A stretch of 51,852 nt of DNA. Origin: Lentisphaerota bacterium (GTDB taxonomy: Bacteria > Verrucomicrobiota > Lentisphaeria > Victivallales > Victivallaceae). A program made the position numbers and the translations under genes. This document shows positions 1 through 51,852 of the stretch, in pieces (position 1 is the first letter of the stretch; every line of letters starts with the position of its first letter). A model generated the notes under the pieces. The model did not search any database. It saw only the letters and a list, made by a program, of their open reading frames with translations, and was not told where the DNA came from. The DNA lies in the NCBI GenBank assembly GCA_015061605.1, contig SUWH01000021.1, positions 1 to 51,852 of the forward strand. The letters run 5' to 3'.

Positions 1-186
1 TTTCAACTGGGCGCGGACGACGAATTCCGTTGAATTATTTTTCAGGCGGCAGTTTTTTCCGGCGCGGGAAAATTCCTCCAACTTCTTTTCGGCATCCGGA
101 GTGAAACGCCATGCAATTTGCGGTTTGCCGGCACCGCACAGGACTGAACACATTATAAAACTCAATAAGATAAAATTAAATTTCAT
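1..186 (-). CDS. N-terminus of a secreted protein (partial)
   Basis: The gene runs off the left edge, so only 62 codons are visible. The first ~20 residues are a clear Sec signal peptide: MKFN, a hydrophobic core ILLSFIMCSVLC, then GAG. The mature part begins KPQIAWRFTPDAEKKLEEF and is charged and soluble-looking. The start is fixed by a perfect GGAGG Shine-Dalgarno (191-195, read on the minus strand) 6-7 bases before the ATG at 186, and by a well-formed promoter at 218-246. The cysteine in VLCGAG could make it a lipoprotein, but the lipobox is not canonical. Family and function cannot be judged from this fragment. Confidence 0.75.
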   Translation of the reverse strand, partial: MKFNFILLSFIMCSVLCGAGKPQIAWRFTPDAEKKLEEFSRAGKNCRLKNNSTEFVVRAQLK

Positions 187-217
187 GGCCAACCTCCATT
201 GTTTGTGTTATGGCTAT

Positions 218-246
218 AGTATACCACGGAACGGAATTTTTGACAA
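218..246 (-). promoter_or_regulatory. Sigma-70-type promoter for the minus-strand secreted-protein gene
   Basis: Read on the minus strand: -35 TTGTCA (246-241), a 17-base spacer, -10 TATACT (223-218). It lies 32 bases from the start codon at 186. Both boxes differ from consensus by a single base. Confidence 0.65.
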
Positions 247-466
247 CTAACAAAATGACGTAAAAAACTAAAGAAATGACAAAAGATGTTTGCAATTTTT
301 ATTTGGTAATGTATATTGTAAAACAAGGGGAACGAAGAAATGGTTAATGTCCCAAATTTTGTAAAACTGAATATTCTCTGAAAGAAAATTGTATTTATAT
401 TACTTTAAAAACTTAAAAAATATGTAACAGAGAGTGTGATTTGTCAAGAATAAAAACAGTCGTTTG
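247..466. other. AT-rich intergenic stretch with no recognised gene
   Basis: Between the promoter at 218-246 and the repeat starting at 467 the sequence is AT-rich. A 13-codon open frame starts at 341 (MVNVPNFV...), preceded by AAGGGG, but it has no supporting features. No tRNA, terminator or operator could be recognised. The upstream control region of the AraC gene at 533 presumably lies here. Confidence 0.4.
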
Positions 467-629
467 CAATCGGCGGATGGATCGTGCGGCAAGGTTGCCG
501 ATAAATCAAGGCGAAGCTGAAGGAGTGGACTATTGTCCTCGACTGAAGATGAGTCCGCAGATTTGCCGGTAAGATTGCCCACGAGGCGCCGCCGCAGTTT
601 AGATTTCTCACAAAAAATGAGACAATACC
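467..629 (+). repeat. Mosaic intergenic repeat, copy A
   Basis: The first 26 bases (467-492) are identical to 10159-10184. The last ~43 bases (587-629) match the reverse complement of 25884-25925 with few differences, and also the reverse complement of the start of the copy at 51662. The right end contains TCACAAAAAATGAGACAA, so this copy runs into the beginning of the AraC reading frame and supplies its first ~32 codons. Confidence 0.7.
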
Positions 630-1501
630 AAAAAATGAAATCTTTCAGAGAAGTGTGTGCAGAATTGCCGGAAAACAGCAATTACGGCGGCTTGGGAATG
701 TCCGCCGTACCGCCGCTGATGCCGGAGCATCTCAAGTTGTATTTCCGTATCGGAAGGAATTACCAAATGTGGAACCGGGTTGTTTCCCACGAATTTTTTT
801 GTCTGGTCTATATGGTTTCCGGGAAACGGACAGTTACGATAAATGATTGTTCTTATGTGCTTAATGAGGGGGAATTTATTCTTATTCCGCCTTATGCCAA
901 GCACTCCTTCGGCGATGAATACCGGGATTTTGAGGCATTGCAGGCAGTATTTACAGTTTCCGGAGATGACCGGAGACTGACCGCTGTTTCTGCTCAAAAC
1001 TGGCGATTGAGCCGCAAAGAGGAAAAGACTCTCCGGCTGACGATCGCCTGTCTTACGCGCTGGCGGGATGAAGATTCCACCGCCGCCGAGGAAGCGGTAT
1101 GTTATTTCGGAGTATTTCTCCGCCAGATCCAGAGTATTGCGGCTCCGGGACTTAAGCAGAGCAAACTTCAGGATTCCGAACTGCCGCTGTTCAATAAGAT
1201 AATTGCTTATCTTGCCGCCAATCGCCACCGGCACGTTACTGTTGCGGAGTTGTCAAAAAAATTTCATATTTCCGGAAGTACGCTCCGACAGCATTTCCGG
1301 AAAAAGATGAATGTTTCCATCGGCCACTATCAACTGGTGCGGCGGCTGAACCGGGGGATGGAGCTGTTGGGTTCTACCGATTTGAGCGTTGCTGAAATCG
1401 CGGAAAAAGTCGGTTTTTCCAGTGCCAACGGTTTCATGCTCGCCCTCAAACGGGAGACAGGTGAAACGCCGAAGCACTTTCGCCGGAGGTGGCAATATTA
1501 G
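533..1501 (+). CDS. AraC family transcriptional regulator
   Basis: 322 residues if it starts at TTG 533. It has an N-terminal cupin-type sensing domain (about residues 70-150; the segment GEFILIPPYAKHSFG is typical of AraC ligand-binding arms). The C-terminal AraC DNA-binding domain has two helix-turn-helix motifs (about 236-256, VTVAELSKKFHISGSTLRQHF; and 286-306, SVAEIAEKVGFSSANGFMLAL), then the family signature ETPKHFRR. The start is uncertain: TTG 533 has a good AGGAG seven bases upstream, while ATG 617 and ATG 635 have no visible ribosome site. The first ~32 residues are encoded by a dispersed repeat and are Arg-rich, unlike a sensor domain. It lies upstream of and parallel to the diaminobutyrate genes, so it may control them, but the ligand cannot be read from sequence. 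Confidence 0.85.
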   Translation: MSSTEDESADLPVRLPTRRRRSLDFSQKMRQYQKMKSFREVCAELPENSNYGGLGMSAVPPLMPEHLKLYFRIGRNYQMWNRVVSHEFFCLVYMVSGKRTVTINDCSYVLNEGEFILIPPYAKHSFGDEYRDFEALQAVFTVSGDDRRLTAVSAQNWRLSRKEEKTLRLTIACLTRWRDEDSTAAEEAVCYFGVFLRQIQSIAAPGLKQSKLQDSELPLFNKIIAYLAANRHRHVTVAELSKKFHISGSTLRQHFRKKMNVSIGHYQLVRRLNRGMELLGSTDLSVAEIAEKVGFSSANGFMLALKRETGETPKHFRRRWQY

Positions 1502-1551
1502 GTGAATTCCAGTTTTTTTGCATTTTTTTTGCCTTGAATGCCATTTGTAAT

Positions 1552-1580
1552 TTGAAATCACCCCCCCTTTGTGCTATTTT
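1552..1580 (+). promoter_or_regulatory. Promoter for the diaminobutyrate aminotransferase/decarboxylase genes
   Basis: TTGAAA (1552-1557), 17 bases including a run of seven C, then TATTTT (1575-1580). It lies ~115 bases upstream of the ATG at 1697, leaving a leader of roughly 105 nucleotides. Confidence 0.5.
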
Positions 1581-1591
1581 AAGCCGATGTT

Positions 1592-1658
1592 GCTTCCGTC
1601 TTTATTGTGGAGGCACTCAAAAATTGATATATGTAACAAAAAACAAAAAAACGGAAGC
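1592..1658 (+). promoter_or_regulatory. Structured 5' leader of the aminotransferase gene
   Basis: GCTTCCGT (1592-1599) is perfectly complementary to ACGGAAGC (1651-1658). The pairing can extend inward (CTTTATTGT against ACAAAAAAA) with one or two interruptions. The stem encloses ~51 bases including TGGAGGC, which looks like a ribosome site. It lies after the predicted transcription start and ends 38 bases before the start codon. There is no U-tract after it, so it is not a plain terminator. A regulatory role is inference. Confidence 0.4.
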
Positions 1659-1696
1659 GAGGTTCAATTCCGAAACCAAAAGAAGGGCCCACGGTA

Positions 1697-3091
1697 ATGG
1701 CACTTAAAAATGATCTTATGGAAAATCGCACTGATTTCAGTGGAAAACCTGTAACCAATGCTGACTATATGACCCGTCAGGAACAGACGGAATCCAATGC
1801 CAGAAGCTATCCGAGAAAGTTCCCATTCTCCATAGCCAAAGCCAAAGGCTCATGGGTCGAGGATGTTGAAGGAAACCGCTATCTCGATTTCCTCTGCGGT
1901 GCCGGAACTCTGGCTCTCGGTCACAATGACCCGGAGATCAATCAGGCGATGATCGACCTGATTTCCAGCGATGCTCCGCTGCACACTCTGGACTTGACCA
2001 CGCCGACCAAAGATACCTTTGTTCACACTTTGATTTCCCTGCTCCCCGCTGAAATGCAGGGCAATGTCAAACTGCAGTTCTGCAGCCCTTCGGGAACCGA
2101 TGCGGTCGATGCCGCCATCAAACTGTGCAAAACCGCTACCGGCAGAAGCTCTGTCATCGCATTTTCCGGCGGTTATCACGGTATGGGACACGGTGCAATG
2201 TCGCTTACCGGAAACCTCTCTGCCAAAAAACATGTTCACGCTCTGATGCCGGAAGTCAATTTCTTCCCCTATCCGTACAGCTACCGCTGTCCTTTCGGTC
2301 TGGGCGGTGAAGCCGGTGTGAAAGCTTGCTGCAACTATTTTGAACGTGTCCTCAAAGATCCGGAAAGCGGTATCACTCCTCCGGCGGCAGTCATCCTCGA
2401 ACCCATCCAGGGCGAGGGCGGTGTCATCCCCGCTCCGGTTGAATTCCTCCAGACCGTCCGCCGGGTCACCAAAGAGCTCGGTATCCCCATGATCTGTGAT
2501 GAGATCCAGTGCGGTGTCGGCCGTTCCGGTAAGTTCTTCGCCTTTGAATACGCTGACATTGTGCCGGATGTCATTCTGGTTTCCAAAGCTATCGGCGGCT
2601 CCCAGCCGATGTCGGTCGTCGTCTACAACAAGGCTCTGGATAAGTGGCAGCCGGGTTCCCATGCCGGAACTTTCCGCGGCAACCAGCTCGCCATGCGCGC
2701 CGGTACTGTGGTGATGAACCGCGTTTCCAAACCGGAATTCCTCGCCGAAGTCGCCCGTAAAGGTGAATATCTGCGCACTAAACTTGAAGAACTCAAGGCC
2801 AAAGTTTCCATCATCGGCGACATCCGCGGCAAAGGTTTGATGTCCGGCTGTGAATTTGTCGATCCCAACGGAACTCCCGATACCATCGGTTCACTTCCCG
2901 CCGCCGGAGAGATCGCCGCATTGGTGCAGAAGAAATGTTTTGAAAACAAACTTATCATGGAAAAAGGCGGCCGTCACGGCTCCGTCATGCGCTGCTTGTG
3001 CGCGCTCAATGTCAGCGATGCTGAACTTGATACCATGATCGACATTTTCTCCAAAGTCGTTACCGAGGTGGATGCCGATGTCAAAAAATAA
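1697..3091 (+). CDS. dat: Diaminobutyrate--2-oxoglutarate aminotransferase (class III)
   Basis: 464 residues, the usual length for class III PLP aminotransferases. It would convert L-aspartate semialdehyde plus glutamate to L-2,4-diaminobutyrate. Visible motifs: SPSGTDAVDAAIK (PLP phosphate binding, ~130-142), GGYHGMGHG (~158), ILEPIQGEGG (~233), the ring-nitrogen Asp in DEIQCGVGRSG (D268), and the PLP lysine in LVSKAIGG (K297). Assignment to the Dat/EctB-like group rather than other class III enzymes rests on overall resemblance and on the decarboxylase gene that immediately follows and overlaps. The pair is the known dat-ddc route to 1,3-diaminopropane, a precursor of norspermidine-type polyamines and some siderophores. 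The ribosome site is weak (GAAGGG, rather far from the ATG). Confidence 0.85.
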   Translation: MALKNDLMENRTDFSGKPVTNADYMTRQEQTESNARSYPRKFPFSIAKAKGSWVEDVEGNRYLDFLCGAGTLALGHNDPEINQAMIDLISSDAPLHTLDLTTPTKDTFVHTLISLLPAEMQGNVKLQFCSPSGTDAVDAAIKLCKTATGRSSVIAFSGGYHGMGHGAMSLTGNLSAKKHVHALMPEVNFFPYPYSYRCPFGLGGEAGVKACCNYFERVLKDPESGITPPAAVILEPIQGEGGVIPAPVEFLQTVRRVTKELGIPMICDEIQCGVGRSGKFFAFEYADIVPDVILVSKAIGGSQPMSVVVYNKALDKWQPGSHAGTFRGNQLAMRAGTVVMNRVSKPEFLAEVARKGEYLRTKLEELKAKVSIIGDIRGKGLMSGCEFVDPNGTPDTIGSLPAAGEIAALVQKKCFENKLIMEKGGRHGSVMRCLCALNVSDAELDTMIDIFSKVVTEVDADVKK

Positions 3092-4532
3092 CCTTTTTCT
3101 CACTTCAAACGAAGCGGATAAAAAGTCTTATGTTGAAATGATGGAAGCGACGGTCAAGGCCGTCGCTTCTGCCATGGATCACCCGCACGCTTACGCCGGA
3201 ATGGGCCCCTATGAACTGCGTGAAGCGGTCCACACCGATGAACTGCTCCCTGCCAGAGGATGCCGTTTCGATGAGATACTCGATGATATCAAGGCGAAGA
3301 TCCTCCCCAATCTGGTGCGTCCGATGTCAACCAACTATATGGCGCATCTGCACAGCGCGGTGCTGCTGGAATCCATCGCCGCCGAATTGATCATCGCCAC
3401 ATTCAATCAGTCCATGGACTCCTGGGATCAGGCTCCGGTGGCGACCGAGATCGAAGTCGAAGTGATCCGCAATCTGTGCAAAATGTACGGTTACGGAGAA
3501 AATTCCGACGGCGTTTTCACCTCCGGCGGTTCCCAGTCCAATTTGTCCGGTCTGTTGCTGGCGCGTGACTGGTTCTGCAATGAAAAGTGCCATCACGATG
3601 TAAAAAAATACGGCTTGCCGGAAAATTTCCGCAAGTTCCGGATGTACAGTTCGGAAGTCGCCCATTTTTCCATGGAAAAAAGTACTCATCTGATGGGTAT
3701 GGGATATGAAGCGGTGGTCAAAGTTCCCGTCAATGCTGCCATGCAGATGGATGTGGTCAAACTCCGCGAACTCATTGAAGCCGATATTAAAGCCGGAAAC
3801 ATTCCTTTCTGTGTCGCCGCTACCGTCGGAACTACCGACTTCGGCAGTATCGACCCGCTGGATGAGCTGCGCAAGCTCTGCGATGAATACGGTTTGTGGC
3901 TTCACGCCGATGCCGCTTACGGCAGCGGGGTCATCATGTCGGAGAAATACGCTCACCGGGTTTCCGGTCTGGCGGCGTGCGACTCCATTACGGTCGACTT
4001 CCACAAGATGTTCCTGCTTCCGGTGAGCTGCAGTGCTTCACTTATCAAAGATAAACGCCACTTTGAGGCGTTGACCATCCACGCCGATTACCTCAACCGC
4101 GAAGAGGATGAAGAAGACGGCTACATCAATCTGGTCAACAAATCCATGCAGACCACCCGCCGTTTCGACGCGCTGAAAGTCTGGATATCTTTCAAAATGC
4201 GCGGCAGAGAGGGGTGGTCGGAGCTTATCACCAAGTGTATCGACAATGCGGAATACTTCTACAATCAGCTCATCAAACGCCCGGATGTGGAAGTCGCGGT
4301 CAAACCGGAAATCAGTTCGGTCGTTTTCCGGGTTCTGCCCCCTGCCGGAAGCAGCGAGGATGCCGATACGATGAATAAGCGTATCCGGCGGGAACTGCTC
4401 CACCACAAAGGCGTGGTCATCGGACAGACCGTCTGCAACGGCAATGTCTGTTTGAAATTCACTTTGCTCAATCCGCTTCAGAACGAAGCCAAACTGGATG
4501 AGCTGCTGGAGCTGATCCTGTCTTTGCGGTGA
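3078..4532 (+). CDS. ddc: L-2,4-diaminobutyrate decarboxylase (PLP group II)
   Basis: 484 residues from ATG 3078. That start is preferred because GAGGTG (3065-3070) sits seven bases upstream, while the in-frame ATG 3072 directly abuts it. It belongs to the group II PLP decarboxylases (glutamate/DOPA/diaminobutyrate type). Signatures (numbered from 3072): substrate-side STNYMAHLHS, FTSGGSQSNLSGLLLAR (149-165), the HADAAYG strand (H278, D280) and the PLP lysine in DFHKMFLLP (K312). It overlaps the aminotransferase by 14 bases, implying translational coupling. The expected product is 1,3-diaminopropane and CO2. An aromatic or glutamate decarboxylase is the alternative, but the coupling to dat favours diaminobutyrate. 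It ends 3 bases before a convergent gene. Confidence 0.85.
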   Translation: MSKNNLFLTSNEADKKSYVEMMEATVKAVASAMDHPHAYAGMGPYELREAVHTDELLPARGCRFDEILDDIKAKILPNLVRPMSTNYMAHLHSAVLLESIAAELIIATFNQSMDSWDQAPVATEIEVEVIRNLCKMYGYGENSDGVFTSGGSQSNLSGLLLARDWFCNEKCHHDVKKYGLPENFRKFRMYSSEVAHFSMEKSTHLMGMGYEAVVKVPVNAAMQMDVVKLRELIEADIKAGNIPFCVAATVGTTDFGSIDPLDELRKLCDEYGLWLHADAAYGSGVIMSEKYAHRVSGLAACDSITVDFHKMFLLPVSCSASLIKDKRHFEALTIHADYLNREEDEEDGYINLVNKSMQTTRRFDALKVWISFKMRGREGWSELITKCIDNAEYFYNQLIKRPDVEVAVKPEISSVVFRVLPPAGSSEDADTMNKRIRRELLHHKGVVIGQTVCNGNVCLKFTLLNPLQNEAKLDELLELILSLR

Positions 4533-4535
4533 AAA

Positions 4536-5453
4536 TCAACCTTCCATGATGTGCAGAGACGCGATTTTCTGATCGGTGATCTGCGACATCAATGCAAATG
4601 CGTGCGGTTCAAGGTAATTTCCTTGAGCCGCACTTGATTTTTGTGCGGCAAGTTCGGCGATGATTTGAGCTGCGATGGATTCGATGATGGAGGCTTTTTC
4701 TTCAAAAGGCAGTTCCCGGAGCAGCAATATTTCCAGATCGTCAGCCAGGTTTGCCAGTTTCGGCAGCAGGCGCAGCGCGCGGAACTGCCACTTGTAATAG
4801 GGGGCAAAGCGGTCATTGAGCAGAAAAATCATGCTTATTGTATTCTGGACGAATTCTGCCAGAGCCAGTGCGGCGGCGCCGGGTTCATTATGACGGTGAC
4901 AGCGCGAAAAATTGTATTGCCCGGATTGAGCCATCATCGCGGCGCGGGCGGCAAGTTTTTTCAGTTTTACATCGCGCGGCATGGCGGTAGCGATGGTATG
5001 GCGGATATTGGAAAATATTCCGGCATCATCGCGGAATATTTCGCCGTTCAGTACTTCGGCAAAGGCATACTCCGGCGTGTAGAGCCACTCCTGCCAGTTG
5101 CGGGGAACGCCGGGATAACCCAGATGCCGCTGAAAAAATTCCGGTATCGTGCAGACACCGTATTCGGAAAATCCGAGCATGCTGTTCTTTGATTTCGGAA
5201 ATTTCGCCGCCAGACGGTTGTAGGCGCGATTGAGGGCCACGCCGAACTTCAAATCATCTTCTTCACTTATCCACAAAGTTACTCCGGTGCCAAAATCGTG
5301 ATCCTGTGAAACTTCATCATCAAAACCGAAACACTCCGAACCCCGTCCGGCGATCCCGGCGGCGATCCGGTCGGCAACGGCGGCAAATTCTGTTTCCAGC
5401 ATCGGTTTAACAGCGGTAAGATAAAAGTTTTTTGAGCGTTCAATGCCGTTCAT
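4536..5453 (-). CDS. DUF4037 domain protein with a nucleotidyltransferase-like fold
   Basis: 305 residues from ATG 5453, chosen for the GGAG five bases upstream; an in-frame extension of 42 codons has no ribosome site. The N-terminal part has the pattern GRGSECFGFDDEVSQDHDFG, which matches the hG-S...DxD arrangement of nucleotidyltransferase-fold proteins of the DUF4037 type. The C-terminal half is helical with a conserved-looking FSRCHRHNEPGAAALALAEF segment. It overlaps the upstream TPR gene by 14 bases and ends the minus-strand cluster that begins at 8518. DUF4037 proteins have no firmly established role that I know of; an aminoglycoside-nucleotidyltransferase-like or HEPN/MNT-like activity would be speculation. 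Confidence 0.7.
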   Translation of the reverse strand: MNGIERSKNFYLTAVKPMLETEFAAVADRIAAGIAGRGSECFGFDDEVSQDHDFGTGVTLWISEEDDLKFGVALNRAYNRLAAKFPKSKNSMLGFSEYGVCTIPEFFQRHLGYPGVPRNWQEWLYTPEYAFAEVLNGEIFRDDAGIFSNIRHTIATAMPRDVKLKKLAARAAMMAQSGQYNFSRCHRHNEPGAAALALAEFVQNTISMIFLLNDRFAPYYKWQFRALRLLPKLANLADDLEILLLRELPFEEKASIIESIAAQIIAELAAQKSSAAQGNYLEPHAFALMSQITDQKIASLHIMEG

Positions 5454-6174
5454 AGATCTCCTTTGCCCGTGAAGCAAGTTCATTTTCAAGGTCACATCTG
5501 CCCAATGCGGCAAAGCCGGAAGCACATTTTTTACAGGTGTGCGCATAATAGCCGTCCCGGGGGAGGGCGGGCAGATCAAGAAAATCCATCGCCGATTCCA
5601 GAAAAATTGTGATCAATGGATCATTTTTATCCCGCGCGGAATAAAGTTGAGCGAGATTGAGGCAGGTCACGGCGCAGTCGGCAAATTTTTCAAGTGTCTT
5701 CAACGTGTCCAGCGCCTGAAGATAACAGTTCTCTGCTGAAGAAAAATCTTTTTTTGCCAGATATACTGAAGCCATATTGTTGCACAATCCGGCTTGAAGA
5801 TAATCGTTTTTGTCCAAAGTTCCATCAAAACGCTTCTCTGCCTGCAAATAAATTTCCAATGCGTCATCAAATTTTTGTGCGGCAGAAAGTGCGGTTCCGG
5901 CGTTGATGAGGATGGTTCCGGCACTGACATCATCCAATTCCGGCAAGAGAGACAACAGTTCCAGACCGCGTTTGACGGCAAGCAGGGATTTTTCTGTATC
6001 GCCCTGCATCCGGTAGTGACCCATGAGCTCACTTTGGATAAAAAGTTGTAACAGTTTATCCCGGGAGTTTTCCGCTTCTGCAAGCGAAGCGAGCAGAAGT
6101 TTTTCAACTCCGGCAGAGTCACCGGAATTGAAAAGTTTATCGCATTCAGCAATGATTTTTTGAAAAGCGGTCAT
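5440..6174 (-). CDS. Tetratricopeptide repeat protein
   Basis: 244 residues from the ATG at 6174, whose ATGA overlaps the TGA of the upstream gene; in-frame codons further upstream lie inside that gene and are discarded. It contains several helix-turn-helix TPR-like units: a segment around SLLAVKRGLELLSLLPELD, then AGTALSAAQKFDDALEIYLQ, NNMASVYLAKKDFSSAENCY and CLNLAQLYSARD. No signal peptide or membrane segment, so it is probably a cytoplasmic adaptor. Its coupling to the DUF4037 gene on one side and the 490-residue protein on the other suggests a joint function, but no partner can be named. It contains eight or more cysteines, including the C-terminal pattern HTCKKC. Confidence 0.75.
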   Translation of the reverse strand: MTAFQKIIAECDKLFNSGDSAGVEKLLLASLAEAENSRDKLLQLFIQSELMGHYRMQGDTEKSLLAVKRGLELLSLLPELDDVSAGTILINAGTALSAAQKFDDALEIYLQAEKRFDGTLDKNDYLQAGLCNNMASVYLAKKDFSSAENCYLQALDTLKTLEKFADCAVTCLNLAQLYSARDKNDPLITIFLESAMDFLDLPALPRDGYYAHTCKKCASGFAALGRCDLENELASRAKEIYERH

Positions 6175-7643
6175 AATTTTACATGCAAAGTGAAACTGCT
6201 GTCGGCACCGGCAGAAATTTTTACTTTGCCGTCTGCATCGATTTTTCCGGAAGCGGGAAAGTTGACATTGCCGCAAATCTTTGTGATTTCAAAACTTTTT
6301 CCGGCAAGCTCCGCCGGTAATTGCAGAGTTTCATCTGCCGCTTTGTCGAAGCAGGCGTAGAACCAGTAGCCGTCACGCTCAAAATGTCCGTAACCTGCCG
6401 CCGCATTTGATGCTGCCGGATCGAAATACTGCCGATAAGCTGAAAGGGTAAAGGTCGTTCCGGCTTTGGTTTCATATCCGGAATAGGCAAAGGGATAAAT
6501 TTTGTTGGTTACCGGCAGCATAAAGACCAGGTCGCCGCGATCGGCAGAAGCTCTGGCAGTTATGCCGCAACTTTCCGAATAGCCCAGAGCGATACCGAAC
6601 TGCCGTATATCACCTTTACCGAAAATATCGATATACCGGCGCGGCGGATCCTCCGGATCGAGGCAGTCTGCTTTGAAAAAATAACGGTTGGCGTTGATAA
6701 AACCATTCATCACGGTGGGGCGGTTGAAGTCGGCAGAAGCTTTTTCTCCGGTGGAGTATTCAAACTCAAACGGCTTGAGTCCCGGGACCAGCTTTTCGTG
6801 GCGGTCAAAGCCGATTGTGCCGTAGTGCTGGATCATGCCGAAGCGGTGTTCGGCGTGAAAGTCCTGCAGAAATTCAAATTTGCAGTCGATGGTGTAAACG
6901 TTTTCCGGCTGAAACTGGAAATCGAATTCCAGATGCGCCGCCGCAGGCAGACGCGGGTCAGTAGGAGAGATGTATTCTCCGGGATGAGTTTTGATATGCT
7001 CCACCAGTGCATCGGCAAGGCAGAGGTCAACATCCCAGTGCAGATCGGCGCGGGAACATTCGATTACTGTATTTTCCGGAACCGCTTTGCCGTCGGCACT
7101 CAAACTTATCTGATTGAAGCGGTAGTGCGGAGAGAGCTGATCGCTTCGGGTGTGTCCCAATTGAGTTTTTCTGATAGTATCAGTATTCAATTTTCTGCCG
7201 TTGTCGTAAAGTGAACCCTGTAAATTTTTGAAACAGGGCGTCTGCTCCGGAAAAGCTTCGCCGTGGATGATAAATTCCGAAAAATTGAGTATCTGTACGA
7301 TGAAAAAGCGATTCCCGGCATCGTCGGTCAGAAATTTGCCGATATCGCTGTCGGTGTACCAGTGGCGGATCATGGTCACTTTATAGGCAAAAGGCGAACC
7401 GTGGTTGGCTCCGATGGTGCCGTAAAAATTGCTCATCAGAGGAGCAATGTCATCCCAGCCCTCATGAAGCGGTTCTCCCTGCTGCCAATTTTCAAAATCG
7501 GTATCAGCAGGAAGAAAAAATGAATAATTGTTGCCGTCCAGAAAACGGTTGAAAATATTTTTTTCTCTGGAAAAACGGCACAGGGTCTGGATCTCCCTGC
7601 CGCATTTGCGGAGCAGGAATTTGCCGGGCGCAGTAAGTTTCAT
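6171..7643 (-). CDS. Conserved-looking protein of unknown family (beta-rich)
   Basis: 490 residues; I do not recognise the family. It has no signal peptide. The sequence is rich in aromatic residues and in alternating hydrophobic/charged strands typical of beta-sandwich or beta-propeller domains (for example HLEFDFQFQPENVYTIDCKF and GITARASADRGDLVFMLP). An N-terminal region (residues 1-130) contains GANHGSPFAYKVTMIRHWY, and the last ~90 residues look like a small beta domain. It overlaps both neighbours by 4 bases (ATGA junctions) between a sugar isomerase/epimerase and a TPR protein. A role in carbohydrate handling is suggested by position only. Confidence 0.6.
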   Translation of the reverse strand: MKLTAPGKFLLRKCGREIQTLCRFSREKNIFNRFLDGNNYSFFLPADTDFENWQQGEPLHEGWDDIAPLMSNFYGTIGANHGSPFAYKVTMIRHWYTDSDIGKFLTDDAGNRFFIVQILNFSEFIIHGEAFPEQTPCFKNLQGSLYDNGRKLNTDTIRKTQLGHTRSDQLSPHYRFNQISLSADGKAVPENTVIECSRADLHWDVDLCLADALVEHIKTHPGEYISPTDPRLPAAAHLEFDFQFQPENVYTIDCKFEFLQDFHAEHRFGMIQHYGTIGFDRHEKLVPGLKPFEFEYSTGEKASADFNRPTVMNGFINANRYFFKADCLDPEDPPRRYIDIFGKGDIRQFGIALGYSESCGITARASADRGDLVFMLPVTNKIYPFAYSGYETKAGTTFTLSAYRQYFDPAASNAAAGYGHFERDGYWFYACFDKAADETLQLPAELAGKSFEITKICGNVNFPASGKIDADGKVKISAGADSSFTLHVKL

Positions 7644-8518
7644 GATATTCTCCCTAATTCGTTGAATTTCTCACATATTTCTGCGGCAGTTTCGTTTGGA
7701 CGCCGAAGGACTTCGCACTGAATGACTTGCAGTTTAGGAGCGCGCTTGAGCAGCGGTATGACTCTGTTCCAGTTTATGGTTCCGTTGCCGGGGATGCGGT
7801 GAGCGTCTTCTGAACCGTCATTGTCATGCAAGTGACAGTTGACGATATCCGGGAGCATCCGTTCCAACGCCTGATCGTCCCATTCCGGGGTTTCCACTCC
7901 GACCGTGCGCCAGAACTGGTGGATCACTGAATCAGAAAGATAGCGTGCCGCATCCAGCTGATGAGCGTGTCCGGAGTCGTAACACAAGCCCAGATACGGT
8001 GAATCGAATTCCGATTTGAGTTTTACCACTTCGCGGGGGCAGGCGGCGCGGGACATGCTGTTTTCGATACAGATGATGATGCCGCATTTTTCGGCTTCAA
8101 CTAAAAGCTGTTCAATGGCATCGCGCATCAGGTCGAGATGTTTTTCCAATGGTATTTCCGGGAAAAAACGGTCGCTCCCGGGGTGGATGGTGATGGTTTT
8201 TACTCCAAGTGCGGCAGAAATCTGCATCGCCAGTGTGTGCCGGGTGAGCATCCGGGGACGGAACGCCGGATCGGGGCAGTTCAGGTCCAGTACTCCGCCG
8301 AATGGTGAATGAGCATCCATAAAATTCAAACCGTATTCATCCATATCTTTTTTCAATATATCTGCAAATTTGTGATCCATCATGATTTGTGATATAAATG
8401 TGTTGCTCAAAACCAGATGTTTCGCTCCGGCATTGGCAAATGCCGCCATCAAGTTGCGGCGTTTTTCATCGGTTTCCAAATTACCGGAAATGATATAAGT
8501 TACGGGAATATCGAACAT
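7640..8518 (-). CDS. Sugar phosphate isomerase/epimerase (AP endonuclease 2 TIM barrel)
   Basis: 292 residues from ATG 8518, six bases after GAGG; the ATG at 8530 forms part of that ribosome site and is rejected. This is the TIM-barrel family that includes xylose isomerase-like epimerases and endonuclease IV. Metal-ligand motifs are visible in order: TIHPGSDRFF, IICIENSMSR, LGLCYDSGHAHQLD, NCHLHDNDGSEDAHRIPG and QCEVLRR, giving the Glu/Asp/His/Glu set. The substrate cannot be told from sequence; inosose or keto-sugar epimerisation are common in the family. It is the first gene of a four-gene minus-strand cluster (8518 to 4536) and is divergent from the membrane protein gene at 8658. Confidence 0.8.
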   Translation of the reverse strand: MFDIPVTYIISGNLETDEKRRNLMAAFANAGAKHLVLSNTFISQIMMDHKFADILKKDMDEYGLNFMDAHSPFGGVLDLNCPDPAFRPRMLTRHTLAMQISAALGVKTITIHPGSDRFFPEIPLEKHLDLMRDAIEQLLVEAEKCGIIICIENSMSRAACPREVVKLKSEFDSPYLGLCYDSGHAHQLDAARYLSDSVIHQFWRTVGVETPEWDDQALERMLPDIVNCHLHDNDGSEDAHRIPGNGTINWNRVIPLLKRAPKLQVIQCEVLRRPNETAAEICEKFNELGRIS

Positions 8519-8657
8519 AAAAAACCTCATTACTTTAATTGCTTTTATCTTAAAATAGTGCGTAAATTCTTTTTTGCAAGCGGAAAACTTGCATTTTCTA
8601 TATTCAGGTGATAGTTTATACCAATGTTATGATCATTTTTTTCTGACGGTATTATTT

Positions 8658-9698
8658 ATGCGTAAAACTTTAAAGCGGCTGATGCGGGGCTTTCTTGGAA
8701 TACTGTTCATCTTTGCGGCACTGTACCTCCAGTCTTTCCATCCGGAAAATAAACCGGATTTTGCCGCATTGCCGGATCACGATTATATTTCAGAGATCCG
8801 GCAGCTGTTAAGTGAACGGAGATATGGTGAAGCCAAAACTCTTTGCGAAGATGTCAGGAATGCCGCTCTGCCATGTGCCGCCGAAGCCGCTGAATTGAGT
8901 CTGGCGGCAGAACGTGAATCAAAAAAGACATGGAACCGGATATATAAAGCCGGACGCGCCTTTATAACCGGTGAGCCGGATGATTCCATCGAAGAAGTCG
9001 GCGGCAGTATCATTTCTGATATGGTCATATATGGAGATATCCGCGACCTTGTCAAACAGGGGTGGTTCAAAATAAGCGGAAAAGAGACTGATCCGCTGAT
9101 ATCTTCTCTCGCTGCGATCGGGCTTGCCACGGAACTGGTCGATGCCGCCGACTGGATACCCGCCGCTTTGAAGGCGATGAGAAAAGCCGGTGCAATCACA
9201 GAAAAAATGGCAGATTCACTTCAAATGATGTGTAAGAAAATAATAAAAAAACGCAAATTGGATAAAAGTGCCAAAATATTTTTTGCCGATGCCGGAAAAA
9301 TGCTGGATTCCTCCGGATTCATCCGGAGTAAAAATATGTTCAGTTATGTCAACAATGCCGATGAACTGGCGTTGTTGGCAAAACATTCAAAAGAAAATCC
9401 GGCTTTAACTCATCTCGTGGTGAAACGCACCGGCAGGGAAAGTATAGAGGCATTGAAAAAATATCCTCCGGAATATCTGCGTGCCATCGCCCGCAAGGGA
9501 CGTATTGCCATAAGAACAATAAAAATATTTCACAAAAACAGAAATTTGCTTGATTGTATCCCGGAGAAATATATCCGGCTCGCCGCTGCCGGTTTTTCTC
9601 TTGCCGGGATTTTACTGCTCGTTTCCGCTATTTTGCCATTTATAATGTTCTTCCGGAGAGATCACGGAGAGGTCAATTCCTCAAGTTCAGTTAAATAG
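8658..9698 (+). CDS. Membrane protein of unknown function, one helix at each end
   Basis: 346 residues from ATG 8658; codons upstream in frame lie in the divergent promoter region. A hydrophobic segment at about residues 11-27 ([16 protein letters not shown]) and another near the C-terminus (about 310-335, [20 protein letters not shown]) flank a charged helical middle with an Ala/Glu-rich stretch. The expected topology is a periplasmic domain between two anchors. One internal segment ([19 protein letters not shown]...) is mildly hydrophobic. No domain is recognised. The last 37 bases overlap a convergent small cysteine-rich gene. The ribosome site is weak. Confidence 0.65.
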
Positions 9699-9925
9699 CG
9701 CAAAGCTTCTTCACGGCAGTTTCCGCACATCTCCGGAGACGGTTGCAATGAACTGCAGACTTTGGGACGCGCCGGATCATGGAATATTTTGCACCGGAAA
9801 TTTTCATCCAGATTTATACATGGGACACCCGCCGGTTTGCCATCGGGCATTCCGGGGACAGGTGAACTTATCGAGGGAGCAATACAACATGCTCCGCATT
9901 TTTCGCGGCAGGTAAATTTTTTCAT
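9662..9925 (-). CDS. YkgJ-type cysteine cluster protein
   Basis: 87 residues. The N-terminus has the family pattern [15 protein letters not shown], followed by [16 protein letters not shown] and [18 protein letters not shown]. This fits the zinc- or iron-chelating YkgJ/UPF0153 family (CxxCxxCC...C...C). The biochemical role of these proteins is not established; they are thought to bind metal. The gene overlaps the 3' end of the convergent membrane-protein gene by 37 bases and reads away from the intergenic block at 9926-10412. Confidence 0.85.
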
Positions 9926-9962
9926 GGCGGTACTATAACTCCGGAATGGGAAAAATCAAGTT

Positions 9963-9990
9963 TCAGCATGCTGTTTTATGCTGATTTTTT
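9963..9990 (+). terminator. Probable intrinsic terminator
   Basis: TCAGCAT (9963-9969), an 8-base loop, ATGCTGA (9978-9984), then six T. In plus orientation it would end transcripts reading through from the membrane-protein gene and antisense across the small cysteine gene. Confidence 0.5.
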
Positions 9991-10158
9991 CACAGATATC
10001 CCATAATTTTTCAAAAAGCGGGTATTCCCTCTGCATTCAAGCGAGAGAATTTTGATTTTTGAAAAAGTGATTTTGGCAGATTTTGTTTTGCACGGGCAAA
10101 ACGTGCGTGCCGTCAGTCCGCACCACCATTTTACGCCGTGTTTAAAAAACGAATGATC

Positions 10159-10322
10159 CAATCGGCGGATGGATCGTGCGGCAATGTCGTGTTTTGCAAG
10201 CAAGAAGAGCGGGGAGCATACTCACGTATGTGACTCGCGAGGCGAGCGTAGCAAGGCGCGAGATTGGCCGCGAGACGCCGCCGTCCGTTGTTTTTTGTGA
10301 GATGTCTGTGCTGATTTTTTGA
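10159..10322 (+). repeat. Mosaic intergenic repeat, copy C
   Basis: It starts with the same 26 bases as copy A (467-492). It ends (10278-10310) with a 33-base module that is identical, bar one base, to 25945-25977 in copy D. The middle contains CTCGCGAGGCGAGCG and similar self-complementary GC-rich stretches. The whole 9926-10412 interval (487 bases) has no gene; apart from this repeat, a terminator and the rhaA promoter I see nothing else in it. Confidence 0.7.
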
Positions 10323-10344
10323 TAAAATGTCCAGTTCGCACTGA

Positions 10345-10373
10345 TTGACAAAACGGCTTTACCGTGCTATATT
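10345..10373 (+). promoter_or_regulatory. Promoter for rhaA
   Basis: Consensus TTGACA (10345-10350), a 17-base spacer, and TATATT (10368-10373). It lies 40 bases upstream of the ATG at 10413, with AAAGG (10401-10405) as ribosome site. This is the best promoter match in the window. Confidence 0.7.
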
Positions 10374-10412
10374 GTTATCGTGGAACTGTGTTGTAAATAG
10401 AAAGGTTTTTTT

Positions 10413-11657
10413 ATGAGTAAATGTTTTGATATTGCAAAAGCGTTTTATGCTGATCTCGGGGTCGATGTCGAAGCGGCATTCAAGCGCTTGGATAATATTC
10501 CGGTAAGTCTGCATTGCTGGCAGGGCGATGATGTCAACGGATTTGAAAATTCCAGTGCGCTGGACGGCGGTATCGCCGTTACCGGCAACTATCCCGGACG
10601 CGCCCGCACTATTGAAGAACTCCGTGCCGATATCAGCAAAGTGCTTTCACTTCTGCCCGGTAAGAAACGGCTCAATATCCATGCGATCTACGCCGATACC
10701 AACGGCAGGAAGGTCGAACGCAACGAACTTGATGCTTCACACTTTTCCAGCTGGATCGACTTCGCCAAAGCGGAAAATCTCGGACTGGACTTCAATCCGA
10801 CCTGTTTCTCCCACCCGTTGGCGACCAACGGAACTCTTTCCAGTGCCGATGCCAAAGTCAGACAATACTGGATCGAACACTGCATCCAGTGCCGCAAGAT
10901 CGGTGCCGAAATGGGCAGACAGCTCGACAACCCCTGCGTGACCAATATCTGGATCCCGGATGGTTTCAAAGATACCCCATACGACCGCCTCGCTCCCCGC
11001 AAACGTCTGGAAGAGGCTCTTGATGCGGTCTTTGCGGTCAAGGTCGATGAAAAATACAACCGCGATGCCGTGGAATGCAAACTTTTCGGCATCGGCGCTG
11101 AAAGCTGTACCGTAGGTTCCCACGAATTTTACATGGGATATGCCATTTCCCGGAAAAAACTCTGCTGTCTGGATGCCGGACACTTCCACCCGACCGAAGT
11201 TATTTCAGATAAGATTTCCAGCTGTCTTCTGTTTCTGGATGAGATATTGCTCCATGTCAGCCGTGGTGTCCGCTGGGACAGTGACCATGTGGTCTGCTGG
11301 GATCAGGAACTGCAGGCGATCGCTTCAGAGATCATCCGCCACAACTTCGATCAGCGCGTCCATATCGGACTGGACTACTTCGATGCTTCGATCAACCGCA
11401 TCGCCGCCTGGGCGATCGGTGCGCGTAATATGTACAAAGCTCTGCTTTTCGCGCTTCTTGAACCTGCCGCCATGCTCAAAGATGCCGAAGACAGCGGCGA
11501 TTATGCCCGCCGCCTCGGTTTGATGGAAGAGCTTAAGAGCATGCCTTTTGCCGCGATTTGGAATGAATACTGTGAACGGGCCAATGTTCCCGGCGGTATG
11601 GATTTTCTCCAAGCGGTCAAAGATTATGAAATTGCTGTAACTTCCAAACGAAAGTAA
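10413..11657 (+). CDS. rhaA: L-rhamnose isomerase
   Basis: 414 residues, the normal length for RhaA. It interconverts L-rhamnose and L-rhamnulose in the cytoplasm. Recognisable family stretches include [14 protein letters not shown] near residue 32, [64 protein letters not shown] and WDSDHVV, which carry the metal-binding Glu/Asp/His residues and the substrate His. No rhamnulokinase or aldolase gene is nearby; the next genes are an SGNH hydrolase and folE. Codon choice is strongly biased (CGC, GAC, ATC-rich, with no TCCGGA), suggesting high expression. Confidence 0.93.
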
Positions 11658-11664
11658 AAATAGT

Positions 11665-12294
11665 ATGATCAAAAAAATTCTTTTTCAGGGGGATTCCATT
11701 ACTGATGCCAGGAGAGACCGGGAGGGCATAAACGGTTACGGCCCGGATATGGGTTGCGGTTATGCTGCATTGATCGCCGGTAAACTGCTTGCCGCCAATC
11801 TTGACCGGGAATTTTCCTGTTTCAACCGCGGTATCTCCGGAAACCGGGTAGTAGATCTCTATGCCAGATGGAAAGTCGATGCGCTGAATCTCAAGCCGGA
11901 TCTCCTCTCTGTTTTGATCGGAGTCAATGACACCTGGCATGAGTTTGCCTTTGAAAACGGAGTGGAACTCGACCGGTATGAAAGGATTTACCGGATGCTT
12001 CTGGAGTGGACACGCGCCGAACTTCCGGAAGTGAAGCTGGTGCTGTGCGAACCATTTTGCCTCAAATCAGAGCTCGTTACAGATGAATGGATGGCAGAGG
12101 TCGCTGCCCGCGGGGTGATCGTGAAAAAACTTGCTGCTGAATTTGATGCCGTTTTCGTCCCTTTGCAAAACGTGCTGGAAAAAGCGGCTGCCAAAGCAAA
12201 TGACAATCTTAAAATTTTGCGCGACGGTGTCCATCCGACACTTGCCGGAGCGCAGATAATCGCCGATCAATGGCTTAAATATGTGGAATTGTAA
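11665..12294 (+). CDS. SGNH/GDSL-family hydrolase
   Basis: 209 residues with all four blocks of the SGNH family: block I FQGDSITDARRD (catalytic Ser), block II GISGNRV (oxyanion Gly), block III LIGVNDTWHE (oxyanion Asn) and block V DGVHPTLAG (catalytic Asp and His). There is no signal peptide, so it is probably a cytoplasmic esterase or deacetylase, for example acting on acetylated sugars. It starts 7 bases after rhaA without a clear ribosome site, and folE begins 3 bases after it, so it is probably co-transcribed with both. Confidence 0.85.
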   Translation: MIKKILFQGDSITDARRDREGINGYGPDMGCGYAALIAGKLLAANLDREFSCFNRGISGNRVVDLYARWKVDALNLKPDLLSVLIGVNDTWHEFAFENGVELDRYERIYRMLLEWTRAELPEVKLVLCEPFCLKSELVTDEWMAEVAARGVIVKKLAAEFDAVFVPLQNVLEKAAAKANDNLKILRDGVHPTLAGAQIIADQWLKYVEL

Positions 12295-12297
12295 ATT

Positions 12298-12843
12298 ATG
12301 GACTTTCAGAAAAACATCCGCGACATCATCGTCAAACTTGGCGAGGATCCGGAACGGGAAGGACTGGTGAAAACTCCCGAACGGGTGGAGCGCAGTCTGC
12401 GTTTTCTCACCCGGGGTTACCATCAGAAACTGGAAGAGGTGGTCAACGGCGCACTCTTTGAAGCCGAATCCGATGATATGGTCATTGTCCGCAATATTGA
12501 ATTTTTCAGTATGTGCGAGCACCATATGCTCCCCTTTTTCGGTAAATGCCATGTCGGCTATATTCCCAATAAAAAAATCATCGGGGTAAGCAAAATCGCC
12601 CGTATTGTGGATATGTTTGCCCGGCGGCTTCAGGTGCAGGAGCGGTTGACCAAAGAGATTTCCCATGCGCTGATGGAGATCCTCGATGCCGAAGGCGTCG
12701 GCGTGGTGATGGATGCCCAGCACCTTTGTATGCAGATGCGCGGCGTGGAAAAGCAGAATTCAGTCATGACCACCAGTTCCATGCTCGGAAGTTTCCGCCG
12801 TGAACTTGCCACCAGAAATGAATTTACCCGGTTGATACGATGA
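12298..12843 (+). CDS. folE: GTP cyclohydrolase I
   Basis: 181 residues, typical of FolE. It converts GTP to dihydroneopterin triphosphate, the first step to folate and related pterins. The zinc and active-site residues are visible: C73 and H76 in [15 protein letters not shown], and H142/C144 in [10 protein letters not shown], with the flanking [23 protein letters not shown] signature in between. Its stop overlaps the start of dtd in an ATGA junction. Confidence 0.95.
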
Positions 12844-13310
12844 AAGCTCTTATCCAGCGGGTCAAATATGCCAAAGTTACGGTCGGAGGACAGGTGACCG
12901 GTTCCATTGGGCAGGGATTGCTCATATTGCTCGGCGTGATGCCGGAGGATGATGAAAAATTCGCCGATTATCTTGCTGACCGTTGTGCCGGATTGCGCAT
13001 TTTTGAAGATGAACAGGGCAAAATGAACCGTTCGCTTCTGGATATCGGCGGAGCAGCTCTGGTCGTTTCCCAGTTCACTTTGTGTGCCGATGTTTCCGCC
13101 GGACGCCGTCCCTCTTTTTCCGGGGCGGCACATCCGGAAAAAGCCGATGCTCTTTATGAATACTTTAAAAATGCATTGGAAAAACTGGGCGTACATACCG
13201 CTTCCGGAGTCTTCGCGGCTGATATGCTGGTCGAACTCGGCAATGATGGTCCGGTGACCATGATGCTCGAAACTACTTTGAATTCCGCCGGAAAACCGGC
13301 TCTTAAATAG
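12840..13310 (+). CDS. dtd: D-aminoacyl-tRNA deacylase
   Basis: 156 residues, slightly longer than the usual ~145. It hydrolyses D-amino acids (and glycine mischarged on tRNA-Ala) from tRNA. Both hallmark motifs are present: [17 protein letters not shown] (77-93) and [10 protein letters not shown] (135-144), the second carrying the Gly-cisPro pair (G137-P138). It overlaps folE by 4 bases, so the two are translationally coupled. Confidence 0.93.
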
Positions 13311-13331
13311 AACTTTTTCCGGTGGTGGATC

Positions 13332-15605
13332 ATGGAAGACAAGATGGTAGTTGTGGAAGATAAAACAGTCGTAATGGATGACAGAACTGTTGTTTTTGAC
13401 CGTGATGATGTTACCGTCAGCATCGATGAAGAGAATATCAAAATCGATCGTACCGTAAGTGGTACAACTCTGCGCAATGTCCATGAAGAGATAAAGCATT
13501 TTATTTCCGGGGGCAGTAGAAATTTGTCCGCTGCCGGGGAAATTTCTCCGGCAGAACCGTCTCTTGTTCCCGTGACCGAACTTTATTCTCTGGGCAGTAA
13601 GCTGGGGGACGGCGGGCAGGGGGTCGTTTTCAGTGCCGGAGATTTCGGACTGCAGAGAGAGGTCGCCGTAAAACGGTTGCGCCAAGAGTTCAATTCTTCT
13701 GAAACTGCCCGCCGGGAATTTATTCAGGAAGCCAGACTTACCGCTTCTCTTGATCATCCGGCGATCATCCCTATATACAATTTGTGTACTGATGAAGAGG
13801 GCGGTTTGAGTCTGGCTATGAAAAAACTGAATGGCATTTCCCTTAAAAAATATCTCGCTCTGACCAATGAACGCTACCGTAACGGCGGAATTGAAAATTT
13901 TGATGAGGAAACCGCTCTTGCCAAGCGCATCAGCTTGTTCATCAAAGTGTGCGAAGCCATATCCTATGTCCATTCAAAAAAGGTGATCCATTGCGATTTG
14001 AAACCGGAAAATATCATGTTCGGTGAATACGGCGAAGTTTATGTCGTCGACTGGGGTATTGCCCGGAGGCTCGATCAACCTCATGAAGATAACGGCAAAA
14101 TCATGGGAACTCCGCGTTATACCTCCCCGGAGAATCTGAATCGAGAAAAGTGTGATGACCGTTCCGACATTTATTCTCTCGGCGTTATCCTCTTTGAGAT
14201 CGTGACTCTGGCTCCGGCTTTCTCCGGACAGAGTGCTTCCGAAGTTGTCGCCAAAGTAAAAGCGGGAATGTTCAATCCTCTGCATCACAGCTTCGGATGC
14301 CGTATTCCCCGCGATCTGGCTGCGGTCATCCGCAAGGCAGTCGCTCTTGATCCGGCGGATCGTTACCGTTCTGCGGAGGATTTTACCGCTGATCTCAAAG
14401 CCTACCGCCGCGGGGCTGAAGTATCGGCAAACCCGGATTCTCCGTTGCGTAAATTGCTGCGCTGGACCAGGCGCAACCGGCGTAAGGCCCTCATGTTTGC
14501 CGGAGTCGGGATCTTGCTTTTTATTGCCGCTGTAACGGTGATCGGGTTCGCCGTCAGTATGCGTACCGCCGCACATGAACACCTTAAAGACAATATGATC
14601 GACGGTGCGACCGCTTCTGCTGTGCAGAAAGCGGTTCAGATCGACCGTTCGCTTACTCATGTCGCAACTTTGCTGGGTGTACTCAATGCGGATCTGGCGA
14701 TGCTGCTCGATCTCAACCGTCCAGCCTCATCGCTCGGCAATCCGGCGATCATTTCCGGAGTGCGTACCGGACAGCAATTGATGCGTCCGGCGCATTTTGT
14801 GCCGGATGAACACAGCGAAACCCACTTTACCCCCGGAGTCAAACTTGCTCTGGATCGTGCCGCTTATGTCATGGCGGAAAAAATCGCTCCAAATGAGTTG
14901 GAACATATTCTTAAATGTCTGCGCCCCGCCGTCTCCCGGATGCGCCGGACCGTACTGAAAAGTCACCCCGAATATTGGAACTATACTCTTGAAAAACAAC
15001 TGGAAGCCTACCGGAATTTGCAGTTGCCGGTTTCTTTTTGTTACTTTACTCTGAAAAACGGTCTTCACGTTATGTTCCCCGGAAATAATGGAGTCAAAGA
15101 CGGTTTTGACGGCAGGACCCGCCCCTGGTACAAGGCCGCCGCAGGACGCGGTGCGGTTCCGGTCTGGGTCGTCCCGTACCGGACGGCATTCAGACAGACC
15201 TTTGATGTGGTCAGCTGCGCCATGGAGATCGTCGGCGCCAGGGAGAATGTTCACGGAACTGCGGCGGTGGATATTCCGGTGAAGGTTTTGGCAAATGTGT
15301 TGTGCCGTGAACCGGAAAAAGCCGCCTGTACGGTGGAGCGGTTGCTTGTCTCAAGTGACGGAGTGATCATTTTGCGCTGCGTGGGAGACGGGAAAAAGTT
15401 TGTCCCGGATATTACCGAAAAAGTGCGGATGTTCAATCTCAAGATTTTTTCCGATATGAAGTCCAAACGCTACGGCAGAACCATCCGGGATGAACGCGGC
15501 AGGGAATTTCTCTGGCTTTACTCCTTTATTCCGTCAGCGCAATGGCTCTATATCGAAAAGATCGATCTGGATAAGTTGATGCTTTTCAACCGCATTCAGA
15601 ATTGA
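13332..15605 (+). CDS. Membrane Ser/Thr protein kinase with extracytoplasmic Cache-like sensor
   Basis: 757 residues. Residues 1-45 hold an unusual acidic repeat (VVVEDKTVVMDDRTVVFDRDD). The kinase domain spans ~83-360: glycine loop LGDGGQGVVF (91-100), catalytic Lys in VAVKRL (K114), catalytic loop IHCDLKPEN (D222), DWG metal motif (240-242, in place of DFG) and activation segment MGTPRYTSPENL. A basic stretch (380-386) and one transmembrane helix (~388-409) follow. The outer part (~415-757) has a coiled N-terminal section and the pattern GRTRPWYKAA (595-604), typical of dCache/PAS-like sensor domains. The topology is that of PknB-type receptors: ligand sensed outside, kinase inside. The substrate is unknown. 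It follows dtd by 21 bases; its 3' end overlaps the convergent dus by 20 bases. Confidence 0.9.
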   Translation: MEDKMVVVEDKTVVMDDRTVVFDRDDVTVSIDEENIKIDRTVSGTTLRNVHEEIKHFISGGSRNLSAAGEISPAEPSLVPVTELYSLGSKLGDGGQGVVFSAGDFGLQREVAVKRLRQEFNSSETARREFIQEARLTASLDHPAIIPIYNLCTDEEGGLSLAMKKLNGISLKKYLALTNERYRNGGIENFDEETALAKRISLFIKVCEAISYVHSKKVIHCDLKPENIMFGEYGEVYVVDWGIARRLDQPHEDNGKIMGTPRYTSPENLNREKCDDRSDIYSLGVILFEIVTLAPAFSGQSASEVVAKVKAGMFNPLHHSFGCRIPRDLAAVIRKAVALDPADRYRSAEDFTADLKAYRRGAEVSANPDSPLRKLLRWTRRNRRKALMFAGVGILLFIAAVTVIGFAVSMRTAAHEHLKDNMIDGATASAVQKAVQIDRSLTHVATLLGVLNADLAMLLDLNRPASSLGNPAIISGVRTGQQLMRPAHFVPDEHSETHFTPGVKLALDRAAYVMAEKIAPNELEHILKCLRPAVSRMRRTVLKSHPEYWNYTLEKQLEAYRNLQLPVSFCYFTLKNGLHVMFPGNNGVKDGFDGRTRPWYKAAAGRGAVPVWVVPYRTAFRQTFDVVSCAMEIVGARENVHGTAAVDIPVKVLANVLCREPEKAACTVERLLVSSDGVIILRCVGDGKKFVPDITEKVRMFNLKIFSDMKSKRYGRTIRDERGREFLWLYSFIPSAQWLYIEKIDLDKLMLFNRIQN

Positions 15606-16461
15606 GCAGCGCTTTGAAACGCGGATGATCACTCCCCCACAGCATCCGCGCCAGCTCCAGTAAGCCTCCGTGGGAAACATGGTTGGCGATCGCAGTATCA
15701 AAAAATATCTGCCGTCCGGCTTCGGCCTCCGGTGTGGCGTGGTCAGTGAACCGGCGCAGCAACCATGGGTCACGCAGCCACGGACGGGCGATCATAACAC
15801 CGGCACTCCCGGAAGCTTTTACTGCATTTACCGCATCTTCCACGGAAGATATATCGCCATTGATGATCACCGGGATGCCATTTGATAATTCAACCGATCT
15901 CCTGAAACGCCTGATTCTCTCTTCATGCGGCAACGGGATGTACAGCTCTTTTACTGTCCGGTGATGGAAAAATATCTTATCCACTGCGCCGCTGTTGACG
16001 ATCGGCGGCAGGATATTTTCCATCTCTTCCGGGGTTTCCCAACCGCAGCGGAGTTTTACACTTAACGATGTTCCATCAGGCAGACCGGCTTTTACTTCAG
16101 CGCAGAATTTTTCCAATGCTGCCGGATTTTTCAGCGCACCGCCTCCGGCACCACCGGAAACGACCCGCGAACTCGGACAACCGAAATTCAAATTTATGGA
16201 TTCTGCTCCAAGTTTCATAAAAACGGTTCCAGCTTCGGCGAGCAAAACTGGATCGATGCCCATCAACTGTACACATACCGGAACATTTGATGCGGCAAAG
16301 CCGGAGTAAAAACTTTTCAATTTTCCGGTTCCGGGAAGATTCTGCGACAACCGGACAAACGGCGTCATCCAGCGGTGAACCAGCTGCAACTGATTCACCG
16401 CCGCAATAAATCCCCCTTTGCCGACACCTTCCATCGGCCCCGGCCATACTTCAAAATCCAT
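15586..16461 (-). CDS. dus: tRNA-dihydrouridine synthase family protein
   Basis: 291 residues from ATG 16461, six bases after AGGAG; an in-frame ATG at 16506 has no such site. It is an FMN enzyme that reduces uridine in tRNA D-loops. Motifs: WPGPMEGVG at the N-terminus, LNFGCPSSRVVSGGAGGGAL (catalytic Cys), LSVKLRCGW, FFHHRTVKELY (the family His/Arg pair), IINGDISS and GVMIARPWLRDPWL (FMN phosphate site). It is a little shorter than DusA/B/C (~310-330), the C-terminal helical domain being brief. Which subfamily it belongs to cannot be settled by eye. Confidence 0.88.
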   Translation of the reverse strand: MDFEVWPGPMEGVGKGGFIAAVNQLQLVHRWMTPFVRLSQNLPGTGKLKSFYSGFAASNVPVCVQLMGIDPVLLAEAGTVFMKLGAESINLNFGCPSSRVVSGGAGGGALKNPAALEKFCAEVKAGLPDGTSLSVKLRCGWETPEEMENILPPIVNSGAVDKIFFHHRTVKELYIPLPHEERIRRFRRSVELSNGIPVIINGDISSVEDAVNAVKASGSAGVMIARPWLRDPWLLRRFTDHATPEAEAGRQIFFDTAIANHVSHGGLLELARMLWGSDHPRFKALLNSECG

Positions 16462-16532
16462 CTGCCGCTCCTGTATAAAATTTGCTGTTTTATAAAATAA
16501 CTCCATTTATTTGAGTTTGCCAGTTTCTACGG

Positions 16533-16561
16533 TTGAAATATGTGGTAAAATGTGGTATATT
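16533..16561 (+). promoter_or_regulatory. Promoter for the CBM48/MATE gene pair
   Basis: TTGAAA (16533-16538), 17 bases, TATATT (16556-16561). It lies 47 bases upstream of the ATG at 16608, which has a strong GGAGGT ribosome site. Confidence 0.6.
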
Positions 16562-16607
16562 ATAACGATGTTTTTTTTATAACCGCAGTAAAATACCGGA
16601 GGTCGAT

Positions 16608-16901
16608 ATGATTCGTGTGGAGAAACTTCCGCAGTCAGATTTGTATAACGTGTTGTTTGTATTTCCGGCTCAAAAGGACGATCAGGTTTTTCTTACCGGT
16701 TCATTCAATGACTGGGATCCGGCACAGTTTGTCATGGAATACCGGAATGAATTGAATGGTTTCGGTTTTGAACTCCAACTCCCGGCCGGATGTTATGAAT
16801 ATAAATTTATTGTTGATGGGGAATGGGTCACCGATCTGGATAATACCAATTTTTCCGCTAATGACTTCGGTACTTTGAACAGCGTTTTGAATATAGGATA
16901 A
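16608..16901 (+). CDS. Stand-alone CBM48 (glycogen-binding/isoamylase N-terminal) domain protein
   Basis: 97 residues forming a single early-set beta-sandwich domain. The signature is VFLTGSFNDWDPAQFVM followed by LPAGCYEYKFIVDGEWVTD, as in AMPK beta subunits and branching enzymes, where the Trp and Lys bind alpha-glucans. No catalytic domain is attached. It may target or regulate glycogen enzymes encoded elsewhere. It has its own promoter and a perfect GGAGG ribosome site, and is followed after 9 bases by a MATE exporter, an unexplained pairing. Confidence 0.85.
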   Translation: MIRVEKLPQSDLYNVLFVFPAQKDDQVFLTGSFNDWDPAQFVMEYRNELNGFGFELQLPAGCYEYKFIVDGEWVTDLDNTNFSANDFGTLNSVLNIG

Positions 16902-16910
16902 AATCACTTT

Positions 16911-18254
16911 ATGGCACGTAACACCGCTTATACTGACGGACCGATCGGTTCGGTAATGCTGAAAACCGCCTTGTCCATGCTGCCCGGGACTCTGGCGATC
17001 TCCGGATACAACATCGTTGATACTTACTTTGTTTCAAAGCTCGGAACTATGCCGATGGCGGCTATGGGTTTCACCTTTCCGGTGGTGATGCTGGTCAGCT
17101 GCCTTTTCCGCGGTATCGACAACGGTATCATGACTCCGACCGCCCAGCTCCTCGGCGGCGGCAGAGTGCCCAAAGCGGCGCGGCTCATCTCTTCCGGAAT
17201 AATTCTTTTGACCATAATTTCACTTTCGGTCGGTGTTATCGGCAGTTTGACCATCGACCCGGTATTCCGCAATTTGCTCAAGGCCGATGAAGTCGTTATG
17301 AAAGATATCCGCGCCTATATGGTCATCTGGTACATGGGAAGTTTTACTGCTTCATTGAGCATGGCTGCCAATGCGTTGCTCGTTACTTCCGGTGAATCGC
17401 GTCTTGCCGGAATTTTTATGCTCGGCGGTTTGCTGTTGAATGTCATCCTTGACCCGATATTTATTTTCGGTTTCGGATTCATCCCCGCCATGGGCGTTGC
17501 CGGTGCAGCTCTGGCGACTGTTGTTGCCCAGGCGGTCGGCGTTATTGCCACCGCTTCCATACTTCACTTCAAATTGCGTTTGATCGCTCCATTCAATATG
17601 CCGTTTGCGATCATTTCCGGGCATTGGCAGACCATTCTGCGTTATGGTATTCCGGCAACCTGCGCGATGCTGCTCATCCCGCTCGGCTCAATGGCAGTTA
17701 CCCGTGCTGTCGCTGAAGTAGGCGGTGAAGTCGCCGTCGCCGCCACCGCCGCCGCCACCCGTATCGAAGTCGTTGCATTCGTTTTTCCCATGTCGCTCGG
17801 AATGGCGCTTTTGCCGATGATCGGTCAGAACTATGGAGCCAAAGCCTGGGATCGCATCAATCAGTGCCGCCGTTTCGCTCTGCGTTTCGCCGGTGCCGTT
17901 TTGCTGATCATGGCGGTGATATTCACCACTTTTGCTCCGCAGATTTCCACACTTTTTTCCAAAGACCCCAAAGTCCTTGAAATCATGGTCCGCTATCTGC
18001 GCATCGTTTCCTGGGGGCTTGCCGGTGTGGAGATCCACCGTTTCGGCGGCTTTTTCCTCAACGGCTGTGCGCGTCCTCTGGGGGCGGCTCTCCTCAATGG
18101 TTCAAGGGTCGTTGTTTTTCTCGTGCCGCTGACCTTTGTCGCAGTCGCCATGAACTGGTTGGACGGTATATTTTATGCCCGTCTGGTTTCCGATATTTGC
18201 GCCGGTATCGCCGGATGGATCTGCGCCCGTCTTGTTACCAGGAATTTGCAATAA
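16911..18254 (+). CDS. MATE family efflux transporter
   Basis: 447 residues with about twelve hydrophobic segments in two halves. Typical MATE features are the N-terminal stretch ALSMLPGTLAISGYNIVDTYFVSKLGTMPMAAMGFTFP shape (helix 1 region), GESRLAGIFMLGGLLLNVILDPIFIFGFG in the middle (helices 4-5) and ATRIEVVAFVFPMSLG in the second half. It would export organic cations or drugs using Na+ or H+. Substrate cannot be predicted. It ends just before the repeat block at 18255; no terminator with a T-tract is visible after it. Confidence 0.9.
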   Translation: MARNTAYTDGPIGSVMLKTALSMLPGTLAISGYNIVDTYFVSKLGTMPMAAMGFTFPVVMLVSCLFRGIDNGIMTPTAQLLGGGRVPKAARLISSGIILLTIISLSVGVIGSLTIDPVFRNLLKADEVVMKDIRAYMVIWYMGSFTASLSMAANALLVTSGESRLAGIFMLGGLLLNVILDPIFIFGFGFIPAMGVAGAALATVVAQAVGVIATASILHFKLRLIAPFNMPFAIISGHWQTILRYGIPATCAMLLIPLGSMAVTRAVAEVGGEVAVAATAAATRIEVVAFVFPMSLGMALLPMIGQNYGAKAWDRINQCRRFALRFAGAVLLIMAVIFTTFAPQISTLFSKDPKVLEIMVRYLRIVSWGLAGVEIHRFGGFFLNGCARPLGAALLNGSRVVVFLVPLTFVAVAMNWLDGIFYARLVSDICAGIAGWICARLVTRNLQ

Positions 18255-18360
18255 GCGGAGCGATCTCGCTTGCTCTCGCGAGCCTTGCCGTCGGACGTCG
18301 GCTCGGTTGAGGGCAAGAGGCTGGCGCACGTGCGGAGTGCATCATGGAGCGATGTCGTCT
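18255..18360 (+). other. GC-rich self-complementary intergenic segment
   Basis: It contains CTCGCGAG and a CCTTGCC...GGGCAAG pairing (about 18283-18319). No gene is seen. It leads directly into the 10-base-period repeat at 18361. Confidence 0.4.
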
Positions 18361-18410
18361 AACGGACAAATACGGACAGATACGGACTTAAACGGACGAT
18401 AACGGACAAC
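18361..18410 (+). repeat. Five direct 10-base units with core ACGGAC
   Basis: Units start at 18361, 18371, 18381, 18391 and 18401; each begins aACGGAC or tACGGAC and continues with three variable bases. The period is exactly 10 bases. A related run with the core GTACGGA occurs at 44744-44783. Confidence 0.85.
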
Positions 18411-18893
18411 AAGCTGCCCATTGTCTTTATGTCGGCGGATGCCGCATGGTCTGTTTTGCCGCGCGTCCGACTCGTCCGACCAGTCCGACACGTCCGACTC
18501 AACAGGCCAAATCAGCGACGGACGATAACGGATAACAAGCTGCCCATTGTCTTTATGTCGGCGGATGCCGCATGGTCTGTTTTGCCGCGCGTTCGACCAG
18601 TCCGACCAGTCCGACACGTCCGACTCAACAGGCCAAATCAGCGACGGACGATAACGGATAACAAGCTGCCCATTGTCTTTATGTTTGCGGATGCCGCATG
18701 GTCTGTTTTGCCGCGCGTCCGACTCGTCCGACCAGTCCGACACGTCCGACTCAACAGGCCAAATCAGCGACGGACGATAACGGATAACAAGCTGCCCATT
18801 GTCTTTATGTTTGCGGATGCCGCATGGTCTGTTTTGCCGCGCGTCCGACTCGTCCGACCAGTCCGACACGTCCGACTCAACACGCCAAGTCAG
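18390..18893 (+). repeat. Four tandem copies of a 126-base unit with nested 9-base repeats
   Basis: The landmark AAGCTGCCCA recurs at 18411, 18537, 18663 and 18789, giving a period of exactly 126. Each unit contains four 9-base blocks with the core GTCCGAC (for example CGTCCGACTCGTCCGACC), then a unit end reading ACAGGCCAAATCAGCGACG. Copies 1-2 and 3-4 differ at a TCGGCGGA/TTTGCGGA site, and copy 2 has an altered first 9-mer. Because 126 is divisible by 3, open frames of 175-180 codons appear on both strands; they are treated here as products of the repeat. No protein-coding gene is supported between 18255 and 19007. Confidence 0.9.
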
Positions 18894-18914
18894 CAGCTTT
18901 TTGTTATCAATTAC

Positions 18915-18943
18915 TTGAAAATTATCAATACCGGTGTTATTTT
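18915..18943 (+). promoter_or_regulatory. Possible promoter for the nitronate monooxygenase-like gene
   Basis: TTGAAA (18915-18920), a 17-base spacer, TATTTT (18938-18943). It sits 64 bases upstream of the ATG at 19008, which has GGAG 11 bases ahead of it. Confidence 0.45.
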
Positions 18944-19007
18944 ATATAAAATGTCTAACACTGAAAGATAATTTTGTCTTGATTAAAACTTTTGGAGTAT
19001 ATTAAAA

Positions 19008-20051
19008 ATGGATTCACTCAACTGGAATGCTTCTCCCGATCTTTTGACCCCGATGTTTAAACGCGGAACCGATTTTCTCGGCAGCCGTTATCCGATCCTT
19101 TGCGGCGCAATGACCTGGGTCTCTGAACCGAAACTTGTCGCCGCGGTCTGCAATAACGGCTGTTTCGGTTGTATTGCCGGAGGCAATGCTCCGACTGATA
19201 TTCTTGCCAAACAGATCGAAGAGACCCGCAGTTTGACCAAAAATAATTTCGGTGTCAACCTTATCACCATTGCTCCATCCTACAAGAGTCATCTGGAAAT
19301 GCTCAAAGATGCCCATGTCCCTTATATCATCTTTGCCGGAAGTTTCCCCCGCGAGAAAGAGGTCGCTGCCGCCAAGGCAACCGGTGCCAAAGTAATGTGT
19401 TTTGCTTCGACCATTTCCATCGCCGACCGCATGATCCGTTTCGGTGCCGATGCCATCATTCTTGAAGGCAGCGAAGCCGGTGGTCACATCGGTCATGTTT
19501 CGTCGATGATCCTGATCCAGCAGCTGCTTTTCAAGTATGCCGATACGCTGCCGATTTTTATTGCAGGCGGTGTTGCCACCGGAAAAATGATGGCTCATCT
19601 GCTGATGATGGGCGCCGCCGGTGTTCAGCTCGGAACCCGTTTCGTCATGACTGAAGAGTGCATGGTCCATCCCAAATTCAAAGAGGTGTTCCTCAAAGCC
19701 AACGCCCGGGATGCCATCGCTACTCCGCAGTATGATTCCAAATTGCCGGTAGTCGCTGTGCGCGCACTCAAAAACAAAGGTATGCAGCAATTTGGAGCCT
19801 TGCAGCTGCGTCTGCTCAAAGAGCTTGAAGCCGGAACCATCCACCGTCAGCAGGCGCAGGAAGAGGTTGAAAAGTTCTGGGTCGGAGCCCTCCGCCGCGC
19901 TGCTGTTGAAGGCGATGTGGACAACGGTTCATTGATGGCCGGACAGGCGGTCGGTCTTATGGATAAGATCACTCCTATTTCCGATCTGGTCGTCGAACTT
20001 CTGACCGATGCCAACAACGAACTTCTTGCAGTCAGGAACAAATTGGGGTAA
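19008..20051 (+). CDS. Nitronate monooxygenase / FabK-like FMN oxidoreductase
   Basis: 347 residues, TIM-barrel FMN protein of the 2-nitropropane dioxygenase family. Seen: PILCGAMTWVSEPKLVAAVCNNG at the N-terminus, FGVNLITIAPS, the flavin signature ILEGSEAGGHIGH (about 159-171), PIFIAGGVATG and GAAGVQLGTRFVMTEEC (phosphate-binding loop). The family includes nitronate monooxygenase and the enoyl-ACP reductase FabK. The long C-terminal region (~230-347), with GQAVGLMDKITPISDLV, resembles FabK-type proteins, but motif reading alone does not decide between them. It is flanked by its own promoter and by a palindrome downstream, so it is probably monocistronic. Confidence 0.8.
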   Translation: MDSLNWNASPDLLTPMFKRGTDFLGSRYPILCGAMTWVSEPKLVAAVCNNGCFGCIAGGNAPTDILAKQIEETRSLTKNNFGVNLITIAPSYKSHLEMLKDAHVPYIIFAGSFPREKEVAAAKATGAKVMCFASTISIADRMIRFGADAIILEGSEAGGHIGHVSSMILIQQLLFKYADTLPIFIAGGVATGKMMAHLLMMGAAGVQLGTRFVMTEECMVHPKFKEVFLKANARDAIATPQYDSKLPVVAVRALKNKGMQQFGALQLRLLKELEAGTIHRQQAQEEVEKFWVGALRRAAVEGDVDNGSLMAGQAVGLMDKITPISDLVVELLTDANNELLAVRNKLG

Positions 20052-20079
20052 TTGCATCCGGAGAGAGAAAAACTTTGTC

Positions 20080-20095
20080 AAAAAACCGGTTTTTT
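20080..20095 (+). terminator. Short palindrome, possible terminator
   Basis: AAAAAACCGGTTTTTT: a 6-bp A/T stem with a CCGG loop, 29 bases after the stop at 20051. The stem is weak in G/C, so efficient intrinsic termination is doubtful. Confidence 0.35.
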
Positions 20096-20108
20096 CTGCG
20101 GAAAATAC

Positions 20109-20137
20109 TTGAATAAATTCTCTTTGTGCTGTACTTT
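20109..20137 (+). promoter_or_regulatory. Promoter for the ceramidase-like/CapA/M20 cluster
   Basis: TTGAAT (20109-20114), 17-base spacer, TACTTT (20132-20137), 41 bases before the ATG at 20178; AAGGAG precedes that ATG at good distance. Confidence 0.5.
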
Positions 20138-20177
20138 AAATTCAGGTAGACTTTTTTAACCATAAGGAGATTTTATT

Positions 20178-21503
20178 ATGTACAAAATCGGTTTCGCACA
20201 GGAAATTTTTACCCCGCCGGTCGGTGTCGGTTTGGCCGGCTACATGAATAAACGCCCCAATGTCGGTATGTATGACGATCTTTATGTCAAAGCTCTCATC
20301 ATCCAGTCCGGCGAAACCAAGTGCGGCTTTGTCACCTTTGAACTCTGCTCCATTACCGCAGAACTTTTCGACGATCTGGAAACTCTCATCGTAGAGAAAT
20401 TCGGTCAGGAACTTTTCAACAATTTGATCCTGTCTGCCACCCACACCCACACCGGTCCCTCTTTTTACGCCGGTAAAGCGAACTTTGATGAAGTCACCCG
20501 CTATGCCTATGACCGTCTTCTCGAAGCTGTCGAACGTGTCATCCGCCGCGCGCTGATGAACCTCATGCCCGGCGAGATAGAGGTCGGTTCTGTCTACAAT
20601 AACCCCTACGGTTTTGTCCGCCGCTACTTTATGAAGAACGGCACCATCGTCACCAACCCCGGCTGGCGCAATCCCGAAATCGACCGCCCCGAAAGCGACT
20701 TTGACCGCACCATCAGCATCATGAAGATCGTTCAGGAGGGCCGCATCACCGCCATCATGTGCAACATTGCCAACCACGGTGACACCGTTGGAGGTTCCAT
20801 CGTTTCCGCTGACTGGTACGGCCGTTTTGCCCAGGAGATCCAGTACCAGCTTAAGACCGGCATCCCGGTGATGGTGGTTGACGATGCCTCCGGTGACATC
20901 AACCACTTTGACTTCCGTCAGGATATCAAGCAGACCAGCATGGATGAAGCTGTCCGCATCGGCCGCGGCTACGCCAAGATCGTTCTGGATAAACTTTTTG
21001 ATCTGGAAAAACTTCCCGAATGCGAAATCGTTGTCAAGAACGGCACCGTTACCATTCCGCACCGTCAGATCACCGAAGCGGAACTCGCTGAAGCCAAGCA
21101 CACTCTTGCTACTGTCCCCGATATCAAAAAGGAAGGTGACTTTGAAAGTCAGGATCTTGCCAATAAAGTCCCCGCTGCTCTCCGTCACTTCGCCCAGCGT
21201 ACTATCAACTGCTATGAAAAGAGCGTTCCCTCTCACACCTGCCGCCTGACCGCTATCGAATTCGGCAAAGAACTGGCTTTCATCTCTCTGCCGGGCGAAC
21301 CCTTTAACGGTATCAGCCGCGCCATCCGTGAGGCATCTCCTTTCAAGTACAACTTCATTATCGAACTCGCCCAGACCAAATCCGGTTATGTCCCCATGCC
21401 GGAATGCTTCGAACGCGGCGGTTATGAAGTCCAGCCTAATGTTGACTCCTGCGCCCCCAACGCGGCGACCGAGATCATCAAAGCGGCGATCGAAAACCTG
21501 TAA
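20178..21503 (+). CDS. Neutral/alkaline ceramidase-fold hydrolase without a signal peptide
   Basis: 441 residues. It belongs by motif to the neutral/alkaline non-lysosomal ceramidase superfamily: FAQEIFTPPVGVGLAGYMN at the start, the zinc motif LSATHTHTGPSFY (~88-100), IANHGDTVGG (second zinc His region), DDASGDIN and the C-terminal FISLPGEPFNGISRAIRE. Classical neutral ceramidases are secreted and ~650-750 residues; this one lacks a signal peptide and the C-terminal Ig-like domain, so it is probably a cytoplasmic amidase or amidohydrolase with a different substrate. Codon use is strongly optimised. It heads a cluster with CapA, M20 peptidase and metallophosphoesterase genes. A paralogue is encoded at 40040-41464. 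Confidence 0.75.
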   Translation: MYKIGFAQEIFTPPVGVGLAGYMNKRPNVGMYDDLYVKALIIQSGETKCGFVTFELCSITAELFDDLETLIVEKFGQELFNNLILSATHTHTGPSFYAGKANFDEVTRYAYDRLLEAVERVIRRALMNLMPGEIEVGSVYNNPYGFVRRYFMKNGTIVTNPGWRNPEIDRPESDFDRTISIMKIVQEGRITAIMCNIANHGDTVGGSIVSADWYGRFAQEIQYQLKTGIPVMVVDDASGDINHFDFRQDIKQTSMDEAVRIGRGYAKIVLDKLFDLEKLPECEIVVKNGTVTIPHRQITEAELAEAKHTLATVPDIKKEGDFESQDLANKVPAALRHFAQRTINCYEKSVPSHTCRLTAIEFGKELAFISLPGEPFNGISRAIREASPFKYNFIIELAQTKSGYVPMPECFERGGYEVQPNVDSCAPNAATEIIKAAIENL

Positions 21504-21523
21504 TTTGCGGGAGAATATTTACC

Positions 21524-22837
21524 ATGTCATCAATAAAGACTCCGCGTTTCCGTTGTACTGCCACGGGAGATTCCATGATCTCCCGGCGGCTGCCGCTTGA
21601 AGGAGAATATGAGGGTTTCAGTGAAGTTAAAAACTTCATCATGCAGGGCGATTTCCGCTACGGCAACCTCGAAACCACCGTTCACAATTTTGAATCATAT
21701 GGGGGTGCCCAGAGCGGCGGCAGCTGGCTGTGTTCGCCTCCCGGAGTCATTGATGATCTGCGTAAATTCGGAATGAATGTCCTCTGCACTGCCAATAACC
21801 ATGCTCTGGACTATTCCTACGGCGGCTTGATCAAGACCCTTGAATATCTTGAAAAAGCCGATATGCCCTACGCCGGAACCGGACGCTCGCTCGCCGATGC
21901 TTCCCGTCCGGTGTACATCGATACCGTCAGCGGCCGTTATGCCCTTATCGGCTGTACTATGAGTTTTCACCCCGAAGCGATGGCTGGCGAACAGACTGCT
22001 TCTCTTCCCGGCCGCCCCGGCGTGAACGGCATCCGGGTCAACAAGACCTACCATTTGCCGCCCGCCGATCTGGAACAGCTCAAGCGCATCGCCGCTGCTC
22101 TTGGAATCAATACCAAAGATGAGATCATCCGCGCGGAAGGCTATCTTCCCCAGCTCAAAGCCGGTCAGCAGCCGTTCGGTCAGCTGATGTTTGAAGCCGC
22201 CGAAAAGGCAGAAATCATTTCCAAATGCAACCCGGGCGATTTGAAACGCATCACTGATGCCATTGCCGAAGCACGTTTTATGGCGGATTATGTTGTGGTT
22301 TCAATGCATAATCACGAACTTTCCGGAAACAGCAAAGAGAATGTCGATCCGGTTTCCAAAGAGTTCGCAAAAGCGTGTATCGATGCCGGTGCCGATGCCG
22401 TCATCGGAACCGGCCCGCACCTTTTGCGCGGCATGGAGATCTATAACGGCAAACCAATTTTCTACTGTCTGGGCGACTTCATCATCCAGCTGGAAACCAT
22501 CCTCCGCGCTCCGGACGGGATGTTTGCCAAGCAGAAACTCAATGGCAACGACCGTCTTGATGTCCTTTTCAACAACCGTTCCGACAACGGCAAACGCGGC
22601 TTGTGCTACGACCCCATCATGTACAAGTCGGTCATTCCCTACTGGGAAGTGGAAAACGGTGAACTGGTCAAAATGGTCTTCATGCCCGTTGAGGAACAGT
22701 TCGGTCTGCCGCGTTCCCGCGCCGGCTGGCCGCAGAAAAATACTTCGCTCAATATAATTGAGCATTTCGCTGAAATGTCCAAACCTTTCGGTGTGGATAT
22801 CAAAGTAGAAAACGGTTTCGGCGTTGTCGAACTTTAA
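21524..22837 (+). CDS. CapA family (PGA_cap) metallophosphoesterase-fold protein
   Basis: 437 residues without a signal peptide. The CapA/poly-gamma-glutamate capsule family pattern is complete: TATGDSMISRRL, GDFRYGNLETTV, LCTANNHALDYSYGGLIKTL, the VVSMHNHEL strand, and GTGPHLLRGMEIYNGKPIFY followed by CLGDFI. These proteins have a calcineurin-like fold and are implicated in gamma-polyglutamate handling; some act as hydrolases. The insertion between ~145 and 245 (including LPPADLEQLKRIAAALGI) is long. It follows the ceramidase-like gene by 20 bases and precedes the M20 peptidase by 14, so the three are probably one transcript. Together they suggest breakdown of an amide- or gamma-peptide-linked compound; this is inference. 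Confidence 0.82.
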   Translation: MSSIKTPRFRCTATGDSMISRRLPLEGEYEGFSEVKNFIMQGDFRYGNLETTVHNFESYGGAQSGGSWLCSPPGVIDDLRKFGMNVLCTANNHALDYSYGGLIKTLEYLEKADMPYAGTGRSLADASRPVYIDTVSGRYALIGCTMSFHPEAMAGEQTASLPGRPGVNGIRVNKTYHLPPADLEQLKRIAAALGINTKDEIIRAEGYLPQLKAGQQPFGQLMFEAAEKAEIISKCNPGDLKRITDAIAEARFMADYVVVSMHNHELSGNSKENVDPVSKEFAKACIDAGADAVIGTGPHLLRGMEIYNGKPIFYCLGDFIIQLETILRAPDGMFAKQKLNGNDRLDVLFNNRSDNGKRGLCYDPIMYKSVIPYWEVENGELVKMVFMPVEEQFGLPRSRAGWPQKNTSLNIIEHFAEMSKPFGVDIKVENGFGVVEL

Positions 22838-22851
22838 CGAAAGAGTTTACT

Positions 22852-23988
22852 ATGTTTTTAAATGAAGATATGGCAAAGTATGCCGCCGAAGTTCAGGAAG
22901 AGCTCAAACAGCTTATTCGTGACCTCTGCGCCATTCCCGCTCCTTCGCACCATGAGGAAAAACGGGCGGAATTCTGCAAAAAGTGGTTTGAAGACAACGG
23001 TTTTACCAATGTCACCATCGATGAAGCACTCAATGTCATTGCTCCGTTGAATGTCACTGCAAATAATCCGCTGACCGTTATTATGGCACATACCGATACG
23101 GTGTTCCCGGATACTGAACCGATGCCGTTTTCTGAAGATGGCGAATATATGTACTCCCCCGGCGTCGGCGATGACACCGCCAACCTGGCGGTGCTGATGA
23201 TTTGCGCCCGCTATTACAAGGATAACTTCCCCGGCGGCAGTGAAGGTATGCTTATAGTTGCCAACTCCTGCGAAGAGGGGCTCGGTAATTTGAAAGGCAG
23301 CCGCCGCATCGTTGCCGATTACGGCAGTCGCATAACCGATTTTATTTCACTTGACGGAGCCACGCTGAACCGGGTGGTCACCCGCGCGGTCGGTTCCCAC
23401 CGCTACAAAGTCACCGTGCGCACCGAGGGCGGTCACAGCTTCGGGAAATTCGGCAACCGCAACGCCATTCATGTTCTTTCCAGCATGATAACTTCGCTTT
23501 ATACGGTCAAAGTTCCGCAGAATGGCGACAGCATCACCACCTACAATGTCGGACACATCTCCGGCGGAACCAGCGTCAACACCATCGCCCAGAATGCGGA
23601 GATGATGTATGAGTACCGTTCCACCGATCGCGAATGTCTTGCCACAATGAAGGATATGTTCTACAAAGTTATTGAATTCTACCGGGCAACCGGAGTCGGA
23701 GTTGAGGTCGAAGTAATCGGCGACCGTCCCTGCGGCGGCGATGTCGATCCGGTGAAACTGGAGGCTCTGCGCAACCGTTTCCGGGCTTCGGTGAAAGATA
23801 TTTTTGATCTTGAAACGATCAATGGTTCAAGTTCCACTGACTGCAATATTCCGCTTTCCGAGGGCATCCCGGCAATCTGTTTCGGAGTATGTAAGGCTTT
23901 CGGTTCCCACACCCGTGAGGAAAAGGTGAATATCGCCAGTCTGCAGGACGGATGCCGTCTGCTGCTGGATTTCCTCTACCGTAAATAA
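22852..23988 (+). CDS. M20 family metallopeptidase / deacylase
   Basis: 378 residues. Di-zinc site residues appear in order: VIMAHTDTVFP (H80, D82), SPGVGDDTANLAVL (bridging D107), NSCEEGLGNLKG (catalytic E141, metal E142), ISLDGATLN (Asp) and the C-terminal GSHTREEKV (His). The dimerisation domain contains VRTEGGHSFGKFGNRNAIH. Best match by pattern is the tripeptidase/carboxypeptidase branch of M20; an N-acyl amino acid deacylase is possible. It has no signal peptide. It sits third in the cluster beginning at 20178, and would process amino-acid or peptide products of the preceding enzymes if they act together. Confidence 0.87.
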   Translation: MFLNEDMAKYAAEVQEELKQLIRDLCAIPAPSHHEEKRAEFCKKWFEDNGFTNVTIDEALNVIAPLNVTANNPLTVIMAHTDTVFPDTEPMPFSEDGEYMYSPGVGDDTANLAVLMICARYYKDNFPGGSEGMLIVANSCEEGLGNLKGSRRIVADYGSRITDFISLDGATLNRVVTRAVGSHRYKVTVRTEGGHSFGKFGNRNAIHVLSSMITSLYTVKVPQNGDSITTYNVGHISGGTSVNTIAQNAEMMYEYRSTDRECLATMKDMFYKVIEFYRATGVGVEVEVIGDRPCGGDVDPVKLEALRNRFRASVKDIFDLETINGSSSTDCNIPLSEGIPAICFGVCKAFGSHTREEKVNIASLQDGCRLLLDFLYRK

Positions 23989-24002
23989 TTTTGGAGTATG
24001 AA

Positions 24003-25835
24003 ATGAAAAAAATATTTGTTCTGATTGCCGGATTGCTGTTTGTTGTTCTCAATGCCGCCAATATCGACTGGCTGGTGAAAGTTGATAAAACTTCCACCGT
24101 CAAAGATGCTCAAAAAGCTTCTGTTGACGGAATTATGCCCAAAGACAGCAAAAAAGTAACCACCAAAGGCAGCGAAAATCTTCAGATCCACCGCATGGCA
24201 GGACGGCTTTATTTCAGCGGAACCGGGTTTCGCGGTATTGCCTGTGCCAAACTCACCTTTGACAATGACTGCACTCAAATGATCGGTTTCGGTGCTAATA
24301 ACTTCTGCACACTTTTCATCAATGGTGAACAGATCGCCACCACTGAACCCGGCGGCAACTTTTACCGTCCGATCCATGCGACAAATTATGTTAAAAATGT
24401 CAAGTTCAAAAAAGGTGACAATTTTGTGGCGATGTTTCTCCGTCCGGGGGCGATCGGTTGGGGATTTGCCTTTGACCTTATCCCTGATTTTTCCAAACTT
24501 CCGGCGACCGTACGCGAGCGTGACCGTTTGATCGAACAGCTTTTCCCGCCGGAAAAAGCGGGATTGGTCGCTAAAGAGTGTCTTTATTACACCTCCACGG
24601 ACAAGGTTTGTTTCAACTTTGAAACCGGTTTGCCCACCATGGCGGGTATCCGTTACAAAAAAGCAGGCGATAAGAGTGGTTCTATTGTCTGGGACAGTCA
24701 GGATGGTGTCCGGAGAAAAGCTTCGATCCACCGGGTCGAAATAAAAGGATTGAAGCCTGCAACGCAATACAATTATGAGGTGGTGGAGCTTGATCCCCGT
24801 ACGGCAAAGATCAAACCGCTTTCCAAAGGGAGTTTTACCACCTTCCCGGAAAAATCTGCCAATACTAAATTTATGATCATCAGCGACACCCAGTGCGATT
24901 GGATAATCCGCAAGACCATGGTGAAAAAAATGTTGGATATTTACGGCGGAAGAGATATGGATTTCTTCCTTTCTCTCGGAGATATGTCGGAAGGATTTCC
25001 CAATTTCCGTGATGAATACTTTACCAACTTTTATGATGAATTTCCGAAAAATAAATATCTTAAACCGGTGTTTTTTGTCCGGGGAAATCATGAATTCCGG
25101 GGACAGGACGGCTATAAATACAGCAGCTATTTCGGGAAAAGCTATTATGCATTCCGGCATGGAGATACTTTTGTTATCGTGCTTGAATCAGGTGAAGATA
25201 AGAGAACTTTCTTTACTCCCGGCCACTATACTTTGAGCACCGATACGGAATATTATTTTGCTGAACAGCGTGAATGGCTCCGCAAACTTATCGAAACTCC
25301 GGAATGCAAAACCGCAAAGCATCGTATCGTGTTGTCTCACGGAACACCGTTCAACAGTTTAAGTGCGACATTCTCCAAGAATATTGAAAGTATGGCCGGA
25401 GAATTTTTCTACGGCAAAAATCCCAAATGCAAGATCGATTTGTGGTTGTCTGCTCATACTCACGCACCTTATATGTATGATCCGGCTGCCGGGAAATTTT
25501 TCTGGATGGACAACTATCTTGTTTATGACAAAAAGGCAAAAGAGAACAAGGTAACCCCGGTTGAGCGCAAAAAAGCATTCGTGTTTAAGGAGCAGGATAA
25601 GAAAAATTTCCATTTCCCGATCATCGTCAATGACGGTCCAGGAGGAAGCGGCGTGCATCTTTCAGCACTACTTATTGAAACAACTCCGGAAAATATCAGA
25701 GTGAAAATGTTCCCGGTTTCGGAAACTGCTTCCACTTACAGCGATATGAAGGTCAAGGCTCCGATGCTTGATGTGGTGTTGGAACGGGGTAAGCCGGTCA
25801 GGATCAATTCAAGTAAACTGGTCGAAGTGAAATAA
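24003..25835 (+). CDS. Secreted calcineurin-like metallophosphoesterase
   Basis: 610 residues from ATG 24003 (GGAG six or seven bases upstream; a TTG at 23991 overlaps that site). A signal peptide is clear: MKKIFVLIAGLLFVVLNAA. Residues ~25-190 form an N-terminal beta domain, ~190-290 a fibronectin-like or purple-acid-phosphatase N-terminal domain (GLKPATQYNYEVVELD is typical). The catalytic domain follows: MIISDTQCDW, FLSLGDMSEGF, FVRGNHEFRG, IVLSHGTPF and WLSAHTHAPYMYD supply the Asp/Asn/His metal set. This layout matches secreted purple acid phosphatase-like enzymes. It is 14 bases downstream of the M20 gene and is followed by a clear terminator, so it closes the cluster. Confidence 0.88.
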   Translation: MKKIFVLIAGLLFVVLNAANIDWLVKVDKTSTVKDAQKASVDGIMPKDSKKVTTKGSENLQIHRMAGRLYFSGTGFRGIACAKLTFDNDCTQMIGFGANNFCTLFINGEQIATTEPGGNFYRPIHATNYVKNVKFKKGDNFVAMFLRPGAIGWGFAFDLIPDFSKLPATVRERDRLIEQLFPPEKAGLVAKECLYYTSTDKVCFNFETGLPTMAGIRYKKAGDKSGSIVWDSQDGVRRKASIHRVEIKGLKPATQYNYEVVELDPRTAKIKPLSKGSFTTFPEKSANTKFMIISDTQCDWIIRKTMVKKMLDIYGGRDMDFFLSLGDMSEGFPNFRDEYFTNFYDEFPKNKYLKPVFFVRGNHEFRGQDGYKYSSYFGKSYYAFRHGDTFVIVLESGEDKRTFFTPGHYTLSTDTEYYFAEQREWLRKLIETPECKTAKHRIVLSHGTPFNSLSATFSKNIESMAGEFFYGKNPKCKIDLWLSAHTHAPYMYDPAAGKFFWMDNYLVYDKKAKENKVTPVERKKAFVFKEQDKKNFHFPIIVNDGPGGSGVHLSALLIETTPENIRVKMFPVSETASTYSDMKVKAPMLDVVLERGKPVRINSSKLVEVK

Positions 25836-25846
25836 TATCTTAATGT

Positions 25847-25885
25847 CAGACGGCTGTTGTGTGCCGCCGTCTGCCATTTTTTTGT
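25847..25885 (+). terminator. Intrinsic terminator after the metallophosphoesterase gene
   Basis: CAGACGGC (25847-25854), an 11-base loop, GCCGTCTG (25866-25873), CCA and then seven T. It is a classic strong hairpin with a U-tract. Confidence 0.85.
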
Positions 25886-25988
25886 TATTGTCTCATTTCT
25901 TGTGAAAATCTTTACTGCGGCGGCGCAAGATTGCCCGCTATCCTCCGCCGTCCGTTGTTTTTTATGAGATGTCTGTGATTATTTTTGG
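25884..25988 (-). repeat. Mosaic intergenic repeat, copy D
   Basis: This compact copy links both kinds of end. The left 42 bases (25884-25925), read on the minus strand, match 587-629 of copy A; the right module (25945-25977) matches 10278-10310 of copy C with one difference. Between them lies GATTGCCCGC, the common core. No gene is present from 25886 to 26090; the rpmA promoter must lie in 25989-26080, but no convincing -35/-10 pair with normal spacing was found. Confidence 0.7.
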
Positions 25989-26090
25989 AAAAAAACAGCT
26001 TCAGTACTTGCATTTTTTAAAAAATGAGCTATTTTATACAAATGACAGTTTGATTAAATATTTAAATTTGAAATACAGGAGAAACTAATC

Positions 26091-26342
26091 ATGGCACATA
26101 AAAAAGGTCAGTCCAGCAGCCGCAATGGTCGTGACAGTCAGCCGAAATTCCTCGGTATCAAGGCTTACAGCAGCGAATTCGTCACCGCCGGTTCCATCAT
26201 CGTCCGTCAGCGCGGCACCCGCTTCCGTCCCGGCAACAATGTCGGTTGCGGACGCGATTTCACCCTCTTTGCTCTTTGTGACGGCACTGTCCAGTTCATC
26301 AAGACCCAACGTAAGGTCAACGTGATTCCGGCCGCCGAGTAA
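26091..26342 (+). CDS. rpmA: 50S ribosomal protein L27
   Basis: 83 residues, with the normal N-terminus [16 protein letters not shown] and the family signature [20 protein letters not shown]27 reaches the peptidyl-transferase centre with its N-terminus; no cleavable N-terminal extension of the Firmicutes type is present. AGGAG lies 8-9 bases before the ATG. The usual upstream partner rplU (L21) is absent here, but obg follows, after a terminator. Confidence 0.96.
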
Positions 26343-26367
26343 TCTGCAAGGAAACGTGTGACTTGTC

Positions 26368-26405
26368 AAAACCCTGGCGGGGCGGAAAGCCCGGTCAGGG
26401 TTTTT
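26368..26405 (+). terminator. Intrinsic terminator between rpmA and obg
   Basis: AAAACCCTG (26368-26376) pairs with CAGGGTTTT, followed by T. The loop carries a second small GGGC/GCCC helix. It implies that rpmA can be transcribed apart from obg. Confidence 0.8.
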
Positions 26406-26446
26406 GTCTTGTTTAAAGTAGATCTATCAATATTCCGGAGAATCAG

Positions 26447-27541
26447 ATGTCTTTTATAGATAAAACCCAGATCAGAGTCAAAGCCGGTGACGGCGGCAGC
26501 GGTTCATGCAGTTTCCGCCGGGAAAAATTTATCCCCAAAGGTGGTCCCGACGGCGGCGACGGCGGGGCAGGAGGCAATGTTATTTTGGAAGCTTCCACCA
26601 GTGAATCCAGTCTGGTTTCTCTGGTATTCAAGCGCAGTTACCGCGCTAAAAACGGAACCAACGGTGCCGGAAAGGGTCTCTACGGACACAAAGGGGACGA
26701 TCTTATTCTCAAAGTTCCCGTCGGTACAGTGGTGCGTGACCTTGATTCCGGCGAAGTTATCGCCGATCTCGATGAAAACGGCGCGCAGGCGATCGTTGCC
26801 AACGGCGGCAGAGGCGGCAGGGGAAATATCCATTTTGCCACCAGTACCAACCGCGCTCCGCGCAAATTTGAGAGCGGACGCGAGGGCGAAGAACGCCAGT
26901 TGGAACTTGAGCTGAAAATGATTGCCGATGCCGGTCTGGTCGGCTATCCCAATGCCGGTAAATCAACGCTTATATCCAATTTGAGCGATGCAAGACCCAA
27001 GGTCGCACCGTATCCATTTACCACCTTGCATCCGGTCGTGGGCGTGGTCGAATATCCTGATTACCGGCGGTTGACACTGGCAGATATTCCCGGACTTATT
27101 GACGGCGCGCACCGCAATGTCGGTCTTGGACACGCTTTTTTGCGCCATATCGAACGTACCAGTGTACTGCTTTATGTATTGGATATGGGAGGAGTTGACG
27201 GTCGCGCTCCGTGGGATGACCTTGTCAGTCTGGAGCAGGAACTTGAACTCTATCTGCCCGGGCTTTCCAAACGGCCTTCATTGATCGTTGCCAACAAGAT
27301 GGACTTACCTGATGCGGAAGCCAATCTGGCGGAACTCAAACAGCGCCTTGCCGGTGATGCGCGGGAAATCATTCCCGTTTCTGTCGGACTGGGCGAAACC
27401 GGCATCCTTGCCGACCGTATACGCGAACTGGTTTTTGCCCGCCGCGCGGAGTTGGAAAGAGAAAAAATGCTCGCAAAAAAAGAAAATATTCCGGAAACGG
27501 CAGAGGATACTTCCGCTTCCGGTGAGATAATTCTTGAATAA
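26447..27541 (+). CDS. obgE: Obg family GTPase
   Basis: 364 residues. It has an N-terminal Gly-rich OBG fold (residues ~1-158; GDGGSGSCSFRREKFIPKGG and GGDGGAGGNV) and a G domain with G1 GYPNAGKST (166-174), switch I region PYPFTTLHPVVG, G3 DIPGLIDGA (213-221) and G4 NKMD (283-286). Obg is needed for late 50S assembly and stress control. The acidic tail is short. CGGAGA serves as ribosome site. It is followed by glnS after 26 bases. Confidence 0.96.
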   Translation: MSFIDKTQIRVKAGDGGSGSCSFRREKFIPKGGPDGGDGGAGGNVILEASTSESSLVSLVFKRSYRAKNGTNGAGKGLYGHKGDDLILKVPVGTVVRDLDSGEVIADLDENGAQAIVANGGRGGRGNIHFATSTNRAPRKFESGREGEERQLELELKMIADAGLVGYPNAGKSTLISNLSDARPKVAPYPFTTLHPVVGVVEYPDYRRLTLADIPGLIDGAHRNVGLGHAFLRHIERTSVLLYVLDMGGVDGRAPWDDLVSLEQELELYLPGLSKRPSLIVANKMDLPDAEANLAELKQRLAGDAREIIPVSVGLGETGILADRIRELVFARRAELEREKMLAKKENIPETAEDTSASGEIILE

Positions 27542-27567
27542 TCATCTTTATATAAGGAATAAAAATC

Positions 27568-29241
27568 ATGGCTGCTGATGTCGAAGTCAAAAACGAACCG
27601 CTGGATTTTATCCGCGAGATAGTTACCGAAGATTTGCGCAACAATAAAAATGACGGCAAAGTCGTCACCCGTTTCCCGCCTGAACCCAACGGCTATTTAC
27701 ACATCGGTCACGCCAAGGCGATCTGTCTTGACTTCGGTGTTGCGGCCGAATACGGCGGTATCTGCAACTTGCGCATGGATGATACCAACCCGACCAAAGA
27801 AGATACCGAATATGTCGATTCCATAGTCAACGATGTCCGCTGGCTCGGATTTGAACCGGCAGCTCTCTACTATGCCAGCGACTACTTTGACAAGATGTAC
27901 GATTGCGCCGTGGAACTTATCAAACGCGGCAAAGCCTATATCTGTACTCTTTCCAATGAGGAGTGGGACGAATACCGCGGCGATTTGAGCAAGCCGGGTA
28001 AGGAGTCTCCCGGACGGTTGCGCTCCATTGAAGAGAACCTCGATCTCTTCACCCGGATGCGTGCCGGTGAATTTGAAGATGGTTCCATGGTTTTGCGTGC
28101 CAAAATCGATATGGCAAGTCCCAATATCAATATGCGCGACCCGGTCATCTACCGCATCCGCCGGGTGGAACACTTCCGTCACGGCAACAAGTACTGTATT
28201 TATCCGATGTACGACTTTGCGCACCCGCTGGAAGATGCCTTTGAAGGTGTCACCCACAGCTTCTGCACTCTGGAATTTGAGATCCACCGCCCGCTGTACG
28301 ACTGGGTGTTGGAAGCATTGGATTATCCCCACCGGCCGCGTCAGATCGAATTCTCCCGTCTCAACCTCACCAATACGGTGATGAGCAAGCGCAAACTTTT
28401 GCAGCTGGTCAAAGAAAACCATGTTTCCGGATGGGATGATCCCCGTATGCCCACCATCTGCGGTCTCCGCCGTCGCGGTGTGCCTGCCGCCGCCATCCGC
28501 AAGATGTGCAAAGCGGTCGGCGTGACCAAATTTGACGGTATCACTTCCATGGCGCTGCTCGAACACTGCATCCGTGAAGAATTGAACAGTACCGCTTCGC
28601 GTTATATGGCGGTTCTCGATCCTTTGAAAGTCACTATCACCAACTTCCCTGAAGAGGGCGTTGAGCCGCTTGATGCGGTCAACAATCCGGAAGATCCCGC
28701 TGCCGGAAGCCGCAAAATTTCTTTCGGTAAAACTTTGTGGATCGACAAAGCCGACTTTATGCTTGAGCCGCCGAAAGGATATTTCCGTCTTGCTCCCGGA
28801 GCCGAAGTCCGTTTGCGTTACGGTTACTTCATCCGTTGTGTCGATGTGGTCAAAGATGCCAGCGGCGAAGTCATTGAAGTCAAATGTACCTTTGATCCCG
28901 AAACCCGCGGCGGCAACGCGCCCGACGGCCGCAAGGTCAAAGGAACCATCCACTGGGTCAATGCTGAAGACTGCATCGAAGCGGAAATCCGTCTCTATGA
29001 CCGGCTCTTCACCGTTGAACAGCCCGGAGCCGATGGAGTCGATTTCCTCACCCAGCTCAATCCCGATTCCATCAAGAGCGTCAACGCAGTCATGGAAAAA
29101 TCTCTGGATGCGTTGAAAGTTGGCGAAGTCGTCCAGTTTGAACGGGTCGGTTACTTCGCCTGTGATCAGGATTCAACTGCGGAACGCAAAGTTTTCAACC
29201 GCACTGTTACGTTGAAAGATTCCTGGGCCAAGAAAAAATAA
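27568..29241 (+). CDS. glnS: Glutaminyl-tRNA synthetase
   Basis: 557 residues, normal for bacterial GlnRS. It charges tRNA-Gln directly. The class I motifs are [14 protein letters not shown] (HIGH at 45-48) and VMSKR (271-275, the KMSKS equivalent). The [12 protein letters not shown] stretch and the two C-terminal beta-barrel anticodon domains (~340-557, beginning [13 protein letters not shown]) are typical. A GlnRS rather than a GluRS is supported by the [14 protein letters not shown] context and barrel domains. AAGGA lies nine bases upstream; a strong terminator follows. Confidence 0.96.
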
Positions 29242-29264
29242 GCCGCAAATATAGAATCTTTTTC

Positions 29265-29298
29265 AAACAGCATTATCCGTCATGAGTAATGCTGTTTT
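29265..29298 (+). terminator. Intrinsic terminator after glnS
   Basis: AAACAGCATTA (29265-29275), 11-base loop, TAATGCTGTTT (29287-29297) with following T. The 11-bp stem is perfect, so it could work in both directions. Confidence 0.8.
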
Positions 29299-29343
29299 TC
29301 TGTCTATGGATGATTATGACTTCAAATATTACTTAAAGTTGTA

Positions 29344-29394
29344 TTGAATATCCTTTTTTTGCGGTTATATTATGAATGACCGCAAAAAAAGGAT
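29344..29394 (+). promoter_or_regulatory. Promoter flanked by a perfect 16-bp inverted repeat, upstream of the LacI-type regulator
   Basis: The arms 29350-29365 and 29379-29394 (ATCCTTTTTTTGCGGT and its exact complement) enclose 13 bases. TTGAAT (29344-29349) and TATATT (29366-29371) form a promoter whose 16-base spacer is the left arm itself, with the -10 box in the loop. The right arm covers the AAAGGA ribosome site (29388-29393) seven bases before the ATG at 29401. It could be an operator for autorepression or an mRNA structure hiding the ribosome site. Confidence 0.6.
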
Positions 29395-29400
29395 CTTTTT

Positions 29401-30336
29401 ATGAATCAGTGTGAAATTGCCAAAAAACTCGGCATATCGCAAAGTGCCGTTTCTCTGGTTCTGCGTGACCCGACCACCACCCGGGTTTCGGCAGAAAAAA
29501 AAGAGTTGATCATACACTGTTTAAAAAGCAATGTCAATGCCAACGCTTCCGGATGCAAGCGCACTTGGAACATCGGTTATCTCACCGATCCCACGCAGAA
29601 TATCCATTCGGAATTTTTTCAATCTTCTCTCCACGGTGCCGAAGAGGAGTCTGCGCACTGTCACTACAATCTGATTTTGGAGTGTCTGCGCAATTCCAAT
29701 ATAAATCTGCTGCGCAAAAATAAAGTTGACGGTCTTATCGTCCGTTCCGGAAAAGTGCTGGAGGTTTTGAAAGAAAGTTCTTCTTCTCTCCCTGCCGTTC
29801 TGCTCAACTGTTCCACCGATATTCTGCAATATGATGCGGTGATGCCGGATAACCGGGGCGGGATGTTCAAGATCGCCGCTTATCTGGCGCAGAGAGGGTG
29901 TGAAAATGTGGTGTTTTTCTGTCTGCGTGACTCCTATTCTCCATACAGCTGCAACTATCAGGAACGGCGCAACGCTTTCGGTGATGCCTGTGGCGTTTAC
30001 GGGATCGTTCCGGAGTTCATCGATATTCCCATGCCGGTCGGAGCAGTTGAGACAGAGGATTTTATCCGGAACATACTGCCGGAGTCACAGCTTCCGGATG
30101 CGGTGGTTTCGGTCAACCATTTTTACGCGGCAGTGACGAAAAAAGTCTTTCCGCAGTTGACTGTCGCTGCCGGAGATAATAAGATGGAGCGCGGTTTTGA
30201 AAATGACTGCTTTCCGATGCTGGTTCAGGATGGGGTCAGCATGGGAAAAATGGCGGTGGAACTTTTGATGAAACGGATCATCGACCCGGAACGCAAACCC
30301 GTCCGGGTTAATTGTGATATGGATTTAAAAATATGA
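29401..30336 (+). CDS. LacI family-like transcriptional regulator
   Basis: 311 residues. The N-terminus MNQCEIAKKLGISQSAVSLVLRDP is a LacI-type helix-turn-helix (residues 3-23). The rest resembles a periplasmic-binding-protein effector domain: NIGYLTDPTQNIHSEFFQSSLHGAEEE (start of subdomain 1), KVDGLIVRSGK, and MFKIAAYLAQRGCENVVFF. The C-terminal ...VQDGVSMGKMAVELLMKRI is typical of the family. It is rather short and the hinge helix is not obvious. It heads a cluster of sugar genes (30344-34067) and sits behind a strong inverted repeat, suggesting it represses itself and this cluster. The ligand is probably a sugar or sugar phosphate; this is inference. Confidence 0.8.
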   Translation: MNQCEIAKKLGISQSAVSLVLRDPTTTRVSAEKKELIIHCLKSNVNANASGCKRTWNIGYLTDPTQNIHSEFFQSSLHGAEEESAHCHYNLILECLRNSNINLLRKNKVDGLIVRSGKVLEVLKESSSSLPAVLLNCSTDILQYDAVMPDNRGGMFKIAAYLAQRGCENVVFFCLRDSYSPYSCNYQERRNAFGDACGVYGIVPEFIDIPMPVGAVETEDFIRNILPESQLPDAVVSVNHFYAAVTKKVFPQLTVAAGDNKMERGFENDCFPMLVQDGVSMGKMAVELLMKRIIDPERKPVRVNCDMDLKI

Positions 30337-30343
30337 GGTGATT

Positions 30344-31255
30344 ATGAAAATCGTCAATTTGAATGAACATCCGGAAATTTTCCGGGGATGCGGCGCGCCG
30401 GGACGGCGGATGACTGATAAACTGGTGGAACTTTTCAGCACTGCTGATAAGTATTTGTGGCGGGCTTTGTGTCCCTCCGGCGTACGGCTCGATTTTATCA
30501 CCGACAGTGAAGTGATCGAATACAGTCTCGCTTTCGGAAAACCGGTCCGCCAGATTTTTACCAGTGATATTTTTATCGACGGCGAATTGACCACCGTTGA
30601 CGGCGAAGGTCCTCACACCATCGCTTTGAAGCCGGGAAAAAAACATGTGGTCATCCATCTGCCGCATCTGGTGGTTTTGGAAAAAGTCGAATTGAAAATT
30701 TCTAACGATGCCGCTGTTGAAGCCGCCCCGGTTCCAGCTGAACGCGTACTTTTTTGCGGTGACTCGATCTGTCAGGGCATGGTCACTTCAACTCCGTCAA
30801 AGGCATTGGTTCCGCTTGCTTGTGCCGCATTGGATATGGAATTTATCAACACCTCCGTCGGCGGGGCGAAAATGAGCGCGGAACATCTCAAATATACGAT
30901 GGAGATATCCGGCGATATCCTCGTTCTCGCCCTCGGTGTCAACGATGCCATCGGTAAAGTTTCCTACGATGAGTTCCGCACCAAAACGGAGGAAACCTTT
31001 GCCGCGATGGCAGAATTTCCCGGTAAAAAACTGGTGATATTGCCCATTCCCAATGTCGCTGCTTCAACACCTGACCTGGCGGTGTACCGGGAGATCATCC
31101 GTTTTATTGCCGTTCAGTATCCGGAGATAAAAATTATTGACGGTTATGAATTTTTTCCGGCGAATGCGGAACTTTACCGGGATAATACCCACCCCAATGA
31201 TGAGGGTTCAAAGATCTATGCCAAAGCATTGATAAATGCAGTTGAAACTTTATAA
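30344..31255 (+). CDS. SGNH/GDSL hydrolase with N-terminal beta domain
   Basis: 303 residues from ATG 30344, directly after GAGGTG that overlaps the stop of the regulator. Residues ~1-125 form an N-terminal beta-sandwich (DGELTTVDGEGPHTIALKPG), and the SGNH domain follows: LFCGDSICQG (Ser), TSVGGAK (Gly), LALGVNDAIG (Asn) and RDNTHPNDEG (Asp, His). The two-domain order resembles carbohydrate esterase family 2/DUF4886-like acetylesterases, in which the jelly-roll domain helps bind sugar. There is no signal peptide. It is probably a cytoplasmic deacetylase for an acetylated sugar, as its neighbours handle sugar phosphates. Confidence 0.8.
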   Translation: MKIVNLNEHPEIFRGCGAPGRRMTDKLVELFSTADKYLWRALCPSGVRLDFITDSEVIEYSLAFGKPVRQIFTSDIFIDGELTTVDGEGPHTIALKPGKKHVVIHLPHLVVLEKVELKISNDAAVEAAPVPAERVLFCGDSICQGMVTSTPSKALVPLACAALDMEFINTSVGGAKMSAEHLKYTMEISGDILVLALGVNDAIGKVSYDEFRTKTEETFAAMAEFPGKKLVILPIPNVAASTPDLAVYREIIRFIAVQYPEIKIIDGYEFFPANAELYRDNTHPNDEGSKIYAKALINAVETL

Positions 31256-31284
31256 ATCTCACACAACCAAAAGGAGAAGAGAAA

Positions 31285-32028
31285 ATGAGAGATTTCATGA
31301 AAGAGTATCTGAACGAACTTGAACGCCGCCTCGAGATGATTCTTGAGAATCAGCGTGAGATGTTCGACCGCGCCGCCCGTATGATCGCCGATCAGATCAA
31401 AGCGGACAAGCTGGTTTACGTTTTCGGTTCCGGCGGACACAGCAACATGATGGGCGAAGAGATGTTCCACCGTGCCGGCGGTCTGGCCTGTATCAGCCCG
31501 CTTTTTGCCGACTCCATCCGCATCCCGCACATTCCTTTCGGCGAACGCTGCGCGCAGCTTGCCCCCTATATCCTCGATGCCTACAATGTCGGCAAAGATG
31601 ATCTGCTTATTCTGGTCAACGGCTACGGCATCAACCCTGTGACCATCGAAACCGCTCTGGAATGTCAGAAACGCGGTGTCAAAGTCATCGCGGTCACTTC
31701 CACCGACTACGCTGAAAAACTTCCCAAAGATTTCCACGGTCGTCACCCCTCCGGCAAGAACCTCCATGAGATGTTCCCGGTGACCTTGCTCACCTATATG
31801 GAATACGGCGACGCTATTCTGGAAATGCCCGGTATCGCCAGCAAGATCGGTCCCTATTCCACCTTCAGTAACGCCTTTATCTGCAACGCCATGGTCATCC
31901 GTGCCTGCGAATTTCTGGTCAATGAAGGCATCGAACCGCCCATCATCAACAGCATCAACGTTGAAGGCGGTCTGGAAAAGAACCAGAAACTTTATGCCAA
32001 ATACCGTCCGCTCATCAAGTGGCTCTGA
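31285..32028 (+). CDS. SIS domain protein (sugar isomerase-like, UPF0309 type)
   Basis: 247 residues. It shows a single SIS domain with the phosphosugar-binding pattern KLVYVFGSGGHSNMMGEEMFHRAGG (~42-66), DLLILVNGYGINPVTIETALECQKRG and VKVIAVTSTDYAEKLP. This arrangement matches the UPF0309/YjlA-type proteins that sit in sugar-phosphate operons. It probably binds or isomerises a phosphorylated (amino) sugar. AAGGAG precedes the ATG, and codon use is strongly biased. It lies between an SGNH hydrolase and an unknown barrel-like protein, all in one transcript. Confidence 0.82.
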   Translation: MRDFMKEYLNELERRLEMILENQREMFDRAARMIADQIKADKLVYVFGSGGHSNMMGEEMFHRAGGLACISPLFADSIRIPHIPFGERCAQLAPYILDAYNVGKDDLLILVNGYGINPVTIETALECQKRGVKVIAVTSTDYAEKLPKDFHGRHPSGKNLHEMFPVTLLTYMEYGDAILEMPGIASKIGPYSTFSNAFICNAMVIRACEFLVNEGIEPPIINSINVEGGLEKNQKLYAKYRPLIKWL

Positions 32029-32043
32029 TAAAAGGAAAATATT

Positions 32044-33243
32044 ATGAATATCCCTTACGAACAGCTCGAACCCAAGGCCGCATTGAAGGTCTACTGCGAC
32101 TGGATCATGGAACAGCTTCCCCGGTTCCGGAATCCGCCTTTTGAGTGGTATTTCCTCTTTTACCCCATCCGTACATTGCTGATGGGCGCGCGTATTCTGA
32201 ATTGCAAAGAGTACGCCGAAGCGACCTGGCCATTTCTGGATCACTATGTCGAAGAACAGCTCCCAAACGGCGCATTGACCAGCAACTTCCGCGGACAGCC
32301 CGCCGCCACCATGACCCAGAAGGATATTGAAGACCTTCTCCGTAACGGCAAGCTCAATCTGGCGGACAACGGTTCCAACGTTCACGGTTTGCTTCAGGCT
32401 GCCGTCACCATGACCGATGATGAACACCGCGAACGCTATCTCAGTGCCGCCAAAAAGTGGCTGGACGGCTGGGTTCCCATCTGGGCTCTGCCCAATGGTT
32501 CTTACGGCAACGGTATCTGGGTCGGTCACAAGCTCAACGGACCTTATTCGATGGCGATGAATGTATGTTCAGCGTTTGCCGCTTACAGCATCATCACCGG
32601 AGATGATCACTATATCAAAAACGCCGAAGGCTTCGCCATGTTCCAGTGCGACAACTGGCATCCCTGCGGTGCGCCGATCCGCTACAACCTCTATCCGGTT
32701 CCGAGCAATGACACATTGTGCGGCGATTATTCGCGCATCTTCTATCTTATGGAAGGTCTGGTCTGGACGCACTTTGCTTCCAAAAATCAGGAGGTCAAAG
32801 ACCGTATTGCCGGCCGTCTTACCGAATGGTTTGAAAAAGAGCTCATCAACCGCTGGCCCGAAGATCGCGGCTGGTTCAATATGAACCGCGCCAGTATCAA
32901 ATACAAAGGTTCTGAACTGACTGATCCGGCTACCGGAATCACCTATACTTGCAGTTCCGAGGATGCCCGCTTCTACTGGCAGAGCTCCAAATGCTGTGCC
33001 ATCCCGCACCTGTACAGCTACTATCTCAACCACATCGATGATCGCGCCGATATGCGTTCGATGTTTGAACGCGGCGGAATGTATCTCTCCAATCCGCTGA
33101 AAGCGCGGATGCTGGGGGTCATGGCGCAGGATGTCGTGCCTGACTTCTGCATGCAGGCGACCGGTTTCGCCGGTTTGACGGTGGCGGAAGCTGCCGATCC
33201 GGACAGCTGCTTCAAAGCCTATACCGAAGGTACCAAAGCGTGA
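32044..33243 (+). CDS. Probable (alpha/alpha)6-barrel protein, sugar-related
   Basis: 399 residues, no signal peptide. It is rich in paired helices with aromatic clusters (EWYFLFYPIRTLLMGARIL, GSNVHGLLQAAVTMTDDEH, ALPNGSYGNGIWVGHKLNGP), as in GH88/GH105-type or epimerase-type six-hairpin barrels. Tryptophan and Asp/His residues in conserved-looking loops (CDNWHPCGAPIRYN, SSKCCAIPHLYSYY) would line an active site. I cannot name a family. It overlaps the next gene by 4 bases (GTGA junction) and shares a transcript with SIS and mutarotase genes, so it may act on a cytoplasmic sugar or sugar phosphate. Confidence 0.55.
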   Translation: MNIPYEQLEPKAALKVYCDWIMEQLPRFRNPPFEWYFLFYPIRTLLMGARILNCKEYAEATWPFLDHYVEEQLPNGALTSNFRGQPAATMTQKDIEDLLRNGKLNLADNGSNVHGLLQAAVTMTDDEHRERYLSAAKKWLDGWVPIWALPNGSYGNGIWVGHKLNGPYSMAMNVCSAFAAYSIITGDDHYIKNAEGFAMFQCDNWHPCGAPIRYNLYPVPSNDTLCGDYSRIFYLMEGLVWTHFASKNQEVKDRIAGRLTEWFEKELINRWPEDRGWFNMNRASIKYKGSELTDPATGITYTCSSEDARFYWQSSKCCAIPHLYSYYLNHIDDRADMRSMFERGGMYLSNPLKARMLGVMAQDVVPDFCMQATGFAGLTVAEAADPDSCFKAYTEGTKA

Positions 33244-34067
33244 GCAGTACCGAACTGATTCAACTTGCCAATGCTCATTGGCAGGTTGAAGTAACTTCAC
33301 ACGGGGGGCAGGTTTTGCGGGCATGGCACCGCAAATCGCCCCATGCCGTGATCTTCTGCGGCAGAAAAGCGGAAATTCTCCCCGGCAAAGCGATCCGGGG
33401 CGGAGTTCCCGTATGCTGGCCGTGGTTCGGTGCATCGGAGATTCCCGGTCGTCCCATTCAGGGATTTGCCAGGACGGCAAAATGGGAAACTGATGTAATG
33501 GAAAAGGATTTTATCCGTTTTGTTTTGCCGGAAAAAAATGTGCCGGAAGAGTTGCGGGATTTCCCGTTTGAGTTGTTTTCTGAAATCCGTCTTTCTGAGT
33601 CACTGGAAATTTCTCTGGTCATGAAAAACACTGGGAGTGTTCCGGTAAATATTTCCTGCGCTTTGCACACCTACTTTGCCGTGAGCGATTGTGAAAAAGT
33701 TTCCATTGCCGGATTGAAAAATACTCCTTTTACGGTCAAAGGCGGAGCTGAAGAAGTTGACCGGGACGATCAGCTTGTCATCAAAGGAGAAGTCTGCCGC
33801 CTCTATTGTCCGCAAAGTCAGGCATTGACTTTGCATGATCCGGATTGGCAGCGGGATATTGTGATAGAAAAGCACAACTCCAACTCTACACTGGTTTGGA
33901 ATCCGGGCGCGGAACGATGTGCGCAGATTGGCGATCTTGCCGATGAGGAATATCACGATTTTCTCTGTATCGAAGCCAACCGCGCCGGAAGCGACACCCT
34001 TACTTTACTGCCCGATAAGACGATATTACTTGGTCAGCGTATTTCCAGTTCATTTCCGTCAGAGTAA
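33240..34067 (+). CDS. D-hexose-6-phosphate mutarotase (aldose 1-epimerase family)
   Basis: 275 residues starting at GTG 33240, which overlaps the preceding stop. It belongs to the YeaD-like branch: KAIRGGVPVCWPWFGASE (phosphate-binding Arg region), GFARTAKWE (catalytic His position here shifted), the strand ALHTYFAVSD with the catalytic His, and LVWNPGAERCAQIGDL with a second conserved site. It would speed interconversion of alpha and beta anomers of hexose 6-phosphates. It is the last gene of the cluster begun by the LacI-type regulator. Confidence 0.83.
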   Translation: MSSTELIQLANAHWQVEVTSHGGQVLRAWHRKSPHAVIFCGRKAEILPGKAIRGGVPVCWPWFGASEIPGRPIQGFARTAKWETDVMEKDFIRFVLPEKNVPEELRDFPFELFSEIRLSESLEISLVMKNTGSVPVNISCALHTYFAVSDCEKVSIAGLKNTPFTVKGGAEEVDRDDQLVIKGEVCRLYCPQSQALTLHDPDWQRDIVIEKHNSNSTLVWNPGAERCAQIGDLADEEYHDFLCIEANRAGSDTLTLLPDKTILLGQRISSSFPSE

Positions 34068-34139
34068 TGCGGCTTCCGGTCGCCGGCAGGATTTATTACA
34101 GTATTTACCGGGTGAGCAATATTTTATCCGGAATTTTTA

Positions 34140-35000
34140 TCAGGTGACATTTGAAGACCGGTCAGATTTTTTGTTTCCGGAAAAATTTTTCCGGAAGTTG
34201 CCGGGGCTTATGTTATATTTACGCCGGAAACACTGGGTGAAGTATATGGGATTGTCGAAACCGCTGCTGCGTGCGATATCCTGAATGCCCATGTCTGTGG
34301 TCAGCAGCAGATGTTCCGCGTAACGTAAACGTTTTTTCAGTAAAAAATCAGCCGGAGTATCTTCAAAACTTTTATTCCAGTAACGGTAAAGAGTCCGCAT
34401 GCTTATCGAATATTTTTTGCAGATATTTTCTAAAGTGATATTTTCGGTAAAGTGAACATTTAAGTAAGATATAAGTTCGAATATCACCGGTTCTTTGACC
34501 GGTTCCCCGTGATTTAACGCTGTATCAAGGGAAATCTCTCTTAGCAATTGCAGGAAAAGCATGTCCATCCGGTCGGCATTGCCCGGAATAAACATACATT
34601 CCATATTTTCTATTATTTCATCGATTATCTGCTGGATATTCTGAGTCAGCCGGAATGCTCCTGATACCGGTTGGAAGTTATTCAGTATATATTCAAAATC
34701 TTCCGGAACAAAGGTGAATATCAGTTCTTCATGCCGCCTTGCTGACAGAGTGTGAAGCTTGGTTCCTTTGGGAATGATGCTTATGTATGGTGAATTGGAG
34801 TTCAATTCCTGTAATATTCCGTTTTGTAAACTTTTGCACGGACGGTTTTCCTGATTGAATGATATGCTTATCAAATCAACGTGCAATGTGCGGTTGCGAT
34901 TGAAGTAAATGTGATCTTTCATCAGAGAAACGCTGCGGAGTTTGAATGGAAATTTCAACAGCCGCGGCAGTTCTTGAAGATAAAATATCCTGTCCGCCAT
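34140..35000 (-). CDS. AraC family transcriptional regulator
   Basis: 286 residues. The N-terminal ~180 residues form a sensor with the cupin-like segment SPYISIIPKGTKLHTLS; the C-terminal domain has two helix-turn-helix motifs: ITLENICKKYSISMRTLYRY and MGIQDIARSSGFDNPIYFTQ, ending with the family pattern CFRRKYNISPGNFRK. GAGGA lies seven bases before the ATG. It is divergent from the GH1 gene at 35212 and is the likely regulator of the GH1/pseudopilin/DUF4838 genes. A perfect 22-base palindrome lies within its last codons. Confidence 0.87.
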   Translation of the reverse strand: MADRIFYLQELPRLLKFPFKLRSVSLMKDHIYFNRNRTLHVDLISISFNQENRPCKSLQNGILQELNSNSPYISIIPKGTKLHTLSARRHEELIFTFVPEDFEYILNNFQPVSGAFRLTQNIQQIIDEIIENMECMFIPGNADRMDMLFLQLLREISLDTALNHGEPVKEPVIFELISYLNVHFTENITLENICKKYSISMRTLYRYWNKSFEDTPADFLLKKRLRYAEHLLLTTDMGIQDIARSSGFDNPIYFTQCFRRKYNISPGNFRKNFSGNKKSDRSSNVT

Positions 35001-35109
35001 AATTATTCCTCTTTTACGGCAATATTGTATTATTATACTTTAAAAAATACGGTGGCAGAGAAACATTGCTTTTTGGCAAAAAATCATCAATCTACGCAAA
35101 GAACAACTG

Positions 35110-35138
35110 TTGCAAAAGCCGCTTTTTTCAGATATAAT
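35110..35138 (+). promoter_or_regulatory. Promoter for the GH1-led gene cluster
   Basis: TTGCAA (35110-35115), 17-base spacer, consensus TATAAT (35133-35138), 73 bases before the ATG at 35212. It lies in the interval shared with the divergent AraC gene. Confidence 0.65.
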
Positions 35139-35211
35139 ATATCATGTGTCAGAAAAAATTCAAATTTGTGTGGTGATTTATCAATTTTCAATATAAGGAT
35201 TTTGGCATAAA

Positions 35212-36555
35212 ATGATAAATTTTGAATTTCCGGAAGATTTTATCTGGGGATGCGCGACGGCATCCAATCAAATCGAGGGTGCTGTAGATGCGGATGGTAA
35301 ATCGCCAAGCATCTGGGATGCCAATATGCGTGACCAACCGGAAAAATTCTGGAATGGTCATCACTATAACACTACCATTGCTGATTTTTATTATCACTAT
35401 AAAGAAGATATTGAAAATATGCGTGAACTTGGATTGAAAAGTTTCCGTTTTTCACTATCCTGGACCCGGATTTTGCCGGATGGCAGAGGAGCGGTCAATC
35501 CGAAAGGAATTGATTTTTATGACCGGGTAATTGATTGTCTGCTGGAAAACGGCATCGCTCCGTTTGCAGACCTTTATCACTGGGATCTTCCGGAATCTCT
35601 GGGAAAAGCCGGGAGTTTTCTCAATCCGCAGGTCATTGATGACTTTCATGATTATGCAGAAGTATGCTTTAAACACTTCGGAGATCGGGTCCGTTATTGG
35701 AGCACGATCAATGAACCATCGGCAATGCGTTGTTTCACAGCTAATGATCCGCGGTTTGATTTTCAGGATCCGGCCTGCTATCTTACTTATGTCCGCAATG
35801 TGTTGAAAATGCACAATGCCGCAGTTAAAAGTTTCCGGGAAAATGTCGCTCCCGGTATCGCCGAAATCGGGGCGGTCAGTGCTTTTGTTCCGATCTATGC
35901 CCGAACTTCCGATCCGAAGGACATTGAGGCGGCGAAAATTCAGGAGGATTATGTGTGCAATGTCTGGTTCTCCGGTATATTGAAAGGTAAATATCCGGAA
36001 CGTCTGCTTACTCATGCCGGTTTGAAATGTGATTTCCGTGATGAATTGCAGGCTGAACTTACCGCCTGTCATCAGCCGGTAGATTTTATCGGTGCAAACT
36101 ATTATTACCCCAACACGATCGGTTATAAAGAGGGGAATTTCCTCAATACTGAACTTGCACAGGTCTATTATGCTCAAAGTGATTACGGTTTCCGCATTTA
36201 TCCGCAGGGTTTGTATGATACATTGATGTATTTCAAACGTGAATATGGGAATCCTAAAATTTTCCTGACCGAAAACGGCTTTGCCACCGATCGGGAAAAG
36301 CATGGTGCCGATCTGGAAGATGATGAACGCATCGCTTATTTGAAAGAACATTTTCGCGAATTGAACCGTGTACTTGATGCAGGAGCAAATGTGCAAGGGT
36401 ATTTCCTCTGGTCTATCGTGGACACTTTTGAGTGTTTCAACGGGTTGCGTTACCAGTTCGGTTTGAACCATATAGATCTGGAAACCAAAAAACGGACAAA
36501 GCGTAAAAGCTGGTATTATTATCAGGATTGTATAAAAAAACACCGTACAGTTTAA
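35212..36555 (+). CDS. GH1 family beta-glycosidase
   Basis: 447 residues, the normal GH1 length, without signal peptide. The acid/base Glu is in STINEPSA (E168) and the nucleophile Glu in FLTENGFA (E354). The N-terminal [20 protein letters not shown] signature and the [15 protein letters not shown] strand are standard. The family cleaves beta-glucosides, galactosides and 6-phospho variants. No clear phospho-binding Ser/Lys/Tyr set was identified, so a plain beta-glucosidase is more likely. AAGGA is 12 bases from the ATG, a long gap. It is followed 14 bases later by the pseudopilin gene. Confidence 0.93.
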
Positions 36556-36569
36556 TCAGGAGGTATGTT

Positions 36570-37250
36570 ATGAAAAAATGTTTCACTTTGATCGAATTGC
36601 TGGTCGTTATCGCCATCATCGCGATATTGGCAGCAATGCTGCTGCCTGCGTTGCAGAGTGCGCGGGAACGGGGCCGGGAAGTCGATTGCCGTTCAAACAT
36701 GAAACAGATCGCAGTCGGTTTTACTATGTACAATACGGATAATAACGGATGGTATCCGGCATTGTGGGGCAAGTATCCCGGATATTATAACAACAAAAAT
36801 ATTATCTGGACCGGGTATATTGCCAAATATGTACATGTCGATCCGGCTCAAAATCGTGATGTCGTTATGGGAAAAGTTTTTGACTGTATTTCCAACAATA
36901 AAAATATTTCTTCCACCCGGGATACGATGACTTATGAGTCGGTTGCTTATCCATCGGATTTTGAATTTTCCTACGGCTATAATTACTTTTTACAGAATGG
37001 TTTTTGGAATGTTAAAGTTTCGCAGGTCAGATGGCCCAGCAAAACTATGGTCGCTGTTGAAAGTCTCGGCAGCACCGGTGTCAGTCCAAATGGCTCGATC
37101 GCCAATAAGAATCTGGCAAAAAACCGGCACGGCAACCGTTGTAATATATCCTTTATTGATGGTCACGCTGAAGCGGAGATCGCCGCCAAGGTCAATGCTT
37201 CACCCAATGATACTTCGATAAACAAGTTTTGGAAGCCTTATGAGATGTGA
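36570..37250 (+). CDS. Type II secretion-type pseudopilin (H-X9-DG family)
   Basis: 226 residues from ATG 36570, preceded by a perfect AGGAGGT. The prepilin leader is very short (MKKC), followed by the methylated/cleaved hydrophobic helix [19 protein letters not shown] and the continuation [20 protein letters not shown]. The -1 residue is Cys rather than Gly. The globular part ends with [15 protein letters not shown], the conserved C-terminal 'DGH' element of this PVC pseudopilin class. It should be processed by a prepilin peptidase and sit at the inner membrane/periplasm. It is placed between a GH1 glycosidase and a secreted DUF4838 protein, a pairing repeated at 44588. Confidence 0.9.
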
Positions 37251-37274
37251 TTTGTTTCAGCGAGAGGACGTCAA

Positions 37275-40031
37275 ATGAAAAAACTGTTTTTTTTGTTACT
37301 GTGCTGTTCAGTTGTCTTCCGGATATATGGAGTTGATATAACTGTTTTTGCAAATAAAAAACCGTGGATATTCTGGGATATCGATTTCCGGAAATTTCCT
37401 GACGGTACTCACCGGATCAATGCTGTGGCAGAGCAGGATTTTAAAAAATATTTCAGACAAATCACCGGTTGCACATTGCCGGTTGTGCAAAACGGCGGAT
37501 TGATACCGCTGCGTGCCAGGATCGTCGTGAATAAAAATTTTGATGTGCAGGATTGCCGGATTGATATATCAGAAAAAGAAATCATGTTGACTGCTGTCGA
37601 TACACTCGGAATAGTCAATGGCCTGTATACTCTGCTTGATCACTGGAGGTGCCGTTGGATATTGCCGGGAGAAATGGGCGAAGTCATTCCGCGCTGTCAG
37701 GAGTTGAAACTTGCCGCCGGTACGATGAATTTTACCAATGCGATGGACAGCCGCGTTGAATCATCCTGGAAACAGGGGGATGATCATCCTGTATGGCGGC
37801 TGCGCAACCGTCGCGGAGCTAAACATCGGCTCACCGCCCAGCACTACTGGCTCCATGCAATTCCTCCGAATAAATATTTCAAGGATCATCCCGAATATTT
37901 TGCACTTATCGGCGGCAAACGGATCCCGAGCCAGCTTTGTTCATCCAATACCGCCGTACGCGAATTGATGGTGCAGAAAGCTCTTGAATACTTTAAAATG
38001 TTTCCTGCCAACGCAAGTTTTCCAATGGATCCTGCGGATGGATTTGACCATTGCCAGTGCAGAAATTGCGTCGCTCTGGATGATCCCGGAGTCAAGAATG
38101 AAGGTTATCCCTGTGTGAGCAACCGGGTTACGGTATTTGCCAATTTTGTGGCAGAACGGATCGCGGATAAGTATCCGGATAAGAAAATCGGATTTTATGC
38201 TTATGCCAATAAGAAAACTCCACCGTCAGTTAAAATGCATCCGGCGTTGTTTGTTCCCTATACCCGCGATTCTTCCAGTTTGCTGCATTTGATGCCCGAT
38301 CAGGCGGTTCCCAGTTCGCTTGAATACTGGGAGCTGCTGGAAAAATGGCAGAAGGTTTGTGCCAATATGTACGCCTACGAATATGACCCCATAAGCTGGA
38401 CCGGAAGTCTGTTGTGCCCGATATATCTGGAACGTGCCCGTGCATTGCAGAAGCAGCACAGCATGGGAATAAAAGGAGTTATTACCGATCTTGGCAGCCG
38501 GGCTGATGCTTCACTGTTTGTAAACCGTTATCTGGAGGCCCGTTTCAAGGCCGATCCGACTCTTGATCCGGTGGGTGAACTTACTGCAATGTGCAGGGCA
38601 TTTTTCGGTTCGGCGGGTGATTTTATGACCGGATACTATCTTGCATTGGCAAAAGTTACTGACTGCAAGAGTGATATACGTTTCGGTATCGATGGGTATG
38701 AACGTCTGTTCACTCCGGAGATGATCCGGCGGGCACGTAAGTTTCTGGAGCAGGCTCTGGTTGTCGGAAAACGTTCAAATGATCCCATGCTTGGCCGTCG
38801 GCTGAAAATGGTTGAGCTCGCCCAGAATTATCTGGAAAGTTATCTGAATTTTATCTGGAATTTGAAAAAAGGTGATTTCAGAAGTTCTTCCGGAGATTCA
38901 GAAGCAATTTTCAGAGCAATTGACGCTCTTTACAAAGAAAATCCTGCCTATATTGATCCTGCCGGAGCCAAACGGCGTATAAATACTGCGATGAAAAAAA
39001 ACATGGCAAAATTTTTCCCGGATAAATACGGTTTTATCCGGACATGGAAGCTTGCCGGTCCGTTTGACAACGGAAAACGTGATGCCATTGTGAATGACGG
39101 AAACATTTTTGCTTCAGGAGTTGTATCGGCGAATCTTCGTACTTATACCTCAAAAGAGGGATTTATTGATTTTACCGGAGCTTTTGCTCAAGATGTCAGA
39201 TCAGGAGAGGTTTATTACGCTTACGCGATGACCGATATCTACTCTCTGGCAGCAGTTCCGGTACAGCTCCTTACCGACAGTTTCTATCCATTTAAAGTAT
39301 GGCTCAATGGTCAACTGGTTTATTCGCGTGACAATATGGATGCGGATTGTCCGGATAAGCGGCAGATAAATGTTCAATTGCGCTCCGGAAACAATAAGAT
39401 AGCTGTCATGGTTGCGCAGGCTTTGCCGACACCTTTCAACCGTTGGGGATTCTGGCTCCGGATCGCTGATTTGAAAGGTGACCCCATCGATCCATCCAAG
39501 CATCAAAACAGTAACACCCATGAACTTGAAGAAGTTAAAGCAGCAATCAAACTGGTTAAAAGCACCGGAAATCCCAATCTGGTTCCCAAAGCAAATCTGG
39601 AAAAGATTTCCTCCGTCCGTGCAACTTCATTCGGCGTATGGCCTCCATCGATAAAGAGTAAAGTGACACTGGATCAGAGCCGGGCATGTTCCGGGAAGAA
39701 TTCGATCCGGTTCCGGAATGTTACTGATGGCAGTCTGAATCGCTTTTTCCCGGTTAACCCCGGCGAGAAATATTTGCTCGGTTTCAGTTGCTTCAATCCC
39801 GGCAGGGGAAACTGTTTCCTCACGGTTTCCTGGCGTGGGAAAGGTAAATTTTTGAGTTCAAAATTGAATCGGAGTTTCTTCCCTGCCGGGAGCGGCAGCT
39901 GGCGCAAAGTTTCCGGTATTGTCACAGTACCGGAAAATGCAGATCAGTTGACGTTCTGCATCTCCGTTACCGGGCAAGGGGTGGATGATATGTGTTTTGT
40001 CGATGATTTGTTACTTCATAAATTGCCTTGA
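37275..40031 (+). CDS. Secreted DUF4838 protein, multi-domain, probable glycan-acting
   Basis: 918 residues with a signal peptide (MKKLFFLLLCCSVVFRIYG). Residues ~25-130 resemble the N-terminal domain of GH67-type glucuronidases (a deoxyribose-nuclease-like alpha/beta: LGIVNGLYTLLDHWRCRWILPGE). The central DUF4838 region (~170-520) carries the CQCRNC cysteine triplet after PADGFDH (near residue 258) and the downstream GFYAYANKKTPP. Residues ~600-740 form a domain starting TWKLAGPFDNGKRD. The C-terminal part (~765-918, SSVRATSFGVWPPSIKS...) resembles a carbohydrate-binding jelly roll. The enzymatic activity of DUF4838 proteins is not established that I know of; GH67-like glycoside hydrolysis is a reasonable guess. 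TCCGGA occurs unusually often in this gene. Confidence 0.8.
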   Translation: MKKLFFLLLCCSVVFRIYGVDITVFANKKPWIFWDIDFRKFPDGTHRINAVAEQDFKKYFRQITGCTLPVVQNGGLIPLRARIVVNKNFDVQDCRIDISEKEIMLTAVDTLGIVNGLYTLLDHWRCRWILPGEMGEVIPRCQELKLAAGTMNFTNAMDSRVESSWKQGDDHPVWRLRNRRGAKHRLTAQHYWLHAIPPNKYFKDHPEYFALIGGKRIPSQLCSSNTAVRELMVQKALEYFKMFPANASFPMDPADGFDHCQCRNCVALDDPGVKNEGYPCVSNRVTVFANFVAERIADKYPDKKIGFYAYANKKTPPSVKMHPALFVPYTRDSSSLLHLMPDQAVPSSLEYWELLEKWQKVCANMYAYEYDPISWTGSLLCPIYLERARALQKQHSMGIKGVITDLGSRADASLFVNRYLEARFKADPTLDPVGELTAMCRAFFGSAGDFMTGYYLALAKVTDCKSDIRFGIDGYERLFTPEMIRRARKFLEQALVVGKRSNDPMLGRRLKMVELAQNYLESYLNFIWNLKKGDFRSSSGDSEAIFRAIDALYKENPAYIDPAGAKRRINTAMKKNMAKFFPDKYGFIRTWKLAGPFDNGKRDAIVNDGNIFASGVVSANLRTYTSKEGFIDFTGAFAQDVRSGEVYYAYAMTDIYSLAAVPVQLLTDSFYPFKVWLNGQLVYSRDNMDADCPDKRQINVQLRSGNNKIAVMVAQALPTPFNRWGFWLRIADLKGDPIDPSKHQNSNTHELEEVKAAIKLVKSTGNPNLVPKANLEKISSVRATSFGVWPPSIKSKVTLDQSRACSGKNSIRFRNVTDGSLNRFFPVNPGEKYLLGFSCFNPGRGNCFLTVSWRGKGKFLSSKLNRSFFPAGSGSWRKVSGIVTVPENADQLTFCISVTGQGVDDMCFVDDLLLHKLP

Positions 40032-40039
40032 GAAAAATT

Positions 40040-41464
40040 ATGAAAGAATCTGTTTTATCTGTCGGTTGGGCGCGGCGGGATATTACTCCGCCGCTTCCGG
40101 TATGTTTGTGTGGACAATTCCATATCCGGATCGCGGAAAAGGTGCTTGATCCATTGACATTGACCGCGTGGGCGGTTTCCAATGAGGAAGATTCATTACT
40201 TTGGATCTCCTGTGATCTTCTGGGGATACCGGATGACTTTCATGGCAGATGCCGGGAAATCCTCTCGGCAAAGTTGCCCGGATTCGATCCGGCAAAGCTG
40301 GTTTTAAGCGCGACCCATACTCATACTGCTCCATATCTGACTCCGATGTGGCATAATGAGGCTTTCCCGGCAGGGACATATCCGGTCAAGGACTATTTTG
40401 AATTGGTTTTGAATGCCGCTGTCGATGCGGCAATTGAAGCATGGAACAGTCGGAGAGCGGGCCGGATCAGTTACGGTCATGGTTATGCGGTATGTGCCTG
40501 GCAGCGGCGGATGACCTATTTCCATAATTTGGATCTGCCTCACGTTACCGGAGAAAAGATTGAAACCAATGCTGCTATGTATGGAGCAACCAATACGCCG
40601 GAATTCAAAGGTTTTGAAGGCAATACTGATCACCGGATCGATTTTATTTTTACCTATGATCAGGATGGTAAACCAACCGGTGCGGTTGCTGCGCTGCCGT
40701 GTCCGGCTCAGGCTACGGAATGGTTGAGTGAGATATCTGCCGATTTCTGGCATGAGGTAAGGATCGAATTGGCAAAACGTTACGGAGAAAATTTCCAGTT
40801 GCTGCCGCTGTGCTGTGCCGCCGGAGATTTGACTCCGCGTCAGCAACTTCAGAAGTCAGGTGAAGAACGCATGTTCCGGCTTTCCGGAAAAGACAACCGT
40901 CAACTCATCGCTTCCAGGATAGTTGCGGCATTGGAGGAGGCTGTGCAGTGGAGTTCGAAGGAGATGATCTCTTCGGTAAAACTTTGTCATTTGAACGGTG
41001 ATATTGATGTCAGCCGCCGCCGGATAAGTGATGATGAATATCAATTGATAAAATCCGGTCTGGCGCAATTGAAGCAGAGCTCCGGCAGTGATTTGCGGAC
41101 GGAGTCGGTGCGCAGGGCAAAACTTTTCCGGGCGGAACAGATTATTGAACGTTACAATGCTGCACAGGAAACATGTTCCATCGAACATCATGTTATCCGG
41201 TTGGGTGATGTGGCATTCTGTACTTGTCCGCAGGAGTTGTTTCTGAATTATGCTTTGCGTATCCAGGCTCAAAGCCCAGCCGTTGCGACAATGGTCATCC
41301 AGCTTGCCGGACGGGGAGTCCGTCCCAATGGTTATCTGCCCACAGTTGAAGCTGAATCTGGTGGCGGTTACAGTGCGTGTATCTATTGTTGTGCAATTTC
41401 GCCGGAAGGCGGTCAGCAGATGGTTGATTCCGCTGTTGCCAAATTGAAAAGCATTTTTATTTGA
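40040..41464 (+). CDS. Ceramidase-fold hydrolase, paralogue
   Basis: 474 residues from ATG 40040 (a TTG at 40028 overlapping the previous stop is an alternative; neither has a strong ribosome site). The superfamily signatures are WARRDITPPLPVCLCGQ at the N-terminus, the zinc motif LSATHTHTAPYLTP (~92-105), LPCPAQATEW in place of the second His region, CCAAGDLTPRQ and a C-terminal CTCPQELFLNYALR. It lacks a signal peptide and the C-terminal domain of secreted ceramidases. The residues after THTHT differ from the 20178 protein, so the substrates probably differ. It closes the GH1/pseudopilin/DUF4838 cluster. Confidence 0.75.
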   Translation: MKESVLSVGWARRDITPPLPVCLCGQFHIRIAEKVLDPLTLTAWAVSNEEDSLLWISCDLLGIPDDFHGRCREILSAKLPGFDPAKLVLSATHTHTAPYLTPMWHNEAFPAGTYPVKDYFELVLNAAVDAAIEAWNSRRAGRISYGHGYAVCAWQRRMTYFHNLDLPHVTGEKIETNAAMYGATNTPEFKGFEGNTDHRIDFIFTYDQDGKPTGAVAALPCPAQATEWLSEISADFWHEVRIELAKRYGENFQLLPLCCAAGDLTPRQQLQKSGEERMFRLSGKDNRQLIASRIVAALEEAVQWSSKEMISSVKLCHLNGDIDVSRRRISDDEYQLIKSGLAQLKQSSGSDLRTESVRRAKLFRAEQIIERYNAAQETCSIEHHVIRLGDVAFCTCPQELFLNYALRIQAQSPAVATMVIQLAGRGVRPNGYLPTVEAESGGGYSACIYCCAISPEGGQQMVDSAVAKLKSIFI

Positions 41465-41517
41465 TATCTTTGTTGAACCTGGATCGGTCAGATGGCAGAT
41501 ATATGCTGTCTGAACGA

Positions 41518-42525
41518 TCAGAATTCGACCGCTTTGACCGTTGCCCGTTTCAACAGAGCTTCGCATCTGCCGCAATGTGTGCAGTTTGTCGCGCAAAGGC
41601 CGGGAAGATCTTCACCGTCCAATGCCCGGTTGTCCAGTATTTCCGGAGCGAATGCACTTGCAAAACAGGGTTCAGTGAGGTCGTAAACATTGCCGTCAAA
41701 GTGCCCTCTGGTGTAGGCGGCAATGATCATCCGCGGTGAAATATGCTGCCGGGTGGCAAGTTTCATCACATCGATAAACGGTTCATATTTGCTCACATCC
41801 TCCGGGCGTATCCAGGAACTGCGTAAAAAATCGCTGCGGTTTTCCCGTTTTTTATAGCGTTCCCAGCAGAGGTGCGGCAGGAAATCTTTAACATTCTGCA
41901 CCGATTTTACTTCGGCATCGTGTGCAACCAGATTGTCGTGAAAAGTTTGACTTGGGCAGTTTCTCAAGCATCCGCTGTTGGCAAGCATACACAATTTTTT
42001 GCCGTTATTGCGGCAGAATTTGCTGAATTTTTCCACCGTCGGCAGATCGCGCTGCAAATCCCGCCGGATGTAGAAACTGTCAAATTTATCGGCAAGATAT
42101 TCCATGGCGGTCGTGGAATCAATTCTCATATTGACCGAGGCGCGGATCTCGATTTGGGGAAAAGCGCGTTTTATAACCGTTGCGGCAAATGGAGATGTGG
42201 TGGTGACGATCTCCGGCAGCAGAGCCTTTTTATCCAGATATTTCAAAATACCGGTGATCTCATTGCGGAACTTCTCCGAAACCGCATAAGCCCCGTAGCA
42301 GTTGCCATTCAAAAGCAGATCAAGCGCGATCCCCATTTTACGGATGGCGGTCAACTCATATTCAAGTTGATCAATACACTCTTCCGGAGTTCCGGCATCC
42401 GGTCTGCCTGACGCCGTTCCGGGAAAGGCAAAGTAGACTTCTCCGATATGAGTCTGATAATCAGCGATCATTTCACAGAAAAGTGTTCCGCTGTCGATGT
42501 ATTGAAAACCTGCAGCAAATTTCAT
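41518..42525 (-). CDS. U32-peptidase-like Fe-S protein
   Basis: 335 residues. The N-terminal TIM-barrel-like part and the segment GKKLCMLANSGCLRNCPSQTFHDN resemble the U32 'peptidase' family (RlhA, TrhP, UbiU/UbiV), which bind a 4Fe-4S cluster and modify RNA or quinones. A second cysteine set lies at the extreme C-terminus: C311, C315, C318 and C321 (CATNCTHCGRC), an arrangement expected for an iron-sulfur cluster. The start ATG overlaps the IclR stop (ATGA) and has GGGGGAG six bases upstream. It is the last gene of the minus-strand QueG-like/IclR/U32-like cluster. The homology is moderate and only by motif. Confidence 0.6.
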   Translation of the reverse strand: MKFAAGFQYIDSGTLFCEMIADYQTHIGEVYFAFPGTASGRPDAGTPEECIDQLEYELTAIRKMGIALDLLLNGNCYGAYAVSEKFRNEITGILKYLDKKALLPEIVTTTSPFAATVIKRAFPQIEIRASVNMRIDSTTAMEYLADKFDSFYIRRDLQRDLPTVEKFSKFCRNNGKKLCMLANSGCLRNCPSQTFHDNLVAHDAEVKSVQNVKDFLPHLCWERYKKRENRSDFLRSSWIRPEDVSKYEPFIDVMKLATRQHISPRMIIAAYTRGHFDGNVYDLTEPCFASAFAPEILDNRALDGEDLPGLCATNCTHCGRCEALLKRATVKAVEF

Positions 42526-43244
42526 GTGTCACTCCCCCATACTGCCTTCCGGAAGTTTGAAGCGACTTCACGGTATTTTTCGATCTCATATTTATATTCG
42601 ATCGGCGAACTGAATCCGAGGGCATAATATTCCGGCATGGCAAATGCCAGTGATAGTGTTCTCTGTGATATCCGGCTGCAGAATCCGTCCTGCAGAACTT
42701 TTTGCTTTGCCGCTGAAAAATTTTCCTGACTTCCCCACATGCCGACTCCGTATTCATCAAAGGGATAGCGTTCTTCCAGCCGGACGGCTTCTTCCGGGTA
42801 TGCCGCCTGAAGTACGATCGAAGATACCATCACATAAGGAGTGAAGCAACGCTCCACCGGCCGCTGGAGTTCCCCCGGTGCATCCGGAGATATCCGCAGC
42901 AGACAGCGGACCGTATCCACAGAAAGACTGGACAGGGTTATGGTGCATCCGGGCAATTCCTCTGCCAGAGAAGTAAATATGCTCTGCGCTTTCATCTGCC
43001 GCCGTGCCAGAGTACCGGAACCGGAAATCTCATAGAGAGCCGGTCCGATATTGAAACGGTTCATATTGTCTTTAAAGACAAATCCCCGGGCAATAAGAGT
43101 GCGCAGCAGATTGTGAAGTGTCGGTTTTTTAAGTCCGGTCACTGCAGTCAATTCATTCAGGCGCATCCCGTCCGGATGACTGGATATGTGCTTTAAAATA
43201 TCCAGCCCGCGCAAAAGTGATTGTACCAGTTCGGAGTACGGCAT
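42522..43244 (-). CDS. IclR family transcriptional regulator
   Basis: 240 residues. The N-terminal winged helix contains LLRGLDILKHISSHPDGMRLNELTAVTGLKKPTLHNLLRTLIARGF, the IclR pattern. The effector domain has the family stretches SLSVDTVRCLLRISPD and TPYVMVSSIVLQAAYP. Ligands of this family are usually small carboxylates or aromatics. It is between an Fe-S reductase gene (6 bases upstream) and a U32-like gene (4-base overlap), an unusual middle position for a regulator. Confidence 0.88.
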   Translation of the reverse strand: MPYSELVQSLLRGLDILKHISSHPDGMRLNELTAVTGLKKPTLHNLLRTLIARGFVFKDNMNRFNIGPALYEISGSGTLARRQMKAQSIFTSLAEELPGCTITLSSLSVDTVRCLLRISPDAPGELQRPVERCFTPYVMVSSIVLQAAYPEEAVRLEERYPFDEYGVGMWGSQENFSAAKQKVLQDGFCSRISQRTLSLAFAMPEYYALGFSSPIEYKYEIEKYREVASNFRKAVWGSDT

Positions 43245-43250
43245 GGTGCA

Positions 43251-44297
43251 TCAATCGACATAAAGTTTTTCTTTTTCACCCTCTTTTTCCGGAGTGTAGG
43301 GGGTGCTCCAATCGACTTTCCACTCCGGCCGGCGGCGGAATTTCTGTTTGAAAGAGTTTTGCAGGACTCCGCGGCTTTCCAGACTGATCATACATGCCCG
43401 CGTGCATCCCCTTGAACCGCAGATCGCCTGTCCGGTCTGGTAAACATTGCGCGGTTTGTGATAGAACGGCGACCAGTCACCCGGTACAAAATCGGTGTCC
43501 GGCATATAAGGATCTTCCTGCGGAACTCCGGATTTCACCGCGCCGCGGAATGCGATATTGCATTTTTTGACATCGATATCCGACCATTCCACATCATGAC
43601 CGGCGAGATTGACTTTGACCGTTTTGTCGGTGGGGAAACACTGTCCGGGGCAGGCGCGGACGCAAGCCATGCAACGGTTGCAGAGCTGCGGACCGTCATA
43701 AATCGGATCGGGTTCAAGTTCCACATCGGTAAGCACGATACCGACCCGGCAGCGGGGACCGAATTGCGGACTTAAGAACATCTTGCTGAAACCGATTTCT
43801 CCGAGACCGCAGAGATAGGCGGCGATGCGCAGATGTACCATGATATCCGGACAGGCCTGTCCCGGACGTACCGGACGGCTGAAGCCCGGCGGCAGTTCAC
43901 CGGTGATATTGACTGCGCGCCAGTCGCTCTGGTGTCCCATCGGGATGGCTTCATATCCCTGATCTTCGATAAATTTGCTCAAGTTGATCACGGTCATCGG
44001 CATATAAAGGTAGGTTATACCGCCGTAGCCCATGGCTGAATAGTTGCTGAAATAGGTTCCTTCTTCAATGCCGCGCAGACTGCCGCGTTCGACCCGGAAG
44101 ACCATTCCTATGATGCTTTTGCACTCCGGCATGATCTGTTTGGGATCCATTTGCAAGGGGGCATTTGCCCAGCGTTCGATGTTGCCGATGCCGACTGCAT
44201 CCGCACCCATTTCCAATGCGGCGCGTTTTACCGCCAGCGCGGCTGCCTTGGGATCGCTCATGTCGACACTGTTGAAGTCACGGGTCATAATAGCCAT
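43251..44297 (-). CDS. QueG-like 4Fe-4S protein (epoxyqueuosine reductase / reductive dehalogenase superfamily)
   Basis: 348 residues from ATG 44297 (AAGGAG ten bases upstream; an ATG at 44321 has none). The N-terminal domain has KRAALEMGADAVGIGNIERW and the segment GIEEGTYFSNYSAMGYGGIT. The ferredoxin part shows CNRCMACVRACPGQCFP and a second group near the C-terminus, CGSRGCTRAC, so two clusters are likely. These features place it in the cobalamin/Fe-S QueG/reductive-dehalogenase superfamily. The central HLRIAAYLCGLGEIGFSKMFLSP is typical. QueG itself carries a C-terminal HEAT-like domain, which is absent. The association with IclR and a U32-like gene suggests a catabolic reductase, not queuosine synthesis; this is inference. 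Confidence 0.75.
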   Translation of the reverse strand: MAIMTRDFNSVDMSDPKAAALAVKRAALEMGADAVGIGNIERWANAPLQMDPKQIMPECKSIIGMVFRVERGSLRGIEEGTYFSNYSAMGYGGITYLYMPMTVINLSKFIEDQGYEAIPMGHQSDWRAVNITGELPPGFSRPVRPGQACPDIMVHLRIAAYLCGLGEIGFSKMFLSPQFGPRCRVGIVLTDVELEPDPIYDGPQLCNRCMACVRACPGQCFPTDKTVKVNLAGHDVEWSDIDVKKCNIAFRGAVKSGVPQEDPYMPDTDFVPGDWSPFYHKPRNVYQTGQAICGSRGCTRACMISLESRGVLQNSFKQKFRRRPEWKVDWSTPYTPEKEGEKEKLYVD

Positions 44298-44479
44298 TTT
44301 TTGATAACTCCTTTCATCCATGATGAATATTAGTTCAGTATTTTTGTCTGCTGTGATAAAAGATACAACAAAATGGCAGATGATGCAAATTTAAAAACAG
44401 AAAAATATCGAAAATCATTTTTGTTGTTATCATTGATGAATTTTTACTGTTTCTGAAGTAAAAAAATATCTCCTGTTGC

Positions 44480-44508
44480 TTGTAAATTTTTATGGTAAGA
44501 AATATATT
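44480..44508 (+). promoter_or_regulatory. Promoter for the second pseudopilin/DUF4838 cluster
   Basis: TTGTAA (44480-44485), 17 bases, TATATT (44503-44508), 80 bases before the ATG at 44588. It would read the interrupted pseudopilin and the following genes. Confidence 0.55.
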
Positions 44509-44587
44509 AGTCTCCAGTATAATAAATGCATACAAATCAAAAAGATAATAAAATGGAAACGTCGATAAGCAAAAGGGACGGGGGATT

Positions 44588-45538
44588 ATGAGAAATTACA
44601 AAGTTTTGTCCGGAGTACTCCGGAGTAAAGCGTTCCGCTTTACTCTTATAGAACTGTTGGTTGTCATTGCACAATATTGCCGTAATCATGTAAAAGTTCT
44701 GTATAACCGTACCGGTATGCAAGCCGCAGGGGGCGGCGCGTTGGTACGGATGTGTACGGACAGGTACGGAAAAGTACGGAGGAAAGCGCCGCAGAAACCG
44801 GCTTTGGGGGTACACCATAATGCTTGCAAAGCAAGCGCTTCATGCACAGACAGTGCGCTTCATATTTGCCGCAGGCAAATGCTTCATACGGCGGAGCCGT
44901 GCTTCATTCGATCAGCGTTCACGCTGATTGAACTGCTGGTTGTCATTGCAATAATAGCAATTCTTGCGGCGATATTACTGCCGGCATTACAGACTGCCCG
45001 GGAACGCGGCAGAAGCAGTTCCTGTCTGAATAACTTGAAACAGCTCGGTATCGCATTCAATCAATACGGCGATGATTACCGGTATTATCCGTGGTACAGT
45101 CATTGGTTCCGCAATGATTCAACCAAGGGGACAATAGTCGGATATATCACTCAAAACAAGCAGAACGGGGCTGATAAGCACCGTCATTTTGACTGTCCTA
45201 CCAGTGATGGTTACGGGTATTACGGCAGCAGTTATGAGTATGGTACAGATTACGGTGTCAATTACAGCGGATACTGGGGCGGAGATAAGTGGCAGAACGT
45301 TTCCATTATCCGGCGTCCGTCCCGTCTGATCCTGGTCATCGACACCTGGCCCAATGAAACCAGCCACAACTCCTATATGACCTATTTCCCCGGCGCCGAG
45401 GGCGGAAAGGACCGGATACAGTACCGTCACAACCGGGCAGCCAATATGCTCTTCTGTGACGGACATGTGGATCGCCATGACCGCAATTTCAGCATCGGGC
45501 AGGGAGGTGCTGACCGGCAGATGTGGTACAACGAATGA
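44588..45538 (+). CDS. Pseudopilin with a 279-base in-frame insertion and duplicated leader
   Basis: 316 codons remain open. The N-terminus ([17 protein letters not shown]) leads to a first partial prepilin motif [11 protein letters not shown], which then turns into unrelated sequence ([15 protein letters not shown]...). After 93 codons a second full motif appears: [17 protein letters not shown], then [18 protein letters not shown] and a globular part ending [14 protein letters not shown], the H-X9-DG element. The last pilin segment is intact, so a working pilin could be made from an internal ATG at 44879 ([18 protein letters not shown]) or by translation through the whole ORF. A 316-residue product would have a ~110-residue leader, which a prepilin peptidase would not normally accept. 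The ribosome site at 44588 is a weak GGGGG. The gene precedes a glycosidase-like gene by 10 bases. Confidence 0.6.
44609..44645 (+). repeat. 16-bp palindrome and 10-bp-stem hairpin at the first pilin motif
   Basis: TCCGGAGTACTCCGGA (44609-44624) is a perfect palindrome. It is followed by GAGTAAAGCG (44623-44632), loop TTC, and CGCTTTACTC (44636-44645), a perfect 10-bp stem whose 3' arm encodes the start of FTLIE. Confidence 0.85.
44744..44783 (+). repeat. Four direct 10-base units with core GTACGGA
   Basis: GTACGGA starts at 44744, 44754, 44764 and 44774, each followed by three variable bases. It is the same 10-base-period motif type (core TACGGA/TACGGAC) as at 18361-18410, located inside the pilin insertion. 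Confidence 0.85.
44822..44931 (+). repeat. Array of five hairpins joined by identical GCTTCAT linkers
   Basis: H1 44822-44836 (GCTTGC/GCAAGC, loop AAA), linker 44837-44843; H2 44844-44856 (GCAC/GTGC, loop AGACA), linker 44857-44863; H3 44864-44880 (ATTTGCC/GGCAAAT, loop GCA), linker 44881-44887; H4 44888-44900 (ACGGC/GCCGT, loop GGA), linker 44901-44907; H5 44908-44931 (10 bp with one G-T pair, loop TTCA). Linkers are identical (GCTTCAT; ATGAAGC on the other strand); stems share no sequence. The 3' arm of H5 is the pilin coding sequence for the start of the second FTLIE. Confidence 0.9.
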
Positions 45539-45548
45539 GGCTTTTGAT

Positions 45549-47420
45549 ATGATGTATACCGGTTCCATGCTGGCAGTCAATGATGCTGTCGGCGTAAGTA
45601 ATTTACAGCGTTTTGTCGATTGCCGACTCGGCAATTTCGTCATTCTGAAAATACATTGGCACAAAAACACCACTGTTTCCAGAGAGGTGATTGAAAAAGC
45701 CATCAATTTCTGTTGTGAACACCATATTTACTTTATGTTGAGCGAATTTCTCGACCGCTACACCCGGGAACCGTGGAAGCTTCTGGAACATCTTACCAAA
45801 GAGGATTGGAGTGATTTTCAGAAACTCGGCGGTGAATTTTTCTGCGGCAACCTCACCATTTGCGAAAAAGGCGGAGCCGTCTACTGGCCGCTCGGATATA
45901 AACACGGCAGTATGCTCATGGAAAAAGCCGATACCATGGATGAGGCAATGGGAAAATATGTGGACAGCTTGAGACTGGCTGTCGAAGCTGAACACAACTG
46001 GAACCGGGAAAATCTGGTCTGTATAGACTCTTCTCTGCTGCACAAATACCATTTCGCTTCCGGAGTGGATATGATCGCCCTTGAACTTTTTCCCGGCAAC
46101 TGTGAAATGATGTTTCCTGCAGTGCGCGGTGCCGCCAGAGCCGCCGGAAAAACCGCTTTCGGTACCGATATCGCCATGGTGTGGTACGGCGGCGTGGAAA
46201 AGGACGAATTGTGGTTCAAACGATGGAAAATCTCTCTCTATTATTCCTATTTATCCGGTGTGACCTGGGCGGTCTCTGAAACCGGGGAATTCGGGATCAA
46301 CGGTCCATTCGGACGTTATCACGATTTTGACAGCGATGTCTGTGTCCGTTTCCGGAATATCCTGCATGACTTCTATGAGTATACCCGCCGCAATCCCCGT
46401 CCGGAAGGACTTCCGCAAGTCCGGATCGCCATCGTCCACGGTCAGTATGACGGTTGCGGCGGTTTGTGGAACAAAGAGGTCTGGGGACAGTATCAGGATG
46501 AGAAATTTCTCCATTCCGATGCGGAAGACAGCTATGATTTGCTTTCTGTACTGAATAAAAAAAGCGACTGGTTCGATGCCGGACGGATGGGAGAACGGGA
46601 TCTTTCCGGCAATCCGCCGCTCGGACAGTATGACATCCTCCCGGTGGAGGCTGATTTGGAAGTCATGCAGAAATATCCGGTATTGGTTTTCCTCGGCTGG
46701 AACACAATGGATGAATCTCTTTATGAGAAGTTGAAACAATATGTGAGTTCCGGCGGCAGATTATTCATGTGCAGCGGACACTTGAATTGTTCCGTTGACC
46801 GCAAGGAGCCGATCCGGCTTTATAACGATGGTGATGTGGCGGATCTTTTCGGTGTCCGCTTGAAGCGGAGCAACAGAAAATTGCGCCATGCCGGACTTAA
46901 ATTCATCGCCGACAGCGATATGATTGAATATGCCTATCCCAACTGGACGGAAAATGCCGATCCCAAGTATATGGATACATTCATTCCGGAAAATCAGGTC
47001 GAACTCTGCGGAGCAAAAACTCTTGCTGTCACAGCACAGGTGTTTTCCGCTTATCAAAAAGAAAATCTCGCCGGAACTCCGCAGGAGACCCCTGCATTTA
47101 CCGAATACCGTCTGGGCAGCGGGTATGCTTCTCTGGTGACGCTTGACGGCTATCCCGGAAGTGTCGGGATAAAAGAGTTTTACCGGGAGATATTGAAGTG
47201 CGTGTGCGCTGCGGAACAGGATAAGCATTTACAGATCTGCGCGCCGGACAAGGTGCGTTATTCTGTGTATGACGACGGGGAAAAATACAGCTTGTTTTTT
47301 CTGAATACCGATTTCGATCTGCCGGCTGCTGTAAAAGTTTTTTACCGGGGAAATTGCCGGGAACTCATCATCCCGGAAGCCTCCCCTGAAACATTGAATA
47401 TTTCCAAAATGGAGGATTGA
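45549..47420 (+). CDS. Glycosidase-like protein with a beta-galactosidase-type trimerisation/GATase-like domain
   Basis: 623 residues from ATG 45549 (GAGG eight bases upstream, just after the pilin stop); an in-frame upstream ATG at 45456 lies inside the pilin gene. There is no signal peptide. The first half looks like a TIM barrel (EKAINFCCEHHIYFMLSEFLDRY, SGVDMIALELFPGN, SGVTWAVSETGEFG). Residues ~390-470 resemble the glutamine-amidotransferase-like trimerisation domain of GH42-type enzymes: DLEVMQKYPVLVFLGWN, then EKLKQYVSSGGRLFMCSG. The last ~100 residues form a small beta domain. Catalytic Glu residues cannot be assigned with confidence. I take it as a cytoplasmic or exported glycoside-acting enzyme in a cluster with secreted DUF4861-like and DUF4838 proteins. 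Confidence 0.6.
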   Translation: MMYTGSMLAVNDAVGVSNLQRFVDCRLGNFVILKIHWHKNTTVSREVIEKAINFCCEHHIYFMLSEFLDRYTREPWKLLEHLTKEDWSDFQKLGGEFFCGNLTICEKGGAVYWPLGYKHGSMLMEKADTMDEAMGKYVDSLRLAVEAEHNWNRENLVCIDSSLLHKYHFASGVDMIALELFPGNCEMMFPAVRGAARAAGKTAFGTDIAMVWYGGVEKDELWFKRWKISLYYSYLSGVTWAVSETGEFGINGPFGRYHDFDSDVCVRFRNILHDFYEYTRRNPRPEGLPQVRIAIVHGQYDGCGGLWNKEVWGQYQDEKFLHSDAEDSYDLLSVLNKKSDWFDAGRMGERDLSGNPPLGQYDILPVEADLEVMQKYPVLVFLGWNTMDESLYEKLKQYVSSGGRLFMCSGHLNCSVDRKEPIRLYNDGDVADLFGVRLKRSNRKLRHAGLKFIADSDMIEYAYPNWTENADPKYMDTFIPENQVELCGAKTLAVTAQVFSAYQKENLAGTPQETPAFTEYRLGSGYASLVTLDGYPGSVGIKEFYREILKCVCAAEQDKHLQICAPDKVRYSVYDDGEKYSLFFLNTDFDLPAAVKVFYRGNCRELIIPEASPETLNISKMED

Positions 47421-47423
47421 TTT

Positions 47424-48569
47424 ATGATAAAAAAATGGTTTGTTCAGGTTGTTTTATGTTTGGGGTGCACGGTTCTCCTTTACGGCAGTGAGTACACGTT
47501 GAAAATAACTAACAATACGGCAAGTGCAATAAATAATTTTCCGGTGGTTTTCAAACTTTCAGCATTGGATGGAGCAATACCGGCAGACTCCGGTAAAGTG
47601 CAGATATTTGACGCCGACGGCAGAGAAGTTCCATCCCAGCTTGACGATCTCGACCTCAATGGATGCGCGGACAAAACTGACGAAGCGGCGATGCTTGCCA
47701 AGTTGAAGCCCGGAGAAAATATTTTCAAAATAAAACTGCTTCCCGGTAAATTTCCTTCTCCGCAAAGTGCCGGAAAAAGATCTCTCTATCTCGCCGCAGA
47801 AAACGGTATCATCCGGGTCGAACAGAGCAAATTAAAGCTTCAGCAGCGGATCATCTCCCGTTTCAACAATGGAAAATATGAGCGTATCGCCGGTCATTTT
47901 GTGCAGGAACTCAATATGGATAAGAGCTGGAAGTGGTTTGTCCGTCCTGAAGTCAGCGCTGTACTGGTTTCCTCCGGAACGGTGCGGCAGATCGTCCGTT
48001 TCAATTCAGTTGTTGAAAACCGCGACAGCGGCAAGCAGGCAAAACTCATCAATGATATGCACATATTCAATGGGCGCAGTGAAGTTTTGTGCCGTTTCCT
48101 GTTGACCAATATTTCCAAGGGGCAATTGCTTCAGGTTTTCCGGATCAATCAGGGATTTTACGAAACCGGTATAAATGGCAAAGTAATTCCGGCAGAAGAC
48201 CGCTTCAGCGGTATCGGCAGTAAAGGAGAAACTTTATCCGGAACTCTTGTTTCCGGCAGTTTCACTTACCGCAACCGCAGCAGTAAAGCTCCGGTCCGGA
48301 TGAATTTTTTCCGTCCCGATGCCGGCGGTATCGGGCTGGTAGCAGATGATCCGGCTCATTTTGACAGTTGTTGTACCGTTTATCTGCCGCAGAGAAAAAC
48401 TGTGCGTTTTTCATGGCTGCACTGCCCGGCAAATCTGGTTCTCTGGCCCGGTAGATCACTGGATCTGCAAGTGTATCTGGTGCTTCACGGCGGCAAGGCT
48501 GATGCGGCGGAAGAGTTCGCAAAGATGGTGAAAAATGTTTCATTTGAATTTTTGCCGGGAGCAAAATAA
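47424..48569 (+). CDS. Secreted DUF4861-like protein
   Basis: 381 residues with a signal peptide (MIKKWFVQVVLCLGCTVLLYGS). The mature N-terminus (TLKITNNTASAINNFPVVFKL) and the pattern DADGREVPSQLDDLDLNGCA, then LAKLKPGENIFKIKLLP, resemble the first domain of DUF4861 proteins found in polysaccharide-utilisation clusters. The remainder is beta-rich, with NDMHIFNGRSEVLCRFLL and WLHCPANLVLWPGRSLDLQVYL. An excellent GGAGG ribosome site overlaps the stop of the preceding gene. No catalytic residues can be named. It should act outside the cytoplasm with the DUF4838 protein that follows one base later. Confidence 0.6.
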   Translation: MIKKWFVQVVLCLGCTVLLYGSEYTLKITNNTASAINNFPVVFKLSALDGAIPADSGKVQIFDADGREVPSQLDDLDLNGCADKTDEAAMLAKLKPGENIFKIKLLPGKFPSPQSAGKRSLYLAAENGIIRVEQSKLKLQQRIISRFNNGKYERIAGHFVQELNMDKSWKWFVRPEVSAVLVSSGTVRQIVRFNSVVENRDSGKQAKLINDMHIFNGRSEVLCRFLLTNISKGQLLQVFRINQGFYETGINGKVIPAEDRFSGIGSKGETLSGTLVSGSFTYRNRSSKAPVRMNFFRPDAGGIGLVADDPAHFDSCCTVYLPQRKTVRFSWLHCPANLVLWPGRSLDLQVYLVLHGGKADAAEEFAKMVKNVSFEFLPGAK

Positions 48570-48570
48570 A

Positions 48571-51500
48571 ATGAAAAACTTTGCTTTGCCGGGTATCGTT
48601 ATATTGCCGTTGTGTCTCTGGGCATCAGAACTTCCGGTGCCGCGGATGCGGTTGGATTTTGATTCCGCCATGCCGTCCGGAGCAAAAGTTGACAAAGCGG
48701 ACTTCGTTCCGGGGTATCGCGGCAAAGCGGCACACTTTTCAGTAAATAAACATAACAATATCAAATTTGACGGCAAGTTGACCGCCTTTGACAATGGAAC
48801 GATCGCGTTCCGGGTGAAACCGGATCTGCCGCTGTACCGCAAAACGCAGCGGACGATTCTGAATATCGGCGGCGTTGCCAAAGAGCTTCAGGGAGTGAAT
48901 TTTTCCATCGACGGCGGCGCGCTTGCCGTGCCGGTGCTGCGGTGTGAGAATATCCGTTGGCAGCCGGGAAAATTCCATCATATAGCTTATACATGGAAAC
49001 TCAATCAGGCAGATAAAGATTTTCCTTTCCGTTATGATGTGGCACTATATGTCGATGGCAGGGCAGTTGCCATGCGGACCGTGAACCGCCGCCCGATCCC
49101 TGCCGGGACTGTGACTCTGGGAGCTTATCCGGTTCCGGAGTACGGCAGACCGCAGTTGTTTGAACTGGACGGATGTATCGACGATCTGGAATTTTACAAT
49201 ACTGCATTGACTCCGGGAGAGATCGCCGCTGTCAGTAAAAGTAACGCCGTTGAAATTTCCGCGCCTCAAAGAGAAAAAGCTTTCCGGGAACTTCGCAGCT
49301 CCGGCAATAAACACCCTTACATCCTGCAAGGCAATGGCGGATTTACCACCCTGACTTCCGCCACCCGCATCGAACTGATGCTGCCGCGCAAGCCGCACCC
49401 CAATGATTATGTCGCCGCCGGTGAATTGAAAAAATATCTGACCGGAATGCTCAATGCCAGAGTGGTTCTCCGGCGTAATCTCACCCGCAATTGCGATTTC
49501 CGTTTTTTTATCTCTGCCCGTGCCGCAAAGGAGGGCGGAGTAAGTGTGCCGGAAAAAGCAGAACATGATGAGGTATACATCCGGATCGGTAAAGATCATT
49601 GTGTTTTAGCCGGTGATCCGGAAAGCGGCGCACTGAACGGTGCATACACCATATTGGAACACTTCGGCGTACGCTGGTACTCTGCCGGGGAATCCGGTGA
49701 ATTTGTACCGGCGGTAAAAGAACTTGCCGTGCCGCATGGATGCTGGCGTCATGTACCGTTTTTTCAGATGCGGCGCATCCAGCTCGCCGCACCGCGGGAT
49801 TACTGCAAAACGGTCAGCAGCCGGGATCTGAATGACTGGGGCAGAAGAAACAGGCTGAATCTGGGAACTTATGCCAAGTTTCACCGGATGGTCGCTCCGC
49901 ATCTGGACAAAATCATTCCGGAGAGTGAATTTGCCGCCCACCCGGAATATTTCGGTATGGATGACCGCGGAGTACGGGATATCCCGAGCCGGAACCGGCT
50001 CAATCCCTGCACCTCCGATCCGGCAGTTGTAAAACGCATTGCCGAACATGCGGTCTCTCTGTTGAAAAAAAATCCTTCCGCACGTTACTTCAGCATTGAA
50101 CCCATCGACGGCGGCGGCTGGTGTCTCTGTGAACGGTGCCGCAAACTTGATGTGGTTCCCGGGAACTATACCGACCGGATAATCACGCTTGCCAATCAGC
50201 TTACTGCGGAAATCGAAAAGGCTTTTCCGAAAGAAAACAAAGCGGCAAGGTTTTTTGCCTATCAGGGATATGCCAATGTCCCGGAAAAAGCGGTCGCTGA
50301 CGGTAATTTGCAGGTCGAAGTCACCCGGGGAACTCCGGAACTTATCCGGGCATGGGCAAAGTATGTGAAAAATTTACAGCGCTGGGATTACAACGGATGG
50401 TTCACTTTTAAATGGGGGCCGATGCCGCTGTCATTGCTGCCGGAAAAAATCAAGCTGCTCAAAGACAACCACTATACCGGAGGATATTTTGACGAGGGGG
50501 TGGCATCGGTACTCTCTCTGGGGCAGCCGTTTTACTATATCGAAGCTAAATTGATGTGGGAACCGGATGCCGATCTGAATATCCTGCTGGAAGATTTCTT
50601 TACCAATTTTTACGGCAAGGCCGCCGGGATGATGCGAAAGTGTTTCGATTTACTGGAGGTTGAGACCCGGCGCTGTAAAAGCAGTGACGATATAAATACC
50701 GAATACAACCGGAATATTTTTCAACCTTATATCTATCCCCCCGGGATGTGGCGCAAGCTGCTTGCGTGGAGCAACGAGGCCATGCAATGTGTTCAGGATG
50801 ATCCGATCCGATTGAACCGGGTGCGTACTGCACGTATGACCTATCTGCTGGCTGATGTGGCACGGGATGCATTGATCGCGGCACAATATGCCGCAGATAA
50901 GAAGCACCCGTTCCATGATTATATCCGTTCCCGGCGGGAGATCAACGCCGGTCAGCTTCTGGAAGCGGTCAAACTGGCGGGGCTTCTGGGGATAACCAAA
51001 GTCCGGGGCAACTGTGAACCGGGAACTCCGGAAGCGATAGTTGCCGCATGGGCATATTTGCTGCAAATAGATATTACGCCATTTGCGGAAATATTTTATC
51101 CCGGAACCGGAGTTTCTTCAAATCAGAATAAAAAGGAGTGGCAGCTGGCGTTTCAGGATGAATTCAGCCGCAATGAACTTGGTGCTGATTGGAAAATAAT
51201 CCGCGGCAACTGGCAGATAAAAAATGGTGCGCTTTCCGGCAGAGGAGATGCTGTTTACATCAACCGGAAATTCCCCGGAGACCAGAAATTGGAATTTGAT
51301 GCCTGGGTGAATGAAGATCAGCCGCCCTGCGATCTGGACGGAATCCTCGGAGATATGGATATGAGTCCCTACGGCAATAAAGGATATTTGTTTGCATTCG
51401 GAACCTACGGCAACAATTTCAGTAAGATCAACCGCAACAAAACCCAGATATTGAAAATCCCGTCTCCGGTCATCAAACCGGGAAAAAAGCACCATATCGT

Positions 51501-51657
51501 GTGTGAAAAATCCGGCAATACTCTCAAGTGGGTGATCGATGGCAAGTGTGTCGCAAATTACAAAGAACCGTTTCAGGCTTTGACCGGCAGTTATATCGGT
51601 TTTTACATCGACTCCGCCGGACAGATCGACAATGTAAAAGTTTATACCCGGAAATAA
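48571..51657 (+). CDS. Secreted LamG-DUF4838 protein (1028 residues)
   Basis: It starts at ATG 48571, one base after the previous stop. Signal peptide: MKNFALPGIVILPLCLWAS. Residues ~25-225 form a concanavalin/LamG-like domain (VALYVDGRAVAMRTV, FELDGCIDDLEFYNTALTPG is typical). DUF4838 spans about 270-800: a GH67-type N-terminal part with GALNGAYTILEHFGVRWYSAGE, then FSIEPIDGGGWCLCERCRKLD with the CxCxxC triplet. The last ~170 residues (from FQDEFSRNELGADWKIIRG) are a second concanavalin-like domain of the DUF1080 type. It is probably a large secreted enzyme or binder for a plant or host glycan, related to the 37275 protein; the C-terminal domain differs. Catalytic activity of DUF4838 is not established that I know of. 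Confidence 0.8.
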   Translation: MKNFALPGIVILPLCLWASELPVPRMRLDFDSAMPSGAKVDKADFVPGYRGKAAHFSVNKHNNIKFDGKLTAFDNGTIAFRVKPDLPLYRKTQRTILNIGGVAKELQGVNFSIDGGALAVPVLRCENIRWQPGKFHHIAYTWKLNQADKDFPFRYDVALYVDGRAVAMRTVNRRPIPAGTVTLGAYPVPEYGRPQLFELDGCIDDLEFYNTALTPGEIAAVSKSNAVEISAPQREKAFRELRSSGNKHPYILQGNGGFTTLTSATRIELMLPRKPHPNDYVAAGELKKYLTGMLNARVVLRRNLTRNCDFRFFISARAAKEGGVSVPEKAEHDEVYIRIGKDHCVLAGDPESGALNGAYTILEHFGVRWYSAGESGEFVPAVKELAVPHGCWRHVPFFQMRRIQLAAPRDYCKTVSSRDLNDWGRRNRLNLGTYAKFHRMVAPHLDKIIPESEFAAHPEYFGMDDRGVRDIPSRNRLNPCTSDPAVVKRIAEHAVSLLKKNPSARYFSIEPIDGGGWCLCERCRKLDVVPGNYTDRIITLANQLTAEIEKAFPKENKAARFFAYQGYANVPEKAVADGNLQVEVTRGTPELIRAWAKYVKNLQRWDYNGWFTFKWGPMPLSLLPEKIKLLKDNHYTGGYFDEGVASVLSLGQPFYYIEAKLMWEPDADLNILLEDFFTNFYGKAAGMMRKCFDLLEVETRRCKSSDDINTEYNRNIFQPYIYPPGMWRKLLAWSNEAMQCVQDDPIRLNRVRTARMTYLLADVARDALIAAQYAADKKHPFHDYIRSRREINAGQLLEAVKLAGLLGITKVRGNCEPGTPEAIVAAWAYLLQIDITPFAEIFYPGTGVSSNQNKKEWQLAFQDEFSRNELGADWKIIRGNWQIKNGALSGRGDAVYINRKFPGDQKLEFDAWVNEDQPPCDLDGILGDMDMSPYGNKGYLFAFGTYGNNFSKINRNKTQILKIPSPVIKPGKKHHIVCEKSGNTLKWVIDGKCVANYKEPFQALTGSYIGFYIDSAGQIDNVKVYTRK

Positions 51658-51661
51658 ATTG

Positions 51662-51852
51662 GTTTTGTCTCATTTTTTGTGAAAAATATAACCTTCCGTC
51701 TTCGTTACACTACGCCGTGACGAGACGGCGGCGCATTGCGCGCAATCTCTTGGCAAATCTTCGGACTTCCGGCTTCATTACATTACGCCGCGACAAGCAT
51801 CTTCACACCTTGCCACGGCGGAGCTTCAGCGGAGACGGGTCCCTCACCATCG
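51662..51852 (-). repeat. Mosaic intergenic repeat, copy E (runs off the window)
   Basis: The minus-strand right end (51662-51682) matches the ends of copies A and D (TCACAAAAAATGAGACAA type). A further match is GATTTGCC followed by GATTGC near 51740-51760. Within it, 51693-51724 and 51766-51797 are diverged direct copies of each other (CTTCCG..TTACACTACGCC against CTTCCG..TTACATTACGCC), 73 bases apart. No gene is seen from 51658 to the edge. Confidence 0.6.

What the first reader, a model, noticed from the sequence alone, without database searches (positions are those of the whole stretch)
44822..44931. Array of perfect hairpins with unrelated stems and an invariant 7-base linker inside a pilin gene
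Five consecutive stem-loops (stems 6, 4, 7, 5 and 10 bp; loops 3-5 bases) are separated by four copies of exactly GCTTCAT, without a spare base. The stems share no sequence, yet each is fully self-complementary (one G-T pair in H5). Ordinary repeats conserve sequence; here pairing is conserved and sequence varies, while the linker does the reverse. That implies a process that builds or maintains palindromes unit by unit: template switching, a hairpin-specific transposon or recombinase, or selection on RNA structure. H5 uses the pilin coding sequence as its 3' arm, as if the array grew from the pilin site. I know of no described element with this layout; that is from memory only.
Basis: seen in the sequence. 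Interest (0 to 1): 0.88.

Follow-up and report, generated by a model that had tools for sequence, protein, structure and literature searches.

The report
Seven-base-linked hairpin arrays in pilin genes
The row of tiny hairpins in this pilin gene is one copy of a widespread repeat whose fixed seven-base spacer runs in families with a small ring-forming protein gene, which may tie together several unexplained bacterial repeats, including the orphan Gut-1 RNA.

Summary
It is not unique. Related arrays sit in five prepilin genes of this genome, and I collected 48 pilin copies from held loci. Stems covary: 13 of 33 pairs change on both sides, against 4.9 in shuffles.

The same spacer links hairpins beside tRNA genes in Lentisphaerota and in gut Clostridia, in some loci directly upstream of a four-helix-bundle gene (PF05635/TIGR02436: 23S rRNA-IVP, Avd-like). 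Several other PF05635 lineages have their own spacer, and spacer type follows the protein tree (9 changes for 10 types; shuffled 18.4). On plasmids, 16 of 19 such genes have plain tandem 7-base repeats in at least one flank (control 1 of 309). Rfam's orphan Gut-1 RNA scores above its cut-off on three such arrays, but not on the window's.

Best reading: a non-autonomous offshoot of an undescribed "heptamer plus four-helix-bundle" element class that spread in frame through pilin genes, carrying a replacement FTLIELLV. The moving enzyme, and binding of the heptamer by the protein, are inferred. Y1 transposases and reverse transcriptases do not track the arrays.

The parts
44588..45538 (+). Prepilin-like ORF (316 aa) that contains the whole insert and array in frame
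   Evidence: Pfam PF07963 N_methyl and PF07596 DUF1559
44623..44645 (+). Hairpin at the first pilin motif, its 3' arm made of RFTL codons
   Evidence: read; related DNA at C29 and C3 of the own genome
44639..44671 (+). First (upstream) [17 protein letters not shown] copy
   Evidence: translation
44672..44821 (+). Left part of the insert, with GTACGGA direct repeats (44744-44780); shared with C10, C36 and C24 of the own genome and with G038
44822..44836 (+). Hairpin 1 (6 bp, loop AAA)
44837..44843 (+). GCTTCAT heptamer 1
44844..44856 (+). Hairpin 2 (4 bp, loop AGACA)
44857..44863 (+). GCTTCAT heptamer 2
44864..44880 (+). Hairpin 3 (7 bp, loop GCA)
44881..44887 (+). GCTTCAT heptamer 3
44888..44900 (+). 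Hairpin 4 (5 bp, loop GGA)
44901..44907 (+). GCTTCAT heptamer 4
44908..44931 (+). Hairpin 5 (10 bp, loop TTCA); 3' arm is pilin coding sequence
44918..44950 (+). Second [17 protein letters not shown] copy, continuous with the pilin domain

Best explanation
The array is a non-autonomous member of a class of repeat elements built on a lineage-specific 7-base repeat that is inherited together with a small four-helix-bundle protein of the 23S-rRNA-intervening-sequence/Avd family (PF05635, TIGR02436). In simple members the gene is flanked by tandem heptamers, usually inverted between the two sides. In gut lineages short perfect hairpins stand between the heptamers. Shown: the anatomy, the recurrence, the covariation, the link of spacer type to protein clade, and related arrays in different pilin genes with a duplicated FTLIELLV and an open frame. 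Inferred: the protein (solved relatives have five chains) binds the heptamers, which the hairpins hold as exposed single-stranded stretches when the strand is single; folding of active copies is needed for spread, and stems are kept perfect by that selection and/or by template-switch correction; inserted copies then decay. Also inferred: in pilin genes the element enters after about codon 8 of FTLIELLV and carries its own FTLIELLV, so the mature pilin is unchanged and the extra leader may be cut away by prepilin peptidase.
For: Own-genome copies at 91, 88, 85 and 71% identity in different pilin genes; a 93% match in G038 that covers only 44636-45009 of the 1301-base query. Covariation 13 of 33 pairs against 4.9, 0 of 500 shuffles, slid partners 0-4. 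Among the 30 PF05635 loci returned by a family search made without regard to arrays, 29 have 150 or more bases upstream: 19 of 29 have a 6-mer repeated 6 or more times there, 6 of 29 a period-7 tandem repeat in a flank, 23 of 29 one or the other. In the wider set, part of which was fetched for its arrays, 39 of 47 genes pass the 6-mer test; 40 of 397 control ORFs do, and at least 14 of the 30 control hits printed are the same arrays. Spacers between the repeats have stems of 4 or more in 101 of 199, shuffled 10.1. Spacer labels (set by hand) change 9 times on the protein tree for 10 types, the minimum; shuffled mean 18.4, least 14 of 1000. Period-7 repeats in a flank of 16 of 19 plasmid genes, control 1 of 309 random places in other genomes. 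PF05635 matches in 25 of 30 array-rich and 19 of 48 array-poor family genomes, p = 1.6e-4; over the cut-off 22 of 30 and 16 of 48, p = 0.001. Gut-1 model above gathering score on L568, L569 and L585. None of 45 type A/B pilin arrays has a stop in the pilin frame; 11 and 3 have stops in the other two. 29 of 31 testable copies have an upstream pilin motif by a permissive pattern.
Against: The own genome has one PF05635 gene above cut-off, and its array has the other spacer type (CTTCAC, L559); no cognate type-I gene was found in this 88.7% complete MAG. G019 (98% complete, 49 spaced pairs) has only a sub-cut-off PF05635 hit, G044 (171 pairs) only a partial match with a stop, and G046, G048, G052, G053 and G055 no match. 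Of the 29 unselected PF05635 loci, 6 show neither kind of repeat. Spacer-protein congruence also follows from simple co-inheritance of linked DNA. The genome association has no correction for kinship, and its threshold of 10 was chosen after seeing the counts. No clean empty/filled orthologous site was obtained. No moving enzyme was found.
Confidence: 0.6

Rival explanations
1. Structured RNA. The arrays act as RNA (Gut-1 is filed as an sRNA): a leader or decoy that binds the four-helix-bundle protein, for example for autoregulation or as an RNA partner upstream of its gene, much as tandem RNA repeats precede toxin genes in type III toxin-antitoxin loci (recalled). Copies in pilin genes are by-products.
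For: Array lies directly upstream of the gene in many loci; Rfam Gut-1 hits; covariation.
Against: Mismatches show no G-U preference: G-T 11, A-C 13. The + strand of the window folds better against shuffles as DNA (z -3.0) than as RNA (z -1.96). Triloops on the GCTTCAT strand are GNA in 33 of 62 and the closing pair is C-G in 84 of 97, a kind that PMC4686876 (passages read) calls extraordinarily stable in DNA. Arrays occur in both orientations and inside a coding frame. None of this excludes an RNA role.
Confidence: 0.25
2. Mutational upkeep alone. Quasi-palindrome correction by template switching keeps stems perfect without selection; spread is by homologous recombination between the many pilin copies.
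For: Near-perfect pairing with few intermediates and no strand bias of mismatches. PMC6649704 (passages read) discusses this for mitochondrial coding palindromes. Many pilin-motif copies exist in the genome.
Against: Does not explain the constant heptamer, its change with the protein clade, or the placement beside tRNA genes and PF05635 genes.
Confidence: 0.2
3. REP-like element moved by a Y1 (RAYT/IS200) transposase.
For: Short interspersed palindromes in multiple copies.
Against: PF01797 has no match in G000, G018-G023 or G028, which are array-rich, and is most abundant in array-poor G003, G001 and G015; 12 of 30 rich against 17 of 48 poor, p = 0.81.
Confidence: 0.03

Closest known systems
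Gut-1 RNA (Rfam RF01706; PMC2864571, passages read)
   Same: Short hairpins separated by a constant GUGAA(AU)-type spacer; the model scores 65, 59.1 and 53.8 bits on arrays upstream of PF05635 genes.
   Different: The window array scores 22 against a gathering score of 50 and has a GCTTCAT/ATGAAGC spacer. Gut-1 was listed as a human-gut noncoding RNA; the passages read name no protein partner.
23S rRNA intervening sequences with IVP ORFs (recalled, except the Pfam name and remarks in PMC10053308)
   Same: Same protein family; hairpin-forming DNA accompanies the gene.
   Different: Here beside tRNA genes, in pilin genes, between other genes and on plasmids, with heptamer arrays.
Rickettsia palindromic elements (known here from remarks in PMC6649704 and recall)
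   Same: Palindromes inserted in frame in protein genes.
   Different: As recalled, families of single palindromes with conserved sequence; no heptamer spacer and no PF05635 link that I know of.
Cyanobacterial short tandem heptamer repeats (recalled, not from a call)
   Same: 7-base tandem repeats flank PF05635 genes on plasmids, most of them cyanobacterial.
   Different: No hairpins between heptamers; I did not test whether the classical repeats are the same sequences.
Diversity-generating retroelements (Avd)
   Same: Avd is homologous to PF05635 (PMC10053308, passages read).
   Different: No reverse transcriptase match in array-rich G018, G019, G021, G023, G025, G026 or G044.

Membership tests
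Gut-1 RNA RF01706 | Score at or above the gathering score of 50 bits | tested here: not met
   Window 22 bits; in the order 16 of 137 genomes match at E <= 0.001, best 39 bits, 0 over the cut-off, and control E. coli also gives a sub-cut-off match. Met by L568, L569 and L585, other arrays of the class.
REP/RAYT palindromic repeats | Y1 transposase in the genome | tested here: not met
   No PF01797 match in G000 (88.7% complete).
Diversity-generating retroelement | Reverse transcriptase with template and variable repeats | tested here: not met
   Own genome has one partial RVT_1 match (positions 8-59, 29.9 bits, on another contig). Template and variable repeats were not searched.
Heptamer plus PF05635 class (proposed here) | Hairpins separated by a constant 7-base repeat | tested here: met
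Heptamer plus PF05635 class (proposed here) | Same heptamer occurs in arrays directly upstream of PF05635 genes | tested here: met
   15 of 31 homologs in held loci have 3 or more GCTTCAY spacers within 700 bp upstream, including a Clostridia MAG; part of these loci had been fetched for their arrays
Heptamer plus PF05635 class (proposed here) | Cognate PF05635 gene in the same genome | tested here: inconclusive
   Own MAG has only the CTTCAC-type gene above cut-off; 88.7% complete
23S rRNA intervening sequence | Inserted in a 23S rRNA gene | tested here: not met
   Array lies in a prepilin ORF
Mobile element | Filled and empty orthologous sites | tested here: inconclusive
   Upstream-gene orthologs of the G022 tRNA-Val locus found in four genomes, but no tRNA was seen in their fetched flanks; G024 has the identical tRNA at another place without such an array directly after it

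The most novel reading that the evidence does not exclude
A previously unrecognised class of genetic element in which a pentameric IVP/Avd-type protein reads a lineage-specific heptamer on single-stranded DNA or RNA. It joins the orphan Gut-1 RNA, plasmid heptamer repeats and tRNA- and pilin-borne hairpin arrays into one system, with a protein-heptamer code that can be read from sequence and elements that survive in pilin genes by rebuilding the cleaved N-terminus.
Probability: 0.5. Interest if true: 0.92.

Novelty: categorically new. Interest (0 to 1): 0.85.

Why it matters
PF05635/TIGR02436 proteins are common and without assigned function outside Avd (recalled), and Gut-1 has been an orphan structured RNA since 2010. 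The finding gives both a possible partner and a testable code: predict the heptamer from the protein clade, then assay binding. It also shows pilin leaders being extended by serial in-frame insertions, a route to long modular prepilin leaders.

Tried and rejected
Chance was rejected. Y1 transposase was rejected as driver and reverse transcriptase was not supported. No phage record matched the window DNA. The raw linker pattern is noisy: 72 of 78 genomes match, many with only 1-6 chance or coding matches, 43 of 387 match, some of them coding repeats (G311, G216, G361). The all-genome scan was cut at 120 stretches, so distribution outside the groups named is unknown. Orthologous empty site: tried with one tRNA-Val locus, without a clean answer. 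Literature: ten searches; none of the papers listed joins, by title and abstract start, hairpin arrays or heptamers to PF05635, but few subscription papers are held and I read passages of only four (PMC2864571, PMC6649704, PMC4686876, PMC10053308). Rfam hits to microRNA and plastid families were taken as chance on palindromes.

Dropped or hand-set: contexts identical over 120 bases were merged. In one search, two arrays of another layout (L469, L470) and one of 48 at a contig edge were left out. The stop count covers the 96 array bases only. The 49 PF05635 genes were those found by tblastn with two queries, so the more distant L538-L548 (11 of the 30 loci) were missed there; one search examined them (L542 dropped for short upstream DNA). 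Four of the 49 were too short for the tree. In some searches, linker labels were typed by hand for 33 of 45 tips; L573 was labelled ATGATG although its top 6-mer was GCAAAC, and L576 (top 6-mer ACATCA) was labelled ATGATG too. In one search counts were typed; gene positions were typed.

Full report
The feature. Window 44822-44931 holds hairpins of 6, 4, 7, 5 and 10 bp, joined by four exact GCTTCAT heptamers. It lies inside a 316-aa ORF with a prokaryotic N-methylation motif and a DUF1559 domain. The ORF has [11 protein letters not shown] twice: at 44639-44671, itself in a hairpin, and at 44918-44950, where the last array hairpin ends. Everything between is in frame with both.

Copies. A BLAST of 44588-45010 against the own genome gives long copies in C10, C36, C24 and C34 (91, 88, 85 and 71%), all in pilin genes. 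In the genus, 23 of 34 genomes match window 44300-45600 at E <= 1e-20, and many matches begin near window 44817 and end within the first part of the pilin. I collected 48 distinct pilin arrays from held loci. Where 75 or more codons are open upstream (31 of 48; 17 shorter), 29 show an upstream pilin motif by a permissive pattern. Of 45 arrays in two layouts, none has a stop in the pilin frame over the 96 array bases, 11 and 3 have stops in the other frames, and all spacers are GCTTCAT or GCTTCAC. Chains with three motif copies occur (L415, L437, L465).

Structure. In 26 aligned arrays (23 distinct), 97.4% of cells pair; 13 of 33 pairs change on both sides (shuffles 4.9, 0 of 500 reach it; slid partners 0-4). 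The number of further pair types is less striking (19 against 16.2; 19 of 500 shuffles reach it). In the last hairpin the positions that change on both sides are synonymous pilin codons, matched by the array arm. Related sequences can exceed shuffles without structure, so the slid control carries the weight. Across two layouts (44 distinct arrays) the mismatches are 11 G-T and 13 A-C, beside others: no RNA wobble preference, as if copies decay freely after insertion. Among 580 distinct spacers of 9-30 bases between GCTTCAY sites in the loci then held, 148 have outer stems of 3 or more against 9.25 in letter shuffles. Among the 124 with stems of 4 or more, 62 loops are triloops, 33 of them GNA, and the closing pair is C-G in 84 of the 97 with loops of 3-5. 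GNA loops closed by G-C pairs are an exceptionally stable kind in single-stranded DNA (PMC4686876, passages read).

Where else. The three-heptamer pattern matches 43 of 387 phylum genomes: own-family genera, seven genomes of a second family of the order, and a few others, among them G379 and G401, far away in the phylum, with true hairpins; some matches are coding repeats. In the capped all-genome scan, hairpin-filtered arrays occur in 10 Lentisphaeria and 6 Clostridia/Oscillospiraceae loci; one further printed locus, L157, looks like a coding repeat. ARAGORN finds a tRNA gene in 18 of 34 array loci scanned. Several show a nested layout: an inverted inner array sits in the loop of an outer stem that itself varies with pairing kept (CTGAAAAGGC/GCCTTTTCAG against CGTCAGGC/GCCTGACG). 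In 6 of 10 tRNA-linked cases tested, the first hairpin's arm begins in the tRNA's CCA end; in the other 4 a hairpin follows it. This echoes the pilin arm.

The protein. Downstream of several tRNA-linked arrays is a ~120-aa ORF: TIGR02436 four-helix-bundle protein, E 1.2e-26, and PF05635 23S rRNA-IVP, E 1.9e-24. Solved relatives are 2RLD and 2GSC, five chains each; PMC10053308 (passages read) notes homology of this family to Avd. Of 31 distinct homologs in held loci, 15 have 3 or more GCTTCAY spacers upstream; a second clade, at about 65% identity, has hairpin arrays with a CTTCAC spacer instead, and its gene is the only one above cut-off in the own genome (L559). In Clostridia and in two unverified faecal phage records, other clades have, as read by eye, ATGATG, ATGAATT, ATGATAT, GCGATAT, GTGAAGTT, ATGAAAT and other spacers. 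By script, 39 of 47 genes have a 6-mer repeated 6 or more times in the upstream stretch, against 40 of 397 control ORFs (at least 14 of 30 printed control hits are the same arrays); stems of 4 or more fill 101 of 199 spacers, against 10.1 shuffled, and for the 23 loci with other spacers 25 of 83 against 2.9. Because part of that set was fetched for its arrays, the fairer test is the 30 loci of the family search: 19 of 29 usable pass the 6-mer test, 6 of 29 have a period-7 repeat in a flank, 23 have either, 6 neither. On the protein tree the ten hand-set labels of 33 tips change 9 times, the minimum; 1000 shuffles give 18.4 on average and 14 at least.

Gut-1. Rfam's Gut-1 model, listed in 2010 as human gut only and probably not cis-regulatory (PMC2864571, passages read), scores 65, 59.1 and 53.8 bits (gathering 50) on arrays upstream of PF05635 genes in L568, L569 and L585. 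It gives sub-threshold matches of 29-44 bits in L568, L577, L578, L579, L585 and L586, and no match at E <= 0.5 in the other 10 of 17 sources, the five CTTCAC-type loci included. The window array reaches 22. So Gut-1 appears to be this kind of array from some PF05635 lineages.

Heptamers without hairpins. On plasmids, mainly of cyanobacteria, 16 of 19 examined PF05635 genes (from, which matched 26 records each) have a strong period-7 tandem repeat in at least one 220-base flank (control: 1 of 309 random places in other genomes). 17 of 19 share 3 or more inverted 9-mers between flanks, though in L602 shuffles reach the same number and in L570 nearly so. The fixed seven bases of the window thus look like the basic repeat of the class, with hairpins as an addition in gut lineages.

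Mechanism and limits. I infer that the protein recognises the heptamer and that hairpins present it in single-stranded nucleic acid; this is untested. PF05635 matches occur in 25 of 30 array-rich and 19 of 48 array-poor family genomes (p 1.6e-4; over the cut-off 22 of 30 and 16 of 48, p 0.001), whereas Y1 transposase (12 of 30, 17 of 48) and reverse transcriptase (10 of 30, 13 of 48) are not associated (no kinship correction, threshold chosen after seeing the counts). Against a strict need for the gene: G019, 98% complete and array-rich, has only a sub-cut-off hit, and five other array-bearing genomes (G046, G048, G052, G053, G055) have none. How elements move, and whether pilin copies move by their own route or by recombination between pilin motifs, is open.

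Noticed in passing
L086 (G000:C34:12200-14500) and L436: A different pilin-inserted family ([15 protein letters not shown]... and relatives) that also ends in a palindrome whose 3' arm is FTL-coding DNA.
   Followed up: partly
L076-L080 (own genome C47, C38, C14, C46, C8): Intergenic units of about 118 bp (tandem in several loci) with TTATCATATCC, hairpins and GCTTCAC spacers, several beside long terminator-like palindromes.
   Followed up: partly
L612, L613: The PF05635 gene sits between cas2 and cas1 on plasmids of Nostoc sp. TCL26-01 and Anabaena cylindrica PCC 7122.
   Followed up: no
L615, L616: The PF05635 gene sits between DUF1156 and Swt1-family HEPN genes on Gloeocapsa and Chlorohelix plasmids.
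   Followed up: no
window 44744-44780: Four short direct repeats GTACGGA in the left part of the insert, kept in other copies and replaced by ACGGA variants in L434.
   Followed up: no
MAG contig ends, e.g. L413, L427, L439, L461: Contigs often begin or end at these arrays, as expected of repeats that break assemblies; copy numbers are therefore lower bounds.
   Followed up: no
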